Assembly: GCF_030272895.1 (NCBI RefSeq)
Contig: NZ_JALRNF010000016.1
Span: 1-64,000, forward strand
Direction: 5' to 3'
Source: Pseudomonas sp. BGr12
GTDB taxonomy: Bacteria > Pseudomonadota > Gammaproteobacteria > Pseudomonadales > Pseudomonadaceae
DNA length: 64,000 bases
The translations under genes were made by a program, and so were the position numbers. Of this stretch, positions 1-64,000 are shown piece by piece. The notes beneath the pieces were generated by a model. The model did not search any database and was not told where the DNA came from. It was given only the letters and a program-made list of their open reading frames with translations. Numbering within the stretch: the stretch's first letter is position 1; the number at the start of each line of letters is the position of its first letter.

Positions 1-75
1 CGCGCCCCCCGCGGGGCCCCCGCCCCCCCCCGCGCCCCCGCCCCGGCCCCGTTCGGGCGCGCCCCCCCCCCGACT
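1..75. other. C/G-only low-complexity edge, probable assembly artefact
   Basis: The first roughly 72 bases are almost only C and G, in homopolymer-like runs with a single TT. This resembles no coding or regulatory sequence elsewhere in the window. Directly inside it, at 79-90, is a fragment (CTTGTCCCGCGA) that matches the head of the REP repeats found in other gaps. I infer that the true sequence is a REP hairpin downstream of opgH and that the run is a low-quality contig end. Confidence 0.6.
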
Positions 76-94
76 CGACTTGTCCCGCGAAGGG

Positions 95-2668
95 TCAGGC
101 ACTGGCCAACGAAGGCTGTGCCACGGGCTCAGGATGCAATGGCAGCAACGGCGAGTGCGGATCGTTGGCGATCGACGCGCGCCAGACGCCCAGCCAGGCG
201 TCGTTCTTCTCGTCCCACACGCGGTTGTGCAGGCGCGCCAGGGCGACCGGGTCGCTGAGCAGCGCCAGGCGGGTGTTGCCGTCGATACCGGACGGCCCCA
301 GGTCCAGGGCCTTGCCAATGCGCTCGGCACGCAGCGACTCGATCGGTGCGGCAACGCCATGGCGGGCCGTGGCCAGGGCACAGGCCAGGGCGTTCTGCTG
401 CGGATCGACCACAGCCCGGACGAAGCCGTCGTGCATGGCATGCCAACGGTTTTCGTGGGTGTACTGGTCGGTCGCCAGCAACTCATGGGGCGTAGCGTAT
501 TCCTCAGGGATCAGGAACAGGCTCTCGTCCTTGGCCCGCAGGCCCAGGTGCACCCGGCTGGAGATCACCGACACCGGGATCGACAGCATCAGCGAGCCTA
601 CGATCGGCACCAGCCACCACAGGAAGCTCGGGTTCAGCCAGGCCACCAGCAAGGCCCAGGCCACGCCCAGCAGGGTCTGTGGACCATGGCGACGCACCGC
701 TTCGCTCCACGGGGTGGAGTCGTCGTCACGCTGTGGCGAGTTCCAGGTCGCGGCCCAGCCCAGGAAGGCAGCCAGGACGAAGCGGGTGTGGAAGATCATC
801 CGCACCGGCGCCAGCAGCATGGAGAACAGCATCTCCAGCAGCATCGACAGGGTCACCTTGAAGCGCCCGCCGAACTCCTTCGCGCCCTTGGCCCAGATCA
901 GGATGACGCTAAGCAGCTTGGGCAGGAACAGCAGCACGATGGTGGTGGAGAACAGCGCGATGGCCTTCTCCGGGTGCCACTGCGGCCACAGCGGGTACAA
1001 CTGCCGTGGTTCGAGGAAGTACTGCGGCTCCATCAGGGTGTTGGTCGCCAGCAGCGCCGTCGACAGCACCAGGAAGAAGAACCACAGCGGCGCCGACAGG
1101 TACGACATCACCCCGGTGAGGAACACCGCACGGTGTACCGGGTGCATGCCCTTGACCAGGAACAGGCGGAAGTTCATCAGGTTGCCGTGGCACCAGCGCC
1201 GGTCGCGCTTGAGCTCGTCGAGCAGGTTCGGCGGCAGTTCTTCATAGCTGCCCGGCAGGTCGTAGGCAATCCACACGCCCCAGCCGGCACGGCGCATCAG
1301 CGCAGCTTCGACGAAGTCGTGGGACAGGATCGCACCGGCGAAGGCGCCCTTGCCCGGCAGCGGCGCCAGGGCGCAGTGCTCGATGAAGGGTTTCATCCGG
1401 ATGATCGCGTTGTGGCCCCAGTAGTGCGACTCGCCCAACTGCCAGAAGTGCAGGCCGGCGGTGAACAGCGGACCATAGACGCGGGTGGCGAACTGCTGCA
1501 TGCGCGCATACAGGGTGTCCATGCCCGACGCCTTGGGCGCGGTCTGGATGATGCCGGCGTCCGGGTTGGCTTCCATCAGCCGCACCAGACTGGTCAGGCA
1601 TTCGCCGCTCATCACGCTGTCGGCGTCGAGCACCACCATGTAGCGGTAGTCGCCACCCCAGCGACGGCAGAAGTCGTCGAGGTTGCCGCTCTTGCGTTTG
1701 ACCCGGCGACGACGGCGGCGATAGAAGATCCGCCCGAAGCCCTTGGCCTCGCGGCAGACTTCCAGCCAGGCCTGTTGCTCGGCCACGGCGATATCGGTGT
1801 CGTTGGTGTCGCTGAGCACGAAGAAGTCGAAACGGTCCAGGTCACCGGTAGCCGCGACCGACTCGAAGGTCGCGCGCAGGCCGGCGAACACCCGGGGTAC
1901 GTCTTCGTTGCAGATCGGCATGACGATCGCGGTACGCGCACCGGCCTCGATCGGCTCGTTGCCGGCACTGCTGCCGGAGATGCGGTACTTGTCACGGCCG
2001 GTCAACAGTTCGAGGAAGCCCATCAGCGCGGTCCAGAAGCCCGCCGACACCCAGCAGAACAGGATGCCGAACAGGATCAGGATGCTGGTCTGCAGCGCAT
2101 AGGGCCAGACTTGCGTGGCCGTTTGCAGCAGCGACTGGTGCATGACCTCGTCGAGGTCGACGAACGACCAGCCCTGGTACGGCAGGATGCCCTTCATGTA
2201 CCAGCCGGCAACGATGGTCTGGCCGAGCATCAGCGCCAGCAGGATGTAGCGGCGCATGGAACCGACCCAGCGCCAGCGCGCCTTGGGCAGCTCGCGCTTG
2301 GCCGGTGCCGGGGCATTGGTGCGCCCGGTCAGGCGGCGCCAGGCGCGGATCAGGATGTTGGTCCGCCAGGGCTCGGGAATCACCCGGGTGCGCTTGATCG
2401 GCGGCGTGGCCTTGAGGCACACGCGACCGCTGGCGTCGAGGCCGAGCATCTCGGCCTCTTCCATGTCGGCAGCGCAGGTCATGGTCAGGCGGCTGCCCAC
2501 CGAAGCCTGGACGGCCTCGGCATCACGGACGGCCGGCTGCGCCGACAGGCGCTGGTGCAGCTCGCTGAAGGAGTTGCAGCTGGCAAGTTCTGCCCGCTGC
2601 TCGTCGCTCAGTGGTAGGTGGGCCAGGTATTCGCCAAGCGATTCTGGCCGAGCTTGAGAATTACTCAT
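95..2668 (-). CDS. opgH: Glucans biosynthesis glucosyltransferase H (OpgH)
   Basis: This is the inner-membrane glucosyltransferase that builds the beta-1,2-linked backbone of osmoregulated periplasmic glucans from UDP-glucose. The 857-residue protein has membrane segments at the N-terminal side ([15 protein letters not shown] region) and several in the C-terminal third. Between them is a GT2 domain with the DADS motif and the RDRRWCHGN acceptor-site motif, as in the MdoH/OpgH family, and the length is normal for it. Its ATG lies inside the end of opgG (8-base overlap), so the two are translationally coupled. The stop is about 20 bases from the low-complexity window edge. Confidence 0.95.
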
Positions 2669-4376
2669 CGGCAGGCAACTGGTAGCTCCAGGTCTCGGTC
2701 AGCACCTGTTCGGTGGTGGCCGGTGTCCCGGTGGTGGACGCCGCGTCGGCGGCAGGTTGCTCGGCAGGTTTCTCGGCCTTGGCTTGCTTGGCCGCTGCCT
2801 TGTCCTGTTTGGCAGGTTTTGCAGGCTTGGCCGGCTCGACCGGGACGTCACGCAGCAGCGCCGCGCGCATTTCCACGGACTTGCTCGGGTCCTTGACCTT
2901 CAACCGCAGGGTCAGGCGCCAGCCGTTGATTTCCGGATTGTAGCGCAGGTTGTTTTCCACCAGTTCGGCGTTGTCGCCGACGCTGACCTGGCTACGCACC
3001 GCGGTGTCTTCCGGCAGGGCCTTGAGTACCGGGCCTTCGAAGTCGACCAGGAAGGCCACACTGCCGTCTGGCTGGCGGATCAGGTTGGACTGCTTGACGT
3101 CACCGGTGGAACGCAGGGTCTGCTTGACCCAGCCCAGCTTCGGCGAGTGGAACTCGGACTCGTCGATGGTCCAGTGCAGGCGGTAGGCGTATTCGAACGG
3201 GGTGCCTGGCTCCGGCAGCTTTTCAGGGCTCCAGAAGGCAACGATGTTGTCGTTGGTTTCGTCGGCAGTCGGGATCTCGACCAGGTCGACGGTGCCCTTG
3301 CCCCAGTCACCGACCGGCTCGATCCAGGCGCTTGGGCGCTTCTGGTAGTTGTCGTCGAGGTCTTCGAACTGGCTGAAGTCACGCTGACGCTGGAGCAGGC
3401 CGAAACCACGCGGGTTCTCGACGCTGAAGTTGCTCACGGCCAGGTGTTTCGGGTTGTTCAGCGGGCGCCACAGCCACTCGCCGTTGCCGGCGTGGATCGA
3501 CAGGCCTTCGGAGTCGTGCAGGGCCGGACGGTAGTTGAGCACCTTGGACGGCTGGTTGCCGCCGAACAGGAACATGCTGGTCAGCGGGGCGATGCCCAGG
3601 CGGCTGACGTGATCACGCAGGAACACCTTGGACTTGACGTCGACAATGGTGTCGCTGCCCGGACGCAGGGTCAGCTTGTAGGCGCCGGTGGAGCGCGGCG
3701 AGTCGAGCAGCGCGTAGATCACCAGGTGCTTGTCGGTCGGTTTCGGGTGCTCGACCCAGAACTCGGTGAAGCGCGGGAACTCTTCGCCCGACGGCAGTGC
3801 GGTGTCGATGGCCAGGCCACGGGCCGACAGACCATAGACATGGCCCTTGCCGACCACGCGGAAATAGCTGGCGCCGAGCAGGGTCATGATTTCATCCTGC
3901 TTGTCGGCCTTGTTGATCGGGTACAGCACACGGAAACCGGCGTAGCCCAGGTTTTCGGTGGCCTTGGGATCGAACTGCACGGTGCCGAAATCGAAGCGAC
4001 TCGGGTCGTACTTGATTTCCTTGACCGAGTTGGCGGTGATTTCGTTGATTTTCACCGGCGTGTCGAAATGCATGCCCTGATGATAGAAGGACAGCTTGAA
4101 CGGGGTCTTTTCCTTGGCCCACTCGGCTTTTTCCGGCAGGAAGCGGATCTGCTGGTAGTCGCCGTACTTCATGTCACGGAACACGGCCGGCAGATTGCTT
4201 TTCGGTGCCTCGTACTTTTGTCCGGCAAGATCCTTTGCCTTGGCAGCCACGTCGTCAAGGTTGAACGCCCAGAGCTGGCCAGCGCTGAACAGGCCTACCA
4301 GCGTTGCGCCTGCCAACAAGGCCTTGCGCAGCCGATTGCCGGGAGTACTTGGTGCATTACAGGGACTTACAATCAC
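2661..4376 (-). CDS. opgG: Glucans biosynthesis protein G, periplasmic (OpgG)
   Basis: OpgG is the periplasmic partner needed to form or branch the osmoregulated periplasmic glucan chain made by OpgH. I chose the GTG at 4376 as start: a GAGG ribosome site lies about 8 bases upstream, and translation then begins MIVSPCNAP, followed by a signal peptide ([20 protein letters not shown], cleaved before FNLDD). The open frame extends upstream to 4478, but that segment lacks signal-peptide character. The mature protein keeps the usual MdoG layout, with a long beta-sandwich domain ([14 protein letters not shown] onward) and a C-terminal Ig-like domain. A Lys/Ala/Pro-rich tail sits near the C-terminus. 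It forms an operon with opgH. Confidence 0.93.
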
Positions 4377-4596
4377 GAGCAACCCTCGCCGAAAACAGAT
4401 CAAAGAACCAACGGCCAGCGACATATGCCAGGTTGGCGAGCACTGTTCGGACTCCGAAAGGGCGCAATGATTCCCCAAACGGTTCCGGACAGGCTCAAGT
4501 CAGAGTGAAACGAACCCACGAACGCAGGTCCACATAGCGCGCGATTATCCAGCAGGGCGCGTTACAACGCATCAGGCCAAGCAAACTATTTATGCT

Positions 4597-4633
4597 ACAA
4601 AACCCCTTGTTTTCCTGCAAACAGGGGTTTTTT
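4597..4633 (-). terminator. Rho-independent terminator after dtd
   Basis: A hairpin with arms CCCCTTGTTT and AAACAGGGG (one bulged base) around TCCTGC is flanked by A on the left and by a T run on the right, so it could work in both directions. It lies immediately past the dtd stop codon and before opgG, which fits ending the pip-dtd transcript. Confidence 0.8.
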
Positions 4634-4637
4634 GCCC

Positions 4638-5075
4638 TCAGATTTGTAACATAAATGTTACGGGGCCATCATTGACCAGGTGCACCTGCATGTCTGCACC
4701 AAATTGGCCACTGGCAACCGTGGCATGCCGGGCCTGCGCCTGGCCCAGCAAATAGTCGAACAGCGCCTCGCCCAGCGCCGGCGGTGCCGCGGTGGAAAAG
4801 CTCGGGCGCAGGCCGCTCTGGGTGTCGGCGGCCAGGGTGAACTGCGACACCAGCAGCAAACCGCCGTCGATGTCCTTGAGCGACAGGTTCATCTTGCCCT
4901 GTGGGTCACTGAACACCCGGTAGTTGAGCAGCTTGTGCAGCAGCTTGTCGGCATGGGCCTGGGTGTCGCCGGGCTCGACCGCCACCAGCACCAGCAAGCC
5001 CTGGTCGATGGCGCCGACGGTCTTTCCGTCGACATCCACCCGTGCGCCCCGTACCCGTTGCAGCAGCCCCTTCAT
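4638..5075 (-). CDS. dtd: D-aminoacyl-tRNA deacylase (Dtd)
   Basis: Dtd hydrolyses D-amino acids such as D-tyrosine mischarged onto tRNA and so protects translation in the cytosol. The 145-residue protein is the standard family length. It starts [13 protein letters not shown] and carries both signature motifs, SQFTLAAD (around residues 78-85) and NDGPVTF near the C-terminus, the cross-subunit Gly-Pro motif that gives chiral selectivity. Its start codon overlaps the pip stop in an ATGA, indicating co-translation from the pip transcript. A terminator follows directly. Confidence 0.96.
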
Positions 5076-6043
5076 GCTTCTTCCAAAGGCAGGTCGAGCA
5101 GGCGGCGGGCCATCTGGTCGGCGGCACGCACCAGGGCATCGGTGATGCCCGGCTCGGATGCGGCATGGCCGGCATCGCGAATCACCTTCAGCTCGCTGTT
5201 CGGCCAGGCCTGGTGCAGTTCCCAGGCGTTGTCCAGTGGGCAGATCACGTCGTAGCGGCCATGGACGATGACCGCCGGCAGGTGGGCGATCTTCGGCATG
5301 TCGCGGATCAGTTGGTCCGGTTCGAGGAAGGCATTGTTAGTGAAGTAGTGGCACTCGATGCGGGCGATCGACAGCGCGCGCTGTGGCTCGGAGAAGCGGT
5401 CGACCACCAGCGGGTTGGGCCGCAGGGTCGCGGTGCGCCCTTCCCAGGTCGACCAGGCCTTGGCCGCATGCATCTGGGCGATCTGGTCGTTGCCGGTCAG
5501 GCGCTTGTGGAAGGCCTTGACCAGGTCACCGCGCTCTTCGGCAGGGATCGGCGCGATGTAGTCCTGCCAGTAGTCCGGGAACATCCGGCTGGCACCTTCC
5601 TGGTAGAACCATTCGATCTCTTGCGGACGGCACAGGAAGATGCCGCGCAGGATCAGGCCGTGGACCCGCTCGGGGTGAGTCTGGGCATAGGCCAGGGCCA
5701 GGGTCGAGCCCCAGGAGCCGCCGAACAGCAGCCACTTGTCGATGCCCAGGTGCTTGCGGATGCGCTCCAGGTCTTCGACCAGGTGCCAGGTGGTGTTGTT
5801 TTCCAGGCTGGCATGGGGGGTCGAGCGACCGCAGCCGCGCTGGTCGAAGGTGATGATCCGGTACAGGTTGGGATCGAAGTAGCAGCGGCTCTGGGCATCG
5901 CAGCCCGCACCCGGGCCACCATGGATGAACACCACCGGCAGACCTTCGGGCGAACCGCTCTCGTCGACATACAGCACATGCGGTGCTTCCACGGCCAGAT
6001 CGTGCCGGGCGTAGGGTTTGATCTGCGGGTACAAGGTCTGCAT
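5072..6043 (-). CDS. pip: Proline iminopeptidase
   Basis: This cytosolic alpha/beta-hydrolase removes N-terminal proline from peptides. The start at 6043 gives a 323-residue protein beginning [14 protein letters not shown], the usual size, with a GGAG site about 8 bases upstream; the frame stays open further upstream through a REP region and is not coding there. Visible features are the oxyanion HGGPGAG (41-47), the nucleophile Ser110 in GGSWGST, the acid Asp in GRYDVICP and the catalytic His in DAGHAAS near the C-terminus. The gene overlaps dtd by 4 bases. Confidence 0.95.
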
Positions 6044-6136
6044 TACGCACTCCGTGTGGGGAATTATTCTGCCGTTGGGCATCATAAACCTGAATTGCGC
6101 TTTGAGCATGTACCTGTGTTGCGCTTGGGCGCCTTT

Positions 6137-6212
6137 ATCGCAGGCTTCGCCAGCTCCCACAGGGATTGATGGATGCCAATCCATTGTGGGAGCCGGCATA
6201 GCCGGCGATGGG
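6137..6212. repeat. REP inverted pair (GCAGGCTTCGCCAGC family)
   Basis: The left arm reads ATCGCAGGCTTCGCCAGCTC and the right arm is an imperfect reverse complement containing GGAGCCGGCATAGCCGGCGAT, separated by about 25 bases. It lies between pip (leader side) and the hutG stop. The arms have diverged from each other more than in the other copies. Confidence 0.75.
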
Positions 6213-6224
6213 ACCACCCCGATC

Positions 6225-7028
6225 TCAAGCCTGGTAGCGCTCCCGCCCCCAGACCAGCACCGTCTGCAGCAACTGGCGCAACACCTCCTGGGTCGGCTGG
6301 GCCAGATCCTCGCGATACTCGAACGGTTCGACCTCCTCCATATAGGTGCTCTGCGCCAGCTCCAGCTGCACCGCATGGATGTGATTGGCCGGATCGCCAT
6401 AGTGACGGGTGATATGCCCGCCCTTGAAGCGCCCATTGAGCACATGGCTGTACCGCTCGAACCCGGCGCAGACGCCCTGCAAGCGCTCGGCCAGCTGCGG
6501 ATCGCAACTGGCGCCATTGAAGGTGCCGAGGTTGAAGTCCGGCAGCTTGCCCTCGAACAGGTGCGGGATATGCGAGCGGATCGAGTGGGCATCCCAGAGC
6601 AGCGCATAGCCGAACTGCTCGCGCAGGCGCGCCAGTTCGCGACGGATCGTGTCGTGGTACGGGCGCCAGATACCTTCAAGATACTCGGCGCGCTCCTCGG
6701 CGGACGGCTCCTTGCCGGCCTCGAACAGCGGCTCGCCCTCGAACAGGGTGGCCGGATACAGGCCAGTGGTAGCGCCGGCATACAGGGGCTTGTCGTCATC
6801 CGGACGGTTCAGGTCGATGACGAAGCGCGAGTACTCGGCCGCGACCACGCTGGCCCCCAGCTCGCGGGCAAAATCGTACAGGCGCGGAATGTGCCAGTCG
6901 GTATCGGGCAGGCTGCGCGCCGGCTCGACCAGCCCGGCCTTGACCACCGGGCTCAGGCGCAGGCCGGCGTGCGGCATGCTGATCAGCAGCGGCAGGCTGC
7001 CCTGGTGAAAACTCAGTACCTTGTCCAT
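6225..7028 (-). CDS. hutG: N-formylglutamate deformylase (HutG)
   Basis: HutG hydrolyses N-formyl-L-glutamate to formate and L-glutamate, the last step of the five-step histidine route that also uses HutF. I start it at the ATG at 7028 (MDKVLSFHQGSLPLLISMPHAG) because a GGGAG site precedes it at proper spacing; the frame continues upstream without such a site. The 267-residue product has the family features SMPHAG, FVIDLNRP and LWDAHSIRS. It is the last gene of the leftward hut operon, 10 bases after hutI, and a REP pair follows it. Confidence 0.95.
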   Translation of the reverse strand: MDKVLSFHQGSLPLLISMPHAGLRLSPVVKAGLVEPARSLPDTDWHIPRLYDFARELGASVVAAEYSRFVIDLNRPDDDKPLYAGATTGLYPATLFEGEPLFEAGKEPSAEERAEYLEGIWRPYHDTIRRELARLREQFGYALLWDAHSIRSHIPHLFEGKLPDFNLGTFNGASCDPQLAERLQGVCAGFERYSHVLNGRFKGGHITRHYGDPANHIHAVQLELAQSTYMEEVEPFEYREDLAQPTQEVLRQLLQTVLVWGRERYQA

Positions 7029-7038
7029 AGGCGCTCCC

Positions 7039-8244
7039 TCAATTGAAAATTTCACGGCCCAGGCGCACGACCCGCTTGGGCAGGTCGCCCCCCAGCCAGT
7101 AGCACAGGTCTGCCGGACGCTCGATCTGCCAGGCGACGAAGTCCGCCACCTTGCCCACTTCCAGCGAACCATGGCTGTCGCCCAGGCCCAGGGCGGTGGC
7201 CGCATGCAGGGTCACGCCGGCCAGGGCTTCTTCCGGGGTCATGCGGAACAGGGTGCAGGCCATGTTCAGCATCAGGCGCAGCGACAATCCCGGCGAGGTG
7301 CCGGGGTTGAGGTCGGTGGAAATGGCGATCTTCACCCCATGCTTGCGCAGGGCGTCCATCGGTGGCAACTGGGTTTCACGCAGGAAGTAGAACGCACCGG
7401 GCAGCAGCACCGCGACAGTGCCGCTTGCAGCCATGGCAATGGCATCGTCCTCGGTCATGAATTCCAGGTGATCGGCCGACAACGCGTGGTAGCGCGCGGC
7501 CAGGCTCGAGCCGCCCAACGACGACAACTGCTCGGCATGCAGCTTGACCGGCAAGCCCAGGGCCTGGGCCTTGATGAACACCCGCTCGACCTGGGCCGGG
7601 GAAAACGCCAGGTATTCGCAGAAGGCATCGACGGCATCGACCAGCCCCTCGGCGGCCAGGGCCGGCAGCATCTCGTCACAGATGTGGCTGATGTAGTCGT
7701 CGGCGCGGTCCTTGTACTCCGGCGGCAAGGCGTGGGCCGCCAGGCACGTGCTGCGCACGGTCAGCGGCAACTCTTCGCCCAGGCGACGGATCACCTTGAG
7801 CAACTTGCGCTCGCTGTCCAGGTCCAGGCCGTAGCCGGACTTGATCTCCAGGGTGGTCACACCATCGCGCATCAACGCCTGGACCCGCTGGCGGGCGCTG
7901 GCGAACAGCTCGTCCTCGCTGGCCGCCCGGGTCGCCCGCACGGTGCTGGCGATACCGCCGCCCTGGGCGGCGATCTCGGCATAGCTGACGCCTTGCAGGC
8001 GCTGCTCGAACTCGCCGCTGCGATTGCCGCCGAACACCGCATGGGTGTGGCAGTCGACCAGCCCCGGGGTGACCCAGGCGCCGCCCAGGTCCACCGTTCT
8101 GTCAGCGCTGATGGCCGGCAGCGACTGGCGCGGACCAATCCACTCGATATGTCCGGCGCTGGTGACAATCGCCGCGTCTTCGATGATCGAGTAAGTGCCT
8201 TGGGCCATGCTCGCCACATGGCAATGCTGCCAGAGGGTTTTCAT
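7039..8244 (-). CDS. hutI: Imidazolonepropionase (HutI)
   Basis: HutI opens the ring of 4-imidazolone-5-propionate to give N-formimino-L-glutamate, the third step of histidine breakdown. The 401-residue protein is an amidohydrolase-superfamily enzyme. The metal site HTH appears in [12 protein letters not shown], and further ligands lie in the KLHAEQLSS segment and in [16 protein letters not shown] ribosome site precedes the ATG by about 9 bases. It lies between hutT (15 bases) and hutG (10 bases) in the operon. Confidence 0.97.
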
Positions 8245-8259
8245 GCAATGTCTCCGTTG

Positions 8260-9669
8260 TTAACGCTGAAGTTGGGAAATATCCTGGGCTTGCGACGCTG
8301 CGCCCTGCCCTGCCCGTGGCTTGCACCACAACAGGTAGGAGGCGACCAGGAACAGCACCCAGACCACGCCGACCAGCAGCGCTGCCTGAGTATCAGGGAA
8401 ATAACCGAGCACGCCGAACACGAACAGCATGAAGACAATCGCCGCTGCAGGTCCGTAGGGCCAGAACGGCACCGGGAACTTGAGCTGGGCCACTTCTTCA
8501 CGGCTCATGCTGCGACGCATCGCGACCTGGGTCACCAGGATCATCAGCCACACCCAGACGGTGGCGAAAGTGGCGATCGAGGCGATCAGCAGGAACACGT
8601 TTTCCGGGATCAGGTAGTTGAGCACCACGCCGCCGAGCAAGGCCGCGCCCATGACCAGCACGGTCATCCACGGCACGCCGTGGCGAGAGATTTTCGCAAA
8701 GCCCTTGGGCGCGTGACCTTGCTGGGCCAGGCCGTACATCATGCGGCCGGCGCCGAAGATATCGCTGTTGATCGCCGACACCGCCGCCGAGATCACCACG
8801 ATGTTCAGCACGGTCGCCGCCGAGCCGATGCCCAGGTTGCTGAAGATCTGCACGAACGGGCTGCCCTGGCTGCCGATCTGTGGCCAGGGGTACAGGCACA
8901 TCAGCACGAACAGGGTCAGGACGTAGAACAACAGGATGCGCATCGGTACAGCGTTGATGGCCTTGGGCAGCACGTGCTGCGGGTCCTTGGCTTCACCGGC
9001 GGTGATGCCGATGATCTCGATGCCGCCGAAGGCGAACATCACCACGGCGAACGAGGCGATCAGGCCACCGATGCCGTTGGGCAGGAAGCCGCCATGGTCC
9101 ACCAGGTTGCTGATGCCCACCGCGTTGTCGGCACCGGCAGTGCTCAGGCCGAAGATCATGATGCCGAAACCGGCCAGGATCATTGCCACGATGGCGCCGA
9201 CCTTGAGCAGCGACAGCCAGAACTCCATCTCGCCGAAAACCTTGACGTTGCACAGGTTCAGCCCGCCGATCAGGAAGACGATGCCCAGCACCCAGATCCA
9301 GCGGGCCACCTCCGGGAACCAGAAGCCCATGTAGATACCAAAGGCGGTCACGTCGGCCAGGCAGACGATGATCATTTCAAAGGCATAGGTCCAGCCCAGG
9401 ATGAAGCCGGACATCGGCCCCAGGTAGGTGCTGGCGTAGTGGCCGAAGGAGCCGGCCACCGGATTGTGCACGGCCATCTCGCCCAGGGCGCGCATGACCA
9501 TATAGACTGCCGCGCCGCCGATCAGGTAGGCCAGCAGTACTGCGGGGCCGGCCATCTGGATGGCCGAGGCGGAACCGTAGAACAGGCCGGTGCCGATGGC
9601 CGAACCGAGGGCCATGAAGCGAATGTGCCGGGCTGTCAGGCCGCGTTTGAGGCCTTCTGCTTGTTGCAT
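8260..9669 (-). CDS. hutT: Amino acid permease of the hut operon, histidine transporter (HutT)
   Basis: This is a 469-residue inner-membrane permease of the amino acid-polyamine-organocation superfamily (AAT type) with about 12 hydrophobic segments. The N-terminus [25 protein letters not shown] is the typical first-helix signature of AAT permeases such as ProY/HisP-like proteins. The ATG at 9669 has an AAGGA site upstream; the longer open frame runs into REP sequence. Its place between hutH and hutI argues for histidine as substrate, but this rests on context, since the AAT family includes proline and aromatic transporters too. A REP pair separates it from hutH2. Confidence 0.88.
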
Positions 9670-9731
9670 GTCGCGTCCTTCTTCTTGTTCTTGGAGTGTC
9701 GCTGGATGACATTGGGGCTGCTTTGCAGCCC

Positions 9732-9788
9732 ATCGCAGGCTTCGCCAGCGCCTACAGGTGGTGTGGGAGCTGGCGAAGCCTGCGATGG
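9732..9788. repeat. REP inverted pair inside the hut operon
   Basis: The arms ATCGCAGGCTTCGCCAGC and GCTGGCGAAGCCTGCGAT are near-perfect complements around a short loop. The complementarity extends outward through CTGCTTTGCAGCC and GGCCGCAAGGCGG (about 9718-9802). It lies between the hutH2 stop and the hutT start and would form a strong hairpin in the operon mRNA. Confidence 0.88.
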
Positions 9789-9811
9789 GCCGCAAGGCGG
9801 CCCCGGGGACG

Positions 9812-11344
9812 TTACAGGCTAGGCAGGACCTGGGCCGGCAGCAGGCCGGTCAGTTGACCTTCGGCCAGCAGGACGATGGCCGCCTCGATGTCCGGCGCGA
9901 AGAAGCGGTCTTTCTCGTAAGGGGCGACCTTGCCACGCAGGATCTCACGGGCCTTTTCCAGCTTCGGCGAAGTCTTCAGGCCCTCGCGCAGGTCCAGGCC
10001 CTGGGCGGCGCCCAGCCATTCCACGGCGAGTACGCCACGGGTGTTTTCGGCCATTTCCCACAGGCGCTTGCCGGCAGCCGGCGCCATCGATACGTGGTCT
10101 TCCTGGTTGGCCGAGGTCGGCAGGCTGTCGACGCTATGCGGGTGCGCCAGGGCCTTGTTCTCGCTGGCCAGGGCGGCAGCGGTGACCTGGGCGATCATGA
10201 AGCCGGAGTTGACCCCGCCATTGGCCACCAGGAACGGCGGCAGTTGCGACATGTGCTTGTCCATCATCAGCGAGATGCGGCGCTCGCTCAGCGAACCAAT
10301 CTCGGCGATGGCCAGGGCCATGTTGTCGGCGGCCATGGCCACCGGCTCGGCGTGGAAGTTGCCACCGGAGATCACGTCACCTTCGGCAGCGAACACCAGC
10401 GGGTTGTCGGACACGGCGTTGGCTTCGATGGCCAGCACTTCGGCCGCCTGGCGGAACTGGGTCAGGCAGGCGCCCATGACCTGTGGCTGGCAGCGCAGCG
10501 AGTACGGGTCCTGGACCTTGCCGCAGTTTTCGTGGGAGGCGGAAATCTCGCTGCCGTCGCCGAGCAGGTCGCGGTAGCAAGCGGCGACGTCGATCTGCCC
10601 ACGCTGGCCACGGGCGGCATGGATACGCGCATCGAACGGCGAACGCGAGCCGAGCACGGCTTCAACGGTCAGGGCGCCGATCGAGGTGGCGGCGGCGAAC
10701 AGGTCTTCACCTTCGAACAGTCCGCGCAAGGCATAGGCGGTGGACGCCTGGGTGCCGTTGAGCAGGGCCAGACCTTCCTTGGCCGCCAGGGTCAGCGGCT
10801 CCAGGCCGGCAACCGCCAGGGCTTCGGTGGCCGACAGCCACTGGCCCTTGTGGCGCGCCTTGCCTTCGCCGAGCAGGACCAGCGACATGTGCGCCAGCGG
10901 TGCCAGGTCGCCGGAAGCGCCCACCGAACCTTTGAGCGGGATGTGCGGGTAGACCTCGGCGTTGACCAGGGCGATCAGCGCGTCGATGACCTTGCGACGG
11001 ATCCCGGAGAAGCCACGGCTCAGGCTGTTGACCTTGAGCACCATGATCAGGCGCACCATGGCGTCGTCCAGCGGCGCGCCGACACCGGCGGCGTGGGACA
11101 GCACCAGCGAGCGCTGCAGGTTTTCCAGGTCGTGGCTGGCGATACGGGTCGAGGCCAGCAGGCCGAAACCGGTGTTGATGCCGTAGGCGGTACGGTTTTC
11201 CGCCAGGATCTGCTCGACGCAGGCAACGCTGGCGTCGATCTGTGCGTTGGCGCTGGCGTCCAGGGTCAGGCGTACGGGCTGACGGTAGATGCTGCGCAGT
11301 TGGGCCAGGGTCAGTTGCCCGGGAACCAGATTGAATGCGTTCAT
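9812..11344 (-). CDS. hutH: Histidine ammonia-lyase, catalytic paralogue (HutH2)
   Basis: This enzyme eliminates ammonia from L-histidine to give trans-urocanate, the entry step of histidine use. The 510-residue protein closely matches the well-studied P. putida histidase. It has the Ala143-Ser144-Gly145 triad in [11 protein letters not shown], which cyclises to the MIO electrophile. Tyr54, His84, the Asn of LLNGTQ, the QDPYSLR segment, the Phe in GGNFHAE and the Glu of NQEDH are also present. A GGAG site lies 7 bases before the ATG. The gene is 21 bases downstream of the hutH1 paralogue, which lacks the triad, so this is presumably the working histidase. Confidence 0.97.
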
Positions 11345-11365
11345 ATTTTTACTCCTTGTCTTTAT

Positions 11366-12889
11366 TCAGTGCAGCGTCGTCAGTACGCGCTGAAGCAGTT
11401 GCGGTTGTTTGAGCAGCTCGGCGGCACGGGCGATGTCCGGTGCCAGCCAGCGATCTTCCAGATAGGCGGGTACCTGTTCGCGCAGCAGCTGCCACGCCGC
11501 ATCGGTACCGGCGCCGAAACGCTGGGTCTTGAGGAATTCAAAGGCCTGGGCCGCCAGCAGGTACTCGATGGCCAGCACCTGGGTGCAGTTCTCCAGCACC
11601 TGGTGCAGCTTCAGTGCGGCGTTGGTGCCCAGGCTCAGGTGGTCTTCCTGCAGGCCCGAGGTGACGTAGTTATCCAGCACCGCCGGCTGCGCCAGCTGGC
11701 GGTTCTGGGCGCACAGCGAAGCGGCGACGTACTGGGCGATCATCATTCCCGAGTTGACCCCGGGGTTGCTGACCAGGAACGCCGGCAAGCCGCTGACGTG
11801 CGGGTTGACCAGACGGTCCAGGCGCCGCTCGGCGATCGAACCGATCTCGGCCATGGCGATGGCCAGCAGGTCGGCGGCCATGGCCACCGACTGACCGTGC
11901 GGGTTGGCCTGGGACATCACCCGGAAGTTGTCCGGCGTACCCAGCAGCAGCGGGTTGTCGTTGGCGCCGGTGAGTTCGGCTTCGATCTGCCGCGCGGCAT
12001 GGGCCAGCTGGTCACGGGCAGCACCATGCACCTGCGGGATCGAGCGAATGCTCAGGGCGTCCTGGGTACGGATGCCCTTGCTCGAAGCGATCACTTCGCT
12101 GCCATCGAGCAGCGCGCGCAGGTTCTCACCTACCACCTGCATGCCCGGGTGCGGCTTGAGGGCGATGATCTCGGCATCGAACGCCGCGATCTGCCCACGC
12201 AGGGCCTCGAAGCTCATGGCACCGATCACGTCGGCCCAGTGCAGCAGGCGGGTGGCGTCGTCCAGTGCCAGGCTGGCCAGGCCGGTCATGCACGGCGTAC
12301 CGTTGACCAGGCAGAGCCCGTCCTTGGCCCCCAGCTGCACCGGCTCCAGGCCTTCGGCGGCCAGGGCCTGGGCCGCGTCGACGATCTGGCCGCGGTAGCT
12401 GACCTTGCCGATGCCCAGCAGGCACACGCCGACATGGGCCATGTGGGTCAGGTAGCCCACCGAGCCCTGGGACGGCACTTGCGGGGTGATGCCGCGGTTG
12501 AGCAGGGCCAGCAGCGCTGCGACCACGCCGCGCTGGATACCGGACTTGCCATGGCTGTAGTTGGCGATGGCCGCGCAGATGATCGCCCGGGTCTGCTCAT
12601 CGGGCAGCGCCGGGCCAACGCCGCAGGCGTGGCTGAGCAGGGTGTTGCGCGACAGCGCGCTGAGCTGCTCGCCCTGCAGCGACACGTTGCACAGTGCGCC
12701 CAGGCCGGTGTTCACGCCGTAGGCACGCTCACCGCTTTCGACTATGTGACGAACGATGGCCTGGGCATTGTCGATGCGCGCCCACACCAGTGGCGCCAGC
12801 TCCAGGCGCGCGCCATGGCGGGCCACGGCGGCGATGTCCTGCCAACGCAGCGGGGCGTCGGCAATCACGATGGTTTCAACTTGCGACAT
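11366..12889 (-). CDS. HutH1: ammonia-lyase paralogue lacking the MIO triad
   Basis: This is a 507-residue member of the histidine/phenylalanine ammonia-lyase family. The ATG at 12889 (MSQVETIVI) is favoured over an upstream TTG because GAGG sits 6 bases before it. Aligned by eye with the neighbouring histidase, it keeps Tyr57, His87, Asn196 and Glu415. However, GSVG(144 area) runs straight into YLTHMAH: the Ala-Ser-Gly that forms the MIO group is deleted exactly (junction at 12454/12455, Gly145-Tyr146). The catalytic Tyr280 of P. putida histidase is Leu279 here, and Phe329 is Pro330. I therefore doubt ammonia-lyase activity. A binding, regulatory or other enzymatic role is open. Confidence 0.85.
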   Translation of the reverse strand: MSQVETIVIADAPLRWQDIAAVARHGARLELAPLVWARIDNAQAIVRHIVESGERAYGVNTGLGALCNVSLQGEQLSALSRNTLLSHACGVGPALPDEQTRAIICAAIANYSHGKSGIQRGVVAALLALLNRGITPQVPSQGSVGYLTHMAHVGVCLLGIGKVSYRGQIVDAAQALAAEGLEPVQLGAKDGLCLVNGTPCMTGLASLALDDATRLLHWADVIGAMSFEALRGQIAAFDAEIIALKPHPGMQVVGENLRALLDGSEVIASSKGIRTQDALSIRSIPQVHGAARDQLAHAARQIEAELTGANDNPLLLGTPDNFRVMSQANPHGQSVAMAADLLAIAMAEIGSIAERRLDRLVNPHVSGLPAFLVSNPGVNSGMMIAQYVAASLCAQNRQLAQPAVLDNYVTSGLQEDHLSLGTNAALKLHQVLENCTQVLAIEYLLAAQAFEFLKTQRFGAGTDAAWQLLREQVPAYLEDRWLAPDIARAAELLKQPQLLQRVLTTLH

Positions 12890-12897
12890 GGCCAACC

Positions 12898-13725
12898 TCA
12901 GACTGTTGCCGCACGGCGTTGAACGAAACGGTCGACATACTCGTCGGCCGGCGAATGGAGGATCTCTTTCGGCGTACCGACCTGGATCAGGCGGCCATCC
13001 TTGAGGATGGCGATGCGGTTGCCGATGCGCACGGCTTCATCGAGGTCATGGGTGATGAACACGATGGTCTTGTGCAGGGTCTTCTGCAGTTCCAGCAACT
13101 GGTCCTGCATTTCGGCGCGGATCAGCGGATCCAGGGCGCTGAAGGCTTCGTCCATGAGGATGATGTCGGTGTCCGCCGCCAGGGCGCGGGCCAGGCCGAC
13201 CCGCTGGCGCATGCCGCCGGACAACTGGTGCGGGTACTTCTTCTCGTAGCCCTTCAGGCCCACGGTGTTTATCCAGTGCAGGGCGCGTTCGTTGCACAGT
13301 TCCTTGCTCTCGCCGCGCACCTTCAGGCCGTAGGCGACGTTGTCCAGCACGTTACGGTGCGGCAGCAGGCCGAAGCTCTGGAACACCATGCTGATCTTGC
13401 GTCGGCGGAAGTTGCGCAGCGCTTCCATGTCGTACTGCAGGATGTCTTCGCCATCGACCAGGATCGCGCCGCTGGTGGGGTCGATCAGGCGGTTGAAGTG
13501 ACGCACCAGGGTCGACTTGCCGGAACCGGACAGGCCCATGATCACGAAGATCTCGCCGCTGCCGATCGACAATGACAGGTCGTTGACCCCGACCACGCAG
13601 CCGGTCTCGGCCAGTACCTGCTCCTTGCTGCGCTTTTGCTGAATCAGTTGCAGGGCCTCGTCGGCCCGGTTACCGAAGATCTTGAAGACATTCTTCACTT
13701 CGATCTTGCTGACCTGCGTGTTCAT
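12898..13725 (-). CDS. hutV: ABC transporter ATPase of the hut locus (HutV/ProV-like)
   Basis: This is the cytoplasmic ATPase of a quaternary-amine/histidine type ABC importer. The 275-residue protein shows Walker [10 protein letters not shown], the signature LSGGMRQR, Walker [10 protein letters not shown] and the switch His in FITHDLDEA. It lacks the C-terminal CBS pair of long ProV proteins, so its osmotic sensing, if any, would differ. Its start overlaps the stop of the permease gene in ATGA. Together with the next two genes upstream it forms a complete importer within the hut operon, and I infer histidine or a related imidazole as substrate. Confidence 0.88.
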
Positions 13726-14573
13726 TTGCTCACCTCATGCCGTGGCCGACCGTAGGCCTGGGTAATGCGGTCGATCACTACCGCGAGAATCACGATGGCC
13801 AGGCCCGCTTCCAGGCCGCGACCGACGTTCAGGGTCTGGATGCCGATCAGCACGTCCTCACCCAGGCCACGGGCGCCGATCATCGAGGCGATCACCACCA
13901 TCGACAGGGCCATCATGGTGGTCTGGTTGATGCCGGCCATGATGCTTGGCAGGGCCAGCGGCAGTTGCACGCCGAACAGTTGCTGCCAGCGGTTGGCGCC
14001 GAAGGCGTTGATCGCTTCCATGACTTCGCCGTCCACCTGGCGGATACCCAGGTCGGTCAGGCGGATCAGCGGTGGCGCGGCGTAGATCACGGTGGCGAAG
14101 ATCGCCGGCACCTTGCCCAGGCCGAACAGCATCAGCACCGGAATCAGGTACACGAAGCTGGGCATGGTCTGCATGATGTCGAGCATCGGCATCAGCACCG
14201 CACGCAGGCGGTTGCTGCGGGCCGAGAGGATCCCCAGGGGGACGCCCACCAGCACCGAAATCAGCGTGGCCACCAGCATCAGCGCCAGGGTTTGCATCAG
14301 TTTGTCCCACAGGCCAACCATGCCGACCAGGAACAACAGGCCGGCGATGACCACGGTCGGCAGGATCCGACGGGTAGCGTGCCAGGCAATGACTGCCACC
14401 AGGCCCAGCATCAGCCACCAGGGCGTTGCCCGCAGCAGGCCTTCGAGGTTGACGATGGCCCAGAGCAGGGTGTCGGAGATGTGCCGGAACACATCGCCGT
14501 AGTTGGTCACCAGCGCATCGACCCAGCCATTGACCCAGTCAGCGATGGAGAAGGTAAAGTTTTCGGGAAACAT
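13722..14573 (-). CDS. hutW: ABC transporter permease of the hut locus (HutW/ProW-like)
   Basis: This is the membrane subunit of the importer encoded with the ATPase and binding-protein genes. It has an N-terminal tail, several hydrophobic helices (for example [16 protein letters not shown] and [16 protein letters not shown]) and the BPD-type coupling loop [29 protein letters not shown], typical of ProW/OpuAB permeases. I chose the ATG at 14573 ([13 protein letters not shown], 283 residues); an in-frame GTG at 14582 would add MNP but has no better ribosome site. It overlaps the ATPase gene by 4 bases. Confidence 0.9.
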
Positions 14574-14603
14574 AGGGTTCACTCATCAGGTAGAAGTGGA
14601 AGC

Positions 14604-15569
14604 TCAGAGCGCTGCTTCGATTTTCTTCGCGGCGTCTTCGCTGACCCATGCATGCCAGACTTCAGGATGTTCCTTGAGGAAGATCTTGGCCAGTGCCGGC
14701 GATTCGATGCGGTCCTTGGCCATGCGGGCCAGGTTCTGGTTGAGCAAATCGATCGGCATGTTGACCTTCTCCAGCACCGCGACCAGCTCGGGCGCCTCGT
14801 CGTGGAAGGTCTTGGACAGGCCGACCTTGATCGACACGCTGTTGTCCACGCCGGGTTTTTCTTCCAGCTTGACCAGGTCGACCTGACCCATCAGCGGGGT
14901 GGGCGACCAGTAGTAGAACAGGATCGGTTCGCCGCGCTTGTAGCTCGACAATACCGCAGCATCCAGCGCCGGGCCGGTGCCCGGGCGGAAGTTGGTGAAT
15001 TTGTCTTCCAGGCCGTAGTCCTTGAGCATGCGGCTGTTATCCAGCTCGCAGGTCCAGCCGGCCGGACAGTTGTAGAAACGACCTTTGCCTGGCTCTTCCG
15101 GATCGCGGAAGACTTCGGCGTATTTGCCCAGGTCAGCAATACCCTTGAGCTCAGGCGCCTTGGCCTCGAGCTTGCGCTTGGCATCGCCTTCGATCACGTA
15201 GCGCGGCACATACCAGCCTTCGGCCGCACCGACCACGGGCGAACCGACGCCGACCACCTTGCCGGCCGCCTCGGCCTTCTTCCAGACCTCACTGCGACCT
15301 ACCCACTCTTCGGCGAAGACCTGGATATCGTTGGTACCCAGGGCGTTCTCCATGGTGATGGAGTTGCCCGGCAGGCTGTCGGTCTTGCAGCCGTAGCCCT
15401 TGTCCAGCACGAACTGCATCACGTCGGTCAGCAACATGCCGCTTTCCCAGTTCAACCCGGCGAATTTCACCGGCTTGCCGGATTCACACCAGGTGGCCGC
15501 CTGGGCGCCGGCGCTGCCGAGCAGGCCAACGGCGAACAGCGACGCGAGCAGGGTCTTGGTCATTTTCAT
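14604..15569 (-). CDS. hutX: ABC transporter substrate-binding protein of the hut locus (HutX/ProX-like)
   Basis: This is a periplasmic binding protein of the glycine-betaine/ProX family (OpuAC fold), predicted to deliver histidine or a related compound to HutWV. The start at 15569 gives a signal peptide (MKMTKTLLASLFAVGLLGSAGAQA, cleaved before ATWCESG) and a 321-residue protein; the GGAG site lies 9 bases upstream. Two Cys pairs are possible, WCES/YGCKT and FYNCPAGWTCEL. The aromatic residues in GWYVPRY and ILFYYWSPTPL are where ProX-type proteins bind a cationic ligand, so betaine-like substrates cannot be excluded. It is 30 bases upstream of the permease gene. Confidence 0.88.
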   Translation of the reverse strand: MKMTKTLLASLFAVGLLGSAGAQAATWCESGKPVKFAGLNWESGMLLTDVMQFVLDKGYGCKTDSLPGNSITMENALGTNDIQVFAEEWVGRSEVWKKAEAAGKVVGVGSPVVGAAEGWYVPRYVIEGDAKRKLEAKAPELKGIADLGKYAEVFRDPEEPGKGRFYNCPAGWTCELDNSRMLKDYGLEDKFTNFRPGTGPALDAAVLSSYKRGEPILFYYWSPTPLMGQVDLVKLEEKPGVDNSVSIKVGLSKTFHDEAPELVAVLEKVNMPIDLLNQNLARMAKDRIESPALAKIFLKEHPEVWHAWVSEDAAKKIEAAL

Positions 15570-15677
15570 CAGGTGACGCTCCCAAACATGAAAGTGGATA
15601 TCGGCAGTCCAGTGGCAAACGCGGCCATGCGAGCGATCGTCCCTTTTCCATGAAACGATGTCGGTGCTAGAGGCCTC

Positions 15678-15749
15678 ATCGCGGGGCAAGCCCGCTCCCA
15701 CAGAGGAGGTGGTGCTGCTTCTGTGGGAGCGGGCTTGTCCCGCGATGGG
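15678..15749. repeat. REP inverted pair inside the hut operon (GCGGGGCAAGCCCGC family)
   Basis: The left arm ATCGCGGGGCAAGCCCGCTC and right arm GAGCGGGCTTGTCCCGCGAT flank a loop of about 25 bases. It lies between the hutU stop and the hutX start, so it falls in the polycistronic message and may form a boundary that affects expression of the importer genes. Confidence 0.88.
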
Positions 15750-15767
15750 CTGCAAGCAGCCCTCGGA

Positions 15768-17447
15768 TCAGCCGGTGATCATCGGCAGGTTCAGGCCCTG
15801 CTCTTTGGCACAATCGATGGCGATCTGGTAACCGGCATCGGCGTGACGCATCACACCGGTTCCCGGGTCGTTGGTCAGAACGCGGGCGATACGCTCGGCA
15901 GCCTCGTCGGTACCGTCACAGACGATAACCATGCCCGAATGCTGGGAGAAGCCCATGCCGACGCCACCACCGTGGTGCAGCGAGACCCAGGTCGCGCCGC
16001 TGGCGGTGTTGAGCAGGGCGTTGAGCAGCGGCCAGTCGGAAACGGCGTCGGAACCATCACGCATGGCTTCGGTTTCGCGGTTCGGGCTGGAGACCGAGCC
16101 GGAGTCCAGGTGGTCGCGGCCGATGACGATCGGTGCCGACAGCTCGCCGCGACGGACCATTTCGTTGAACGCCAGGCCCAGCTTGGCACGCAGACCCAGG
16201 CCAACCCAGCAGATACGTGCCGGCAAGCCCTGGAAGCTGATGCGCTCGCGGGCCATGTCCAGCCAGTTGTGCAGGTGGGCGTCGTCCGGGATCAGTTCCT
16301 TGACCTTGGCGTCGGTCTTGTAGATGTCCTCGGCGTTACCCGACAGTGCCGCCCAGCGGAACGGACCGATACCGCGGCAGAACAGCGGACGGATGTAGGC
16401 CGGTACGAAGCCCGGGAAGTCGAACGCGTTGCTCACGCCCTCTTCCTTGGCCATCTGGCGGATGTTGTTACCGTAGTCGAAGGTCGGGATGCCCTGCTTC
16501 TGGAACTCGAGCATGGCCTTGACGTGCACGGCCATCGATTGCTTGGCGGCCTTGACCACGGCAGCCGGTTCGGTCTGCGCACGGTCGCGGTACTGCTCCC
16601 AGGTCCAGCCGGCTGGCAGGTAGCCATTGAGCGGGTCGTGGGCGCTGGTCTGGTCGGTGACCATGTCCGGGCGCACGCCACGCTTGATCAGCTCAGGCAG
16701 GATTTCGGCAGCGTTGCCCAGCAGGGCGACGGAGATGGCCTTGCCTTCGGCGGTGTACTTGGCGATGCGTGCCAGAGCGTCGTCCAGGTCCTTGGCCTGC
16801 TCGTCGACATAACGGCTGCTCAGGCGGAAGTCGATGCGGCTCTGCTGGCATTCGATGTTCAACGAGCAGGCGCCGGCCAGGGTTGCGGCCAGTGGCTGGG
16901 CACCGCCCATGCCGCCCAGGCCCGCGGTCAGGACCCACTTGCCCTTGAGGCTGCCGTTGTAGTGCTGGCGACCGGCTTCGACGAAGGTTTCGTAGGTGCC
17001 CTGGACGATGCCCTGGCTGCCGATGTAGATCCAGCTGCCGGCGGTCATCTGGCCGTACATGGCCAGGCCCTTGGCATCCAGTTCGTTGAAGTGTTCCCAG
17101 TTGGCCCAGTGCGGTACCAGGTTGGAGTTGGCGATCAGCACGCGCGGGGCGTTGGCGTGGGTCTTGAACACGCCGACCGGCTTGCCCGACTGCACCAGCA
17201 GGGTTTCGTCGTCATTCAGGTTGGTCAGGCTTTCGACGATCTTGTCGTAGCAGGCCCAGTTGCGCGCGGCACGGCCGATGCCACCGTACACCACCAGTTC
17301 TTTCGGGTTCTCTGCCACTTCCGGGTCGAGGTTGTTCATCAGCATGCGCAGCGGCGCTTCGGTCAGCCAGCTCTTCGCAGTCAGCTTGTTACCGCGCGGG
17401 GCGCGGATTTCGACGTCACGGAATTTGTTCAGGTTGTTGTCAGTCAC
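15768..17447 (-). CDS. hutU: Urocanate hydratase (HutU)
   Basis: HutU adds water to urocanate to form 4-imidazolone-5-propionate, using tightly bound NAD+. The 559-residue protein is of the standard length. It carries the dinucleotide-binding segment [16 protein letters not shown] and the conserved C-terminal [17 protein letters not shown]. The start is a GTG at 17447 ([15 protein letters not shown]) with AGGAG 8 bases before it. It is the first gene of the leftward hut operon, preceded by a sigma-54 promoter and a HutC-type operator. A REP pair separates it from hutX. Confidence 0.97.
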
Positions 17448-17555
17448 GAAAAGGGCTCCTCAAGCGATCGATTCAAACCCGACCCGGCAGGGGTCATAGG
17501 GCGGCTTCAACAGCGCAGAAGGGATGGCCTGTCCACTTATACGCACACATCTTTA

Positions 17556-17569
17556 CTTGTACATACAAG
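17556..17569 (-). promoter_or_regulatory. HutC-type operator before hutU
   Basis: The palindrome CTTGTACATACAAG contains TGTA-N2-TACA, the core recognised by the histidine-utilisation repressor HutC in Pseudomonas. It lies immediately downstream of the -12 element of the sigma-54 promoter, over the expected transcription start, so binding there would block initiation until urocanate releases the repressor. Confidence 0.85.
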
Positions 17570-17573
17570 CATA

Positions 17574-17591
17574 TGCAATTGAGCGGCCAAG
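17574..17591 (-). promoter_or_regulatory. Sigma-54 promoter of the hutU operon
   Basis: On the minus strand the sequence CTTGGCCGCTCAATTGCA has the -24 GG and -12 GC elements with exactly 10 bases between them, in the context TTGGC-N7-TTGCA. Such a promoter needs an enhancer-binding activator. In Pseudomonas hut loci CbrB and NtrC are the known activators, linking the operon to carbon and nitrogen status. The HutC operator adjoins it. Confidence 0.82.
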
Positions 17592-17759
17592 TTGCCTATA
17601 CAACCTGGAAGAAAAACGTGACTGATGAGTCCAGACCAGGAAAATCAAGGCCTTGAGGGTTTCGAAAAGTGTTTGGAGGGTGTCGCGAGGGGGAGAGACA
17701 ACCAAGGCGGCATTGCGCCACCTTGGGGCATTCGGTAACAGCGTGTGGAGAAAAGTGCG

Positions 17760-18338
17760 TTACCGGGAAACGTCTGACAGCTCGATGACACAGCAACGGC
17801 CATCGGTTTCCAGCTCCAGCAGTTGCTGGTTGCCGGTCAACTGAGCGCAGTCGTACAGGCCCAGTTGCTGTTGTGGGTGGCCGCTGAGGCCCAGGCTCAA
17901 CGCACCCTGGGCGCTGAACAGCAGCACGGTGTCGGCGGAACTGAACAGCCGGGTCGGCTCGCTGAACCACTGCAGGCGCGCGCGGTAACGTTGCGGTGCG
18001 TAGATCAGGTTGAAGTCACGAATGGCCCCGCCGAGCAAACGGCAGCTGACCTGGCTTTCACCTTTAAAGGCAAAGGCATCGAACGGCAGTAGCGGCCGGG
18101 CCGCCTGACCATCGACCTGCAACTGCATGCCCTCGCCCTGCAGCACGGTGATGATCCGCTGGTAGCCGGCGAAACTGGAGAATCCGCCCGACTCGCCGAT
18201 GTCGGCGATCGACAGGCGCCAGCCGAAGCCTTCCAGGCCTTCACCGCCATCGCGGGTGATTTCTTCGGTGCTGCCGCCGCCGTTCTTCCAGGGCATGCGG
18301 GGATAGTCTTTGGCGCGTAATACCTGCAACTGGCTCAT
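17760..18338 (-). CDS. hutD: HutD family protein
   Basis: This is a 192-residue cupin-fold protein of the HutD/Ves family, found in proteobacterial hut loci. No enzyme activity is firmly established for the family; in Pseudomonas it is thought to moderate hut expression, possibly by binding an intermediate. Family marks are the start MSQLQVLRAKDYPRMPWKNGGGSTEEI and the FSSFAGYQRIITVLQGEGM segment. Its ATG overlaps the hutC stop in ATGA, so it is co-expressed with the repressor. The sigma-54 promoter of hutU lies downstream, so hutCD form a separate short transcript. Confidence 0.93.
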   Translation of the reverse strand: MSQLQVLRAKDYPRMPWKNGGGSTEEITRDGGEGLEGFGWRLSIADIGESGGFSSFAGYQRIITVLQGEGMQLQVDGQAARPLLPFDAFAFKGESQVSCRLLGGAIRDFNLIYAPQRYRARLQWFSEPTRLFSSADTVLLFSAQGALSLGLSGHPQQQLGLYDCAQLTGNQQLLELETDGRCCVIELSDVSR

Positions 18339-19081
18339 TTGCTGAAGCGTCCTTCAAGACGGTGACGGGATCCGGGATGAATCAGACGAGCGGCCGTCAC
18401 CGGCTGACGCCCCGACCAGGTACGGCGGCGGATCAGCAGGCACGGTTCGCCCTCTTCGATTTGCAGCAGACGGCATTCTTCCGGCTCGGCGAGAATCGCC
18501 TCGACCACGTGCTCGCCCTCGGTCAGCGGTGCGACCTGGGACAGATAGGCGTAGGGCGTCTGCCGGGTGAAGTCCTGCTTGAGGTAGTCCGGGGCGATCT
18601 GTGCATTGACGAAGCGATCTTCGATTTGCACGGCAATGCCGTTTTCGTAGTGCACGATCAACGAGTGAAACACCCGCTGGCCTTCGCGCATGTCCAGGGC
18701 CAGGGCGCGCTCGGAGCCGGCGGCCTCTTCGGCCAGGGTAATCACCTGACAAGTGTGCTGGTGGCCGCGGGCGGCGATCTCGTCGGCAATGTTGTTGACC
18801 TCGAACAGCGCCGAGCGGGTCTTGGGTTCGGCGACGAAGGTGCCGACGCCCTGCATGCGCACCAGCAAGCCTTCGGCAGTCAGTTCGCGCAGGGCGCGGT
18901 TGATGGTCATGCGGCTGAAGCCCAGCTGGCTGACCAGCTCGCTTTCCGACGGCACGCGATGGTGCGGCGGCCAGCTGCCGTTCTGGATCTGCAGGGCGAT
19001 CATCTGCTTGACCCGGGCATACAGCGGCGCCGGCCCCTCGCCCATCTGGGCAACCAGCGCGGAGACAGGAGGTGTCGGCAC
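18335..19081 (-). CDS. hutC: Histidine utilization repressor (HutC)
   Basis: HutC is a GntR-family repressor of the hut genes, released by urocanate. The 248-residue protein starts at a GTG (MPTPPVSALVAQMGEGPAPLYARVKQ) with an AAGGA site upstream; the longer open frame reads into the divergent hutF. The N-terminal winged helix-turn-helix is at about residues 15-85 (HHRVPSESELVSQLGFSRMTINRAL), followed by a UTRA ligand domain. Predicted operators lie before hutU and in the hutC-hutF gap, so the gene probably represses itself too. Confidence 0.96.
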   Translation of the reverse strand: MPTPPVSALVAQMGEGPAPLYARVKQMIALQIQNGSWPPHHRVPSESELVSQLGFSRMTINRALRELTAEGLLVRMQGVGTFVAEPKTRSALFEVNNIADEIAARGHQHTCQVITLAEEAAGSERALALDMREGQRVFHSLIVHYENGIAVQIEDRFVNAQIAPDYLKQDFTRQTPYAYLSQVAPLTEGEHVVEAILAEPEECRLLQIEEGEPCLLIRRRTWSGRQPVTAARLIHPGSRHRLEGRFSK

Positions 19082-19145
19082 GATAAATGTCCTTCTCGGT
19101 TGAATGAACGGTAGCTTGCCGGAGTTTACCCAGCAGGCAAACGTC

Positions 19146-19161
19146 TGTATATGTATATACA
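19146..19161. promoter_or_regulatory. HutC-type operator between hutC and hutF
   Basis: TGTATATGTATATACA contains TGTA-TA-TACA at 19152-19161, matching the TGTA-N2-TACA core seen before hutU, and an overlapping TGTA repeat. It stands 26 bases before the hutF ATG. On the plus strand a weak promoter (TTTACC, 17 bases, TATATG) would overlap it, so HutC binding would block hutF. Confidence 0.72.
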
Positions 19162-19187
19162 AATAATCACAACGAGGTGCCGTGTCG

Positions 19188-20552
19188 ATGTCCGTCTTCT
19201 TTGCCGAACGTGCGTTGCTCCCTGGCGGCTGGGCCGAAAACGTCCGAATCGAGGTCGGCGCCGATGGCTTGCTGGCCAGTATCCAGGCCGGCGGCTCGGC
19301 CGCAGGCGCCGAGCGCCTGGCCGGCCCGCTGCTGCCAGGCATGCCCAACCTGCACTCGCACGCCTTCCAGCGCGCCATGGCGGGGCTTGCGGAAGTGGCG
19401 GGCAATCCCAATGACAGCTTCTGGACCTGGCGTGAACTGATGTACCGCCTGGTCGGCAAGATCAGCCCCGAGCAGTTGCAGGTCATCGCCCGGCAGCTGT
19501 ACATCGAGATGCTCAAGGCCGGCTACACCTCGGTGGCCGAATTCCATTACGTGCACCACGACACCCAGGGCAAGGCCTATGCCGACCCGGCCGAACTGTC
19601 GTTGCGCATCAGCCAGGCAGCCCGTGCCAGCGGTATCGGCCTGACCCTGTTGCCGGTGCTGTACAGCCACGCAGGCTTCGGCGGCCAGGCACCGAACGAC
19701 GGCCAGCGGCGCTTTATCAACAGCACCGAGCAGTACCTCAAGCTACAGCAGCAGCTGGCGCCGCTGCTGGCCGAGCAACCCGCCCAGCAACTGGGCCTGT
19801 GCTTCCACTCGCTGCGCGCCGTCACTCCGGAGCAGATCGCCCAGGTCATGGCCGCCAGCGACAAGGCCTGCCCGGTGCATATCCACATTGCCGAACAGCA
19901 AAAGGAAGTCGACGACTGCCTGGCCTGGAGCGGACGCCGGCCGCTGCAATGGCTGTATGAAAATACCGAAGTCGATCAACGCTGGTGCCTGGTACACGCC
20001 ACCCACGCCGAGCCCGACGAAGTCACCCTGATGGCCCGCAGCGGCGCGATTGCCGGCCTGTGCCTGACCACCGAAGCCAACCTGGGCGACGGTATCTTCC
20101 CGGCGGTGGACTACCTGGCCCAGGGCGGTCGCCTGGGGATCGGCTCGGACAGTCATGTATCACTGAGCGTGGTCGAGGAACTGCGCTGGCTGGAGTACGG
20201 CCAGCGCCTGCGCGACCAACGGCGCAACCGCCTGTATGGCAGCGATCAGCCGATGGTCGGACGCACGCTGTACGATGCCGCCCTGAGCGGCGGTGCCCAG
20301 GCGCTGGGGCAAGCCATTGGCGAGCTGAGCGTTGGCAAGCGTGCCGACTGGCTGGTGCTCGACGGCAACGACCCGTACCTGGCCACCGCCAGCGGCGATG
20401 GCATTCTCAATCGCTGGCTGTTTGCCGGCAGCGACCGCCAGGTGCGCGATGTGATGGTCAACGGCCAGTGGGTAGTGCGCCAGGGGCGCCATGCCGATGA
20501 GGAAGAAAGCGCCCAGGCGTTTGCCGGGGTTCTGCGGGAATTGCTGGGTTGA
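19188..20552 (+). CDS. hutF: Formimidoylglutamate deiminase (HutF)
   Basis: HutF deaminates N-formimino-L-glutamate to N-formyl-L-glutamate and ammonia, the fourth step. Its presence with HutG shows the five-step pathway instead of direct formiminoglutamase. The amidohydrolase metal motif is PNLHSHAFQRAMAG, with further ligands in VHIHIAEQ and GSDSHVS. I chose the ATG at 19188 (MSVFFAERALLPGGW, 454 residues), with GAGG 10 bases upstream; an in-frame GTG at 19182 is possible. It is transcribed away from hutC under a shared HutC-type operator, and a REP pair follows. Confidence 0.95.
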   Translation: MSVFFAERALLPGGWAENVRIEVGADGLLASIQAGGSAAGAERLAGPLLPGMPNLHSHAFQRAMAGLAEVAGNPNDSFWTWRELMYRLVGKISPEQLQVIARQLYIEMLKAGYTSVAEFHYVHHDTQGKAYADPAELSLRISQAARASGIGLTLLPVLYSHAGFGGQAPNDGQRRFINSTEQYLKLQQQLAPLLAEQPAQQLGLCFHSLRAVTPEQIAQVMAASDKACPVHIHIAEQQKEVDDCLAWSGRRPLQWLYENTEVDQRWCLVHATHAEPDEVTLMARSGAIAGLCLTTEANLGDGIFPAVDYLAQGGRLGIGSDSHVSLSVVEELRWLEYGQRLRDQRRNRLYGSDQPMVGRTLYDAALSGGAQALGQAIGELSVGKRADWLVLDGNDPYLATASGDGILNRWLFAGSDRQVRDVMVNGQWVVRQGRHADEEESAQAFAGVLRELLG

Positions 20553-20555
20553 GCT

Positions 20556-20613
20556 ATCGCGGGGCAAGCCCGCTCCCACACCGTCTGTGGGAGCGGGCTT
20601 GCCCCGCGATGGG
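20556..20613. repeat. REP inverted pair between hutF and blc
   Basis: The arms ATCGCGGGGCAAGCCCGCTC and GAGCGGGCTTGCCCCGCGAT are perfect complements with a short loop. It sits 4 bases after the hutF stop and abuts the convergent lipocalin gene, and could act as a bidirectional 3' end structure. Confidence 0.9.
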
Positions 20614-20616
20614 CCC

Positions 20617-21192
20617 TCAAGGCGTGTGGGCGACCATGTCCTTGTCCGCCACGCGCCAGATCAGGCGAGTGGTGTCGTAGCCCTGCTGCCGCGCCTTGGC
20701 CAGCAAGCTTTCGCGCTCCAGTGCCGGAATCGTCGGCTTGCGCGAGAGGATCCACAGGTACTTGCGATCCGGGTTGCCGACCAGCGCCGTCTGGTAGCCG
20801 TCGCCGATATAGAGCACCCAATAGTCACCCTTGATGCCGCCCGGCAGCACTTTCGAGAACCAGGTGTCGAATTCCACCCAGAGCTTGTCGGTCTTGCCCG
20901 GCACCTGTGGTGTTGCACTACCGCTGACTTCCTGCCACTCGCCCTCGCGGGTCAGGCAACGGTTGAGTACTCCGAGCGAGCCATCGGGCTTGACGTTGTA
21001 GTGTGCCTCGGACTGGGCGCAGTCACGCTGGAAGTACATGGGCAGGCGCGCCAGCTCGAACCATTTGCCCTGGTAACGCTTGAGGTCGACCTTCTCGACT
21101 GTCTTGGGCGGTACCGGCCCCGTGCCCGAGTTGGCGCAGCCACCCAGGATCAGGCCGGCACACAGCGCCAGCAACAGGTGTAGACGTTTCAT
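20617..21192 (-). CDS. blc: Lipocalin family lipoprotein (Blc-like)
   Basis: This is a bacterial lipocalin, a membrane-anchored beta-barrel that binds lipophilic ligands; in E. coli Blc is an outer-membrane stress protein. The signal peptide ends in the lipobox LGGC (Cys19), followed by the lipocalin signature LKRYQGKWFELARLPMYFQRDC and the later GDYWVLYIGDGYQTALVGNPDRKYLWILSR strand region. The 191-residue length is normal for the family. Its start overlaps the stop of the small lipoprotein gene upstream in ATGA, so the two are probably one transcript. Confidence 0.92.
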   Translation of the reverse strand: MKRLHLLLALCAGLILGGCANSGTGPVPPKTVEKVDLKRYQGKWFELARLPMYFQRDCAQSEAHYNVKPDGSLGVLNRCLTREGEWQEVSGSATPQVPGKTDKLWVEFDTWFSKVLPGGIKGDYWVLYIGDGYQTALVGNPDRKYLWILSRKPTIPALERESLLAKARQQGYDTTRLIWRVADKDMVAHTP

Positions 21193-21443
21193 TTGAGTCC
21201 CTGCCCGGAATACATCAGCACCTTGTCGGCGGCGTATTGCACGCTGATGAAGGCCTTGTCGTCACCCCAGGTGCAGCTGGACATGCCCAGGGCGCCGGAA
21301 CATTCCTTGGGGCTGCCGAGCAGCTGCTCGACCTCGGCCTTGGCCATGCCGGTCTTGATGTGTGAGTAGTTTTCCTGGTTGATCTTGTTGCACGCAGTCA
21401 GAAACACGCACAAGGACAGCAGGGCGAGGGAACGCAACGACAT
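21189..21443 (-). CDS. Small predicted lipoprotein
   Basis: An 84-residue protein with a lipoprotein signal (LALLSLCVFLTAC, Cys18) and a short mature domain containing HIKTGMAKAEVEQLLGSPKEC and CTWGDDKAFISVQY. The TGMAKAEVEQLLGSP segment resembles the BamE/SmpA-like fold of small outer-membrane lipoproteins, but I cannot assign a function. AGGAG precedes the ATG by 9 bases. It is translationally coupled to the lipocalin gene. Two more cysteines (CSGALGMSSC) could form a disulfide. Confidence 0.85.
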   Translation of the reverse strand: MSLRSLALLSLCVFLTACNKINQENYSHIKTGMAKAEVEQLLGSPKECSGALGMSSCTWGDDKAFISVQYAADKVLMYSGQGLK

Positions 21444-21679
21444 GAAAGGTCACTCCTGGACATGAGGGCGCAGGCGCAGTGGCCTACCGACAGCTTAGAA
21501 GGGCAAAACCGCCGCAGGTTCCCTGGCCACCGGCCTTTCCTTGCGCCAGATCCATGCCTTTGGTCGCCTGGATCGATATCGGATTAATCTTTTGCCCGCA
21601 GCGGACGACACAGGAAGGCGCTGCGACCGATTGCCGCGCCCTCCTCCGTAGACCCGCCTTGTGCAGACAGACCCCCGCA

Positions 21680-23572
21680 ATGACAAAAAACCTGAAGTTC
21701 AGCCACAAGATCCTGCTCGCCGCCGCCCTGGTGGTCGCGGTCGCCTTCACCTGTTTCATCCTGTTCAATGACTACCGCCAGCGCCAGACCCTGCTGGCCA
21801 ACACCGAATCCTCGATGCAGGAACTCGGCAGCCTGACCAGCAGCAATATCCAGACCTGGCTGCAAAGCCGCATGCAGATCCTGCAGTCGCTGTCCCAGCA
21901 AGTCGCCATCGATGGCCCCGGCAAGGACAGCCTGACCCGCAGCCTCAACCTGCCGGTGTACGGCAGCAACTTCCTGCTGACCTACTTCGGCGGCCAGGAC
22001 GGCGCCATGCAGTCGGTGCCGCAAGGTAACCGCGCCGCCGACTACGACCCGCGCGTGCGCGGCTGGTACAAGGCCGCCAGCAGCGCCGGCCAGACCATCG
22101 TCACTGAACCCTACATCTCGGTGTCGGCGAACAAGCTGGTCATCACCCTGGCCACCCCGGTGCAGCACCAGGGTCGCCTGATCGGTGTCAGCGGTGCCGA
22201 TACCGACCTGGACAGCATCAGCGCGATCATCAATGCGCTGAACTTCGACGGTCACGGCCAGGCCTTCATCGTCAACGGCGACGGCAAGATCCTGGTGCAC
22301 CCGGATGCCAAGCTGGTGCTGAAAAACCTCGAAGAGGCCTATCCGCAACACACCCCGCGGATCGGCAGCGGGCTCAAGGAGGCCGAGGTCGATGGCCGCA
22401 AGCAGTTCATCACCTTTACCAAGGTCAACGGCGTGCCTTCGGCCGACTGGTACGTCGCCCTGGTGCTCGACCAGGACTTCGCCTTTGCCATGCTCAGCGA
22501 ACTGCGCACCTCGGCCATCGTTGCCACGGTGATTGCGGTGCTGATCATCATCGCCCTGCTCGGTGTGCTGATCCGCGTGCTGATGGAGCCGCTGCACGTC
22601 ATGGGCCGGGCCATGCACGATATCGCCGAAGGCGAAGGCGACCTCACCCGCCGCCTGCGCATCCACGCCCAGGATGAATTCGGCAGCCTCGGCCAGTCGT
22701 TCAACCGCTTCGTCGAACGTATCCACGAGTCGATCCGCGAAGTGGCCTCGGCCAGCGGCCAGGTCAACGAAGTGGCCCTGCGCGTGGTCAGCGCCTCCAA
22801 TGCCTCGATCCACAACGCCGACCAGCAATCGAGTCGCACCAGCAGCGTCGCCGCAGCAATCAACCAGCTGGGCGCCGCCGCCCAGGAAATCGCCCAGAAC
22901 GCTGCCCTCGCCTCCCAGCACTCCAGCGAGGCCCGTAACCTGGCTGAAGATGGCCAGCAAGTGGTCGAACAGACCATCGAGGTGATGAACCAGCTGTCGG
23001 CGAAGATCAGCGATTCGTGCGGCAACATCGAAACCCTGAACGCCAACACGGTGAACATCGGCCAGATCCTCGAAGTGATCAGCGGCATCTCCCAGCAGAC
23101 CAACCTGCTGGCGCTCAACGCCGCCATCGAGGCTGCCCGTGCCGGCGAGGCCGGTCGCGGATTCGCGGTGGTCGCCGACGAAGTGCGCAACCTCGCCCAC
23201 CGTACCCAGGACTCGGCCCAGCAGGTTCAGCGCATCATTGAAGAACTACAGGCCGGCGCCCGTGTGGCGGTCAGCACCATGACCGAAAGCCAGAGCCACA
23301 GCCAGCACAGCGTCGGCATCGCCAACCAGGCCGGTGAGCGCCTGGGCAGCGTGACCCAGCGCATCGGCGAGATCGACGGCATGAACCAGTCGGTCGCCAC
23401 CGCCACCGAAGAGCAGACGGCCGTGGTCGAGTCGATCAATGTCGACATCACCGAGATCAATACGCTGAATCAGGAAGGGGTGGAGAACCTGCAGGCGACG
23501 TTGCGGGCCTGCAACGACCTGGAGCATCAGGTCGAGCGGTTGAAGCATCTGGTGGGCAGTTTCAGGATTTGA
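21680..23572 (+). CDS. Methyl-accepting chemotaxis protein, PctA-like amino acid receptor
   Basis: This is a 630-residue membrane chemoreceptor. TM1 is at about 10-30, a periplasmic dCache domain spans roughly 32-275, TM2 is at about 277-300, then a HAMP domain and a signalling tip ([33 protein letters not shown]). The ligand region keeps the amino-acid binding motif of the PctA class: Tyr122, Arg127, Trp129 and Tyr130 in YDPRVRGWY, and Asp174 in GADTD, one residue off the PctA numbering. I therefore predict sensing of free amino acids. The start at 21680 is chosen because the TM1 helix follows at once; the ribosome site is weak. Confidence 0.92.
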
Positions 23573-23576
23573 CCGC

Positions 23577-23644
23577 ATCGCGGGGCAAGCCCGCTCCCAC
23601 AGGGCATGGTTGAATCCTGTGGGAGCGGGCTTGCCCCGCGATCG
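23577..23644. repeat. REP inverted pair between the chemoreceptor and DUF924 genes
   Basis: The arms ATCGCGGGGCAAGCCCGCTC and GAGCGGGCTTGCCCCGCGAT are perfect complements around about 18 bases. It fills the gap between two convergent genes, starting 4 bases after the chemoreceptor stop. Confidence 0.9.
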
Positions 23645-23652
23645 AATCCGCC

Positions 23653-24249
23653 TTAGAACCGGGAACCCGGCTCCAGCAGAAAATCCATTTCCTCATCGGT
23701 ACTCGGCCGATTCAGCAGTAGATTGCGATGCGGGAAGCGACCAAAGCGGGCAATCACCCGCTGGTGCTGCTCGGCGTAGTCGAGAAAGCCTTCGAACAGT
23801 CGGCGCGACTGCTCCGGCTGCTCGTCCAGCAATTCCTGGTAGCGCTCGACGCTCAGGTTCTGCCAGTCCAACACCTCGGCATGCTCCAGCGCCAGCAGGA
23901 TGAACACCCGCTGGATGGGCAGCAGCTGGAAGTCCCACTTCTTCTGCAGGCCTTGCATCACCACCACCTGCGCACGCCGGTCGCCATCGAAGGCGTGCGG
24001 CGTGTCGCGGTGGATCATGCGCGGCAACTGGTCCAGCAGCAGCACCAGGCCCAGCCAGCCCTGCGGGCATTGCAGCCACTCATCGAGGCCACCGGCCAGG
24101 GCTTGGGCAACCAGGTCGCCGAAAAGCTCGCGCGCTTCGTCGTCGTGGTGCTTGCCGAACCACAAGGTGCCCTTCTCGTCAGCGACGTCCTGGGGGCTGG
24201 TGCCCCATCCGAACCACCATTCCAGTAACGGCTGCCAAGGTGCGAGCAT
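23653..24249 (-). CDS. DUF924 family protein
   Basis: This is a 198-residue soluble protein of the DUF924 family (TPR-like helical fold), with no established function. Family marks are WWFGWG at the N-terminus, TLWFGKHHDDEARELFGDLV, the LGLVLLLDQLPRMIHRDTPHAFDGD block and RVIARFGRFPHRN near the C-terminus. Its ribosome site (AGGAG) lies inside the end of fbp and only 3 bases separate the genes, so it is co-transcribed with fbp. A link with sugar-phosphate metabolism is only suggested by this position. Confidence 0.88.
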   Translation of the reverse strand: MLAPWQPLLEWWFGWGTSPQDVADEKGTLWFGKHHDDEARELFGDLVAQALAGGLDEWLQCPQGWLGLVLLLDQLPRMIHRDTPHAFDGDRRAQVVVMQGLQKKWDFQLLPIQRVFILLALEHAEVLDWQNLSVERYQELLDEQPEQSRRLFEGFLDYAEQHQRVIARFGRFPHRNLLLNRPSTDEEMDFLLEPGSRF

Positions 24250-24252
24250 GAC

Positions 24253-25263
24253 TTACTCCTGGTGATAACCGGTAACGCGTTCGACTTCCTGCTTGGAGCC
24301 GAGGAACACCGCTACGCGCTGGTGCAGGCTCTCGGGCTGGATGTCGAGGATGCGCTGTTTGCCGTCGGTGGAGGCACCGCCGGCCTGTTCGATGATGAAG
24401 GACATCGGGTTGGCTTCGTACATCAGGCGCAGCTTGCCCGGCTTGGAAGGCTCGCGGGCATCGCGTGGGTACATGAACAGGCCGCCACGGGTCAGGATGC
24501 GGTGCACGTCGGCAACCATCGAGGCGATCCAGCGCATGTTGTAGTTCTTTTTCAGCGGGCCGGTCTCGCCTTCGAGCAACTCGCCGACGTAGCGCTTGAC
24601 CGGGGCTTCCCAGTGACGCTGGTTGGACATGTTGATGGCGAATTCGGCGGTGGTTTCCGGCACCTTGATGTTCTCGTGGGTCAGTACGAAGCTGCCCAGT
24701 TCGCGGTCCAGGGTGAAGCCCTTGACGCCGTTGCCCAGGGTCAGGATCAGCATGGTCTGCGGGCCGTAGATCGCATAACCGGCGGCAACCTGCTTGGTGC
24801 CCGGCTGCAGGAAGGCCTGCTCGTTGAGGCTTTCGTTCTGGCTCAGGTACTCATTGGGGCAACGCAGTACCGAGAAGATGGTGCCGACCGAAACGTTGAC
24901 GTCGATGTTCGACGAACCGTCCAGCGGGTCGAAGACCAGCAGGTAGGCGCCTTTAGGGTACTTGCCCGGGATCTGGTAGGCGTTGTCCATTTCTTCGGAC
25001 GCCATGCCGGCCAGGTGGCCGCCCCATTCGTTGGCTTCGAGCAGGATATCGTTGGAAATCACGTCCAGTTTCTTCTGGACTTCGCCCTGCACGTTTTCGG
25101 TGCCCATGCTGCCCAGGACGCCGCCAAGGGCGCCTTTGGAAACGTTGTGGCTGATTTCCTTGCACGCACGCGCTACCACTTCGATCAGGAAGCGCAGATC
25201 GGCAGGGGTGCTGTTGCTGCGGGTCTGCTCAATCAAATAGCGACTCAGGGTAACGCGGGACAT
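24253..25263 (-). CDS. fbp: Fructose-1,6-bisphosphatase, class I
   Basis: Fbp hydrolyses fructose 1,6-bisphosphate to fructose 6-phosphate, the committed step of gluconeogenesis; pseudomonads need it when growing on amino acids such as histidine or on organic acids. The 336-residue product starts [17 protein letters not shown] at 25263. It carries the metal/phosphate motif [10 protein letters not shown] and the substrate-binding [16 protein letters not shown]. The frame stays open upstream toward glgP, but that part does not match the family. glgP lies 141 bases upstream on the same strand. Confidence 0.96.
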
Positions 25264-25404
25264 GTAAGGCTCCGAAGAATGGGGTAATAAAAACCCACGC
25301 AGTTTACAGGGAGAGTGAAGCGCTAGCGAGTCATCAGACACGCTTGATCGATCAGACGGCACATTGGCCCGAGAGTTCATCGCCCCCGGGCCATCCACCA
25401 CAGC

Positions 25405-27855
25405 TTAGTCCAGGGCCTTCCAGATCTGCGTCGCGTACTCGCGAATGGTCCGGTCCGAAGAGAACCAGCCCATGCGCGCGGTGTTGAGCACCGCCATGCG
25501 CCACCACTGCGCCGGATCGTGCCAGAGCGCCTCGACGCGCTGCTGGGCGTCCCAGTAGGCATCGAAATCGGCGCAGACCAGGAAGCGGTCATGGGCCACC
25601 AGCGCATCGACCAGCCCCGTGTAGCGCGCCGGATCATCCGGCGAAAACACCCCGCCGCGAATCGCCTGGAGCACATCGCCGAGCCGGCTGGAAGCGGCAA
25701 TGGCGGCGCTGGCACCAAAGTCGCCACTGCGTTTTCTCGACTCCACCTGCTGGGCGCTGAGGCCGAAGATGAACATGTTCTCGGCGCCGACCTGCTCGCA
25801 CATTTCCACGTTGGCGCCATCCAAGGTGCCGATGGTCAGCGCACCATTGAGGCCGAACTTCATGTTGCTGGTGCCCGAGGCCTCGTAACCGGCGGTGGAG
25901 ATCTGCTCGGACAGGTCGGCCGCCGGGATGATGCTCTCGGCCAGGCTGACGTTGTAGTTGGGCAGGAACACCACCTTGAGCAGGCCGCGCACGGTCGGGT
26001 CGTTGTTCACCACCCGGGCGATGTCGTTGCTCAGTTTGATGATCAGCTTGGCCTGGTGATAACTGGCCGCCGCCTTGCCGGCGAACAGCTTGACCCGTGG
26101 CACCCAGTTGACCCCGGGCTCGGCCCGGATCGCCTGGTACAGGGCCACGGTGTGCAACAGGTTGAGCAATTGGCGCTTGTACTCGTGGATCCGTTTGACC
26201 TGCACATCGAACAGCGCCTGCGGGTTGACGGTGATGCCCAGGCGCTCCTGGATCAGGTTGGCCAGGGCGCGCTTGCTGCGCAGGCGCTGCTCGGCGAACT
26301 GCTTGCAGAACGCGGGCTTGTCGGCGAACGGCTCAAGCGCCTTGAGACGGTTCTGCGGGTCATCCAGCACGGCGTCGCCGAGGGCCTCGACCAGCATGGC
26401 GGTGAGTGCCGGGTTGGCCTGGTACAGCCAGCGGCGGAAGGTGATGCCATTGGTCTTGTTGTTGATCCGCTGCGGGTAGAGCTTGTGCATCTCGGCAAAC
26501 ACCGTGCTGCGCATCAGCTTGCTGTGCAGCGCCGATACACCGTTGACGCTGTGCGAACCGAGAAAGGCCAGGTTGCCCATGCGCACCCGGCGGCCGTTGT
26601 CTTCCTCGATCAGCGACACCGCGCGCAGCACGTCGAAATCGTGGATGCCCTTGGCTCGCAGGGCGTCGATATGGAAGGCGTTGATCAGGTAGATGATCTG
26701 CATGTGCCGCGGCAGCATGCGCTCCATCAGGCCGACCGGCCAGGTTTCCAGGGCCTCGGGCAGCAAGGTGTGGTTGGTGTAGGCCAGGGTGTCGACGGTC
26801 AGTTGCCAGGCGGTGTCCCAGGGCACTTCATGCTGGTCGACCAGCAGGCGCATCAGTTCGGCCACGGCGATCGAGGGGTGCGTGTCGTTGAGCTGGATCG
26901 CCGCCTGCTGCGGCAGGTTGAGCAGGTTGTCGTGCATGTTCAGGTGGCGCCGCAGCAGGTCCTGCAAGGAAGCGCAGACAAAGAAGTACTCCTGGCGCAG
27001 GCGCAGCTCCTGGCCGGCCTCGGTGCTGTCGGCCGGATACAGGACCCGCGAGATGCTTTCGGCACGCGCCACTTCAGCCACGGCACCCAGGTGGTCGCCG
27101 GCGTTGAAGCGCTCCAGGTGCAGCTCTTCCAGCGCCCGTGCACGCCACAGGCGCAGGGTATTGACGCTGGCGCCGCGCCAGCCGACCACCGGTGTGTCGT
27201 AGGCCACCGCCCGCACCGTCTCGGCGGGCCACCACACCTGGCGCTGCTGGCCATTGGCGTCATGCACGGTTTCGACGCTGCCGCCGAAGCTGATCGGGTA
27301 GATCACCTCGGCCCGCTCGAACTCCCAGGGGTTGCCGAAATCCAGCCAGTTCTCGGTCTGCTCCTGCTGCCAGCCATCGACCACCGCCTGGCGGAACAGA
27401 CCGTGCTCGTAGCGGATGCCATAGCCGTGGGCAGCGATACCCAGGGTCGACATGCTTTCCATGAAACAGGCCGCCAACCGACCGAGACCGCCATTGCCCA
27501 GGGCCGCATCCGGCTCCAGCAGGCGGATCCGCTCCAGGTCGACATCCAGCCCGCTCAGCGCCTCGCGGGCGATCTCCAGCAGGCCGAGGTTGCTCAGGCT
27601 GTCATACAGCAAGCGACCGATGAGAAACTCCAGGGACAGGTAGTACACCCGCTTCTGGCTCTTGCGATAAATCTGCCGGGTGTGGTCCATCCAGTGATCG
27701 ACCATGTGATCACGGGCTGCCAGGGCGATGGCCTCGAACCAGTCATGTTCGAAGGCGTGCTCCGGGTCCTTGCCGACCGCGTAGGTCAATTTATCCAGTA
27801 CAGCGGTGCGAAAAGCGGCCACCTCTGCGTCACGAGCGAGTGGTTCCTGAGACAT
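25405..27855 (-). CDS. glgP: Glycogen/alpha-glucan phosphorylase
   Basis: GlgP phosphorolyses alpha-1,4-glucans to glucose 1-phosphate using pyridoxal phosphate. The 816-residue length is standard. The cofactor lysine (about Lys666) lies in EASGTSNMKFGLNGALTIGTLDGANVEM, and the substrate segment GNGGLGRLAACFMES is intact. GAGG stands 7 bases before the ATG. No other glg genes are in the window, so the glycogen synthesis cluster must lie elsewhere; here the gene is next to fbp, joining polymer breakdown and gluconeogenic genes. Confidence 0.96.
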   Translation of the reverse strand: MSQEPLARDAEVAAFRTAVLDKLTYAVGKDPEHAFEHDWFEAIALAARDHMVDHWMDHTRQIYRKSQKRVYYLSLEFLIGRLLYDSLSNLGLLEIAREALSGLDVDLERIRLLEPDAALGNGGLGRLAACFMESMSTLGIAAHGYGIRYEHGLFRQAVVDGWQQEQTENWLDFGNPWEFERAEVIYPISFGGSVETVHDANGQQRQVWWPAETVRAVAYDTPVVGWRGASVNTLRLWRARALEELHLERFNAGDHLGAVAEVARAESISRVLYPADSTEAGQELRLRQEYFFVCASLQDLLRRHLNMHDNLLNLPQQAAIQLNDTHPSIAVAELMRLLVDQHEVPWDTAWQLTVDTLAYTNHTLLPEALETWPVGLMERMLPRHMQIIYLINAFHIDALRAKGIHDFDVLRAVSLIEEDNGRRVRMGNLAFLGSHSVNGVSALHSKLMRSTVFAEMHKLYPQRINNKTNGITFRRWLYQANPALTAMLVEALGDAVLDDPQNRLKALEPFADKPAFCKQFAEQRLRSKRALANLIQERLGITVNPQALFDVQVKRIHEYKRQLLNLLHTVALYQAIRAEPGVNWVPRVKLFAGKAAASYHQAKLIIKLSNDIARVVNNDPTVRGLLKVVFLPNYNVSLAESIIPAADLSEQISTAGYEASGTSNMKFGLNGALTIGTLDGANVEMCEQVGAENMFIFGLSAQQVESRKRSGDFGASAAIAASSRLGDVLQAIRGGVFSPDDPARYTGLVDALVAHDRFLVCADFDAYWDAQQRVEALWHDPAQWWRMAVLNTARMGWFSSDRTIREYATQIWKALD

Positions 27856-27991
27856 GCGACGTCCTCGATCAAGTTGACGAATGCGGATGGAGATTTCTCA
27901 GCCTAGACGGTTCGACACGGAGCGACAGTGCGGGTTCTGGAGTTTCTGTGCAAAAGCGGTACCCGTTGGCGTGAGAACCGGCAAATGGTTG

Positions 27992-28019
27992 TTCACATTT
28001 TGACCAACTCCGGTATGAT
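27992..28019 (+). promoter_or_regulatory. Candidate sigma-70 promoter of the ykgJ-type gene
   Basis: TTCACA (27992-27997) and TATGAT (28014-28019) are separated by 16 bases, and the coding start is at 28055. The -10 is a good match and the -35 a moderate one. It lies in the divergent gap between glgP and the downstream gene. Confidence 0.5.
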
Positions 28020-28054
28020 CGCGCGCCCAACCGAACATCTATAACCAGAACCTG

Positions 28055-28462
28055 ATGAAACCGACCCTGATTGCCGCCGCCGAAGTCGACCGCCTGGAGA
28101 CCTGGCAGAAGTACCAAAGCCATATGTGCGGGGGCTGCAACTCGACCTGCTGCACCTTGCCGACGGAAGTGAAGATTAAAGACCTGATCCGCATGGGTGT
28201 GGTGGATGAGTTCGAGGTGGGCGAACCGCCGAAGAACATTGCCAAGCGCTTGCAGAAAGACGGGATCATCCAGCGCTTCAACCAGAAATCGGGCATCTTC
28301 ACCCTGGCGCAGATGAGCAACGACGACTGCATCTATCTGGACCGCAAGAGCCGCCTGTGCACCATTTATGAAACTCGCCCGGACACCTGCCGCAACCACC
28401 CGCGAATCGGGCCGCGCCCGGGGTATTGCGCGTATATCCCCAAGCCGGTGGCTCGCCGCTAG
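28055..28462 (+). CDS. YkgJ-family cysteine cluster protein
   Basis: This is a 135-residue protein of the YkgJ/UPF0153 family, which carries a zinc- or iron-chelating cysteine cluster. The cluster reads CGGCNSTCC at residues 25-33, with further cysteines in DDCIYLDRKSRLCTIYETRPDTCRNHP and GYCAYIP. The biochemical role is unknown, though the conserved C-x-I-Y-x-x-RP-x-x-C motif is also seen in proteins modifying other macromolecules. It is a single-gene unit with its own likely promoter, ended by a REP pair and a shared terminator. Confidence 0.9.
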   Translation: MKPTLIAAAEVDRLETWQKYQSHMCGGCNSTCCTLPTEVKIKDLIRMGVVDEFEVGEPPKNIAKRLQKDGIIQRFNQKSGIFTLAQMSNDDCIYLDRKSRLCTIYETRPDTCRNHPRIGPRPGYCAYIPKPVARR

Positions 28463-28477
28463 CAGGAGCGGACTTGC

Positions 28478-28548
28478 TGTGGGAGCGGGCTTGCCCCGCG
28501 ATGCGATGTGACTGACAACCCGCAATCGCGGGGCAAGCCCGCTCCCAC
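28478..28548. repeat. REP inverted pair, reversed orientation
   Basis: Here the arms occur in the order GAGCGGGCTTGCCCCGCGAT then ATCGCGGGGCAAGCCCGCTC, the opposite of most copies in the window. About 22 bases separate them, and a degraded third half (GGAGCGGACTTGC, about 28464-28476) lies to the left. It is located between the convergent ykgJ-type gene and typA. Confidence 0.88.
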
Positions 28549-28579
28549 CGGCTGCTCCCACCGGTAGTTCCAGACAAAC

Positions 28580-28615
28580 AAAAACGCCCCCGGTCTTGCG
28601 ACCGGGGGCGTTTTC
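28580..28615. terminator. Bidirectional rho-independent terminator between the ykgJ-type gene and typA
   Basis: The stem ACGCCCCCGGTC / GACCGGGGGCGT closes on a TTGC loop, with an A run before and a T run after, so it can serve both convergent transcripts. It lies 13 bases beyond the typA stop. Confidence 0.92.
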
Positions 28616-28627
28616 GTTCAGCCGGGC

Positions 28628-30451
28628 TTAGTTAGCCTTGGCTTTCTTGGCAGCGCGGGTACGCTCGCCTTCGTCGAGGATCTTCTTACGCAGACGGATC
28701 GACTTAGGCGTGACTTCGCACAGCTCGTCGTCCTGGATGAATTCCAGGGCCTGTTCCAGGGTGTGACGAACCGGCGGAACCAGGGCAATGGTCTCGTCCT
28801 TGCCCGAAGCACGCATGTTGTCGAGCTTCTTGCCTTTGGTCGGGTTCACGCCCAGGTCGTTGTCACGGCTGTTCAGACCGATGATCTGACCGTTGTAGAT
28901 CTCCTGGCCGTGCTCGACGAACAGCTTGCCGCGCGCCTGCAGGGTTTCCAGGGAGTAGGTCAGGGCCTTGCCGGTCTCGACCGAAACCAGTACGCCGTTC
29001 AGACGGCCGGACATCTGGCCGGACTTCATGGTGTCGTAGCGATCGAAGATCGAGGTCAGGATGCCGGCACCGTTGGTCAGGGTCAGGAACTGGTTACGGA
29101 AACCGATCAGACCACGGGCTGGAATGTTGTATTCCAGACGTACACGGCCCTTGCCATCCGGCGCCATGTTGGTCAGGTCGCCCTTACGCAGGCCCATTTC
29201 TTCCATGACCTTGCCCTGGGATTCTTCAGGGATGTCGATGGTGACGTTCTCGAACGGCTCCTGCTTGACGCCGCCTACTTCGCGGATGATTACTTCAGGA
29301 CGGCCTACAGCCATCTCGAAGCCTTCACGACGCATGGTTTCGATCAGAACCGACAGGTGCAGCTCACCACGGCCGGAAACCTTGAACTTGTCAGCCGAGT
29401 CGCCTTCTTCAACGCGCAGTGCCACGTTGTACAGCAGCTCTTTGTCCAGACGTTCCTTGATGTTACGGCTGGTGACGAACTTGCCTTCCTTACCGCAGAA
29501 CGGCGAGTCGTTGACCTGGAAGGTCATCGAAACGGTCGGCTCGTCGACGGTCAGCGGCTTCATCGCCTCGACAACGTCAGGGGTGCACAGGGTGTCGGAG
29601 ATGAACAGCTCGTCGAAACCGCTGATGCAGACGATGTCGCCGGCCTGGGCTTCTTCGACGTCAACGCGGTGCAGACCGTGGTGACCCATCAGCTTGAGGA
29701 TACGACCGTTGCGCTTCTTGCCGTCGGTGTCGATGGCGACGACCGGGGTGTTCGGCTTGACGCGACCACGGGCGATACGGCCAACGCCGATAACACCCAG
29801 GAAGCTGTTGTAGTCCAGTGCGGAGATCTGCATCTGGAACGGACCGTCACGGTCAACAGCCGGCGCCGGTACGTTGTCGATGATCGACTGGTACAGCGCG
29901 GTCATGTCTTCGCCCATTTCGGTGTGGTCCAGACCGGCGATGCCGTTCAGGGCCGAGGCGTAGACGACTTTGAAGTCCAGCTGTTCGTCGGTGGCACCGA
30001 GGTTGTCGAACAGGTCGAAGATCTGGTCCAGAACCCAGTCAGGACGCGCGCCCGGACGGTCGACCTTGTTGATCACGACGATTGGCTTCAGACCGGCTTC
30101 GAAGGCCTTCTTGGTCACGAAGCGGGTTTGCGGCATCGGGCCGTCCTGGGCGTCGACCAGCAGCAGCACGGAGTCGACCATCGACATTACACGCTCAACC
30201 TCGCCACCGAAGTCGGCGTGGCCGGGGGTGTCGACGATGTTGATGTGGTAGCCGTTCCAGTTGATGGCGGTGTTTTTCGCCAGAATGGTAATACCGCGCT
30301 CTTTTTCCTGGTCGTTGGAGTCCATGACGCGCTCGTCGTTGAGCTCGTTACGCTCCAGGGTGCCGGACTGGCGCAGGAGTTTGTCGACGAGGGTGGTTTT
30401 ACCATGGTCAACGTGGGCGATGATGGCGATGTTACGCAGATTTTCGATCAC
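28628..30451 (-). CDS. typA: Translational GTPase TypA/BipA
   Basis: This is a ribosome-associated GTPase related to EF-G and LepA that helps 50S assembly and stress adaptation. The 607-residue protein starts at a GTG ([21 protein letters not shown]). The GTPase motifs AHVDHGKTT, the switch region REKERGITI (as [11 protein letters not shown]), DTPGHADF and NKVDRP are intact. They are followed by beta-barrel and EF-G-like domains and the BipA-specific C-terminal domain ([34 protein letters not shown]). Its ribosome site is weak. Confidence 0.96.
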
Positions 30452-30578
30452 TTGTGTTTCTCGATCAGAGGATTCGGGTTGCCGCTATTTTAAGCGGCGA
30501 ATATGAATGAACGGTGCTCAGACTGCCCGGCGGTCGGGAGGGCGATGGCGGATGCTTCCGCCATACAGCCCCGGCGTC

Positions 30579-32033
30579 TTATGCCGGACGATAAACACGC
30601 ACATTGGCATGTCCCTCGCTCAGCAGGTGGTGGGCATGCAGCCGACTCATCACGCCCTTGTCGCAATACAGCAGGTACTGGCGCGCTGGGTCCAGTTCCT
30701 TGAAGCGGCTGTTGATCGCATAGAACGGCATGAGTTTCACTTCGATGCCTTCCAGTTCCAGCGGTTCATCTTCCTGGGCATCCGGGTGACGGATGTCGAT
30801 CACCACCTGGCCGGCCAGCGCCTGGGCGACTTCCTCGACCTGGATGTCCTGGCTCAGTTCGTCGATCACATGATCGATGGCGATCAGGCGGGCGCGCTCC
30901 AGGGCGCGCTCCAGCACCGCCATGTCGAACTGCTTCTCTTCATGTTCGATGCGGTGGCGCTTGGCGTGGGTGGTCGGGTTCACCGAGATCACGCCACAGT
31001 ATTCAGGCATGTGCTTGGCGAAGTCGGCGGTGCCGATCGCCTCGGCCTGGTCGATGATGTCCTGCTTGTGGGTGGCCAGCAGCGGGCGAAGCACCAGCTT
31101 GTCGGTGGCCTGGTCGATGATCGACAGGTTCGGCAGGGTCTGGCTCGAGACCTGGGAAATCGCCTCGCCGGTGACCAGCGCGTCGATCTCCAGACGATCG
31201 GCCATCTGCGCCGCCGCGCGCAGCATCATGCGCTTGAGGGTCACGCCCATATAGCTGTTGTCGACCTTGCCGAGGATCTCGCCGACCACTTCCTCGAACG
31301 GCACGCTGATGAACAGCACGCGCTGGCTGCTGCCGTATTTCTTCCACAGGTAGTGGGCGACTTCCATCACCCCCAGTTCGTGGGCACGGCCGCCGAGGTT
31401 GAAGAAGCAGAAGTGGGTCATCAGGCCGCGACGCATCATCTGGTAGGCCGCCACGGTGGAGTCGAAACCACCGGACATCAGCACCAGGGTCTGCTCCAGG
31501 GCGCCCAGCGGGTAGCCGCCGATGCCCTTGTGCTGGCTGTGGATCACGTACAGGCGCTGGTCGCGCACCTCGATGCGCACCTCGACCTCGGGGTTGCGCA
31601 GGTCGATACCGGCGGCACCGCACTGCTGGCGCAGCTGGCTGCCGACATAACGGTCGACGTCCATCGAGGTGAAGTCGTGGTGACCGCCACGCTTGCAGCG
31701 TACGGAGAAGCGCTTGCCGGCCAGCAGGTGGCCGAAGTGAGTCTTGCACTTGGCAACGATGTCGTCGAAATCGCCCAGCGGGTACTCTTCGACCTGCAGG
31801 AAGTGGGCAATGCCCGGGGTGCAGGTCAGGCGCTCGGTCATCTCACGCAGGACTTTCTCGTCCTCGATGCGGGTGACCACCTCGAGGTTGTCCCAGACAC
31901 CATCGACCGCCAGCTCAGGATCGAGATCCTTGAGCACGGTGCGAATATTGCGGCCCAGCTGACGGATGAAACGCTTGCGAACCGGGCGGCTCTTGATGGT
32001 GATTTCCGGGAAGACTTTTACGATTAGTTTCAT
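30579..32033 (-). CDS. thiI: tRNA 4-thiouridine synthase ThiI
   Basis: ThiI adenylates U8 of tRNA and transfers sulfur to make 4-thiouridine; in many bacteria it also feeds thiamine thiazole synthesis. The 484-residue protein has an N-terminal ferredoxin-like/THUMP part, the PP-loop SGGFDS, and a C-terminal rhodanese domain with the persulfide cysteine Cys457 in [10 protein letters not shown]. The second conserved cysteine is in [16 protein letters not shown]. The long form with the rhodanese domain matches the gammaproteobacterial type. The gene is divergent from glnA, with about 330 bases between them. Confidence 0.96.
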
Positions 32034-32130
32034 GAAAAACTGTGCGTGCGCTGCCGACTAAAAAAGTGGGGCGCGGATTATAGCGGAAATTGTTCAAGGT
32101 TTAACCAATTATCGTACAGAAGGTTTTGCA

Positions 32131-32147
32131 TGCACTGATATGGTGCG
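32131..32147 (+). promoter_or_regulatory. NtrC-type binding site upstream of glnA
   Basis: TGCACTGATATGGTGCG matches the NtrC dyad TGCAC-N6/7-GTGCA apart from its last base. It lies about 120 bases before the sigma-54 promoter of glnA, the usual enhancer distance. A weaker half-site (GGGTGCA) occurs at about 32172-32178. Confidence 0.72.
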
Positions 32148-32251
32148 CTAGAGCAAAATAACGCCTCATCAGGGTGCAAAAATTGTCCGACACTCGGGCC
32201 AAAACCCCCTGAAACGCGTAGGAATGGGGCAGAAATGCCAAACCGGGGCAC

Positions 32252-32267
32252 TGGCATGCAATTTGCT
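32252..32267 (+). promoter_or_regulatory. Sigma-54 promoter of glnA
   Basis: TGGCATGCAATTTGCT has the -24 GG and -12 GC separated by 10 bases and is a close match to TGGCAC-N5-TTGCT. Transcription would begin near 32278, about 87 bases before the glnA start, under NtrC control in nitrogen limitation. Confidence 0.88.
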
Positions 32268-32364
32268 CCCTTGTGAGGCAGGTTGCCTTGGCCGACTATT
32301 CGCGCCCGGCATCACCCAAATTAAAGGGCTGCACAGGCAAGCTCTACCCCACCCGGAGGACACT

Positions 32365-33771
32365 ATGTCGAAGTCGGTTCAACTCATCAAAGATCATGAC
32401 GTCAAGTGGATTGACCTGCGTTTCACTGACACCCGTGGCACCCAGCACCACGTGACCATGCCAGCTCGCGATGCGCTGGAAGACGACTTCTTCGAAGTCG
32501 GCAAGATGTTCGACGGTTCCTCCATCGCTGGCTGGAAAGGCATCGAAGCTTCCGACATGATCCTGATGCCGGTTGACGATACCGCCGTTCTGGACCCGTT
32601 CACCGAAGAGCCGACCCTGATCCTGGTCTGCGACATCATCGAGCCTTCGAGCATGCAAGGCTACGACCGCGACCCACGTGCGATCGCCAAGCGTGCCGAA
32701 GAGCACCTGAAAGCCACCATGATCGGTGACACCGTGTTCGCCGGTCCCGAGCCTGAGTTCTTCATCTTCGACGAAGTGAAGTTCAAGTCCGACATCTCCG
32801 GCTCCATGTTCAAGATCTTCTCCGAGCAAGGCTCGTGGATGTCTGACCAGGACGTCGAAGGCGGCAACAAGGGCCACCGTCCAGGCGTCAAAGGCGGCTA
32901 CTTCCCGGTTCCGCCGTTCGACCACGACCACGAAATCCGTACTGCCATGTGCAACGCACTGGAAGAAATGGGTCAGACCGTCGAAGTTCACCACCACGAA
33001 GTGGCGACTGCCGGCCAGAACGAAATCGGCGTCAAGTTCAACACCCTGGTGAAGAAAGCCGACGAAGTCCAGACCCTGAAGTATGTCGTGCACAACGTTG
33101 CCGACGCCTACGGCCGCACCGCTACCTTCATGCCTAAGCCACTGTACGGCGACAACGGCTCGGGCATGCACGTTCACATGTCGATCTGGAAAGACGGCAA
33201 GAACACCTTCGCGGGCGAAGGCTATGCCGGCCTGTCCGACACCGCCCTGTACTTCATCGGCGGTATCATCAAGCACGGTAAGGCCCTGAACGGCTTCACC
33301 AACCCGTCGACCAACTCCTACAAGCGTCTGGTCCCAGGCTTCGAAGCCCCGGTCATGCTGGCCTACTCGGCTCGCAACCGTTCCGCTTCGATCCGTATTC
33401 CTTACGTTTCGAGCCCGAAAGCCCGTCGTATCGAAGCGCGCTTCCCGGACCCGGCTGCCAACCCGTACCTGGCCTTCGCTGCACTGCTGATGGCTGGTCT
33501 GGACGGTATCCAGAACAAGATCCACCCAGGCGATGCCGCCGACAAGAACCTGTACGACCTGCCGCCTGAAGAGGCCAAGGAAATCCCACAGGTTTGCGGC
33601 AGCCTGAAAGAAGCCCTGGAAGAGCTGGACAAGGGCCGTGCGTTCCTGACCAAGGGCGGCGTATTCTCCGACGACTTCATCGATGCCTACATCGCCCTGA
33701 AGAGCGAAGAAGAAATCAAGGTCCGCACCTTCGTACACCCACTGGAATACGAGCTGTACTACAGCTGCTAA
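32365..33771 (+). CDS. glnA: Glutamine synthetase, type I
   Basis: GlnA makes glutamine from glutamate, ammonia and ATP as a cytosolic dodecamer. The start at 32365 ([15 protein letters not shown]) has a perfect GGAGGA site 4 bases upstream and gives 468 residues, the norm for GSI-beta; the longer open frame covers the promoter. Catalytic motifs are [15 protein letters not shown], the metal and ATP region [11 protein letters not shown], and HVHMSIW. The adenylylation tyrosine is Tyr397 in [11 protein letters not shown], so activity should be tuned by GlnE. The sigma-54 promoter and NtrC site upstream give transcriptional nitrogen control by the downstream glnLG. Confidence 0.98.
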
Positions 33772-33808
33772 GCCAGTGACGCTCGCGCAAGCGGCGTAAC
33801 GCAACAAG

Positions 33809-33836
33809 AAAGGCCTCCTTCGGGAGGCCTTTTTGT
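33809..33836 (+). terminator. Rho-independent terminator after glnA
   Basis: The stem AAGGCCTCC / GGAGGCCTT with a TTCG loop is followed by a T run. It lies about 40 bases past the glnA stop and separates glnA from the glnLG transcript. Confidence 0.93.
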
Positions 33837-34032
33837 TTTCTGCTCTCGGCACCGCAGCCTTCAGCCTGCATGCATCGACTTTTCCCCTATGCTCTATATT
33901 GGTGCACTCAACCACCTGCTTGCAGACTGACCGGCCCATTTTGGTTCAGAAAATTGGCCGCTCCAGCGTTTTTTAGGTGTTTTTCGCGCAATTACAGGTC
34001 TTTATCCGGGAATTCCGCTTCTTTTCGGAGCC

Positions 34033-34049
34033 TTGGTTTGTTTTTTGCA
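34033..34049 (+). promoter_or_regulatory. Candidate sigma-54 promoter of glnL-glnG
   Basis: TTGGTTTGTTTTTTGCA has GG and GC with 10 bases between, and a T-rich spacer ending in TTGCA. It lies 85 bases before glnL and after the glnA terminator. A half-site TTGGTGCAC near 33899-33907 could be an NtrC contact, which would make glnLG autoregulated. Confidence 0.6.
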
Positions 34050-34134
34050 TTTTCTTGTTACCAGCAGACAACCAGCGCCCGCGACCCTGGCACCCCCGGA
34101 GTCGTCATGAGCCAAAAGAGGTCACAGACACCCC

Positions 34135-35216
34135 ATGACCATCAGCGATGCCCTGCACCGACTGCTACTGGACAACCTGACCACTGCCACCATCCTGCTC
34201 AACGCCGACCTGCGCCTCGAGTACATGAACCCGGCAGCGGAAATGCTCCTGGCCATCAGCGGCCAGCGCAGCCATGGGCAATTCATCAGCGAGTTGTTCA
34301 CCGAATCCCCCGAAGCACTCAACTCCCTACGCCTGGCGGTGGAGCATGCGCACCCGTTCACCAAGCGTGAAGCCCAGCTGACCTCGCTGACCGGCCAGAC
34401 CCAGACCGTCGACTACGCGGTGACGCCGATCCTGAGCAAGGGCCAGACCCTGCTGCTGCTCGAAGTCCACCCCCGCGACCGGCTGTTGCGCATCACCAAG
34501 GAAGAGGCGCAGCTGTCCAAGCAGGAAACCACCAAGATGCTGGTGCGCGGCCTGGCCCACGAGATCAAGAATCCGCTGGGCGGCATTCGTGGTGCGGCCC
34601 AGTTGCTGTCCCGGGAGCTGCCCGAGGATGGCCTGAAGGACTACACCAATGTGATCATCGAAGAGGCCGACCGCCTGCGTAACCTGGTCGACCGCATGCT
34701 TGGCTCGAACAAGCTGCCGTCCCTGGCGATGACCAACATCCATGAAGTGCTCGAACGGGTCTGCAGCCTGGTCGAGGCCGAAAGCCAGGGTGGCATCACC
34801 CTGGTGCGCGATTACGACCCGAGCCTGCCGGACGTGCTGATCGACCGCGAGCAGATGATCCAGGCCGTACTCAACATCGTGCGCAACGCCATGCAGGCCA
34901 TCAGCGGCCAGAACGAGCTGCGCCTGGGGCGTATCACCCTGCGCAGCCGGGCCATGCGCCAGTTCACCATAGGCCACACCCGCCACCGCCTGGTGGCCAA
35001 GGTCGAGATCATCGACAACGGTCCGGGCATACCGGCCGAGCTGCAGGAAACCATCTTCTACCCCATGGTCAGCGGCCGCCCGGACGGCACCGGGCTGGGC
35101 CTGGCCATTACCCAGAACATCATCAGCCAGCACCAGGGCCTGATCGAATGTGACAGCCATCCGGGCCACACCACCTTCTCGATCTTCCTGCCCCTGGAAC
35201 AAGGAGCCACCGCCTC

Positions 35217-35220
<4 letters not shown>
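34135..35220 (+). CDS. glnL: Nitrogen regulation sensor kinase NtrB (GlnL)
   Basis: NtrB is a cytosolic histidine kinase/phosphatase that, governed by PII, sets NtrC phosphorylation according to nitrogen supply. The 361-residue protein has an N-terminal PAS domain (about 10-115), the phospho-acceptor His142 in GLAHEIKNPLGGIRGAAQLL, an N-box in AVLNIVRNAMQAI, and G-boxes IIDNGPGIP and GRPDGTGLGLAI. It has no membrane segments, as expected. Its stop overlaps the glnG start in ATGA. A GAGG site lies about 13 bases before the ATG, rather far. Confidence 0.96.
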
Positions 35221-36653
<1,433 letters not shown>

Positions 36654-36703
36654 GCCTGCGCGTTGTAGCCGCTGCACCAGCTGTTGCGACTGCCTTGCAG
36701 TCG

Positions 36704-36776
36704 ATCGCAGGCTTCGCCAGCTCCCACCAATGCCGGTACAGCTCAGAGCATTGTGGGAGCTGGCGTAGCCTGCGAT
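36704..36776. repeat. REP inverted pair (GCAGGCTTCGCCAGC family) after glnG
   Basis: The left arm ATCGCAGGCTTCGCCAGCTC and right arm GAGCTGGCGTAGCCTGCGAT have one mismatch and are about 35 bases apart. It lies in the 313-base gap between glnG and the convergent membrane-protein gene; I see no other feature in that gap. Confidence 0.85.
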
Positions 36777-36966
36777 AGCGCCCTGAAGTGCACCGCCATG
36801 AGCCACGGCGCACCGCTACAACGCAAAAAACGTTGGTAAAAACCTATCCAACTGCTCTAAACCCACCATTTTCCGCACTGCAACAAAACTGGCACACACT
36901 CTGCATTAGTATCAGTACTTCCAGTTTTGGGGGCCTTGGTACAGGCAGGCCGGGGATTCCCCTCTT

Positions 36967-37404
36967 TTATTCGCGCAGTCGCACCTGCACCCGCCAGCGC
37001 CCCTCGTCCTCTGTACCGGCCCAGTCGCCGTGCAGGGGACGGGTCGCGACCAGGGTCACCAGCAACCCGCCGTCACTCTTCTGCACCCGCCAGGCCACCG
37101 GCTTGCCCTGCAGCTGCAGTTGCCCCCGCGCAGCCTTGCCCTCGGCCTCGAATACCAGCGCCAGGGTGCCCTCCACTTCCTCGCCATGCAGCTTGGGTTC
37201 TTCGTTGAACCACAGGTCCAGGCCACCCTCGACCACCTGCACCTGCTCCAGCACCCGTGGCTCGGGCGCGGTCAGGCGACCGATCATCAGCCCCACCAGC
37301 ATGCCGAAGATCGCCATCGAGAACAGAACCCGTGGCCAGAGCTGCGAACGCGGGTCCGGTTCAGGAGTAGAATGCTCGCCATCTTTATGTTCGGAGCCGT
37401 GCAT
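36967..37404 (-). CDS. Hypothetical single-pass membrane protein
   Basis: A 145-residue protein with an acidic, His-containing N-terminal tail, one hydrophobic segment (VLFSMAIFGMLVGLMIG, about residues 26-42) and a beta-rich periplasmic domain of about 100 residues. I do not recognise a named family. Its ATG shares the palindrome CATG with the start of trmL on the other strand, so each leader lies within the other gene; a GAGG stands about 11 bases before this ATG. No later Met precedes the membrane segment, so the start is reasonable. A role in the envelope is inferred only from topology. Confidence 0.75.
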   Translation of the reverse strand: MHGSEHKDGEHSTPEPDPRSQLWPRVLFSMAIFGMLVGLMIGRLTAPEPRVLEQVQVVEGGLDLWFNEEPKLHGEEVEGTLALVFEAEGKAARGQLQLQGKPVAWRVQKSDGGLLVTLVATRPLHGDWAGTEDEGRWRVQVRLRE

Positions 37405-37858
37405 GTTTCACGTCATCCTCTTTCAACCAGAGATTCCGCCGAATACCGGCAACATTATCAGGCTGTGCGCCAACAGCGGCTGCGACCTGCACCTGATCGA
37501 GCCCATCGGCTTCGAGCTGGACGACAAGCGCCTGCGCCGCGCCGGGCTGGACTACCATGAGTATGCCACCCTCAAGCGCCATGCCGACCTTTCCAGCTGC
37601 CTGGAGAGCCTCGGCCAGCCGCGCCTGTTCGCCTTCACCACCAAGGCCTCGCACCCTTACCATGAAACAGCGTACCAGCCGGGTGATGCGTTCCTGTTCG
37701 GCCCGGAAAGCCGTGGCTTGCCGGCCGAGGTGCTCGACAGCCTGCCCCCCGAGCAACGCCTGCGCCTGCCCATGCGTCCAGGCTGCCGGAGCCTGAACCT
37801 GTCCAACACCGTGGCAGTGACTGTCTATGAAGCCTGGCGCCAGCAAGGCTTTGCCTGA
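37403..37858 (+). CDS. trmL: tRNA (cytidine/uridine-2'-O-)-methyltransferase TrmL
   Basis: TrmL methylates the 2'-O of the wobble nucleotide (position 34) in tRNA-Leu isoacceptors. The 151-residue SPOUT protein, standard length, carries the knot motifs: PEIPPNTGNIIRLCANSG at the N-terminus, FLFGPESRGLP, and the C-terminal RLPMRPGCRSLNLSNTVAVTVYEAWRQ. The GGAG site lies 6 bases before the ATG. Its ATG overlaps the divergent ATG of the membrane-protein gene. A REP palindrome follows the stop. Confidence 0.95.
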   Translation: MFHVILFQPEIPPNTGNIIRLCANSGCDLHLIEPIGFELDDKRLRRAGLDYHEYATLKRHADLSSCLESLGQPRLFAFTTKASHPYHETAYQPGDAFLFGPESRGLPAEVLDSLPPEQRLRLPMRPGCRSLNLSNTVAVTVYEAWRQQGFA

Positions 37859-37863
37859 TCCGG

Positions 37864-37912
37864 TTCGCGGGGCAAGCCCGCTCCTACGTAGGAGCGGGCT
37901 TGCCCCGCGATA
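37864..37912. repeat. REP pair forming a loopless perfect palindrome
   Basis: The two REP halves abut without a spacer, so 37865-37910 is a perfect 46-base palindrome (halves TCGCGGGGCAAGCCCGCTCC-TAC and its exact complement). It occupies the gap between convergent trmL and secB, next to the secB terminator. Confidence 0.92.
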
Positions 37913-37921
37913 GCGCACATG

Positions 37922-37948
37922 AAAAAAGCGCCCCGAGGGGCGCCTTTT
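37922..37948 (-). terminator. Rho-independent terminator after secB
   Basis: The stem GGCGCCCC / GGGGCGC with a short CTC loop (minus strand) is followed by a T run (the A run at 37922-37927 on the plus strand). A TTTT on the other side may let it serve trmL as well. Confidence 0.85.
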
Positions 37949-37964
37949 CATTGCATCGCAAGCC

Positions 37965-38456
37965 TTACTGCAGCGAAGGGGCTTCGCCGGCTTCCTGCAT
38001 GCGCTGCATTTCCTGGGCGTACAGGGCGTCGAAATTGACCGGCGACAGCATCAGTGCCGGGAACGAGCCACGGGTCACCAGGCTGTCCAGTGCTTCGCGA
38101 GCGTACGGGAACAGGATGTTCGGGCAGAAGGCACCCAAAGTGTGGCTCATCGACGGCGCGTCGAGGTTCTTGATCAGGAAGATACCGGCCTGCTGGACTT
38201 CAGCGATGAAGGCCACTTCTTCGCCGTTCTTCACGGTGACCGACAGGGTCAGCACCACCTCGTGGAAGTCGCCTTCCAGGGCTTTCTGCTTGGTGTTCAG
38301 GTCCAGGGCGACGCTCGGCTCCCACTGCTGGCGGAAGATCGCCGGGCTTTTCGGCGCTTCGAACGACAGGTCGCGCACGTAGATGCGCTGCATGGAGAAC
38401 TGAGGCGCGTTGTCTTCGGCTGCGGCTGCGGCGTCGTTGTTCTGTTGATCAGTCAT
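37965..38456 (-). CDS. secB: Protein-export chaperone SecB
   Basis: SecB is a cytosolic tetrameric chaperone that keeps precursor proteins unfolded and hands them to SecA. The 163-residue protein has the family signatures [19 protein letters not shown] and the [18 protein letters not shown] stretch, and an Ala/Asn-rich N-terminal tail typical of Pseudomonas SecB. It is the last gene of a yibN-grxC-secB transcript, the same order as in E. coli. A terminator follows. Confidence 0.97.
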
Positions 38457-38495
38457 GACAGATCCTTCTTTACAGGGTCTTTTAAGGGTTCTGGT

Positions 38496-38750
38496 TCACG
38501 CCGCGAGCAGGGCGTCGAGCTTGCCGGCGCGCTCAAGGGCATACAGGTCGTCGCAACCGCCGACGTGGGTGCTGCCGATCCAGATCTGCGGCACCGAGGT
38601 GCGCCCGGCCTTCTGGGCCATTTCGGCGCGAACCTGTGGTTTGCCGTCGACCTTGATTTCTTCGTAGGCCACGCCCTTGTTCTCGAGCAGGTACTTGGCG
38701 CGCGAGCAGTACGGGCAGTAATCGCTGGAGTAGACAGTGACCTTGCTCAT
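38496..38750 (-). CDS. grxC: Glutaredoxin 3
   Basis: GrxC is a small dithiol glutaredoxin that reduces disulfides with glutathione. The 84-residue protein has the active site CPYC (residues 11-14 in SSDYCPYCSRAK), the cis-proline segment TSVPQIWIG and the glutathione-binding HVGGCDDLYAL. Only one base separates its start from the yibN stop, and secB follows after 39 bases, so all three are one operon. Confidence 0.96.
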   Translation of the reverse strand: MSKVTVYSSDYCPYCSRAKYLLENKGVAYEEIKVDGKPQVRAEMAQKAGRTSVPQIWIGSTHVGGCDDLYALERAGKLDALLAA

Positions 38751-38751
38751 G

Positions 38752-39165
38752 TCACTTCACCAGCGGCAGGTTGTCGGCTTTCCAGCTGGAAACACCGCCG
38801 GACAGCTTGGCGGCGGTGAAGCCGGCCTTGAGCAGCTCGCGGCAGGTGGTGCCGGCGTGCTGGCCCATGTTGTCGACCACGATCAGGGTCTTGGCCTTGT
38901 GCTTTTCCAGCTCGCCGATGCGCGCGGCGAACTTGTCCTGGGGAATGTTCACGGCGCCAACGATATGGCCGGCGGCATATTCCTTGGTGGTACGGATGTC
39001 GACGACCAGGCCTTTGTCGCCATTGACCAGCGCGGTCAGTTCGCCGGTGCTCAGGCTGCGGCCGCCCTTGCGGGCTTCGGTGACGATCAGCAGCACCAGC
39101 AGAACGATGAAGATACCAACCAGCAGATAGTGATTTGTTGCGAATTCGATCAGGTGAGCAACCAT
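38752..39165 (-). CDS. yibN: Membrane-anchored rhodanese-like protein YibN
   Basis: A 137-residue protein with an N-terminal membrane helix (YLLVGIFIVLLVLLIV, about 13-28) and one rhodanese-like domain. The position where active rhodaneses have the persulfide cysteine holds Asp (IVVDNMGQHAG), so sulfurtransferase activity is unlikely; the only Cys is about ten residues on, in GTTCREL. The yibN-grxC-secB order matches E. coli and supports the name. In E. coli YibN is an inner-membrane protein linked with the Sec/YidC insertion machinery; that function here is inference. Confidence 0.88.
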   Translation of the reverse strand: MVAHLIEFATNHYLLVGIFIVLLVLLIVTEARKGGRSLSTGELTALVNGDKGLVVDIRTTKEYAAGHIVGAVNIPQDKFAARIGELEKHKAKTLIVVDNMGQHAGTTCRELLKAGFTAAKLSGGVSSWKADNLPLVK

Positions 39166-39380
39166 TGGAGGGTGTTCCGGGCCATTAAAAATGTCGGCCA
39201 GTATACACAGCCCCCAAGGTCGGCCAAAGCCCGCCCGACCGGCTTGTTGACAGTAATTCCCATGTAACGGCTACAGTCCGTCGGCCAGCGCCGGTGCCGG
39301 GGTAAGGTTAATTCGTCATTCGTGGCCAATTTGCCCTAAAATGCGTGTCTTTATCATCTGAACAACCGTGAGTTCTATTG

Positions 39381-40916
39381 ATGACGAGCACGCCTAAACC
39401 CTTGGTCCTGATCATCCTGGATGGTTTCGGTCACAGCGACAGCCCCGAATACAACGCCATCTTTGCCGCCAACACACCGGTCTACGATCGCCTGCGCGCC
39501 ACCCAGCCGCACGGCCTGATCTCCGGTTCGGGCATGGATGTCGGCCTGCCCGACGGGCAGATGGGCAACTCCGAAGTCGGCCACATGAACCTCGGTGCCG
39601 GCCGCGTGGTGTACCAGGACTTCACCCGGGTGACCAAGGCCATCCAGGACGGCGAGTTCTTCGACAACGCCGTGCTCTGCGGCGCGGTCGACAAGGCCGT
39701 GGGCGCCGGCAAGGCCGTGCACATCCTCGGCCTGTTGTCCGACGGCGGCGTGCACAGTCACCAGGACCACCTGATCGCCATGGCCGAGCTGGCCGCGCAG
39801 CGTGGTGCCGAGAAAATCTACCTGCACGCCTTCCTCGACGGCCGCGATACCCCACCGCGCAGCGCGCAATCGTCGATCGAACTGCTCGACGCTGCCTTCG
39901 CCAGGCTGGGCAAGGGCCGCATCGCCAGCCTGATCGGCCGCTATTACGCCATGGACCGCGACAACCGCTGGGACCGTGTATCGGCAGCCTACAACCTGAT
40001 CGTCGACAGCGCCGCCGAATACACCGCCGACAGCGCCCTGGCCGGCCTGGAAGCGGCCTACGCCCGCGACGAGAGCGATGAATTCGTCAAGGCCACCCGC
40101 ATCGGTGAGGCGGTCAAGGTCGAGGACGGCGACGCCGTGATCTTCATGAACTTCCGCGCCGACCGCGCCCGCGAGCTGTCGCGCGTGTTCGTCGAGCCCG
40201 ACTTCAGCGAGTTCCCGCGCGCGCGCCTGCCCAAGCTTGCCGCCTACATCGGTCTGACCCAGTACTCGGCGAAGATCCCGGCCCCGGCCGCCTTCGGCCC
40301 GGCCAGCCTGGACAACGTGCTCGGCGAATACCTGGCCAAGAACGGCAAGACCCAGCTGCGCATCGCCGAAACCGAGAAGTACGCCCACGTCACTTTCTTC
40401 TTCTCCGGCGGTCGTGAAGAGCCGTTCGAAGGCGAAGAGCGCATCCTGATCCCATCGCCGAAGGTCGCCACCTACGACCTGCAGCCGGAGATGAGCGCAC
40501 CGGAAGTCACCGACCGCATCGTCGAAGCCATCGAGCAGCAGCGCTACGACGTGATCGTGGTCAACTACGCCAACGGCGACATGGTTGGCCACACCGGTGT
40601 GTTCGAGGCCGCGGTCAAGGCCGTGGAGGCCCTGGACGGTTGCGTCGGACGCATCGTCGCGGCCCTGGACAAGGTCGGCGGCGAAGCGCTGATCACCGCC
40701 GACCACGGCAACGTCGAGCAAATGGAAGACGAATGCACAGGCCAGGCGCACACCGCGCACACCACCGAGCCTGTGCCGTTCATCTACGTCGGCAAGCGTG
40801 CCGTGAAGGTCCGCGAAGGCGGCGTGCTGGCCGATGTGGCGCCGACCATGCTCCAGCTGCTGGGCCTGGAAAAACCGGCGGAGATGACCGGGACCTCGAT
40901 CCTGATCGACGCCTGA
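39381..40916 (+). CDS. gpmI: 2,3-bisphosphoglycerate-independent phosphoglycerate mutase
   Basis: GpmI interconverts 3- and 2-phosphoglycerate with two Mn2+ ions, independent of 2,3-bisphosphoglycerate. The ATG at 39381 ([17 protein letters not shown], 511 residues) follows a TTG that only extends the frame. Metal ligands are in LDGFGHSD and in the C-terminal [12 protein letters not shown] and [10 protein letters not shown]; the phosphoserine nucleophile is Ser64 in [14 protein letters not shown]. It is divergent from yibN-grxC-secB and followed by envC, as in E. coli. A TAAAAT -10 candidate is at 39337-39342, but the -35 is poor. Confidence 0.97.
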
Positions 40917-40954
40917 AGCCGATAAACCGGCCGTATCGGTCGGTTTTCCGGACA

Positions 40955-40990
40955 AACGCCTCGCCGCCGACGCTGCGAGGCGTTTTTTTT
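40955..40990 (+). terminator. Rho-independent terminator after gpmI
   Basis: The arms ACGCCTCG and CGAGGCGT flank a 12-base loop and are followed by eight T. It lies about 40 bases past the gpmI stop, so envC probably relies on readthrough or on a promoter in the short gap. Confidence 0.88.
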
Positions 40991-41044
40991 GCACGCCTGG
41001 GCGGGCATACTAGGCCAGTCTCTATCCCTGGTGTCGCCCACTCC

Positions 41045-42328
41045 ATGTTTCGCGCCCTGATCGTTCTAGCCCTGTCTTGCCTGCTCAGCCCGGCGTTTGC
41101 CGACGAGCGCGCGCAAACCCAGCAGCAACTGGACGCCACGCGTCAGGACATTGCCGAGCTGAAAAAAATGCTTGGCCAGTTGCAGCAGGAAAAATCCGGT
41201 GTGCAAAAAGACCTGCGCAGCACTGAAACCGACATCGGCAAGCTGGAAAAGCAGGTGGAGGCCCTGCAGCAGGAACTAAAAAAGACTGAAGGCGAACTGG
41301 AGCGCCTTGATCACGAGAAAAAAAAACTCCAGAGCGCCCGCGTTGAACAACAACGCCTGATTGCCATCCAGGCCCGTTCGGCCTACCAGAACGGTCGCGA
41401 GGAATACCTCAAGCTGCTGCTCAACCAGCAGAACCCGGAGAAATTCGCCCGCACCCTGACCTATTACGACTACCTGAGCCAGGCGCGCCTGACCCAGCTG
41501 CGCAACTTCAATGAAACCCTGCGCCAGCTGGCCAGCGTCGAGCAGGACATCAACCTGCAACAAGCCCAGTTGCTGACCCAGCAAGGCACCCTCGACAGCC
41601 AGCGACAGGAGCTGGAAAAGGTCCGCGCCGAGCGCCAGCAGGTGCTGGCCAAACTGAACAACGACGTCAAAGCCCGCGACCAGAAGCTGCAGGCCCGCGA
41701 GCAGGACCAGGCCGACCTGACCAAGGTCCTCAAGACCATCGAGGAAACCCTGGCCCGCCAGGCGCGCGAAGCCGAGGAAGCCCGGCAGAAAGCCCTGCTC
41801 GCCGCCCAGGAAGCGGAAAAACAACGCCAGCGCGAAGCCCTGGCAGCCGCCAGCGACGCGCCGAAGAAGCCCAAGCCCATCCCCGGCCCGCTGGTTTCCA
41901 GCAGCGGCGAGACCTTTGGCGGCGCTTTTTCAGCTGCGCGGGGCAAACTTCCGTGGCCGGTCAATGGTCGATTGCTGGCACGCTTTGGCGAAACCCGCGG
42001 CGATGATTCGCGGGCCAGATGGGACGGCGTGATGATCAGCGCCTCCCCCGGCAGCCAGGTGCGCGCCGTGCATGGCGGCCGGGTGGTGTTCGCCGACTGG
42101 TTGCGCGGCGCTGGACTTCTGGTCATTCTCGACCATGGTAATGGTTACCTGAGCCTGTACGGCCATAACCAGAGCCTGCTCAAGAGTGCCGGAGACGTCG
42201 TCAAGGCCGGCGAGGCGATTTCCACCGTCGGCAACAGCGGCGGCCAGGACAGCTCGGGACTGTACTTCGCCATCCGCCAGCAGGGTCGCCCCAGCGACCC
42301 GGCACAATGGTGCCGTGCCCAGGGATAG
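41045..42328 (+). CDS. envC: Murein hydrolase activator EnvC
   Basis: This periplasmic coiled-coil protein activates amidases during cell separation. The 427-residue protein has a signal peptide (MFRALIVLALSCLLSPAFA), a long coiled coil (about 20-250, rich in Gln, Glu, Lys), an Ala/Lys linker and a C-terminal LytM/M23 domain. The zinc ligands of active M23 peptidases are absent: the HxxxD site is replaced by SRARWDGVMI, and the LHFE motif by LYFAIRQQG. This is the degenerate EnvC condition, so it should be an activator, not a hydrolase. The start follows a stop-rich gap; the ribosome site is weak. Confidence 0.93.
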   Translation: MFRALIVLALSCLLSPAFADERAQTQQQLDATRQDIAELKKMLGQLQQEKSGVQKDLRSTETDIGKLEKQVEALQQELKKTEGELERLDHEKKKLQSARVEQQRLIAIQARSAYQNGREEYLKLLLNQQNPEKFARTLTYYDYLSQARLTQLRNFNETLRQLASVEQDINLQQAQLLTQQGTLDSQRQELEKVRAERQQVLAKLNNDVKARDQKLQAREQDQADLTKVLKTIEETLARQAREAEEARQKALLAAQEAEKQRQREALAAASDAPKKPKPIPGPLVSSSGETFGGAFSAARGKLPWPVNGRLLARFGETRGDDSRARWDGVMISASPGSQVRAVHGGRVVFADWLRGAGLLVILDHGNGYLSLYGHNQSLLKSAGDVVKAGEAISTVGNSGGQDSSGLYFAIRQQGRPSDPAQWCRAQG

Positions 42329-42417
42329 GCACCACCCCCCTATTTGACGGCGTAGCACGATAAGGGCTACGCCGAGGCTCCAGCCGGAGCGCTACCAGGA
42401 TCAGGAGTTCGTTCGAC

Positions 42418-43746
42418 ATGCTGCATTCGCCCCGCCTCACTTCGCTGGCCCTGACCATCGCCATGGTCCTTGGCGCGCCCCTGGCCCGCGCGGCCGAGCC
42501 CACCAAGCCGGCGGCGATTCCGGCCACGACGGTATCGGCCTCGACCAAGGCGCCGCTGCCGCTGGACGAACTGCGCACCTTCGCCGAGGTCATGGACCGG
42601 ATCAAGGCAGCCTATGTCGAGCCGGTGGATGACAAGACCCTGCTGGAAAACGCCATCAAGGGCATGCTCAGCAACCTCGACCCGCACTCGGCCTACCTGG
42701 GCCCGGAAGACTTCCAGGAGCTGCAGGAAAGCACCAGCGGCGAGTTCGGCGGCCTGGGCATCGAAGTCGGCATGGAAGATGGCTTCGTCAAGGTCGTCTC
42801 GCCCATCGACGATACCCCGGCGTCCCGTGCCGGTATCGAGGCGGGTGACCTGATCGTCAAGATCAACGGCCAGCCGACCCGTGGCCAGACCATGACCGAA
42901 GCCGTCGACAAGATGCGCGGCAAGGTCGGCGAGAAGATCACCCTGACCCTGGTACGCGACGGCGGCAACCCCTTCGACGTGACCCTGGCCCGTGCGGTCA
43001 TCCAGGTCAAGAGCGTCAAGAGCCAGTTGCTCGAAGACAACTACGGCTACATCCGCATCACCCAGTTCCAGGTCAAGACCGGCGAAGAAGTCGGCAAGGC
43101 CCTGGCCAAGCTGCGCAAGGACAACGGCAAGAAACTGCGCGGCCTGGTCCTGGACCTGCGCAACAACCCGGGTGGCGTGCTGCAGTCGGCGGTGGAAGTG
43201 GCCGACCACTTCCTCACCAAGGGCCTGATCGTCTACACCAAGGGCCGCATCGCCAACTCCGAACTGCGCTTCTCGGCCGACCCGGCCGACGCCAGCGAAG
43301 CGGTGCCATTGGTGGTGCTGATCAACGGTGGCAGCGCCTCGGCCTCGGAAATTGTCGCCGGCGCCCTGCAGGACCAGAAACGCGCCGTGCTGATGGGCAC
43401 CGACAGCTTCGGCAAGGGCTCGGTGCAAACCGTGCTGCCGCTGAACAACGAGCGCGCCCTGAAGCTCACCACCGCCCTGTACTACACCCCCAACGGCCGC
43501 TCCATCCAGGCCCAGGGCATTGTCCCGGACGTTGAAGTACGGCGCGCCCGGATCACCGCCACGGAGCCTGACAGCGACAACTTCAAGGAAGCCGATCTGC
43601 AGGGCCACCTGGGCAATGGCAACGGTGGCGCGGACCGCCCATCGGGCAAGGCCGCCAGCAAGAAGGCCCGTCCGCAGGACGATGACTACCAGCTCAGCCA
43701 GGCCCTGAGCCTGCTCAAGGGCCTGAGCATCACCCAGGGCAAATAA
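42418..43746 (+). CDS. ctpA: S41 family C-terminal processing peptidase
   Basis: A periplasmic carboxyl-terminal protease of the Prc/CtpA type. The 442-residue protein has a signal peptide (ending LGAPLARA, before AEPTK), a PDZ domain at roughly 110-190 (LGIEVGMEDGFVKVVSPIDDTPASRAGIEAGDLI) and the S41 catalytic core with Ser308 in GGSASASE and Lys333 in SFGKGSVQ, spaced 25 as in E. coli Prc. AGGAG lies 10 bases before the ATG. In Pseudomonas such short Ctp proteins degrade peptidoglycan endopeptidases. Its place between envC and yibQ fits cell-wall remodelling. Confidence 0.93.
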   Translation: MLHSPRLTSLALTIAMVLGAPLARAAEPTKPAAIPATTVSASTKAPLPLDELRTFAEVMDRIKAAYVEPVDDKTLLENAIKGMLSNLDPHSAYLGPEDFQELQESTSGEFGGLGIEVGMEDGFVKVVSPIDDTPASRAGIEAGDLIVKINGQPTRGQTMTEAVDKMRGKVGEKITLTLVRDGGNPFDVTLARAVIQVKSVKSQLLEDNYGYIRITQFQVKTGEEVGKALAKLRKDNGKKLRGLVLDLRNNPGGVLQSAVEVADHFLTKGLIVYTKGRIANSELRFSADPADASEAVPLVVLINGGSASASEIVAGALQDQKRAVLMGTDSFGKGSVQTVLPLNNERALKLTTALYYTPNGRSIQAQGIVPDVEVRRARITATEPDSDNFKEADLQGHLGNGNGGADRPSGKAASKKARPQDDDYQLSQALSLLKGLSITQGK

Positions 43747-43755
43747 GGTCCGGCC

Positions 43756-44529
43756 ATGCGTTACCTGCTGTTCGCCCTGATCTGCCTGTTGAGCGGTGCC
43801 ACCCTGGCGGCGCCGGCTCAACCAGGCAAGGCCTACCTCAGCCTGATCATCGACGACCTCGGCCAGAGCCCGGCGCGTGATGCGCGCACCCTGGCCCTGC
43901 CCGGCCCGGTGACCCTGGCGATCATGCCCGACACCCCGCACGCCACCGACTTCGCCCGCCAGGCTCACCGCGCGGGCAAGACGGTAATCCTGCACATGCC
44001 CATGGACCCGGCCACCGGCCCTTATGCCTGGCACCCCGGCACACCGCTGCCGGAGCTGGAGCGGCGCCTGGATGCGGCCCTGGCGAAAGTGCCCTACGCC
44101 GCCGGCATCAACAACCACATGGGCAGCCGCATGACCTCGCAATCCGTGCCCATGGCCTGGCTGATGGGCGAGTTGCAGCGCCGCCAACTGTTCTTCGTCG
44201 ACAGCCGCACCAGCGCCGCCACCGTGGCCGCCGCCAAGGCCCAGGCCGTCGACCTGGCGCATGTCTCGCGGGATGTCTTCCTCGATGATGTACGCACCCC
44301 CGAGGCCATTGCCGGGCAGTTGCAGCAAGGCGTGGCCCTGGCGCGCAAGCAGGGCACGGCGGTGCTGATCGGCCATCCCTATCCACAGACCCTCGAGGTG
44401 CTGGAGCGTGAGATGCCCCGGCTCAAAAGCCAGGGCATCGAGATGATCACGCTGCGGCAAATGATTGCTGAACGAAGCAACCAGGCCATGCCGGCCCATG
44501 GCAAGCGCGGTCGGTACGCGAATCGCTGA
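43756..44529 (+). CDS. yibQ: Divergent polysaccharide deacetylase family protein YibQ
   Basis: A 257-residue secreted or periplasmic protein of the divergent polysaccharide deacetylase family (formerly DUF610). It has a signal peptide (YLLFALICLLSGATLAAPA). The core contains LSLIIDDLGQSPARDARTLALPGPVTLAIMPDTPH, ILHMPMDP, GINNHMGSRMT and GTAVLIGHPYPQTLE, which keep several metal-type His and Asp residues of the NodB fold; substrate and activity are unproven. It starts 9 bases after the ctp stop, with AAGG before the ATG. The gpmI-envC-yibQ synteny with E. coli supports the assignment. Confidence 0.9.
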   Translation: MRYLLFALICLLSGATLAAPAQPGKAYLSLIIDDLGQSPARDARTLALPGPVTLAIMPDTPHATDFARQAHRAGKTVILHMPMDPATGPYAWHPGTPLPELERRLDAALAKVPYAAGINNHMGSRMTSQSVPMAWLMGELQRRQLFFVDSRTSAATVAAAKAQAVDLAHVSRDVFLDDVRTPEAIAGQLQQGVALARKQGTAVLIGHPYPQTLEVLEREMPRLKSQGIEMITLRQMIAERSNQAMPAHGKRGRYANR

Positions 44530-44543
44530 GCGTTTCGCTCAGC
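44525..44543. terminator. Hairpin between yibQ and the convergent binding-protein gene
   Basis: GCTGAGCG and CGCTCAGC pair around a short T loop directly at the yibQ stop. There is no clear T run after it, so termination efficiency is uncertain. The 35-base gap holds nothing else. Confidence 0.45.
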
Positions 44544-44564
44544 TTGCTGGTGTCGCTGTAGCAC

Positions 44565-45305
44565 CTACAGGTAGCGGGCAAATACTTCCTCGACCACACC
44601 CTCGGCCTTCATCTGCTCCAATGCCTGTTGCAACCTGGCGACCACGTCATCCGGTACCTGGCGGTTCAGCGCCAGGTACAACTCGGCGCCATGGAAGCGC
44701 AGGACGGTCCTGAGGTTGACCACGCCTACCTGCTTGGCCAGGTAGCGACCGGCCGGGTCGCCACTGGCCCAGAGATCGATCTCGCCCTTGGCCAGCTTCT
44801 GCGCATTGTCGCGGTCACGTAGCACCAGCACTGGGTTCAGGCCCTCGCGGGCAAGGAACTCGGCGATGGCATCGCCCTTGTAGGCGCCGATACGGTAGCG
44901 CTTGGCGTCCTCCAGGCTGTCGACACTGATGGTGCTGCCTTCCGGCGCCAGCAGGATCCAGTCATCCGGCCCGATCGGCCCAACCCATTTGAACAGCGCC
45001 TCGCGATCGGGCTGGCGGGCCATGACGAAAATACCGTGGCCGGGCGTGGTCAGCACTTGCTGGTAGATACGCTGCCAGGGAAAGCGCAGGGTCATGGTGT
45101 ACGGCACCCCGGCGCGCTTGAATACCTCGCGCACGATATCGGCGGCAATGCCTTCGATGCCCTCGTCGCGGGCGAAGCTCTTGCCGTTGGTCGACATGTT
45201 GTAGGGCGGGAAGTTCTCGGTCAGCAGCACCACAGGCTCGGCCGCCCGGGCGACCCCGGCGAACGACAGGCAACTGCACAGCAACAGGACAAGACGCTTG
45301 AACAT
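44565..45305 (-). CDS. Periplasmic substrate-binding protein (SBP_bac_3 type)
   Basis: A 246-residue periplasmic protein with a signal peptide (LVLLLCSCLSFAGVARA) and the type-3 amino-acid binding fold: VVLLTENFPPYN near the N-terminus, EGIAADIVREVFKRAGV, and LYLALNRQVPDDVVARLQQALEQM near the end. No ABC permease or ATPase genes adjoin it, so it may be an orphan binding protein serving another importer or a receptor. The ligand is not predictable here; the GIEG-x-A-A-D-I-V pattern is common to polar amino acid binders. Confidence 0.88.
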   Translation of the reverse strand: MFKRLVLLLCSCLSFAGVARAAEPVVLLTENFPPYNMSTNGKSFARDEGIEGIAADIVREVFKRAGVPYTMTLRFPWQRIYQQVLTTPGHGIFVMARQPDREALFKWVGPIGPDDWILLAPEGSTISVDSLEDAKRYRIGAYKGDAIAEFLAREGLNPVLVLRDRDNAQKLAKGEIDLWASGDPAGRYLAKQVGVVNLRTVLRFHGAELYLALNRQVPDDVVARLQQALEQMKAEGVVEEVFARYL

Positions 45306-45380
45306 AGTGGCACCTGGCTTCTAGGCAATGCCAAGAGTGCCGGGAGGTAGCGTGGCTGTCCAGCGTGGCACCACAGCCAA

Positions 45381-45417
45381 ACAAAAGGGGCCCTGTTCCT
45401 GCGAACAGAGCCCCTTG
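45381..45417 (-). terminator. Rho-independent terminator after betT
   Basis: The stem GGGG(C)CCTGTTC / GAACAGAGCCCC closes on CTGC. On the minus strand it is followed by a T run (AAAA on the plus strand). It lies 17 bases beyond the betT stop, between betT and the binding-protein gene. Confidence 0.82.
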
Positions 45418-45433
45418 CGTCAATCAGCTTTTA

Positions 45434-47437
45434 TCAGCTGTAGACACGCCCCAACAGCTGGCGATGGCTTTCGAACTGATCCAGCACATCCCGGGTGATC
45501 TGATCCGGCGTGAAGCCCATCAGGTCATACTCCTGGCTGCCGTTGTGCAGGTACACCTCGGCACGGTAGAAGCGCTGGCGCACTTCGCTTTCACCTTCGA
45601 CCGGCGCTTCGCTTGGCGCGGCCAGGTAGCCGTCCAGGCTCACTTCGTAGACGAAAGGATTACCCTCTTCCATCATCACCCGCAGGCCCATGGTCGAGCG
45701 CGACTGGCCGACGCGAGTCTCCACCTCAACGCCGAGGTTACGCAGTTGCACGGCGGCCTCTTTCAGCGCCGGGCTGACCTGCTTGTCCATGAAGCGCTGA
45801 ACAATCGCCTGGGTCGGTTGCAGGTCCAGCTGGCTCAGGCGCTCGCTGAAGCCGCGGCGACCGCGGGCGGCCAGTTCGGCTTGTTCCTGTTCGATCTGGC
45901 TGTCCTGCTTCATGGCCTTGTACAGGCCGAACATGAACAGCACCAGCACCACCGAGAACGGCAAGCCGGCCAGCACCACCATGGTCTGCATGGCGGCGAA
46001 GTTGCCGGCGAACAGCAGACCGATGGTCACCAGGGTGATCACCACCGACCAGAACACCACCATCCAGTGCGGCGCGTCCTCATCGACCTGGCCGCCTTTG
46101 CACGACAGGTTGGCCATCATCACCGCGCCGGAGTCGGCCGGGGTGAGGAACAGCACGAAGCCGACAAACACCGCCACACCAATGACAATCTTGGCCGCCG
46201 GGAAGAATTCCAGCAGTTGGTAGATCGACATCGACGGCTGTTCGAGCGCGGTCTTGCCCAGCTCCACGGCACCATGGTTCATCACCAGGTCCAGCGCAGT
46301 GTTGCCGAAGATCGACAGCCAGGCCAGGGTGAAGCCCAGCGGAATCAGCAACACGCCGGCAACCAGTTCACGCACGGTGCGGCCCTTGGAAATACGGGCG
46401 ATGAACATGCCGACGAATGGGCCCCAGGAAATCCACCAGGCCCAGTAGAACACGGTCCACAGTCCCAGCCAGCGCTCGGACTTGCCCGCTTCGCTTTCGT
46501 AGACGTAGAGATCGAAGGTTTTCAGCACGATGCCGTTGAGGTAGTCGCCGATGTTCTGTACGAAACCGTTGAGCAGGTGCAGGGTGTCACCGGCCAGCAG
46601 TACGAAGATCAGCAGGCCGCTGAACAGCATGATGTTCAGGTTCGACAGGCGACGGATACCGTTCTCCACGCCGGAAACTGCGGCCACCGTGGCCACCGTA
46701 GCCATGACCAGGATCACGATCAGCAGGTTGGTCTTGCTGTGATCCATGCCGAACAGGTATTCCAGGCCCGAGGCCACCTGCATGGAACCGATGCCCAGGT
46801 TGGTCACTAGACCCAGCAGCGTCACGAACATGCCAAAGATGTCCACCGCGTGACCGGCGCCGCCCTTGACCCAGCGCTCGCCCATCAGCGGGTACAGCGC
46901 CGAGCGCAGTGCCAGCGGCTGGTTGTGACGGTAGGCGAAGTAGCCTACAGCCAGACCGACCAGGGCATAGATCGCCCAGCCGTGCAGGCCCCAGTGCAGG
47001 AAGGTCAGTTGCAGGCCCTGGCGCGCAGCCTCGGCGCTGGCGGCGGTGCCTTCTGGCGGGTTGAAGTAGTGATCCAGCGGTTCAGAGGCGCCGAAGTACA
47101 GCAGCGAGATACCGATACCCGAGGAGAACAGCATGCCGGCCCAAGCGCCATAGCTGAAGTCGGGTTTGTCGTCCTTGCCGCCAAGCTTGAGCTTGCCGAA
47201 GCTGGAGAAGGCCATCACGACCACGAATACCAGGTAGCCGCCGATCACCAGCATGTAATACCAGCCGAAGCTGCGGGTCAGCCAGGTCTGGGCGACGTTG
47301 AGCACTTCGCCGGCTTTTTCCGGTACAGCGATAAGCAAGGCAGTCAACACAAGGATCAGCAACGCGGAGGTGATGAACACCACGCCGTTGACCCGGACCC
47401 TCTCGGCAGGGGTCTTGATTAGGGAGGCAGAACTCAT
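45434..47437 (-). CDS. betT: BCCT family choline transporter (BetT)
   Basis: BetT is a sodium- or proton-coupled choline transporter of the BCCT family, in the inner membrane with 12 helices. The 667-residue protein contains the family signature GLWTVFYWAWWISWGPFVGMFIARISKGRTVRE and the GASEPLDHY segment. Its long cytosolic C-terminal domain, of about 165 residues, is a part that sets osmotic response in BetT proteins. GGAG precedes the ATG by 10 bases. It is divergent from betIBA and shares the palindromic operator; the leader of about 310 bases is long. Confidence 0.95.
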   Translation of the reverse strand: MSSASLIKTPAERVRVNGVVFITSALLILVLTALLIAVPEKAGEVLNVAQTWLTRSFGWYYMLVIGGYLVFVVVMAFSSFGKLKLGGKDDKPDFSYGAWAGMLFSSGIGISLLYFGASEPLDHYFNPPEGTAASAEAARQGLQLTFLHWGLHGWAIYALVGLAVGYFAYRHNQPLALRSALYPLMGERWVKGGAGHAVDIFGMFVTLLGLVTNLGIGSMQVASGLEYLFGMDHSKTNLLIVILVMATVATVAAVSGVENGIRRLSNLNIMLFSGLLIFVLLAGDTLHLLNGFVQNIGDYLNGIVLKTFDLYVYESEAGKSERWLGLWTVFYWAWWISWGPFVGMFIARISKGRTVRELVAGVLLIPLGFTLAWLSIFGNTALDLVMNHGAVELGKTALEQPSMSIYQLLEFFPAAKIVIGVAVFVGFVLFLTPADSGAVMMANLSCKGGQVDEDAPHWMVVFWSVVITLVTIGLLFAGNFAAMQTMVVLAGLPFSVVLVLFMFGLYKAMKQDSQIEQEQAELAARGRRGFSERLSQLDLQPTQAIVQRFMDKQVSPALKEAAVQLRNLGVEVETRVGQSRSTMGLRVMMEEGNPFVYEVSLDGYLAAPSEAPVEGESEVRQRFYRAEVYLHNGSQEYDLMGFTPDQITRDVLDQFESHRQLLGRVYS

Positions 47438-47755
47438 TGCACATTTGCTCCGGGCAGTGCGAGAGAAACGAAAACGACTTTTCCCTGAGCAAATGGTGCA
47501 ATGGCCCCATCGCGTCAGGTGTTATAAAAGCACCCTGAAAAAACCGTGATCCCACGCCGACTGCGGCAAAAAAACACAGGCCCGTTCCCTTTCCCGAGGG
47601 TCCGCCGAACGGTGCGTCACCGTTCGCTGGCACTGCGACACGCAGCGGCAAAAGCCGTCAACACCTTGTATTTCGGGGGTTTCAGGTCTTTCTGGGGTGC
47701 CAATTTGTGCGTTTTGACCGGCTCGAAAACCTGTCAATGGCACAGATTGTCGCAG

Positions 47756-47784
47756 AGGATATTCTTTGTTGATTGAACGTTCAA
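47756..47784 (-). promoter_or_regulatory. Candidate sigma-70 promoter of betT
   Basis: On the minus strand TTGAAC (47784-47779) and TATCCT (47761-47756) are 17 bases apart. The -35 lies inside the BetI-type palindrome, so repressor binding would block it. Transcription would begin near 47748, leaving a leader of about 310 bases. Between 47438 and 47750 I see no gene. Confidence 0.5.
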
Positions 47785-47788
47785 TCAA
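47769..47788. promoter_or_regulatory. BetI-type operator between betT and betI
   Basis: TTGATTGAACGTTCAATCAA is a perfect 20-base palindrome centred between the divergent genes. Its form and position match a TetR-family operator. On the plus strand a weak promoter for betI (TTGATT, 17 bases, AAAATA) overlaps it, so one site could control both directions with choline as inducer. Confidence 0.85.
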
Positions 47789-47857
47789 AACAAAATAGAC
47801 TGGCCTTCGCCGAGGCAGCCGCTCGTCGACTGCTCGCAGGCCTGAGGAGATTTGCAA

Positions 47858-48523
47858 ATGCCCAAGGTCGGTATGCAACCCATTCGCCGCCAGCAGTTGA
47901 TCGAGGCCACGTTGATGGCTGTCGACCAGGTCGGGATGGGGGATGCCAGCATTGCGCTGATCGCCCGTTTGGCCGGTGTGTCGAATGGCATCATCAGTCA
48001 CTACTTTCAGGACAAGAACGGCCTGATCGCAGCGACCATGCGGTACTTGATGAGCGTGCTGAACGAGAACGTCGCCGCCCGCCGGCAGGCGCTCAAGGAC
48101 AACAGCCCGCGTGCCCACCTGCAGGTGATCATCGAAGGCAACTTCGACGCCAGTCAGGTCAACGGCCCGGCAATGAAAACCTGGTTGGCGTTCTGGGCCA
48201 CCAGCATGCACCAGCCGTCTTTGCACAGGTTGCAGCGGATCAACGATCACCGCTTGTATTCCAACCTGTGCTGTCAGTTCCGCCGTTCCCTGCCGCTGCC
48301 CGAAGCACGCAGCGCGGCCCGCGGACTGGCAGCGTTGATCGACGGTCTGTGGCTGCGCGGTGCGCTGTCAGGAGACGCCTTCGACACCGACCAGGCGCAA
48401 CAAATCGCTTACGAATACATGGATCTACAACTGGCGAAACAGACGAGCCCGGACACACATACCCGGGCCTCTGAACCCGCACGCGCCGCCCAAGCCCAAC
48501 CGGTAGGAGCGTCGCTCGGATAG
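47858..48523 (+). CDS. betI: Transcriptional repressor BetI
   Basis: BetI is the TetR-family repressor of the choline-to-betaine genes, relieved by choline. The ATG at 47858 ([19 protein letters not shown]) has GAGGAG 8 bases upstream. The N-terminal helix-turn-helix ([22 protein letters not shown]) and the C-terminal ligand domain ([29 protein letters not shown]) are intact. The 221-residue protein is about 24 residues longer than the roughly 197 usual in pseudomonads; the extra Ala/Pro/Thr-rich tail reads up to the betB leader and looks unstructured. Confidence 0.94.
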
Positions 48524-48552
48524 CCAAAACACACTGCACTTGCGAGGACACT

Positions 48553-50025
48553 ATGGCCCGTTTCGAACTGCAAAAACTGTACATTGATGGTGGTTATGTC
48601 GACGCTTCCAGCGACGCTACCTTCGACGCCATCAACCCGGCCAACGGCGAAGTCCTCGCCCAGGTGCAACGCGCCACCCAGGAAGACGTAGAGCGCGCCG
48701 TGGAAAGCGCCGAGCGCGGCCAGAAAGTCTGGGCCGCCATGACCGCCATGCAGCGTTCGCGCATCCTGCGCCGTGCCGTCGACATCCTGCGTGAGCGCAA
48801 CGACGAGCTGGCCGCCCTGGAAACCCTGGACACCGGCAAGTCCTACTCCGAAACCCGCTACGTCGACATCGTCACCGGCGCCGACGTACTGGAATACTAC
48901 GCAGGCCTGGTGCCGGCCATCGAAGGCGAGCAGATCCCGCTGCGCGACAGCTCGTTCGTCTACACCCGCCGCGAGCCACTGGGCGTGACCGTCGGTATCG
49001 GCGCCTGGAACTACCCGATCCAGATCGCCCTGTGGAAATCCGCGCCAGCCCTGGCCGCCGGTAACGCGATGATCTTCAAGCCGTCGGAAGTCACCTCGCT
49101 GACCACCCTGAAACTGGCCGAGATCTACACCGAAGCCGGCCTGCCGGACGGCGTGTTCAACGTCCTGACCGGCAGCGGCCGCGAAGTCGGCACCTGGCTG
49201 ACCGAGCACCCGCGCATCGAGAAAATCTCCTTCACCGGCGGCACCACCACCGGCAAGAAAGTCATGGCCAGCGCCTCGAGCTCGACCCTCAAGGAAGTCA
49301 CCATGGAACTGGGCGGCAAATCGCCGCTGATCATCTGCGACGACGCGGACCTGGATCGCGCCGCCGACATCGCCATGATGGCCAACTTCTACAGCTCGGG
49401 CCAGGTCTGCACCAACGGTACCCGCGTGTTCGTTCCAGCCTCGATGAAAGCGGCCTTCGAAGCCAAGATCGTCGAGCGCGTTGCCCGTATCCGCGTCGGC
49501 AACCCTGAAGACGAGAACACCAACTTCGGCCCGCTGGTCAGCTTCGCCCACATGGAAAGCGTGCTGGGCTACATCGCCAAGGGCAAGGAAGAAGGCGCAC
49601 GCGTTCTGTGCGGCGGCGATCGCATGACCGACGGCGACTTCGCCAAGGGCGCCTTCGTGGCCCCGACCGTGTTCACCGACTGCCGTGACGACATGACCAT
49701 CGTCAAGGAAGAGATCTTCGGCCCGGTGATGAGCATCCTCAGCTACGAGACCGAGGAAGAAGTCATCCGTCGTGCCAACGACACCGAATACGGCCTGGCC
49801 GCCGGTGTCTGCACCAACGACATCAGCCGCGCCCACCGCATCATCCACAAGCTGGAAGCCGGCATCTGCTGGATCAACGCCTGGGGCGAGTCGCCAGCCG
49901 AAATGCCGGTTGGCGGTTACAAGCAGTCCGGTGTCGGCCGTGAAAACGGCGTGAGCTCGCTGGCTCAGTACACTCGCATCAAGTCGGTACAGGTCGAGCT
50001 GGGCAACTACAACTCGGTGTTCTAA
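48553..50025 (+). CDS. betB: Betaine aldehyde dehydrogenase
   Basis: BetB oxidises betaine aldehyde to glycine betaine with NAD(P)+, the second step from choline. The 490-residue protein has the ALDH motifs [27 protein letters not shown] and the catalytic Cys286 in GQVCTNGT, the same number as in the P. aeruginosa enzyme. GAGGA stands 5 bases before the ATG. It lies 29 bases after betI and 82 before betA, within the betIBA operon. Confidence 0.98.
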
Positions 50026-50107
50026 GCACCCCGTGTAGCCGCGCCCGGACCGCAACGGCCCGGGCGCTCCCGCTTTTCCTGCCTACTGCCAAATGAGGGA
50101 ACAGACC

Positions 50108-51805
50108 ATGTCCCATGAATTCGATTACATCATCGTCGGTGCCGGCTCGGCCGGTAACACCCTGGCGACCCGCCTGACCGAAGACGAAGGCGTTACCGTC
50201 CTGCTGCTCGAAGCCGGTGGCCCGGACTACCGCGCCGACTTCCGCACCCAGATGCCGGCCGCCCTGGCCTTCCCGCTGCAGGGCCGCCGCTACAACTGGG
50301 CCTACGAGACCGATCCTGAGCCGCACATGGACGGCCGCCGCATGGAATGCGGTCGCGGCAAGGGCCTGGGTGGCTCCTCGCTGATCAACGGCATGTGCTA
50401 CATCCGCGGCAACGCCATGGACTTCGACGGCTGGGCAGAACTGCCAGGCCTGGAAGACTGGACCTACCTGGACTGCCTGCCGTATTTCCGCAAGGCCGAA
50501 ACCCGCGACATCGGCCCGAACGACTACCACGGCGGCGAAGGCCCGGTCAGCGTGACCACGCCTAAAGCCGGCAACAACCCGCTGTTCCACGCCATGGTCG
50601 AAGCCGGCGTGCAGGCCGGTTACCCGCGCACCGAAGACCTCAACGGCTACCAGCAGGAAGGCTTCGGTCCGATGGACCGTACCGTGACCAAGAAAGGCCG
50701 TCGCTCCAGCACCGCCCGCGGCTACCTGGACACCGCCAAGAAGCGTTCGACCCTGAACATCGTCACCCACGCCCTGACCGACCGCGTGCTGTTCGACGGC
50801 AAGCGTGCAGTAGGCGTGAGCTACCTGGTGGGTTCCAGCGAAGAGCGCGTCGAAGCCCGTGCCCGCAAGGAAGTCATCGTCTGCTCCGGCGCCATCGCCT
50901 CGCCGCAACTGCTGCAACGCTCCGGCGTCGGCGCGCGCGAGCTGCTGGAAGGCCTGAACATCCCTGTGGTTCACGACCTGCCAGGCGTGGGCGAGAACCT
51001 CCAGGACCACCTGGAGCTGTACCTGCAATACGCCTGCACCCAGCCGGTCTCGCTGTACCCGTCGCTGCTCTGGTACAACCAGCCGGCCATCGGTGCCGAG
51101 TGGCTGTTCAACGGCACCGGCATCGGCGCCAGCAACCAGTTCGAAGCCGGCGGTTTCATCCGTACCCGTCCTGAGTTCGAATGGCCGAACATCCAGTACC
51201 ACTTCCTGCCGGTGGCGATCAATTACAACGGCAGCAACGGCGTACAGGAACACGGCTTCCAGGCCCACATGGGCTCGATGCGCTCGCCTAGCCGCGGCCG
51301 CATCCACGTGAAGTCCAAGGACCCACGCCAGCACCCGAGCATCCTGTTCAACTACATGGCCACCGAGCAGGACTGGCAGGAATTCCGTGACGGCATCCGC
51401 CTGACCCGCGAAATCATGGCTCAGCCTGCCCTGGACGCCTTCCGTGGTCGCGAGATCAGCCCGGGCGCCGAGGTGCAGACCGACGAAGAACTGGACAAGT
51501 TCATCCGCGAGCACGCCGAAACCGCGTTCCACCCGTCCTGCTCGTGCAAGATGGGCACCGACGACATGGCCGTGGTCGACGGCCAGGGTCGCGTGCATGG
51601 CATGCAGGGCCTGCGTGTGGTCGATGCCTCGATCATGCCGATCATCATCACCGGCAACCTCAACGCCACCACGATCATGATCGCCGAGAAAATCGCCGAC
51701 AAGATCCGTGGCCGCAAGCCACTGCCGCGCAGCACCGCCAAGTACTTCAAGGCCAATGGCGCGCCGGTCAAGGGCAAGGCCATGCGTGAGGTGAAGCAGG
51801 CTTGA
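50108..51805 (+). CDS. betA: Choline dehydrogenase
   Basis: BetA is a membrane-associated FAD enzyme of the GMC oxidoreductase family that oxidises choline to betaine aldehyde and can go on to betaine. The start at 50108 ([20 protein letters not shown], 565 residues) has GAGG 9 bases upstream; an in-frame ATG at 50093 lacks one. The FAD motif GAGSAG is at the N-terminus, the GMC signature [21 protein letters not shown] follows, and the active-site His lies in [11 protein letters not shown]. It is the last gene of betIBA, followed by a REP pair and a terminator. Confidence 0.97.
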
Positions 51806-51810
51806 GACCG

Positions 51811-51864
51811 ATCGCGGGACAAGCCCGCTCCTACGGACCTGTAGGAGCGGGCTCGCCCCGCGAT
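51811..51864. repeat. REP inverted pair after betA
   Basis: The arms ATCGCGGGACAAGCCCGCTC and GAGCGGGCTCGCCCCGCGAT have small mismatches and a spacer of about 14 bases. It begins 5 bases after the betA stop. Confidence 0.88.
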
Positions 51865-51890
51865 AAGGCCCACCCTGGCACCACAAATCA

Positions 51891-51914
51891 GGCACCCGAT
51901 GGGTGCCTTTTTTG
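51891..51914 (+). terminator. Rho-independent terminator after betA
   Basis: The stem GGCACCC / GGGTGCC with a GAT loop is followed by six T. It closes the betIBA operon before the antiporter gene. Confidence 0.92.
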
Positions 51915-52027
51915 TGCCCGCGATTAACCCTTTACAGCCCGCCAACCCCTCAGGTTAGAATCTTTGGCACGCGCCCTGCTTATCGACAGCACGCCGCCCC
52001 TTCCTGCTTTTCCCCGGAGTACTGCCT

Positions 52028-53770
52028 TTGGATGCGTCCACCATCAATAGCCTGTTCTTGATCGGCGCATTGCTGGTAGGTGCAAGTATTCTGGTCAGCT
52101 CATTGTCTTCACGACTGGGCATCCCGATCCTGGTCATCATTCTCGCCGTCGGCATGCTCGCCGGCGTGGACGGTGGCGGCATCATCTTCAACAACTACCC
52201 GACCGCCTACCTGGTGGGCAACCTGGCCTTGGCGGTGATCCTGCTCGACGGCGGCCTGCGCACTCGGGTGGCGAGTTTCCGCGTGGCCTTGTGGCCGGCC
52301 TTGTCGCTGGCCACCCTGGGCGTGCTGGTCACCACCGGCCTGACCGGCATGGTCGCCGCCTGGCTGTTCGACCTGAGCCTGATCCAGGGCCTGCTGATCG
52401 GCGCCATCGTCGGCTCCACCGACGCCGCGGCGGTGTTCTCCCTGCTCGGTGGCAAAGGCCTCAACGAGCGGGTGACCGCCACCCTGGAAATCGAGTCAGG
52501 CAGTAACGACCCGATGGCGGTATTCCTCACCGTCACCCTGATCGACATGATCGCCAGCGGCCAGACCGGCCTGCACTGGAGCCTGCTCACCCACCTGCTG
52601 CGCGAGTTCGGCATCGGTGGCCTGCTGGGCCTGGGCGGTGGCTGGCTGATGCTGCAACTGGTCAACCGCATCAACCTGGCCGGCGGCCTTTACCCGATCC
52701 TGGTGATCGCCGGCGGCCTGGTGGTGTTCTCCCTGACCAACGCCCTGCATGGCAGCGGCTTCCTGGCCGTGTACCTGTGCGGCCTGGTGCTGGGCAACCG
52801 GCCGATCCGCAGCCGCCACGGCATCCTGCACATGCTCGACGGCATGGCCTGGCTGGCACAGATCGGCATGTTCCTGGTCCTCGGCCTGCTGGTCACCCCC
52901 CACGACCTGCTGCCGATCGCCCTGCCGGCGCTGGGCCTGGCGCTGTGGATGATCATCGTGGCCCGGCCCCTGTCGGTGGTCGCCAGCCTGTTGCCGTTCA
53001 GGGCCTTCCACGGGCGCGAGAAAGCCTTCATCTCCTGGGTCGGCCTGCGCGGCGCGGTACCGATCATTCTGGCGGTGTTCCCGCTGATGGCCGGCCTGCC
53101 CGACGCCCAGCTGTTCTTCAACCTGGCGTTCTTTATCGTCCTGGTCTCGCTGCTGGTGCAGGGCACCAGCCTGCCGTGGGTGGCCAAATTGCTCAAGGTG
53201 ACGGTGCCGCCGGACCCGGCGCCGATCTCCCGCTCGGCCCTGGAAGTGCACATCACCAGCGAGTGGGAACTGTTCGTCTATCGCCTGGGTGCGGAAAAAT
53301 GGTGCATCGGCGCAGCCCTGCGCGAGCTGAAAATGCCCGAAGGCACCCGCATCGCCGCCCTGTTTCGCGGCCAGCAACTGCTCCATCCGTCGGGAAGTAC
53401 CACCCTGGAAGTCGATGACCTGCTGTGCGTCATCGGTCACGAACACAACCTGCCGGCCCTCGGCAAGCTGTTCAGCCAGGCGCCGCAACGCGGCCTGGAC
53501 CTGCGCTTCTTTGGTGACTTCGTGCTCGAAGGTGACGCAGAACTGGGGGCTGTAGCGGCGTTGTACGGTTTACAGCTCGACGGCCAGGACCCGCACACGC
53601 CACTCAGTCGCTTCATTGCGCAGAAGGTTGGCGGCGCGCCGGTGGTCGGCGACCAGATCGAATGGAACAACACACTATGGACGGTGGCAGTGATGGAAGG
53701 GAACAAGATCCTCAAAGTGGGCGTCAAATTCCCCGAAGGTACTCGACCCGGCCCCGGGTTGTTCCTTTAA
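52028..53770 (+). CDS. nhaP2: Potassium/proton antiporter (NhaP2/CvrA family)
   Basis: An inner-membrane CPA1 antiporter exchanging K+ (or Na+) for H+, helping pH and volume control. The 580-residue protein has about 12 helices (residues 5-390), with the ion-site region [22 protein letters not shown] and [15 protein letters not shown] cytosolic C-terminal part follows, with a TrkA-C-like domain ([32 protein letters not shown]) and a CorC-type end. The start is a TTG at 52028 ([13 protein letters not shown]), with GGAG 8 bases upstream, and it mirrors the MDATTI start of E. coli NhaP2. It precedes an mscK-type gene by 40 bases. Confidence 0.92.
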
Positions 53771-53810
53771 ACTTTGAACTTCGCTTCCTTCTGCAAAGAA
53801 CTGTCTGCCT

Positions 53811-58674
<4,864 letters not shown>

Positions 58675-58687
58675 GCCGCCCCACACG

Positions 58688-58752
58688 TGTAGGAGCGGGC
58701 TTGTCCCGCGATTGAACGCACCGCCCCCTCGCGGGACAAGCCCGCTCCTACA
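58688..58752. repeat. REP inverted pair, reversed orientation, between selO and trxC
   Basis: The arms occur as GTAGGAGCGGGCTTGTCCCG and then CGGGACAAGCCCGCTCCTAC, reversed relative to most copies and separated by about 18 bases. It fills the gap of about 100 bases between two genes read in the same direction. Confidence 0.9.
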
Positions 58753-58776
58753 CCCACCTTCAACCCTGGAGTACCA

Positions 58777-59211
58777 ATGACCGATCCATTAGTAATCCCC
58801 TGCCCCCAGTGCAACGGCCTGAACCGCATCCCCGCCGACCGCCTGGGCGACGCGCCCAAATGCGGCCGCTGCAAAAGCCCGGTACTGCTGGATAAACCCT
58901 TCGAACTCAAGCAAGGCGACTACGCCAGCCAGATCAAGGGCGACCTGCCGTTGCTGATCGATGTGTGGGCCGACTGGTGCGGGCCGTGCAAGTCGTTCGC
59001 GCCGATCTTCGAGCAGGCCGCCAGCCAGCTCGGCGGACGCTGCCGCCTGGCCAAGCTGGACAGCGAGGCCAATGCGCAACTTTCGGGACAACTGGGCATT
59101 CGCTCGATTCCCAGCCTGATCCTGCTCAGGAACGGCCGGGAAGTGGCGCGCCAAAGTGGTGCATTCCCACTCCAGCAACTGCTGGAGTGGCTGCGCAGCC
59201 AGGGGATCTAG
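58777..59211 (+). CDS. trxC: Thioredoxin TrxC (thioredoxin 2)
   Basis: TrxC is a zinc-containing thioredoxin with an oxidative-stress role in E. coli. The 144-residue protein has an N-terminal zinc ribbon with two CxxC pairs (CPQC at 8-11 and CGRC) and a thioredoxin domain with WCGPC, and the cis-Pro in [13 protein letters not shown] precedes the ATG by 6 bases. Its TAG and the stop of the convergent parA gene share the palindrome CTAG, so the two genes overlap by 4 bases. Confidence 0.96.
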
Positions 59212-59981
59212 GCGTTTTCTTCGAGCAGCGCGTGCAACTCGACAAACTGCTGGGTCAGCTTGTGGCGCGGTTCAAGGTGAATCAGCGGCAGGTTGGCCTG
59301 GTGTGATTCACGCATCTTCACCGAACTGTTGAGGTACACCGGCAGCACCGGCAAGCCTTCGGCCAGCAGCTCGTCGAGCATCTGCTGGGGCAGGCTGGCA
59401 CGGGCCTGGAACTGGTTGACGACGATGCCTTCGACTTGCAGGTCTTCGTTGTGATCGTCCTTGAGCTCTTCGATCTCGGCCAGCAGGCCATACAGCGCCT
59501 GGCGGGAAAAGCTGTCGCAGTCGAAGGGGATCAGCACACGATCAGCGGCGATCAACGCAGAAACCGCATAGAAGTTCAAGGCAGGCGGGGTATCCAGGTA
59601 AATCCTGTCGTAGTCTTCGTCCAGTTCGTCGAGCAGCTTTCGCAGCTTGTTGATCTTGTGCTTGGCCTCAAGCTTGGGCTGCAGGTCGGCAAGCTCGGGC
59701 GTGGCCGTCACCACATGCAGGTTGTCGAACGGGGTTTCGTAGATGTCGACCTTGTTCTTCTTGGCGAACGGCCCGGTGGAGAGGGTTTGCTTGAAGAAAT
59801 CGGCAATGCCCATGGGAATGTCTTCGCCGGTCAGTCCGGTGAGGTACTGGGTCGAGTTGGCCTGGGCATCCAGGTCGATCAACAGGGTCCGATAGCCTTC
59901 ACTGGCACTCACCGCCGCCAGGTTGCAGGCAATGCTCGACTTACCCACACCACCTTTCTGATTGAACACCACGCGCCGCAT
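59208..59981 (-). CDS. Orphan ParA-family ATPase
   Basis: A 257-residue ParA/MinD-type ATPase with the deviant Walker A KGGVGKSS near the N-terminus, switch I region DLDAQANST and Walker [11 protein letters not shown]. No parB gene, parS-like repeats or replication genes are nearby, so it is not a plasmid or chromosome partition pair. Orphan ParA proteins can position protein clusters, as with chemoreceptors or stores of polymers, but nothing here fixes its cargo. GGAGG precedes the ATG by 7 bases. Its stop overlaps that of trxC. Confidence 0.88.
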
Positions 59982-60297
59982 GGAAAGACCTCCGTGTGTC
60001 AGGGAAGGTCCGAGTATGTGGGGCTGGCCCCGGCTTGACCAGCACCGTCTGGCTCAAGTTGCCAGAGAAACGACCGACAACCGTTTACCGCCGTATGTCG
60101 GAAAATTGCAGAACTGTCTGACAAATCCTGTGGCTGGAGGTCTTTTACAGATCGGGATCCTTGTATCCACCATTTGCTACGTACCCACGTCACCGGGATA
60201 ATGCGCGCCACTCGGCGACTGCGCCAACCCCTGTCAGGTCGTGAAGCCCGAGTCACACCCTCGGCAAGGCAGTCCTTCAGGGCGGGAAACGAGTATT
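59982..60297. other. Gap of about 316 bases between parA and the aryl-polyene-type operon
   Basis: This divergent gap contains the ribosome site of parA at its left end. It must hold the promoters for parA and the right-hand operon, but I see no convincing -35/-10 pair, sigma-54 site, terminator or REP. Weak AT-rich stretches occur near 60100-60180. Confidence 0.5.
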
Positions 60298-61011
60298 GTG
60301 ATCACCTTCAATATCAGCCAATGGCGGGCGTGGGCGCCCGGCCTGCAGTCGGCCGCCGACTGGCAGGGCTGGAGCCAGGCGCGCCAACCCTTCGAGCCAG
60401 GCGATGCGGCGCCGGATGTGTCGTTCTTGCCCGCCATGCAACGCCGTCGCCTGAGCCACCTGGCAAGAATGGCGTTCGCCGTGGGCTGGCCGCTGGCCGA
60501 AGGACTGCAGGACCTGCCGCTGGTGTTCATCTCCCGCCATGGAGAAACACCGCACACGTTCGCCATCCTCAGTGACCTGGCAAACGCGCAGCCCTTGTCG
60601 CCTACCCGCTTCAGCCTGTCGGTGCACAATGCCGTGATCGGCCTATGGTCGATCATGCGCGGCGAGACCTGCGAGATGACCGCCCTGGCCGCTGCCGGTG
60701 ACGGCTTCGAACACGGCCTGCTGGAAGCCGCCGGCCTGTTGCACGAGGGCGCTGCGGCCGTGTTGCTGATCATTACCGAAGAACGACCGCCCCAGGCCTA
60801 CAACGACTGGGTCAAGGACGTGCCGTTCGACTACGCCCTGGGGCTGATAGTGACCCCCGGTGACGACTGGACGCTGAGCCTGAGCGAAGGCGCCGCGCCC
60901 GTCGCCAATGAACCGCATGCGCTGCACTGGTTGCGCAGCCTGCTCTGCGGCCAAACCACCTGTACCCATCGCTGGAACAACCGTACATGGAACTGGCAAC
61001 ACAAGCCTTGA
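60298..61011 (+). CDS. Beta-ketoacyl synthase-like chain length factor (aryl polyene type)
   Basis: A 237-residue protein of the N-terminal ketoacyl-synthase-like family found as the chain-length partner (ApeC type) in aryl polyene clusters, where it pairs with a full ketosynthase. Features are the start FNISQWRAWAPG, the PLVFISRHGE segment and NAVIGLWSIMRGE, but no catalytic Cys-His-His triad. The start is a GTG at 60298 with only a weak ribosome site; an ATG at 60241 in frame is possible but would lengthen it unusually. It is the first gene of the operon cut by the window end. Confidence 0.85.
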   Translation: MITFNISQWRAWAPGLQSAADWQGWSQARQPFEPGDAAPDVSFLPAMQRRRLSHLARMAFAVGWPLAEGLQDLPLVFISRHGETPHTFAILSDLANAQPLSPTRFSLSVHNAVIGLWSIMRGETCEMTALAAAGDGFEHGLLEAAGLLHEGAAAVLLIITEERPPQAYNDWVKDVPFDYALGLIVTPGDDWTLSLSEGAAPVANEPHALHWLRSLLCGQTTCTHRWNNRTWNWQHKP

Positions 61012-61799
61012 GCAGACCACGGGACGCCTTCTACTGGCGCCTGCTGGCCACCGCCTGCAGCTTCCTGCTGTTCGGCGTCGGCAGCCTGTGCCTGCGCGTG
61101 CTGGTTTTCCCGCTGCTGGCCTGCCTGCCCGGTGACCGCCTGCACCATCGTCAACGGGCACGGCACACCATCAGTTGGCTGTTCTGGCGGTTCGTTCGCT
61201 TCATGTACTGCAGCGGCGTGCTCACCTATGAGGTGCAGGGCGCCGAGCGGCTCGGGCGTCCCGGGCAGATGATCGTTGCCAACCACCCGTCGCTGATCGA
61301 TGTGGTGTTTCTCATCGGCCTGGTGCGCCAGGCCAACTGCGTGGTCAAGCAGACCCTGTTTCACAACCCCTTCACCCGTGGCCCCGTGCGCGCGGCACAA
61401 TACATCAGCAACGATGGCAGCATGGCCATGCTCGACACTGCGGCCCAGGCCCTGCAGGCGGGCCAGACCCTGGTCATCTTTCCCGAAGGCACCCGCACCG
61501 TGCCCGGCCAGGCCCTGGCCTTTCATCGTGGCGCCGCCGCCATTGCCTTGCGCGGTGCGAAAATCATCACGCCAGTGACCATCAAGGTCAGCCCCACGAC
61601 CCTGACCAAGGCCGAACCCTGGTACCGGATTCCCCGACGCCGCGTGCATTTCAGCCTGCGGATCGGCGAGGATATCGACCCCCAGGCGTTCGCCGCCCAA
61701 GGGCCTGCGCCCCAGGCCTCGCGCAAGCTGAACGATTACCTGCACCAGTATTTCACCAAGGAGCTCGCCACAGATGAGCGTTCCACAGCAAGACCTTAA
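60987..61799 (+). CDS. Lysophospholipid acyltransferase family protein (aryl polyene type)
   Basis: A 270-residue membrane acyltransferase of the PlsC family, equivalent to the ApeD-type enzyme that attaches acyl or polyene chains to a lipid. Its N-terminus has one or two hydrophobic helices (LLATACSFLLFGVGSL, VLVFPLLACL). The active site NHPSLID keeps the HX4D pattern, and FPEGTR is the phosphate-binding motif. It overlaps the chain-length factor gene by 25 bases and the next ACP gene by 26, so the operon is translationally compact. Confidence 0.87.
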   Translation: MELATQALSRPRDAFYWRLLATACSFLLFGVGSLCLRVLVFPLLACLPGDRLHHRQRARHTISWLFWRFVRFMYCSGVLTYEVQGAERLGRPGQMIVANHPSLIDVVFLIGLVRQANCVVKQTLFHNPFTRGPVRAAQYISNDGSMAMLDTAAQALQAGQTLVIFPEGTRTVPGQALAFHRGAAAIALRGAKIITPVTIKVSPTTLTKAEPWYRIPRRRVHFSLRIGEDIDPQAFAAQGPAPQASRKLNDYLHQYFTKELATDERSTARP

Positions 61800-62046
61800 C
61801 CGTGACATCAAGCTGCTGATCATCGAGGCCCTGGGCCTGGAGGACATCAGCGCCCAGGATATCGACGACGAGCAGACCCTGTTCGGCGAAGGCCTGGGCC
61901 TGGACTCGGTGGACGCCCTGGAGCTCGGCCTGGCGATCCAGAAGCGCTATGGCATCAAGATCGACGCCGATGCCAAGGACACCCGCAACCACTTCACCAG
62001 CGTGGCCAGCCTTGCGGCTTTCGTCACCGCCAAACAGGCAGCCTGA
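61774..62046 (+). CDS. Acyl carrier protein 1 (aryl polyene type)
   Basis: A 90-residue acyl carrier protein. The phosphopantetheine serine lies in GLGLDSVDALEL, with acidic helices around it. It starts 26 bases inside the end of the acyltransferase gene and a second ACP gene follows after 9 bases. In aryl polyene clusters two ACPs (ApeE and ApeF type) carry the aryl starter and the growing polyene; which is which here cannot be said from sequence alone. Confidence 0.92.
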   Translation: MSVPQQDLNRDIKLLIIEALGLEDISAQDIDDEQTLFGEGLGLDSVDALELGLAIQKRYGIKIDADAKDTRNHFTSVASLAAFVTAKQAA

Positions 62047-62055
62047 GACAGCACC

Positions 62056-62310
62056 ATGCAAACCCGCGAAGACATCTTCAACATCCTGCGCGATGCGCTG
62101 GTCGAACTGTTTGAACAGGACCCCGACGACATCAAGCTGACCTCGAACCTGTACCAGGACCTGGAAATCGACAGCATCGATGCCGTCGACCTGCTCGACC
62201 ACATCAAACGCCAGACCGGCAAGAAAATCTCCGCCGAGGATTTCAAGGCCGTGCGTACCGTCAATGACGTGGTAGAGGCGGTGCATCGCCTGGTCAATGC
62301 TGCTGCATGA
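62056..62310 (+). CDS. Acyl carrier protein 2 (aryl polyene type)
   Basis: An 84-residue acyl carrier protein with the attachment serine in LEIDSIDAVDLL. It differs enough from the preceding ACP (LYQDLEIDS against LFGEGLGLDS) to suggest distinct partners, not a recent duplication. It overlaps the next membrane-protein gene by 4 bases, keeping the translational coupling of the operon. Confidence 0.92.
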   Translation: MQTREDIFNILRDALVELFEQDPDDIKLTSNLYQDLEIDSIDAVDLLDHIKRQTGKKISAEDFKAVRTVNDVVEAVHRLVNAAA

Positions 62311-62852
62311 AACGCCTGATCGGCCTCGGCCTGGTCCTGGCCGGTCTGCTCTACCCGTTTGCGGTGTACTTCGGCATGGCCCACTTTGCCCCCTGGCAAT
62401 TCGCCCTGCTGCTCGGCGGGCTGTGGCTGGGCCGCGCCTTGAGCCAGGCGCAGCAGCCCGGTGGGCGCTGGATGGCCGTGGCCGCCCTGGCGTTCTGCGC
62501 CCTGCTGGCGCTGTTCAACAGTCCGCAATGGCTGCGCTGGTACCCGGTGCTGATCAACACCTTCATGCTCGGCCTGTTCGGCTTGAGCCTTAAATTCGGG
62601 CCGCCACTGGTCGAGCGCCTGGCGCGCCTGCGCGAACCTGAACTGCCCGACGCCGCCGTCCGCTACACGCGGCAGGTGACCCAGGTCTGGTGCCTGTTCT
62701 TCCTGGCCAATGGCCTGGTCGCCGGCGCCTTGACCCTGTGGGCGCCGCTGAGCTGGTGGACCCTGTACAACGGCTTGATCGCCTATGGCCTGATGGGCCT
62801 GCTGTTCGCGGTTGAATGGCGGGTAAGACAACGCGTGCGAGGACGCTCATGA
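62307..62852 (+). CDS. COG4648-type membrane protein of the aryl polyene operon
   Basis: A 181-residue inner-membrane protein with about five hydrophobic segments (LIGLGLVLAGLLYPFAVYF, FALLLGGLWLG, MAVAALAFCALLALF, VLINTFMLGLFGLSL, and two near the C-terminus around WCLFFLANGLVAGALTLW). It resembles the small ApeG/COG4648 proteins that stand between the ACPs and the ligase in aryl polyene clusters; their function is not settled. It overlaps both neighbouring genes by 4 bases. Confidence 0.83.
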   Translation: MKRLIGLGLVLAGLLYPFAVYFGMAHFAPWQFALLLGGLWLGRALSQAQQPGGRWMAVAALAFCALLALFNSPQWLRWYPVLINTFMLGLFGLSLKFGPPLVERLARLREPELPDAAVRYTRQVTQVWCLFFLANGLVAGALTLWAPLSWWTLYNGLIAYGLMGLLFAVEWRVRQRVRGRS

Positions 62853-64000
62853 CCTGGCTGAACCTTGAGCAACTGCTGCACCCCACGGGGGCTGCGCGCC
62901 CGGTGGCACTGGCACCGTTGCTGGACCACAGCGATCTGAGCCGGCAAGCCCTGCAACTGGCCGCCGGCCTGCAGCGGCGCGGCGTGCGCCGCCTGGCCCT
63001 GTACCTGGAAGATGCCGGGCTGCTGGCCGTGGCCCTGCTCGGTGCCTGGCGTGCCGGGGTGCAAGTGCTGCTGCCTGCGGACCTGCAGGCGCAAACCCGC
63101 CAGCGCTGGCTTGGCGAGGTCGACCTGTGGATCAGCGAACAGCCCCAGGACCAGTCGCTGCAAGCGCTGTTCGAAGCCCCCCTGCCCGCCGCCGACCTGG
63201 ACCTCGACAACTGCCACCTGAGCCTGTGCACCTCCGGTTCCAGCGGCGAACCCAAGCGTATCGACAAGCAGCTGCGCCAACTGGCCAATGAAGTGCTGGC
63301 CCTGGAGCAGCTGTGGGGTGAAGACCTGGGTGAGGCCTGCATCATCGGCAGTGTGGCCACCCAACACATCTACGGCCTGCTGTTCCGGGTGCTCTGGCCG
63401 CTGTGCGCCGGGCGACCGTTCCTGCGCCGCCAATTGCCGTTTCCCGAAGACCTGCAACGGGCCAGCCGCGAACACCCGGCCTTTGCCTGGGTCGCCAGCC
63501 CCGCGCTACTCAAGCGCATGGGCGACAACCTCGACTGGCCGGCCCTGAGCCGGGTACGACGGGTGTTCTCTTCCGGTGGCGAACTGCCGTTGAGCGCAGC
63601 ACGCGCCCTGCAGCAACGCCTGCAGCAGTGGCCAACGGAAATCCTCGGCAGCTCGGAGACCGGCGGCATTGCCTGGCGGCAGGCCGACCAGCCCTGGCAG
63701 CCCTTTGCCGGGGTGCGCCTGAGCCAGAACGAAGACGGCGCACTGCGCATCGAATCGCCTTACCTGCCGGCCGGCCATGTCGAGCAGAGTGCCGACGCCG
63801 TGGCGTTCACCGCGGATGGTCGTTTCCACCTGCTCGGTCGCCTGGACCGCATCGTCAAGCTGGAAGAAAAGCGCATCTCCCTGCCGATGCTGGAAAAGGC
63901 CTTGCTCGACCACCCTTGGGTCGAAGACTCGCGCCTGGCGCTGATCCAGGAAAACCGCGCCTCGCTGGGGGCCTTGCTGGTACTCACCAGCGCCGGGCTG
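62849..64000 (+). CDS. Acyl-CoA/ACP synthetase, adenylation enzyme (aryl polyene type), partial
   Basis: An ANL-superfamily adenylating enzyme, 384 residues of which lie in the window; the end is cut. The frame is open through 64000. The P-loop-like motif [13 protein letters not shown] and the GSSETGG segment mark the adenylation site, and [22 protein letters not shown] is the hinge motif with Asp and Lys. In this operon context it is the ApeH-type enzyme that activates the aryl starter acid (4-hydroxybenzoate is typical) and loads it onto an ACP. It overlaps the upstream gene by 4 bases. Confidence 0.88.

Follow-up and report, generated by a model that had tools for sequence, protein, structure and literature searches.

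What does a histidase-like protein do when it lacks the residues that form the MIO electrophile, and why is its gene kept in a histidine utilization (hut) operon beside an ordinary histidase and a betaine-type importer? This question is raised by Pseudomonas sp. BGr12, in a window of 64,000 nucleotides (contig NZ_JALRNF010000016.1), which is the whole stretch of DNA that was analyzed. The genes concerned are arranged as follows.

hutH2, 9812..11344, minus strand: ordinary MIO histidase with the motif GSVGASGD
hutH1, 11366..12889, minus strand: MIO-less lyase of the HAL fold, 507 amino acids, proposed hercynine trimethylamine-lyase
hutV, 12898..13725, minus strand: ABC ATPase of the betaine/proline/choline family, over the TIGR01186 cut-off
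hutW, 13722..14582, minus strand: ABC permease of the choline/glycine-betaine type (models match below cut-off), overlapping hutV by 4 bp
hutX, 14604..15560, minus strand: ProX/ChoX-like substrate-binding protein (models match below cut-off)

The hutH1 gene starts with the ATG at 12889 and stops at 11366-11368 on the minus strand. hutV ends 8 bp before this ATG and hutH1 ends 21 bp before the ATG of hutH2; the position between the importer genes (hutV) and hutH2, described in an earlier note on this DNA, is borne out in the window.

We compared the active sites of the two lyases, which are 40% identical, by alignment. In the motif region HutH1 reads GSVGYLTHMAH and HutH2 reads GSVGASGDL. GSVG thus runs into YLTHMAH at codons 12457-12452 (Gly145 at 12457-12455, Tyr146 at 12454-12452), and the MIO triad is absent, as the earlier note had claimed. 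Its phrase for HutH1, a paralogue with the triad precisely deleted, is right about the absence; it understates the age of a protein that the tree described below places in a separate lineage, and the exact placement of the gap is ambiguous (ASG or GAS gone), the Ala-Ser-Gly triad being missing both ways. Active-site positions follow the site numbers of P. putida HAL. By alignment to HutH2, HutH1 keeps Tyr53 (Y57), His83 (H87), Asn195 (N196), Gln277 (Q276), Arg283 (R282) and Glu414 (E415), and it is changed at Tyr280 (L279) and Phe329 (P330). The residue calls made earlier, Leu for Tyr280 and Pro for Phe329 with Tyr57, His87, Asn196 and Glu415 kept, were therefore correct. The codons of interest are these.

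Pro330 codon, 11900..11902, minus strand: Phe329 of P. putida HAL
Leu279 codon, 12053..12055, minus strand: Tyr280 of P. putida HAL; Leu also in T. denticola ergothionase
Gly145-Tyr146 codons, 12452..12457, minus strand: junction at which the Ala-Ser-Gly MIO triad is absent

A HAL fold without the ASG triad, which is a criterion of ergothionase-like lyases, was found for HutH1 in both the sequence and the predicted monomer. This monomer, in which residues 405-417 around Glu415 have a pLDDT <50, is read for its fold alone, since the active site is assembled from several subunits. HutH1 scored 537.0 with the hutH equivalog model TIGR01225, below its cut-off of 539.15, and 548.2 with the subfamily model NF006871, above its cut-off of 524. 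In an NCBIfam scan at E 1e-40, all nine MIO-less lyases scanned matched only HAL/PAL/TAL and aminomutase models, and no MIO-less-specific model was found.

The missing triad and the Leu at position 280 are conserved, which is the outcome of the orthologue alignment proposed in the earlier note. All of the 120 best homologues listed, out of 6985 that scored, have the motif QGSVGYLTHMAH, and an alignment of 235 MIO-less relatives shows no variation at the Y53, H83, Q277, L280, R283 and E414 positions; these relatives were picked by motif, so that the invariance of Y146 among them follows from the selection of rows. Across 298 Pseudomonadaceae genomes, sampled evenly (283 of them with a completeness of 90% or more and no more than 5% contamination), 98 of 99 matches with at least 50% identity to HutH1 had no internal stop. 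The sole exception, G029, has one TGA there, but none within its PF00221 match. The median dN/dS was 0.166 for HutH1 and 0.156 for HutH2 (105 pairs from 15 genomes, including that of the window), and HutH1 is under purifying selection, with a dN/dS close to that of HutH2. Decay of hutH1 or an assembly error is therefore unlikely given the low dN/dS and the conserved QGSVGYLTHMAH, and we ruled out a pseudogene or a sequencing or assembly error on these grounds. The earlier note had named a sequencing error as a possible refutation, with the triad present in relatives; none of the 120 best homologues listed has the triad back, and its description of an intact gene holds.

We constructed a phylogenetic tree of 52 lyases, with the MIO motif removed before building. 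The 17 MIO lyases formed one side of a branch (support 97/91), and HutH1 grouped with other MIO-less proteins of the GYL/GYI type, from Pseudomonadaceae, Erwinia and rhizobia, in a clade with 26 members (100/100). A third group (100/99) joined the T. denticola ergothionase with two rhizobial proteins that carry an xAD motif. HutH1 lies outside this ergothionase clade, a placement that the long branches make unsure. On the evidence of the tree, HutH1 is a separate MIO-less lineage. Since its lineage is separate from that of ergothionase, the histidase fold may have given up MIO more than once, although several long branches limit the counting of losses. Two candidate origins were rejected on the same topology: a recent in-place deletion from hutH2, and membership of HutH1 in the ergothionase clade. 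Of 20 genomes examined with the PF00221 model, 19 had an MIO-less lyase; a histidase-type MIO lyase accompanied it in 18 of them, G943 being the exception.

Further members of these families were seen along the way. A second MIO-less lyase of the window's genome is encoded on contig C246 (L005:6774-8321, plus strand); it reads GSVGYLGPEGH and keeps Tyr280 and Phe329. Its gene follows those for a Rieske oxygenase with its reductase and for a polar amino-acid ABC importer, in a cluster that recurs in L082 and L084-L086. A fourth PF00221 lyase of this genome (G000 contig C75:66216-67610, plus strand), just past the window, has the ASG triad and is about 30% identical to HutH2. In genome G264 (L083:8870-12362, minus strand), a HutH1 orthologue (84%) stands beside a lyase of the C246 type (79%), by one amino-acid importer. 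In the two rhizobial lyases grouped with the T. denticola ergothionase (L022:8980-10485 and L023:6839-8479), AAD or QAD replaces the triad; one has an annotated hutC and the gene of a glycine-betaine binding protein as neighbors, and the other lies near an annotated DMSP lyase. A second HutX-like protein in the window's genome, 74% identical (G000 contig C203, L203:8790-9968, minus strand), has no labelled permease or ATPase neighbors.

The importer next to hutH1 provides a further line of evidence. Eight of the nine tryptophans of HutX are invariant among 34 homologues, and judged by its model matches HutXWV is a glycine-betaine/choline-type ABC system. In the fetched loci, which are 40 chosen stretches and a subset of the HutH1 matches in the 298 Pseudomonadaceae genomes, hutV adjoins hutH1 in 20 of the 21 Pseudomonadaceae loci whose HutH1 is at least 75.7% identical, and hutH2 adjoins it in only nine; in the 21st locus, L083, a polar amino-acid importer replaces HutXWV beside hutH1. 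HutH1 is tied to the importer rather than to the histidase. Among the 298 genomes, HutH1 (at least 70% identity) occurs in 94, HutX (at least 78%) in 90 and both in 89, with identity cut-offs that were chosen after the lists were inspected. In the five genomes with HutH1 only (G011, G029, G100, G120 and G264), the neighbor of the lyase is a polar amino-acid ABC importer. The single genome with HutX only (G163) has HutXWV without an adjoining hutH1, and its hut region holds a 58% identical MIO-less lyase at another place. Another 14 genomes have best HutX matches of 66-74% identity, and 11 of them have no HutH1 at 70% or above; some betaine importers of the HutX family therefore work without HutH1.

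An importer gene was found within 300 bp on the same strand for 91 of 124 MIO-less lyases versus 4 of 60 MIO lyases (Fisher 6e-19, a p-value that comes from related loci, most of them fetched by MIO-less similarity, and is thus not one for independent cases). These four MIO lyases are hutH2 genes on the far side of hutX. No labelled importer lies within 300 bp of the other 33 MIO-less lyases, and L083 was scored as having none because its importer is farther away. An importer of the basic amino-acid type accompanies the MIO-less lyase in Erwinia, in five Pseudomonadaceae loci with a close HutH1 and in 56 of 80 rhizobial loci. Because the lyase is served by either a betaine-type or a basic amino-acid-type importer, its ligand should be both, as histidine betaine is. 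In G903 and G989, from other classes of the phylum, HutXWV homologues adjoin an MIO-less lyase in a hut locus that also has an MIO histidase. Among the rhizobial loci (L094-L173), 34 of 77 have a SolA-type N-methyl amino acid oxidase that follows the MIO-less lyase within 300 bp, hinting at N-methylated substrates.

The remaining enzymes of the pathway are encoded in the window as well.

hutG ORF, 6225..7205, minus strand: N-formylglutamate deformylase, labelled by similarity to an annotated homologue
hutI, 7039..8244, minus strand: imidazolonepropionase, labelled by similarity to a model-typed homologue
hutU, 15768..17447, minus strand: urocanate hydratase, scoring above the cut-off of the hutU model and below those of both thiourocanate hydratase models
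hutF, 19182..20552, plus strand: formimidoylglutamate deiminase, labelled by similarity to a model-typed homologue

HutU is the only hydratase match in the genome of the window. Unlike in ergothioneine catabolism, which is marked by a thiourocanate hydratase together with ErtD, the model search found neither a thiourocanate-type hydratase nor ErtD over cut-off in this genome. The single urocanate-type hydratase and the lack of ErtD over cut-off argue against ergothioneine as the substrate of HutH1.

We consider HutH1 to be probably an MIO-independent C-N lyase which, together with HutXWV, imports hercynine and splits it to urocanate and trimethylamine. In this scheme, HutXWV would bring hercynine (N-alpha-trimethylhistidine, histidine betaine) into the cell, HutH1 would split it, and the urocanate would enter the ordinary HutU-HutI-HutF-HutG pathway. 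The MIO electrophile activates a poor amine leaving group, and a trimethylammonium group has no need for it. Being already a good leaving group, the trimethylammonium of hercynine would make the electrophile unnecessary, and without the triad there may be space for the three methyl groups. Catalysis by HutH1, trimethylamine as the leaving group and hercynine as the substrate are all three what we infer, because this reaction jointly fits the importer type, the missing MIO, the conserved residues and the downstream enzymes. Against the hercynine reading, HutH1 lies outside the characterized ergothionase clade, so that the argument for its chemistry relies on a distant homologue and on gene context. 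Also weighing against it are the reported part of HutXWV in histidine uptake, the 33 MIO-less lyases with no labelled importer within 300 bp, the 11 genomes with a HutX-like protein of 66-74% and no HutH1 at 70% or above, and G163, whose HutXWV has no hutH1 at its side. The SolA-type oxidases of the rhizobial loci could also point to mono- or dimethyl substrates rather than hercynine.

Gene content outside Pseudomonas bears on the same question. Three Klebsiella plasmid records (L019, L236 and L237) have hutC, hutD, hutF, hutU, an NCS1-type permease and hutI alongside a GSVGYL lyase and an importer of the OpuB/OsmV type, and a search with HutH1 found one lyase place in each and no second lyase. 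In L019, the record covered by model typing, HutU, HutI and HutF exceed their own model cut-offs and the permease is also typed by model; the annotated hutU of L237 is short. On the hercynine reading, the operon of these plasmids looks dedicated to that compound. Klebsiella chromosomes carry their own histidase, so the plasmid operon by itself is no proof. Genome G943 (30 contigs, 100% complete) has hutD, hutF, hutU, hutI and hutG with a 56% identical MIO-less lyase, and next to an OpuB-like importer it has a second MIO-less lyase, of the AAD type. The search at E 1e-60 turned up no MIO lyase of the histidase type in it; its only ASG lyase at this threshold is 75% identical to the L004 lyase of the window's genome and 35% identical to HutH2. 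In the Klebsiella plasmids and in G943, the pathway below urocanate is present and the usual first enzyme was not found alongside it. In L188 and L189, both hut loci, an MIO-less lyase is flanked by hutU and hutI. On the Agrobacterium plasmid pAtA6, a HutH1 homologue (44%) occurs with HutXWV homologues (49/63/64%), an S-methyl-thiourocanate hydratase (975.8 bits, cut-off 880) and ErtD (782.8, cut-off 600), and it seems that this cluster is the same module adapted to a sulfur-bearing betaine.

We also compared HutH1 with known systems. Ergothionase releases trimethylamine from ergothioneine without MIO (PMC13405746). The T. denticola enzyme (PDB 6s7j/6s7q), like HutH1, has Leu at Tyr280 and keeps Tyr53, His83, Gln277, Arg283 and Glu414. 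It is only 29% identical to HutH1, falls in a separate clade and has the motif GEGD in place of GYL; unlike HutH1, it keeps Phe329 and has Ser for Asn195. Since ergothionase shares Leu280, the change at Tyr280 in HutH1 is no sign of inactivity, and the changes suggestive of a lost histidase function appear, in part, to match those of a working trimethylamine lyase. With P. putida HAL HutH (1b8f), HutH1 has the fold, several active-site residues and the place in the hut operon in common; unlike that enzyme, it lacks the MIO triad, has Leu280 and Pro329 and lies outside the MIO side of the tree. The hutXWV-hutH1 module of SBW25 has, by its description, the same gene set as the window and is also reported in P. 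aeruginosa; there, HutH1 is called a histidase and HutXWV a histidine transporter that participates in histidine uptake (PMC8871633). EgtU, an ABC importer of the QAC type, resembles HutXWV as a betaine-type importer that binds a histidine betaine through an aromatic cage; it is described in Firmicutes and strongly prefers ergothioneine over hercynine (PMC9732360). HutX is closer to ProX/ChoX. In a fish-derived Pseudomonas strain, two hutH genes were reported to rise with hutU under iron limitation, so both copies would be transcribed there (PMC8069873). A dns-hutH double deletion in V. natriegens is reported to have stopped most ergothioneine loss (PMC13276445). Within the open-licence literature, we found no report of hercynine as a Pseudomonas nutrient and no title or abstract assigning a hercynine-lyase role to HutH1, which is no proof of absence.

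Several other readings of HutH1 have to be weighed against these observations. Its main substrate could be ergothioneine, S-methyl-ergothioneine or mono-/dimethylhistidine, handled by an equally MIO-less lyase. Such a role would fit the 44% identical Agrobacterium homologue, clustered with ErtD and the S-methyl-thiourocanate hydratase, and the SolA-type N-methyl oxidase that lies no more than 300 bp past the lyase in 34 of the 77 rhizobial loci. We regard it as doubtful, though worth keeping in view, given the single urocanate-type hydratase of the window's genome, with no ErtD over cut-off, and given that HutU, HutI and HutF of the Klebsiella L019 operon exceed their own cut-offs. The earlier note had suggested a repurposed protein. 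Its option of an enzyme with different chemistry is in line with the reading that we favor, whereas its other options, a non-catalytic binder of histidine or urocanate or a subunit that modifies HutH2, fare badly. The loss of the triad, Tyr280 and Phe329 speaks for an inactive protein, but Tyr53, His83, Gln277, Arg283 and Glu414 are invariant in 235 relatives, hutV adjoins the gene in 20 of 21 loci and hutH2 in 9 of 21, and the protein occurs in G943, where a search at E 1e-60 found no MIO lyase of the histidase type. Ergothionase is moreover a precedent for catalysis by this fold with Leu280 and in the absence of MIO, and we judge a non-catalytic HutH1 to be unlikely.

An MIO-independent histidase, deaminating histidine by another mechanism, seems very unlikely. 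The MIO-less lyases between hutU and hutI in L188 and L189 would suit it; however, 18 of the 19 genomes with an MIO-less lyase also hold a histidase-type MIO lyase (G943 excepted), and the MIO-less S153A variant of R. xylanophilus PAL is reported to have lost practically all activity (PMC3903478). That HutH1 is a decaying duplicate is scarcely credible: the absent triad is what one would expect of decay, but the low dN/dS, the conserved motif and length and the separate lineage already contradict it. Taking the evidence jointly, we put it at slightly better than even that HutXWV-HutH1 is a module for the import and elimination of hercynine, that it forms a second entry into the hut pathway, and that its lyase would be the first hercynine lyase, of a lineage apart from ergothionase.

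In SBW25, one of the two hutH copies is reportedly non-functional. If the hercynine reading is true, it would give a function to the conserved hutXWV-hutH1 pair, the lyase of which is reportedly not required for growth on histidine, and it would explain the presence of a betaine-type importer within a histidine operon. Hercynine is a metabolite of fungi and actinobacteria, and a catabolic route for it would be revealed. The recurrent annotation of MIO-less lyases as histidase is flagged by this analysis. The hercynine reading would also mean that the MIO electrophile is dispensable once the leaving group is already charged.
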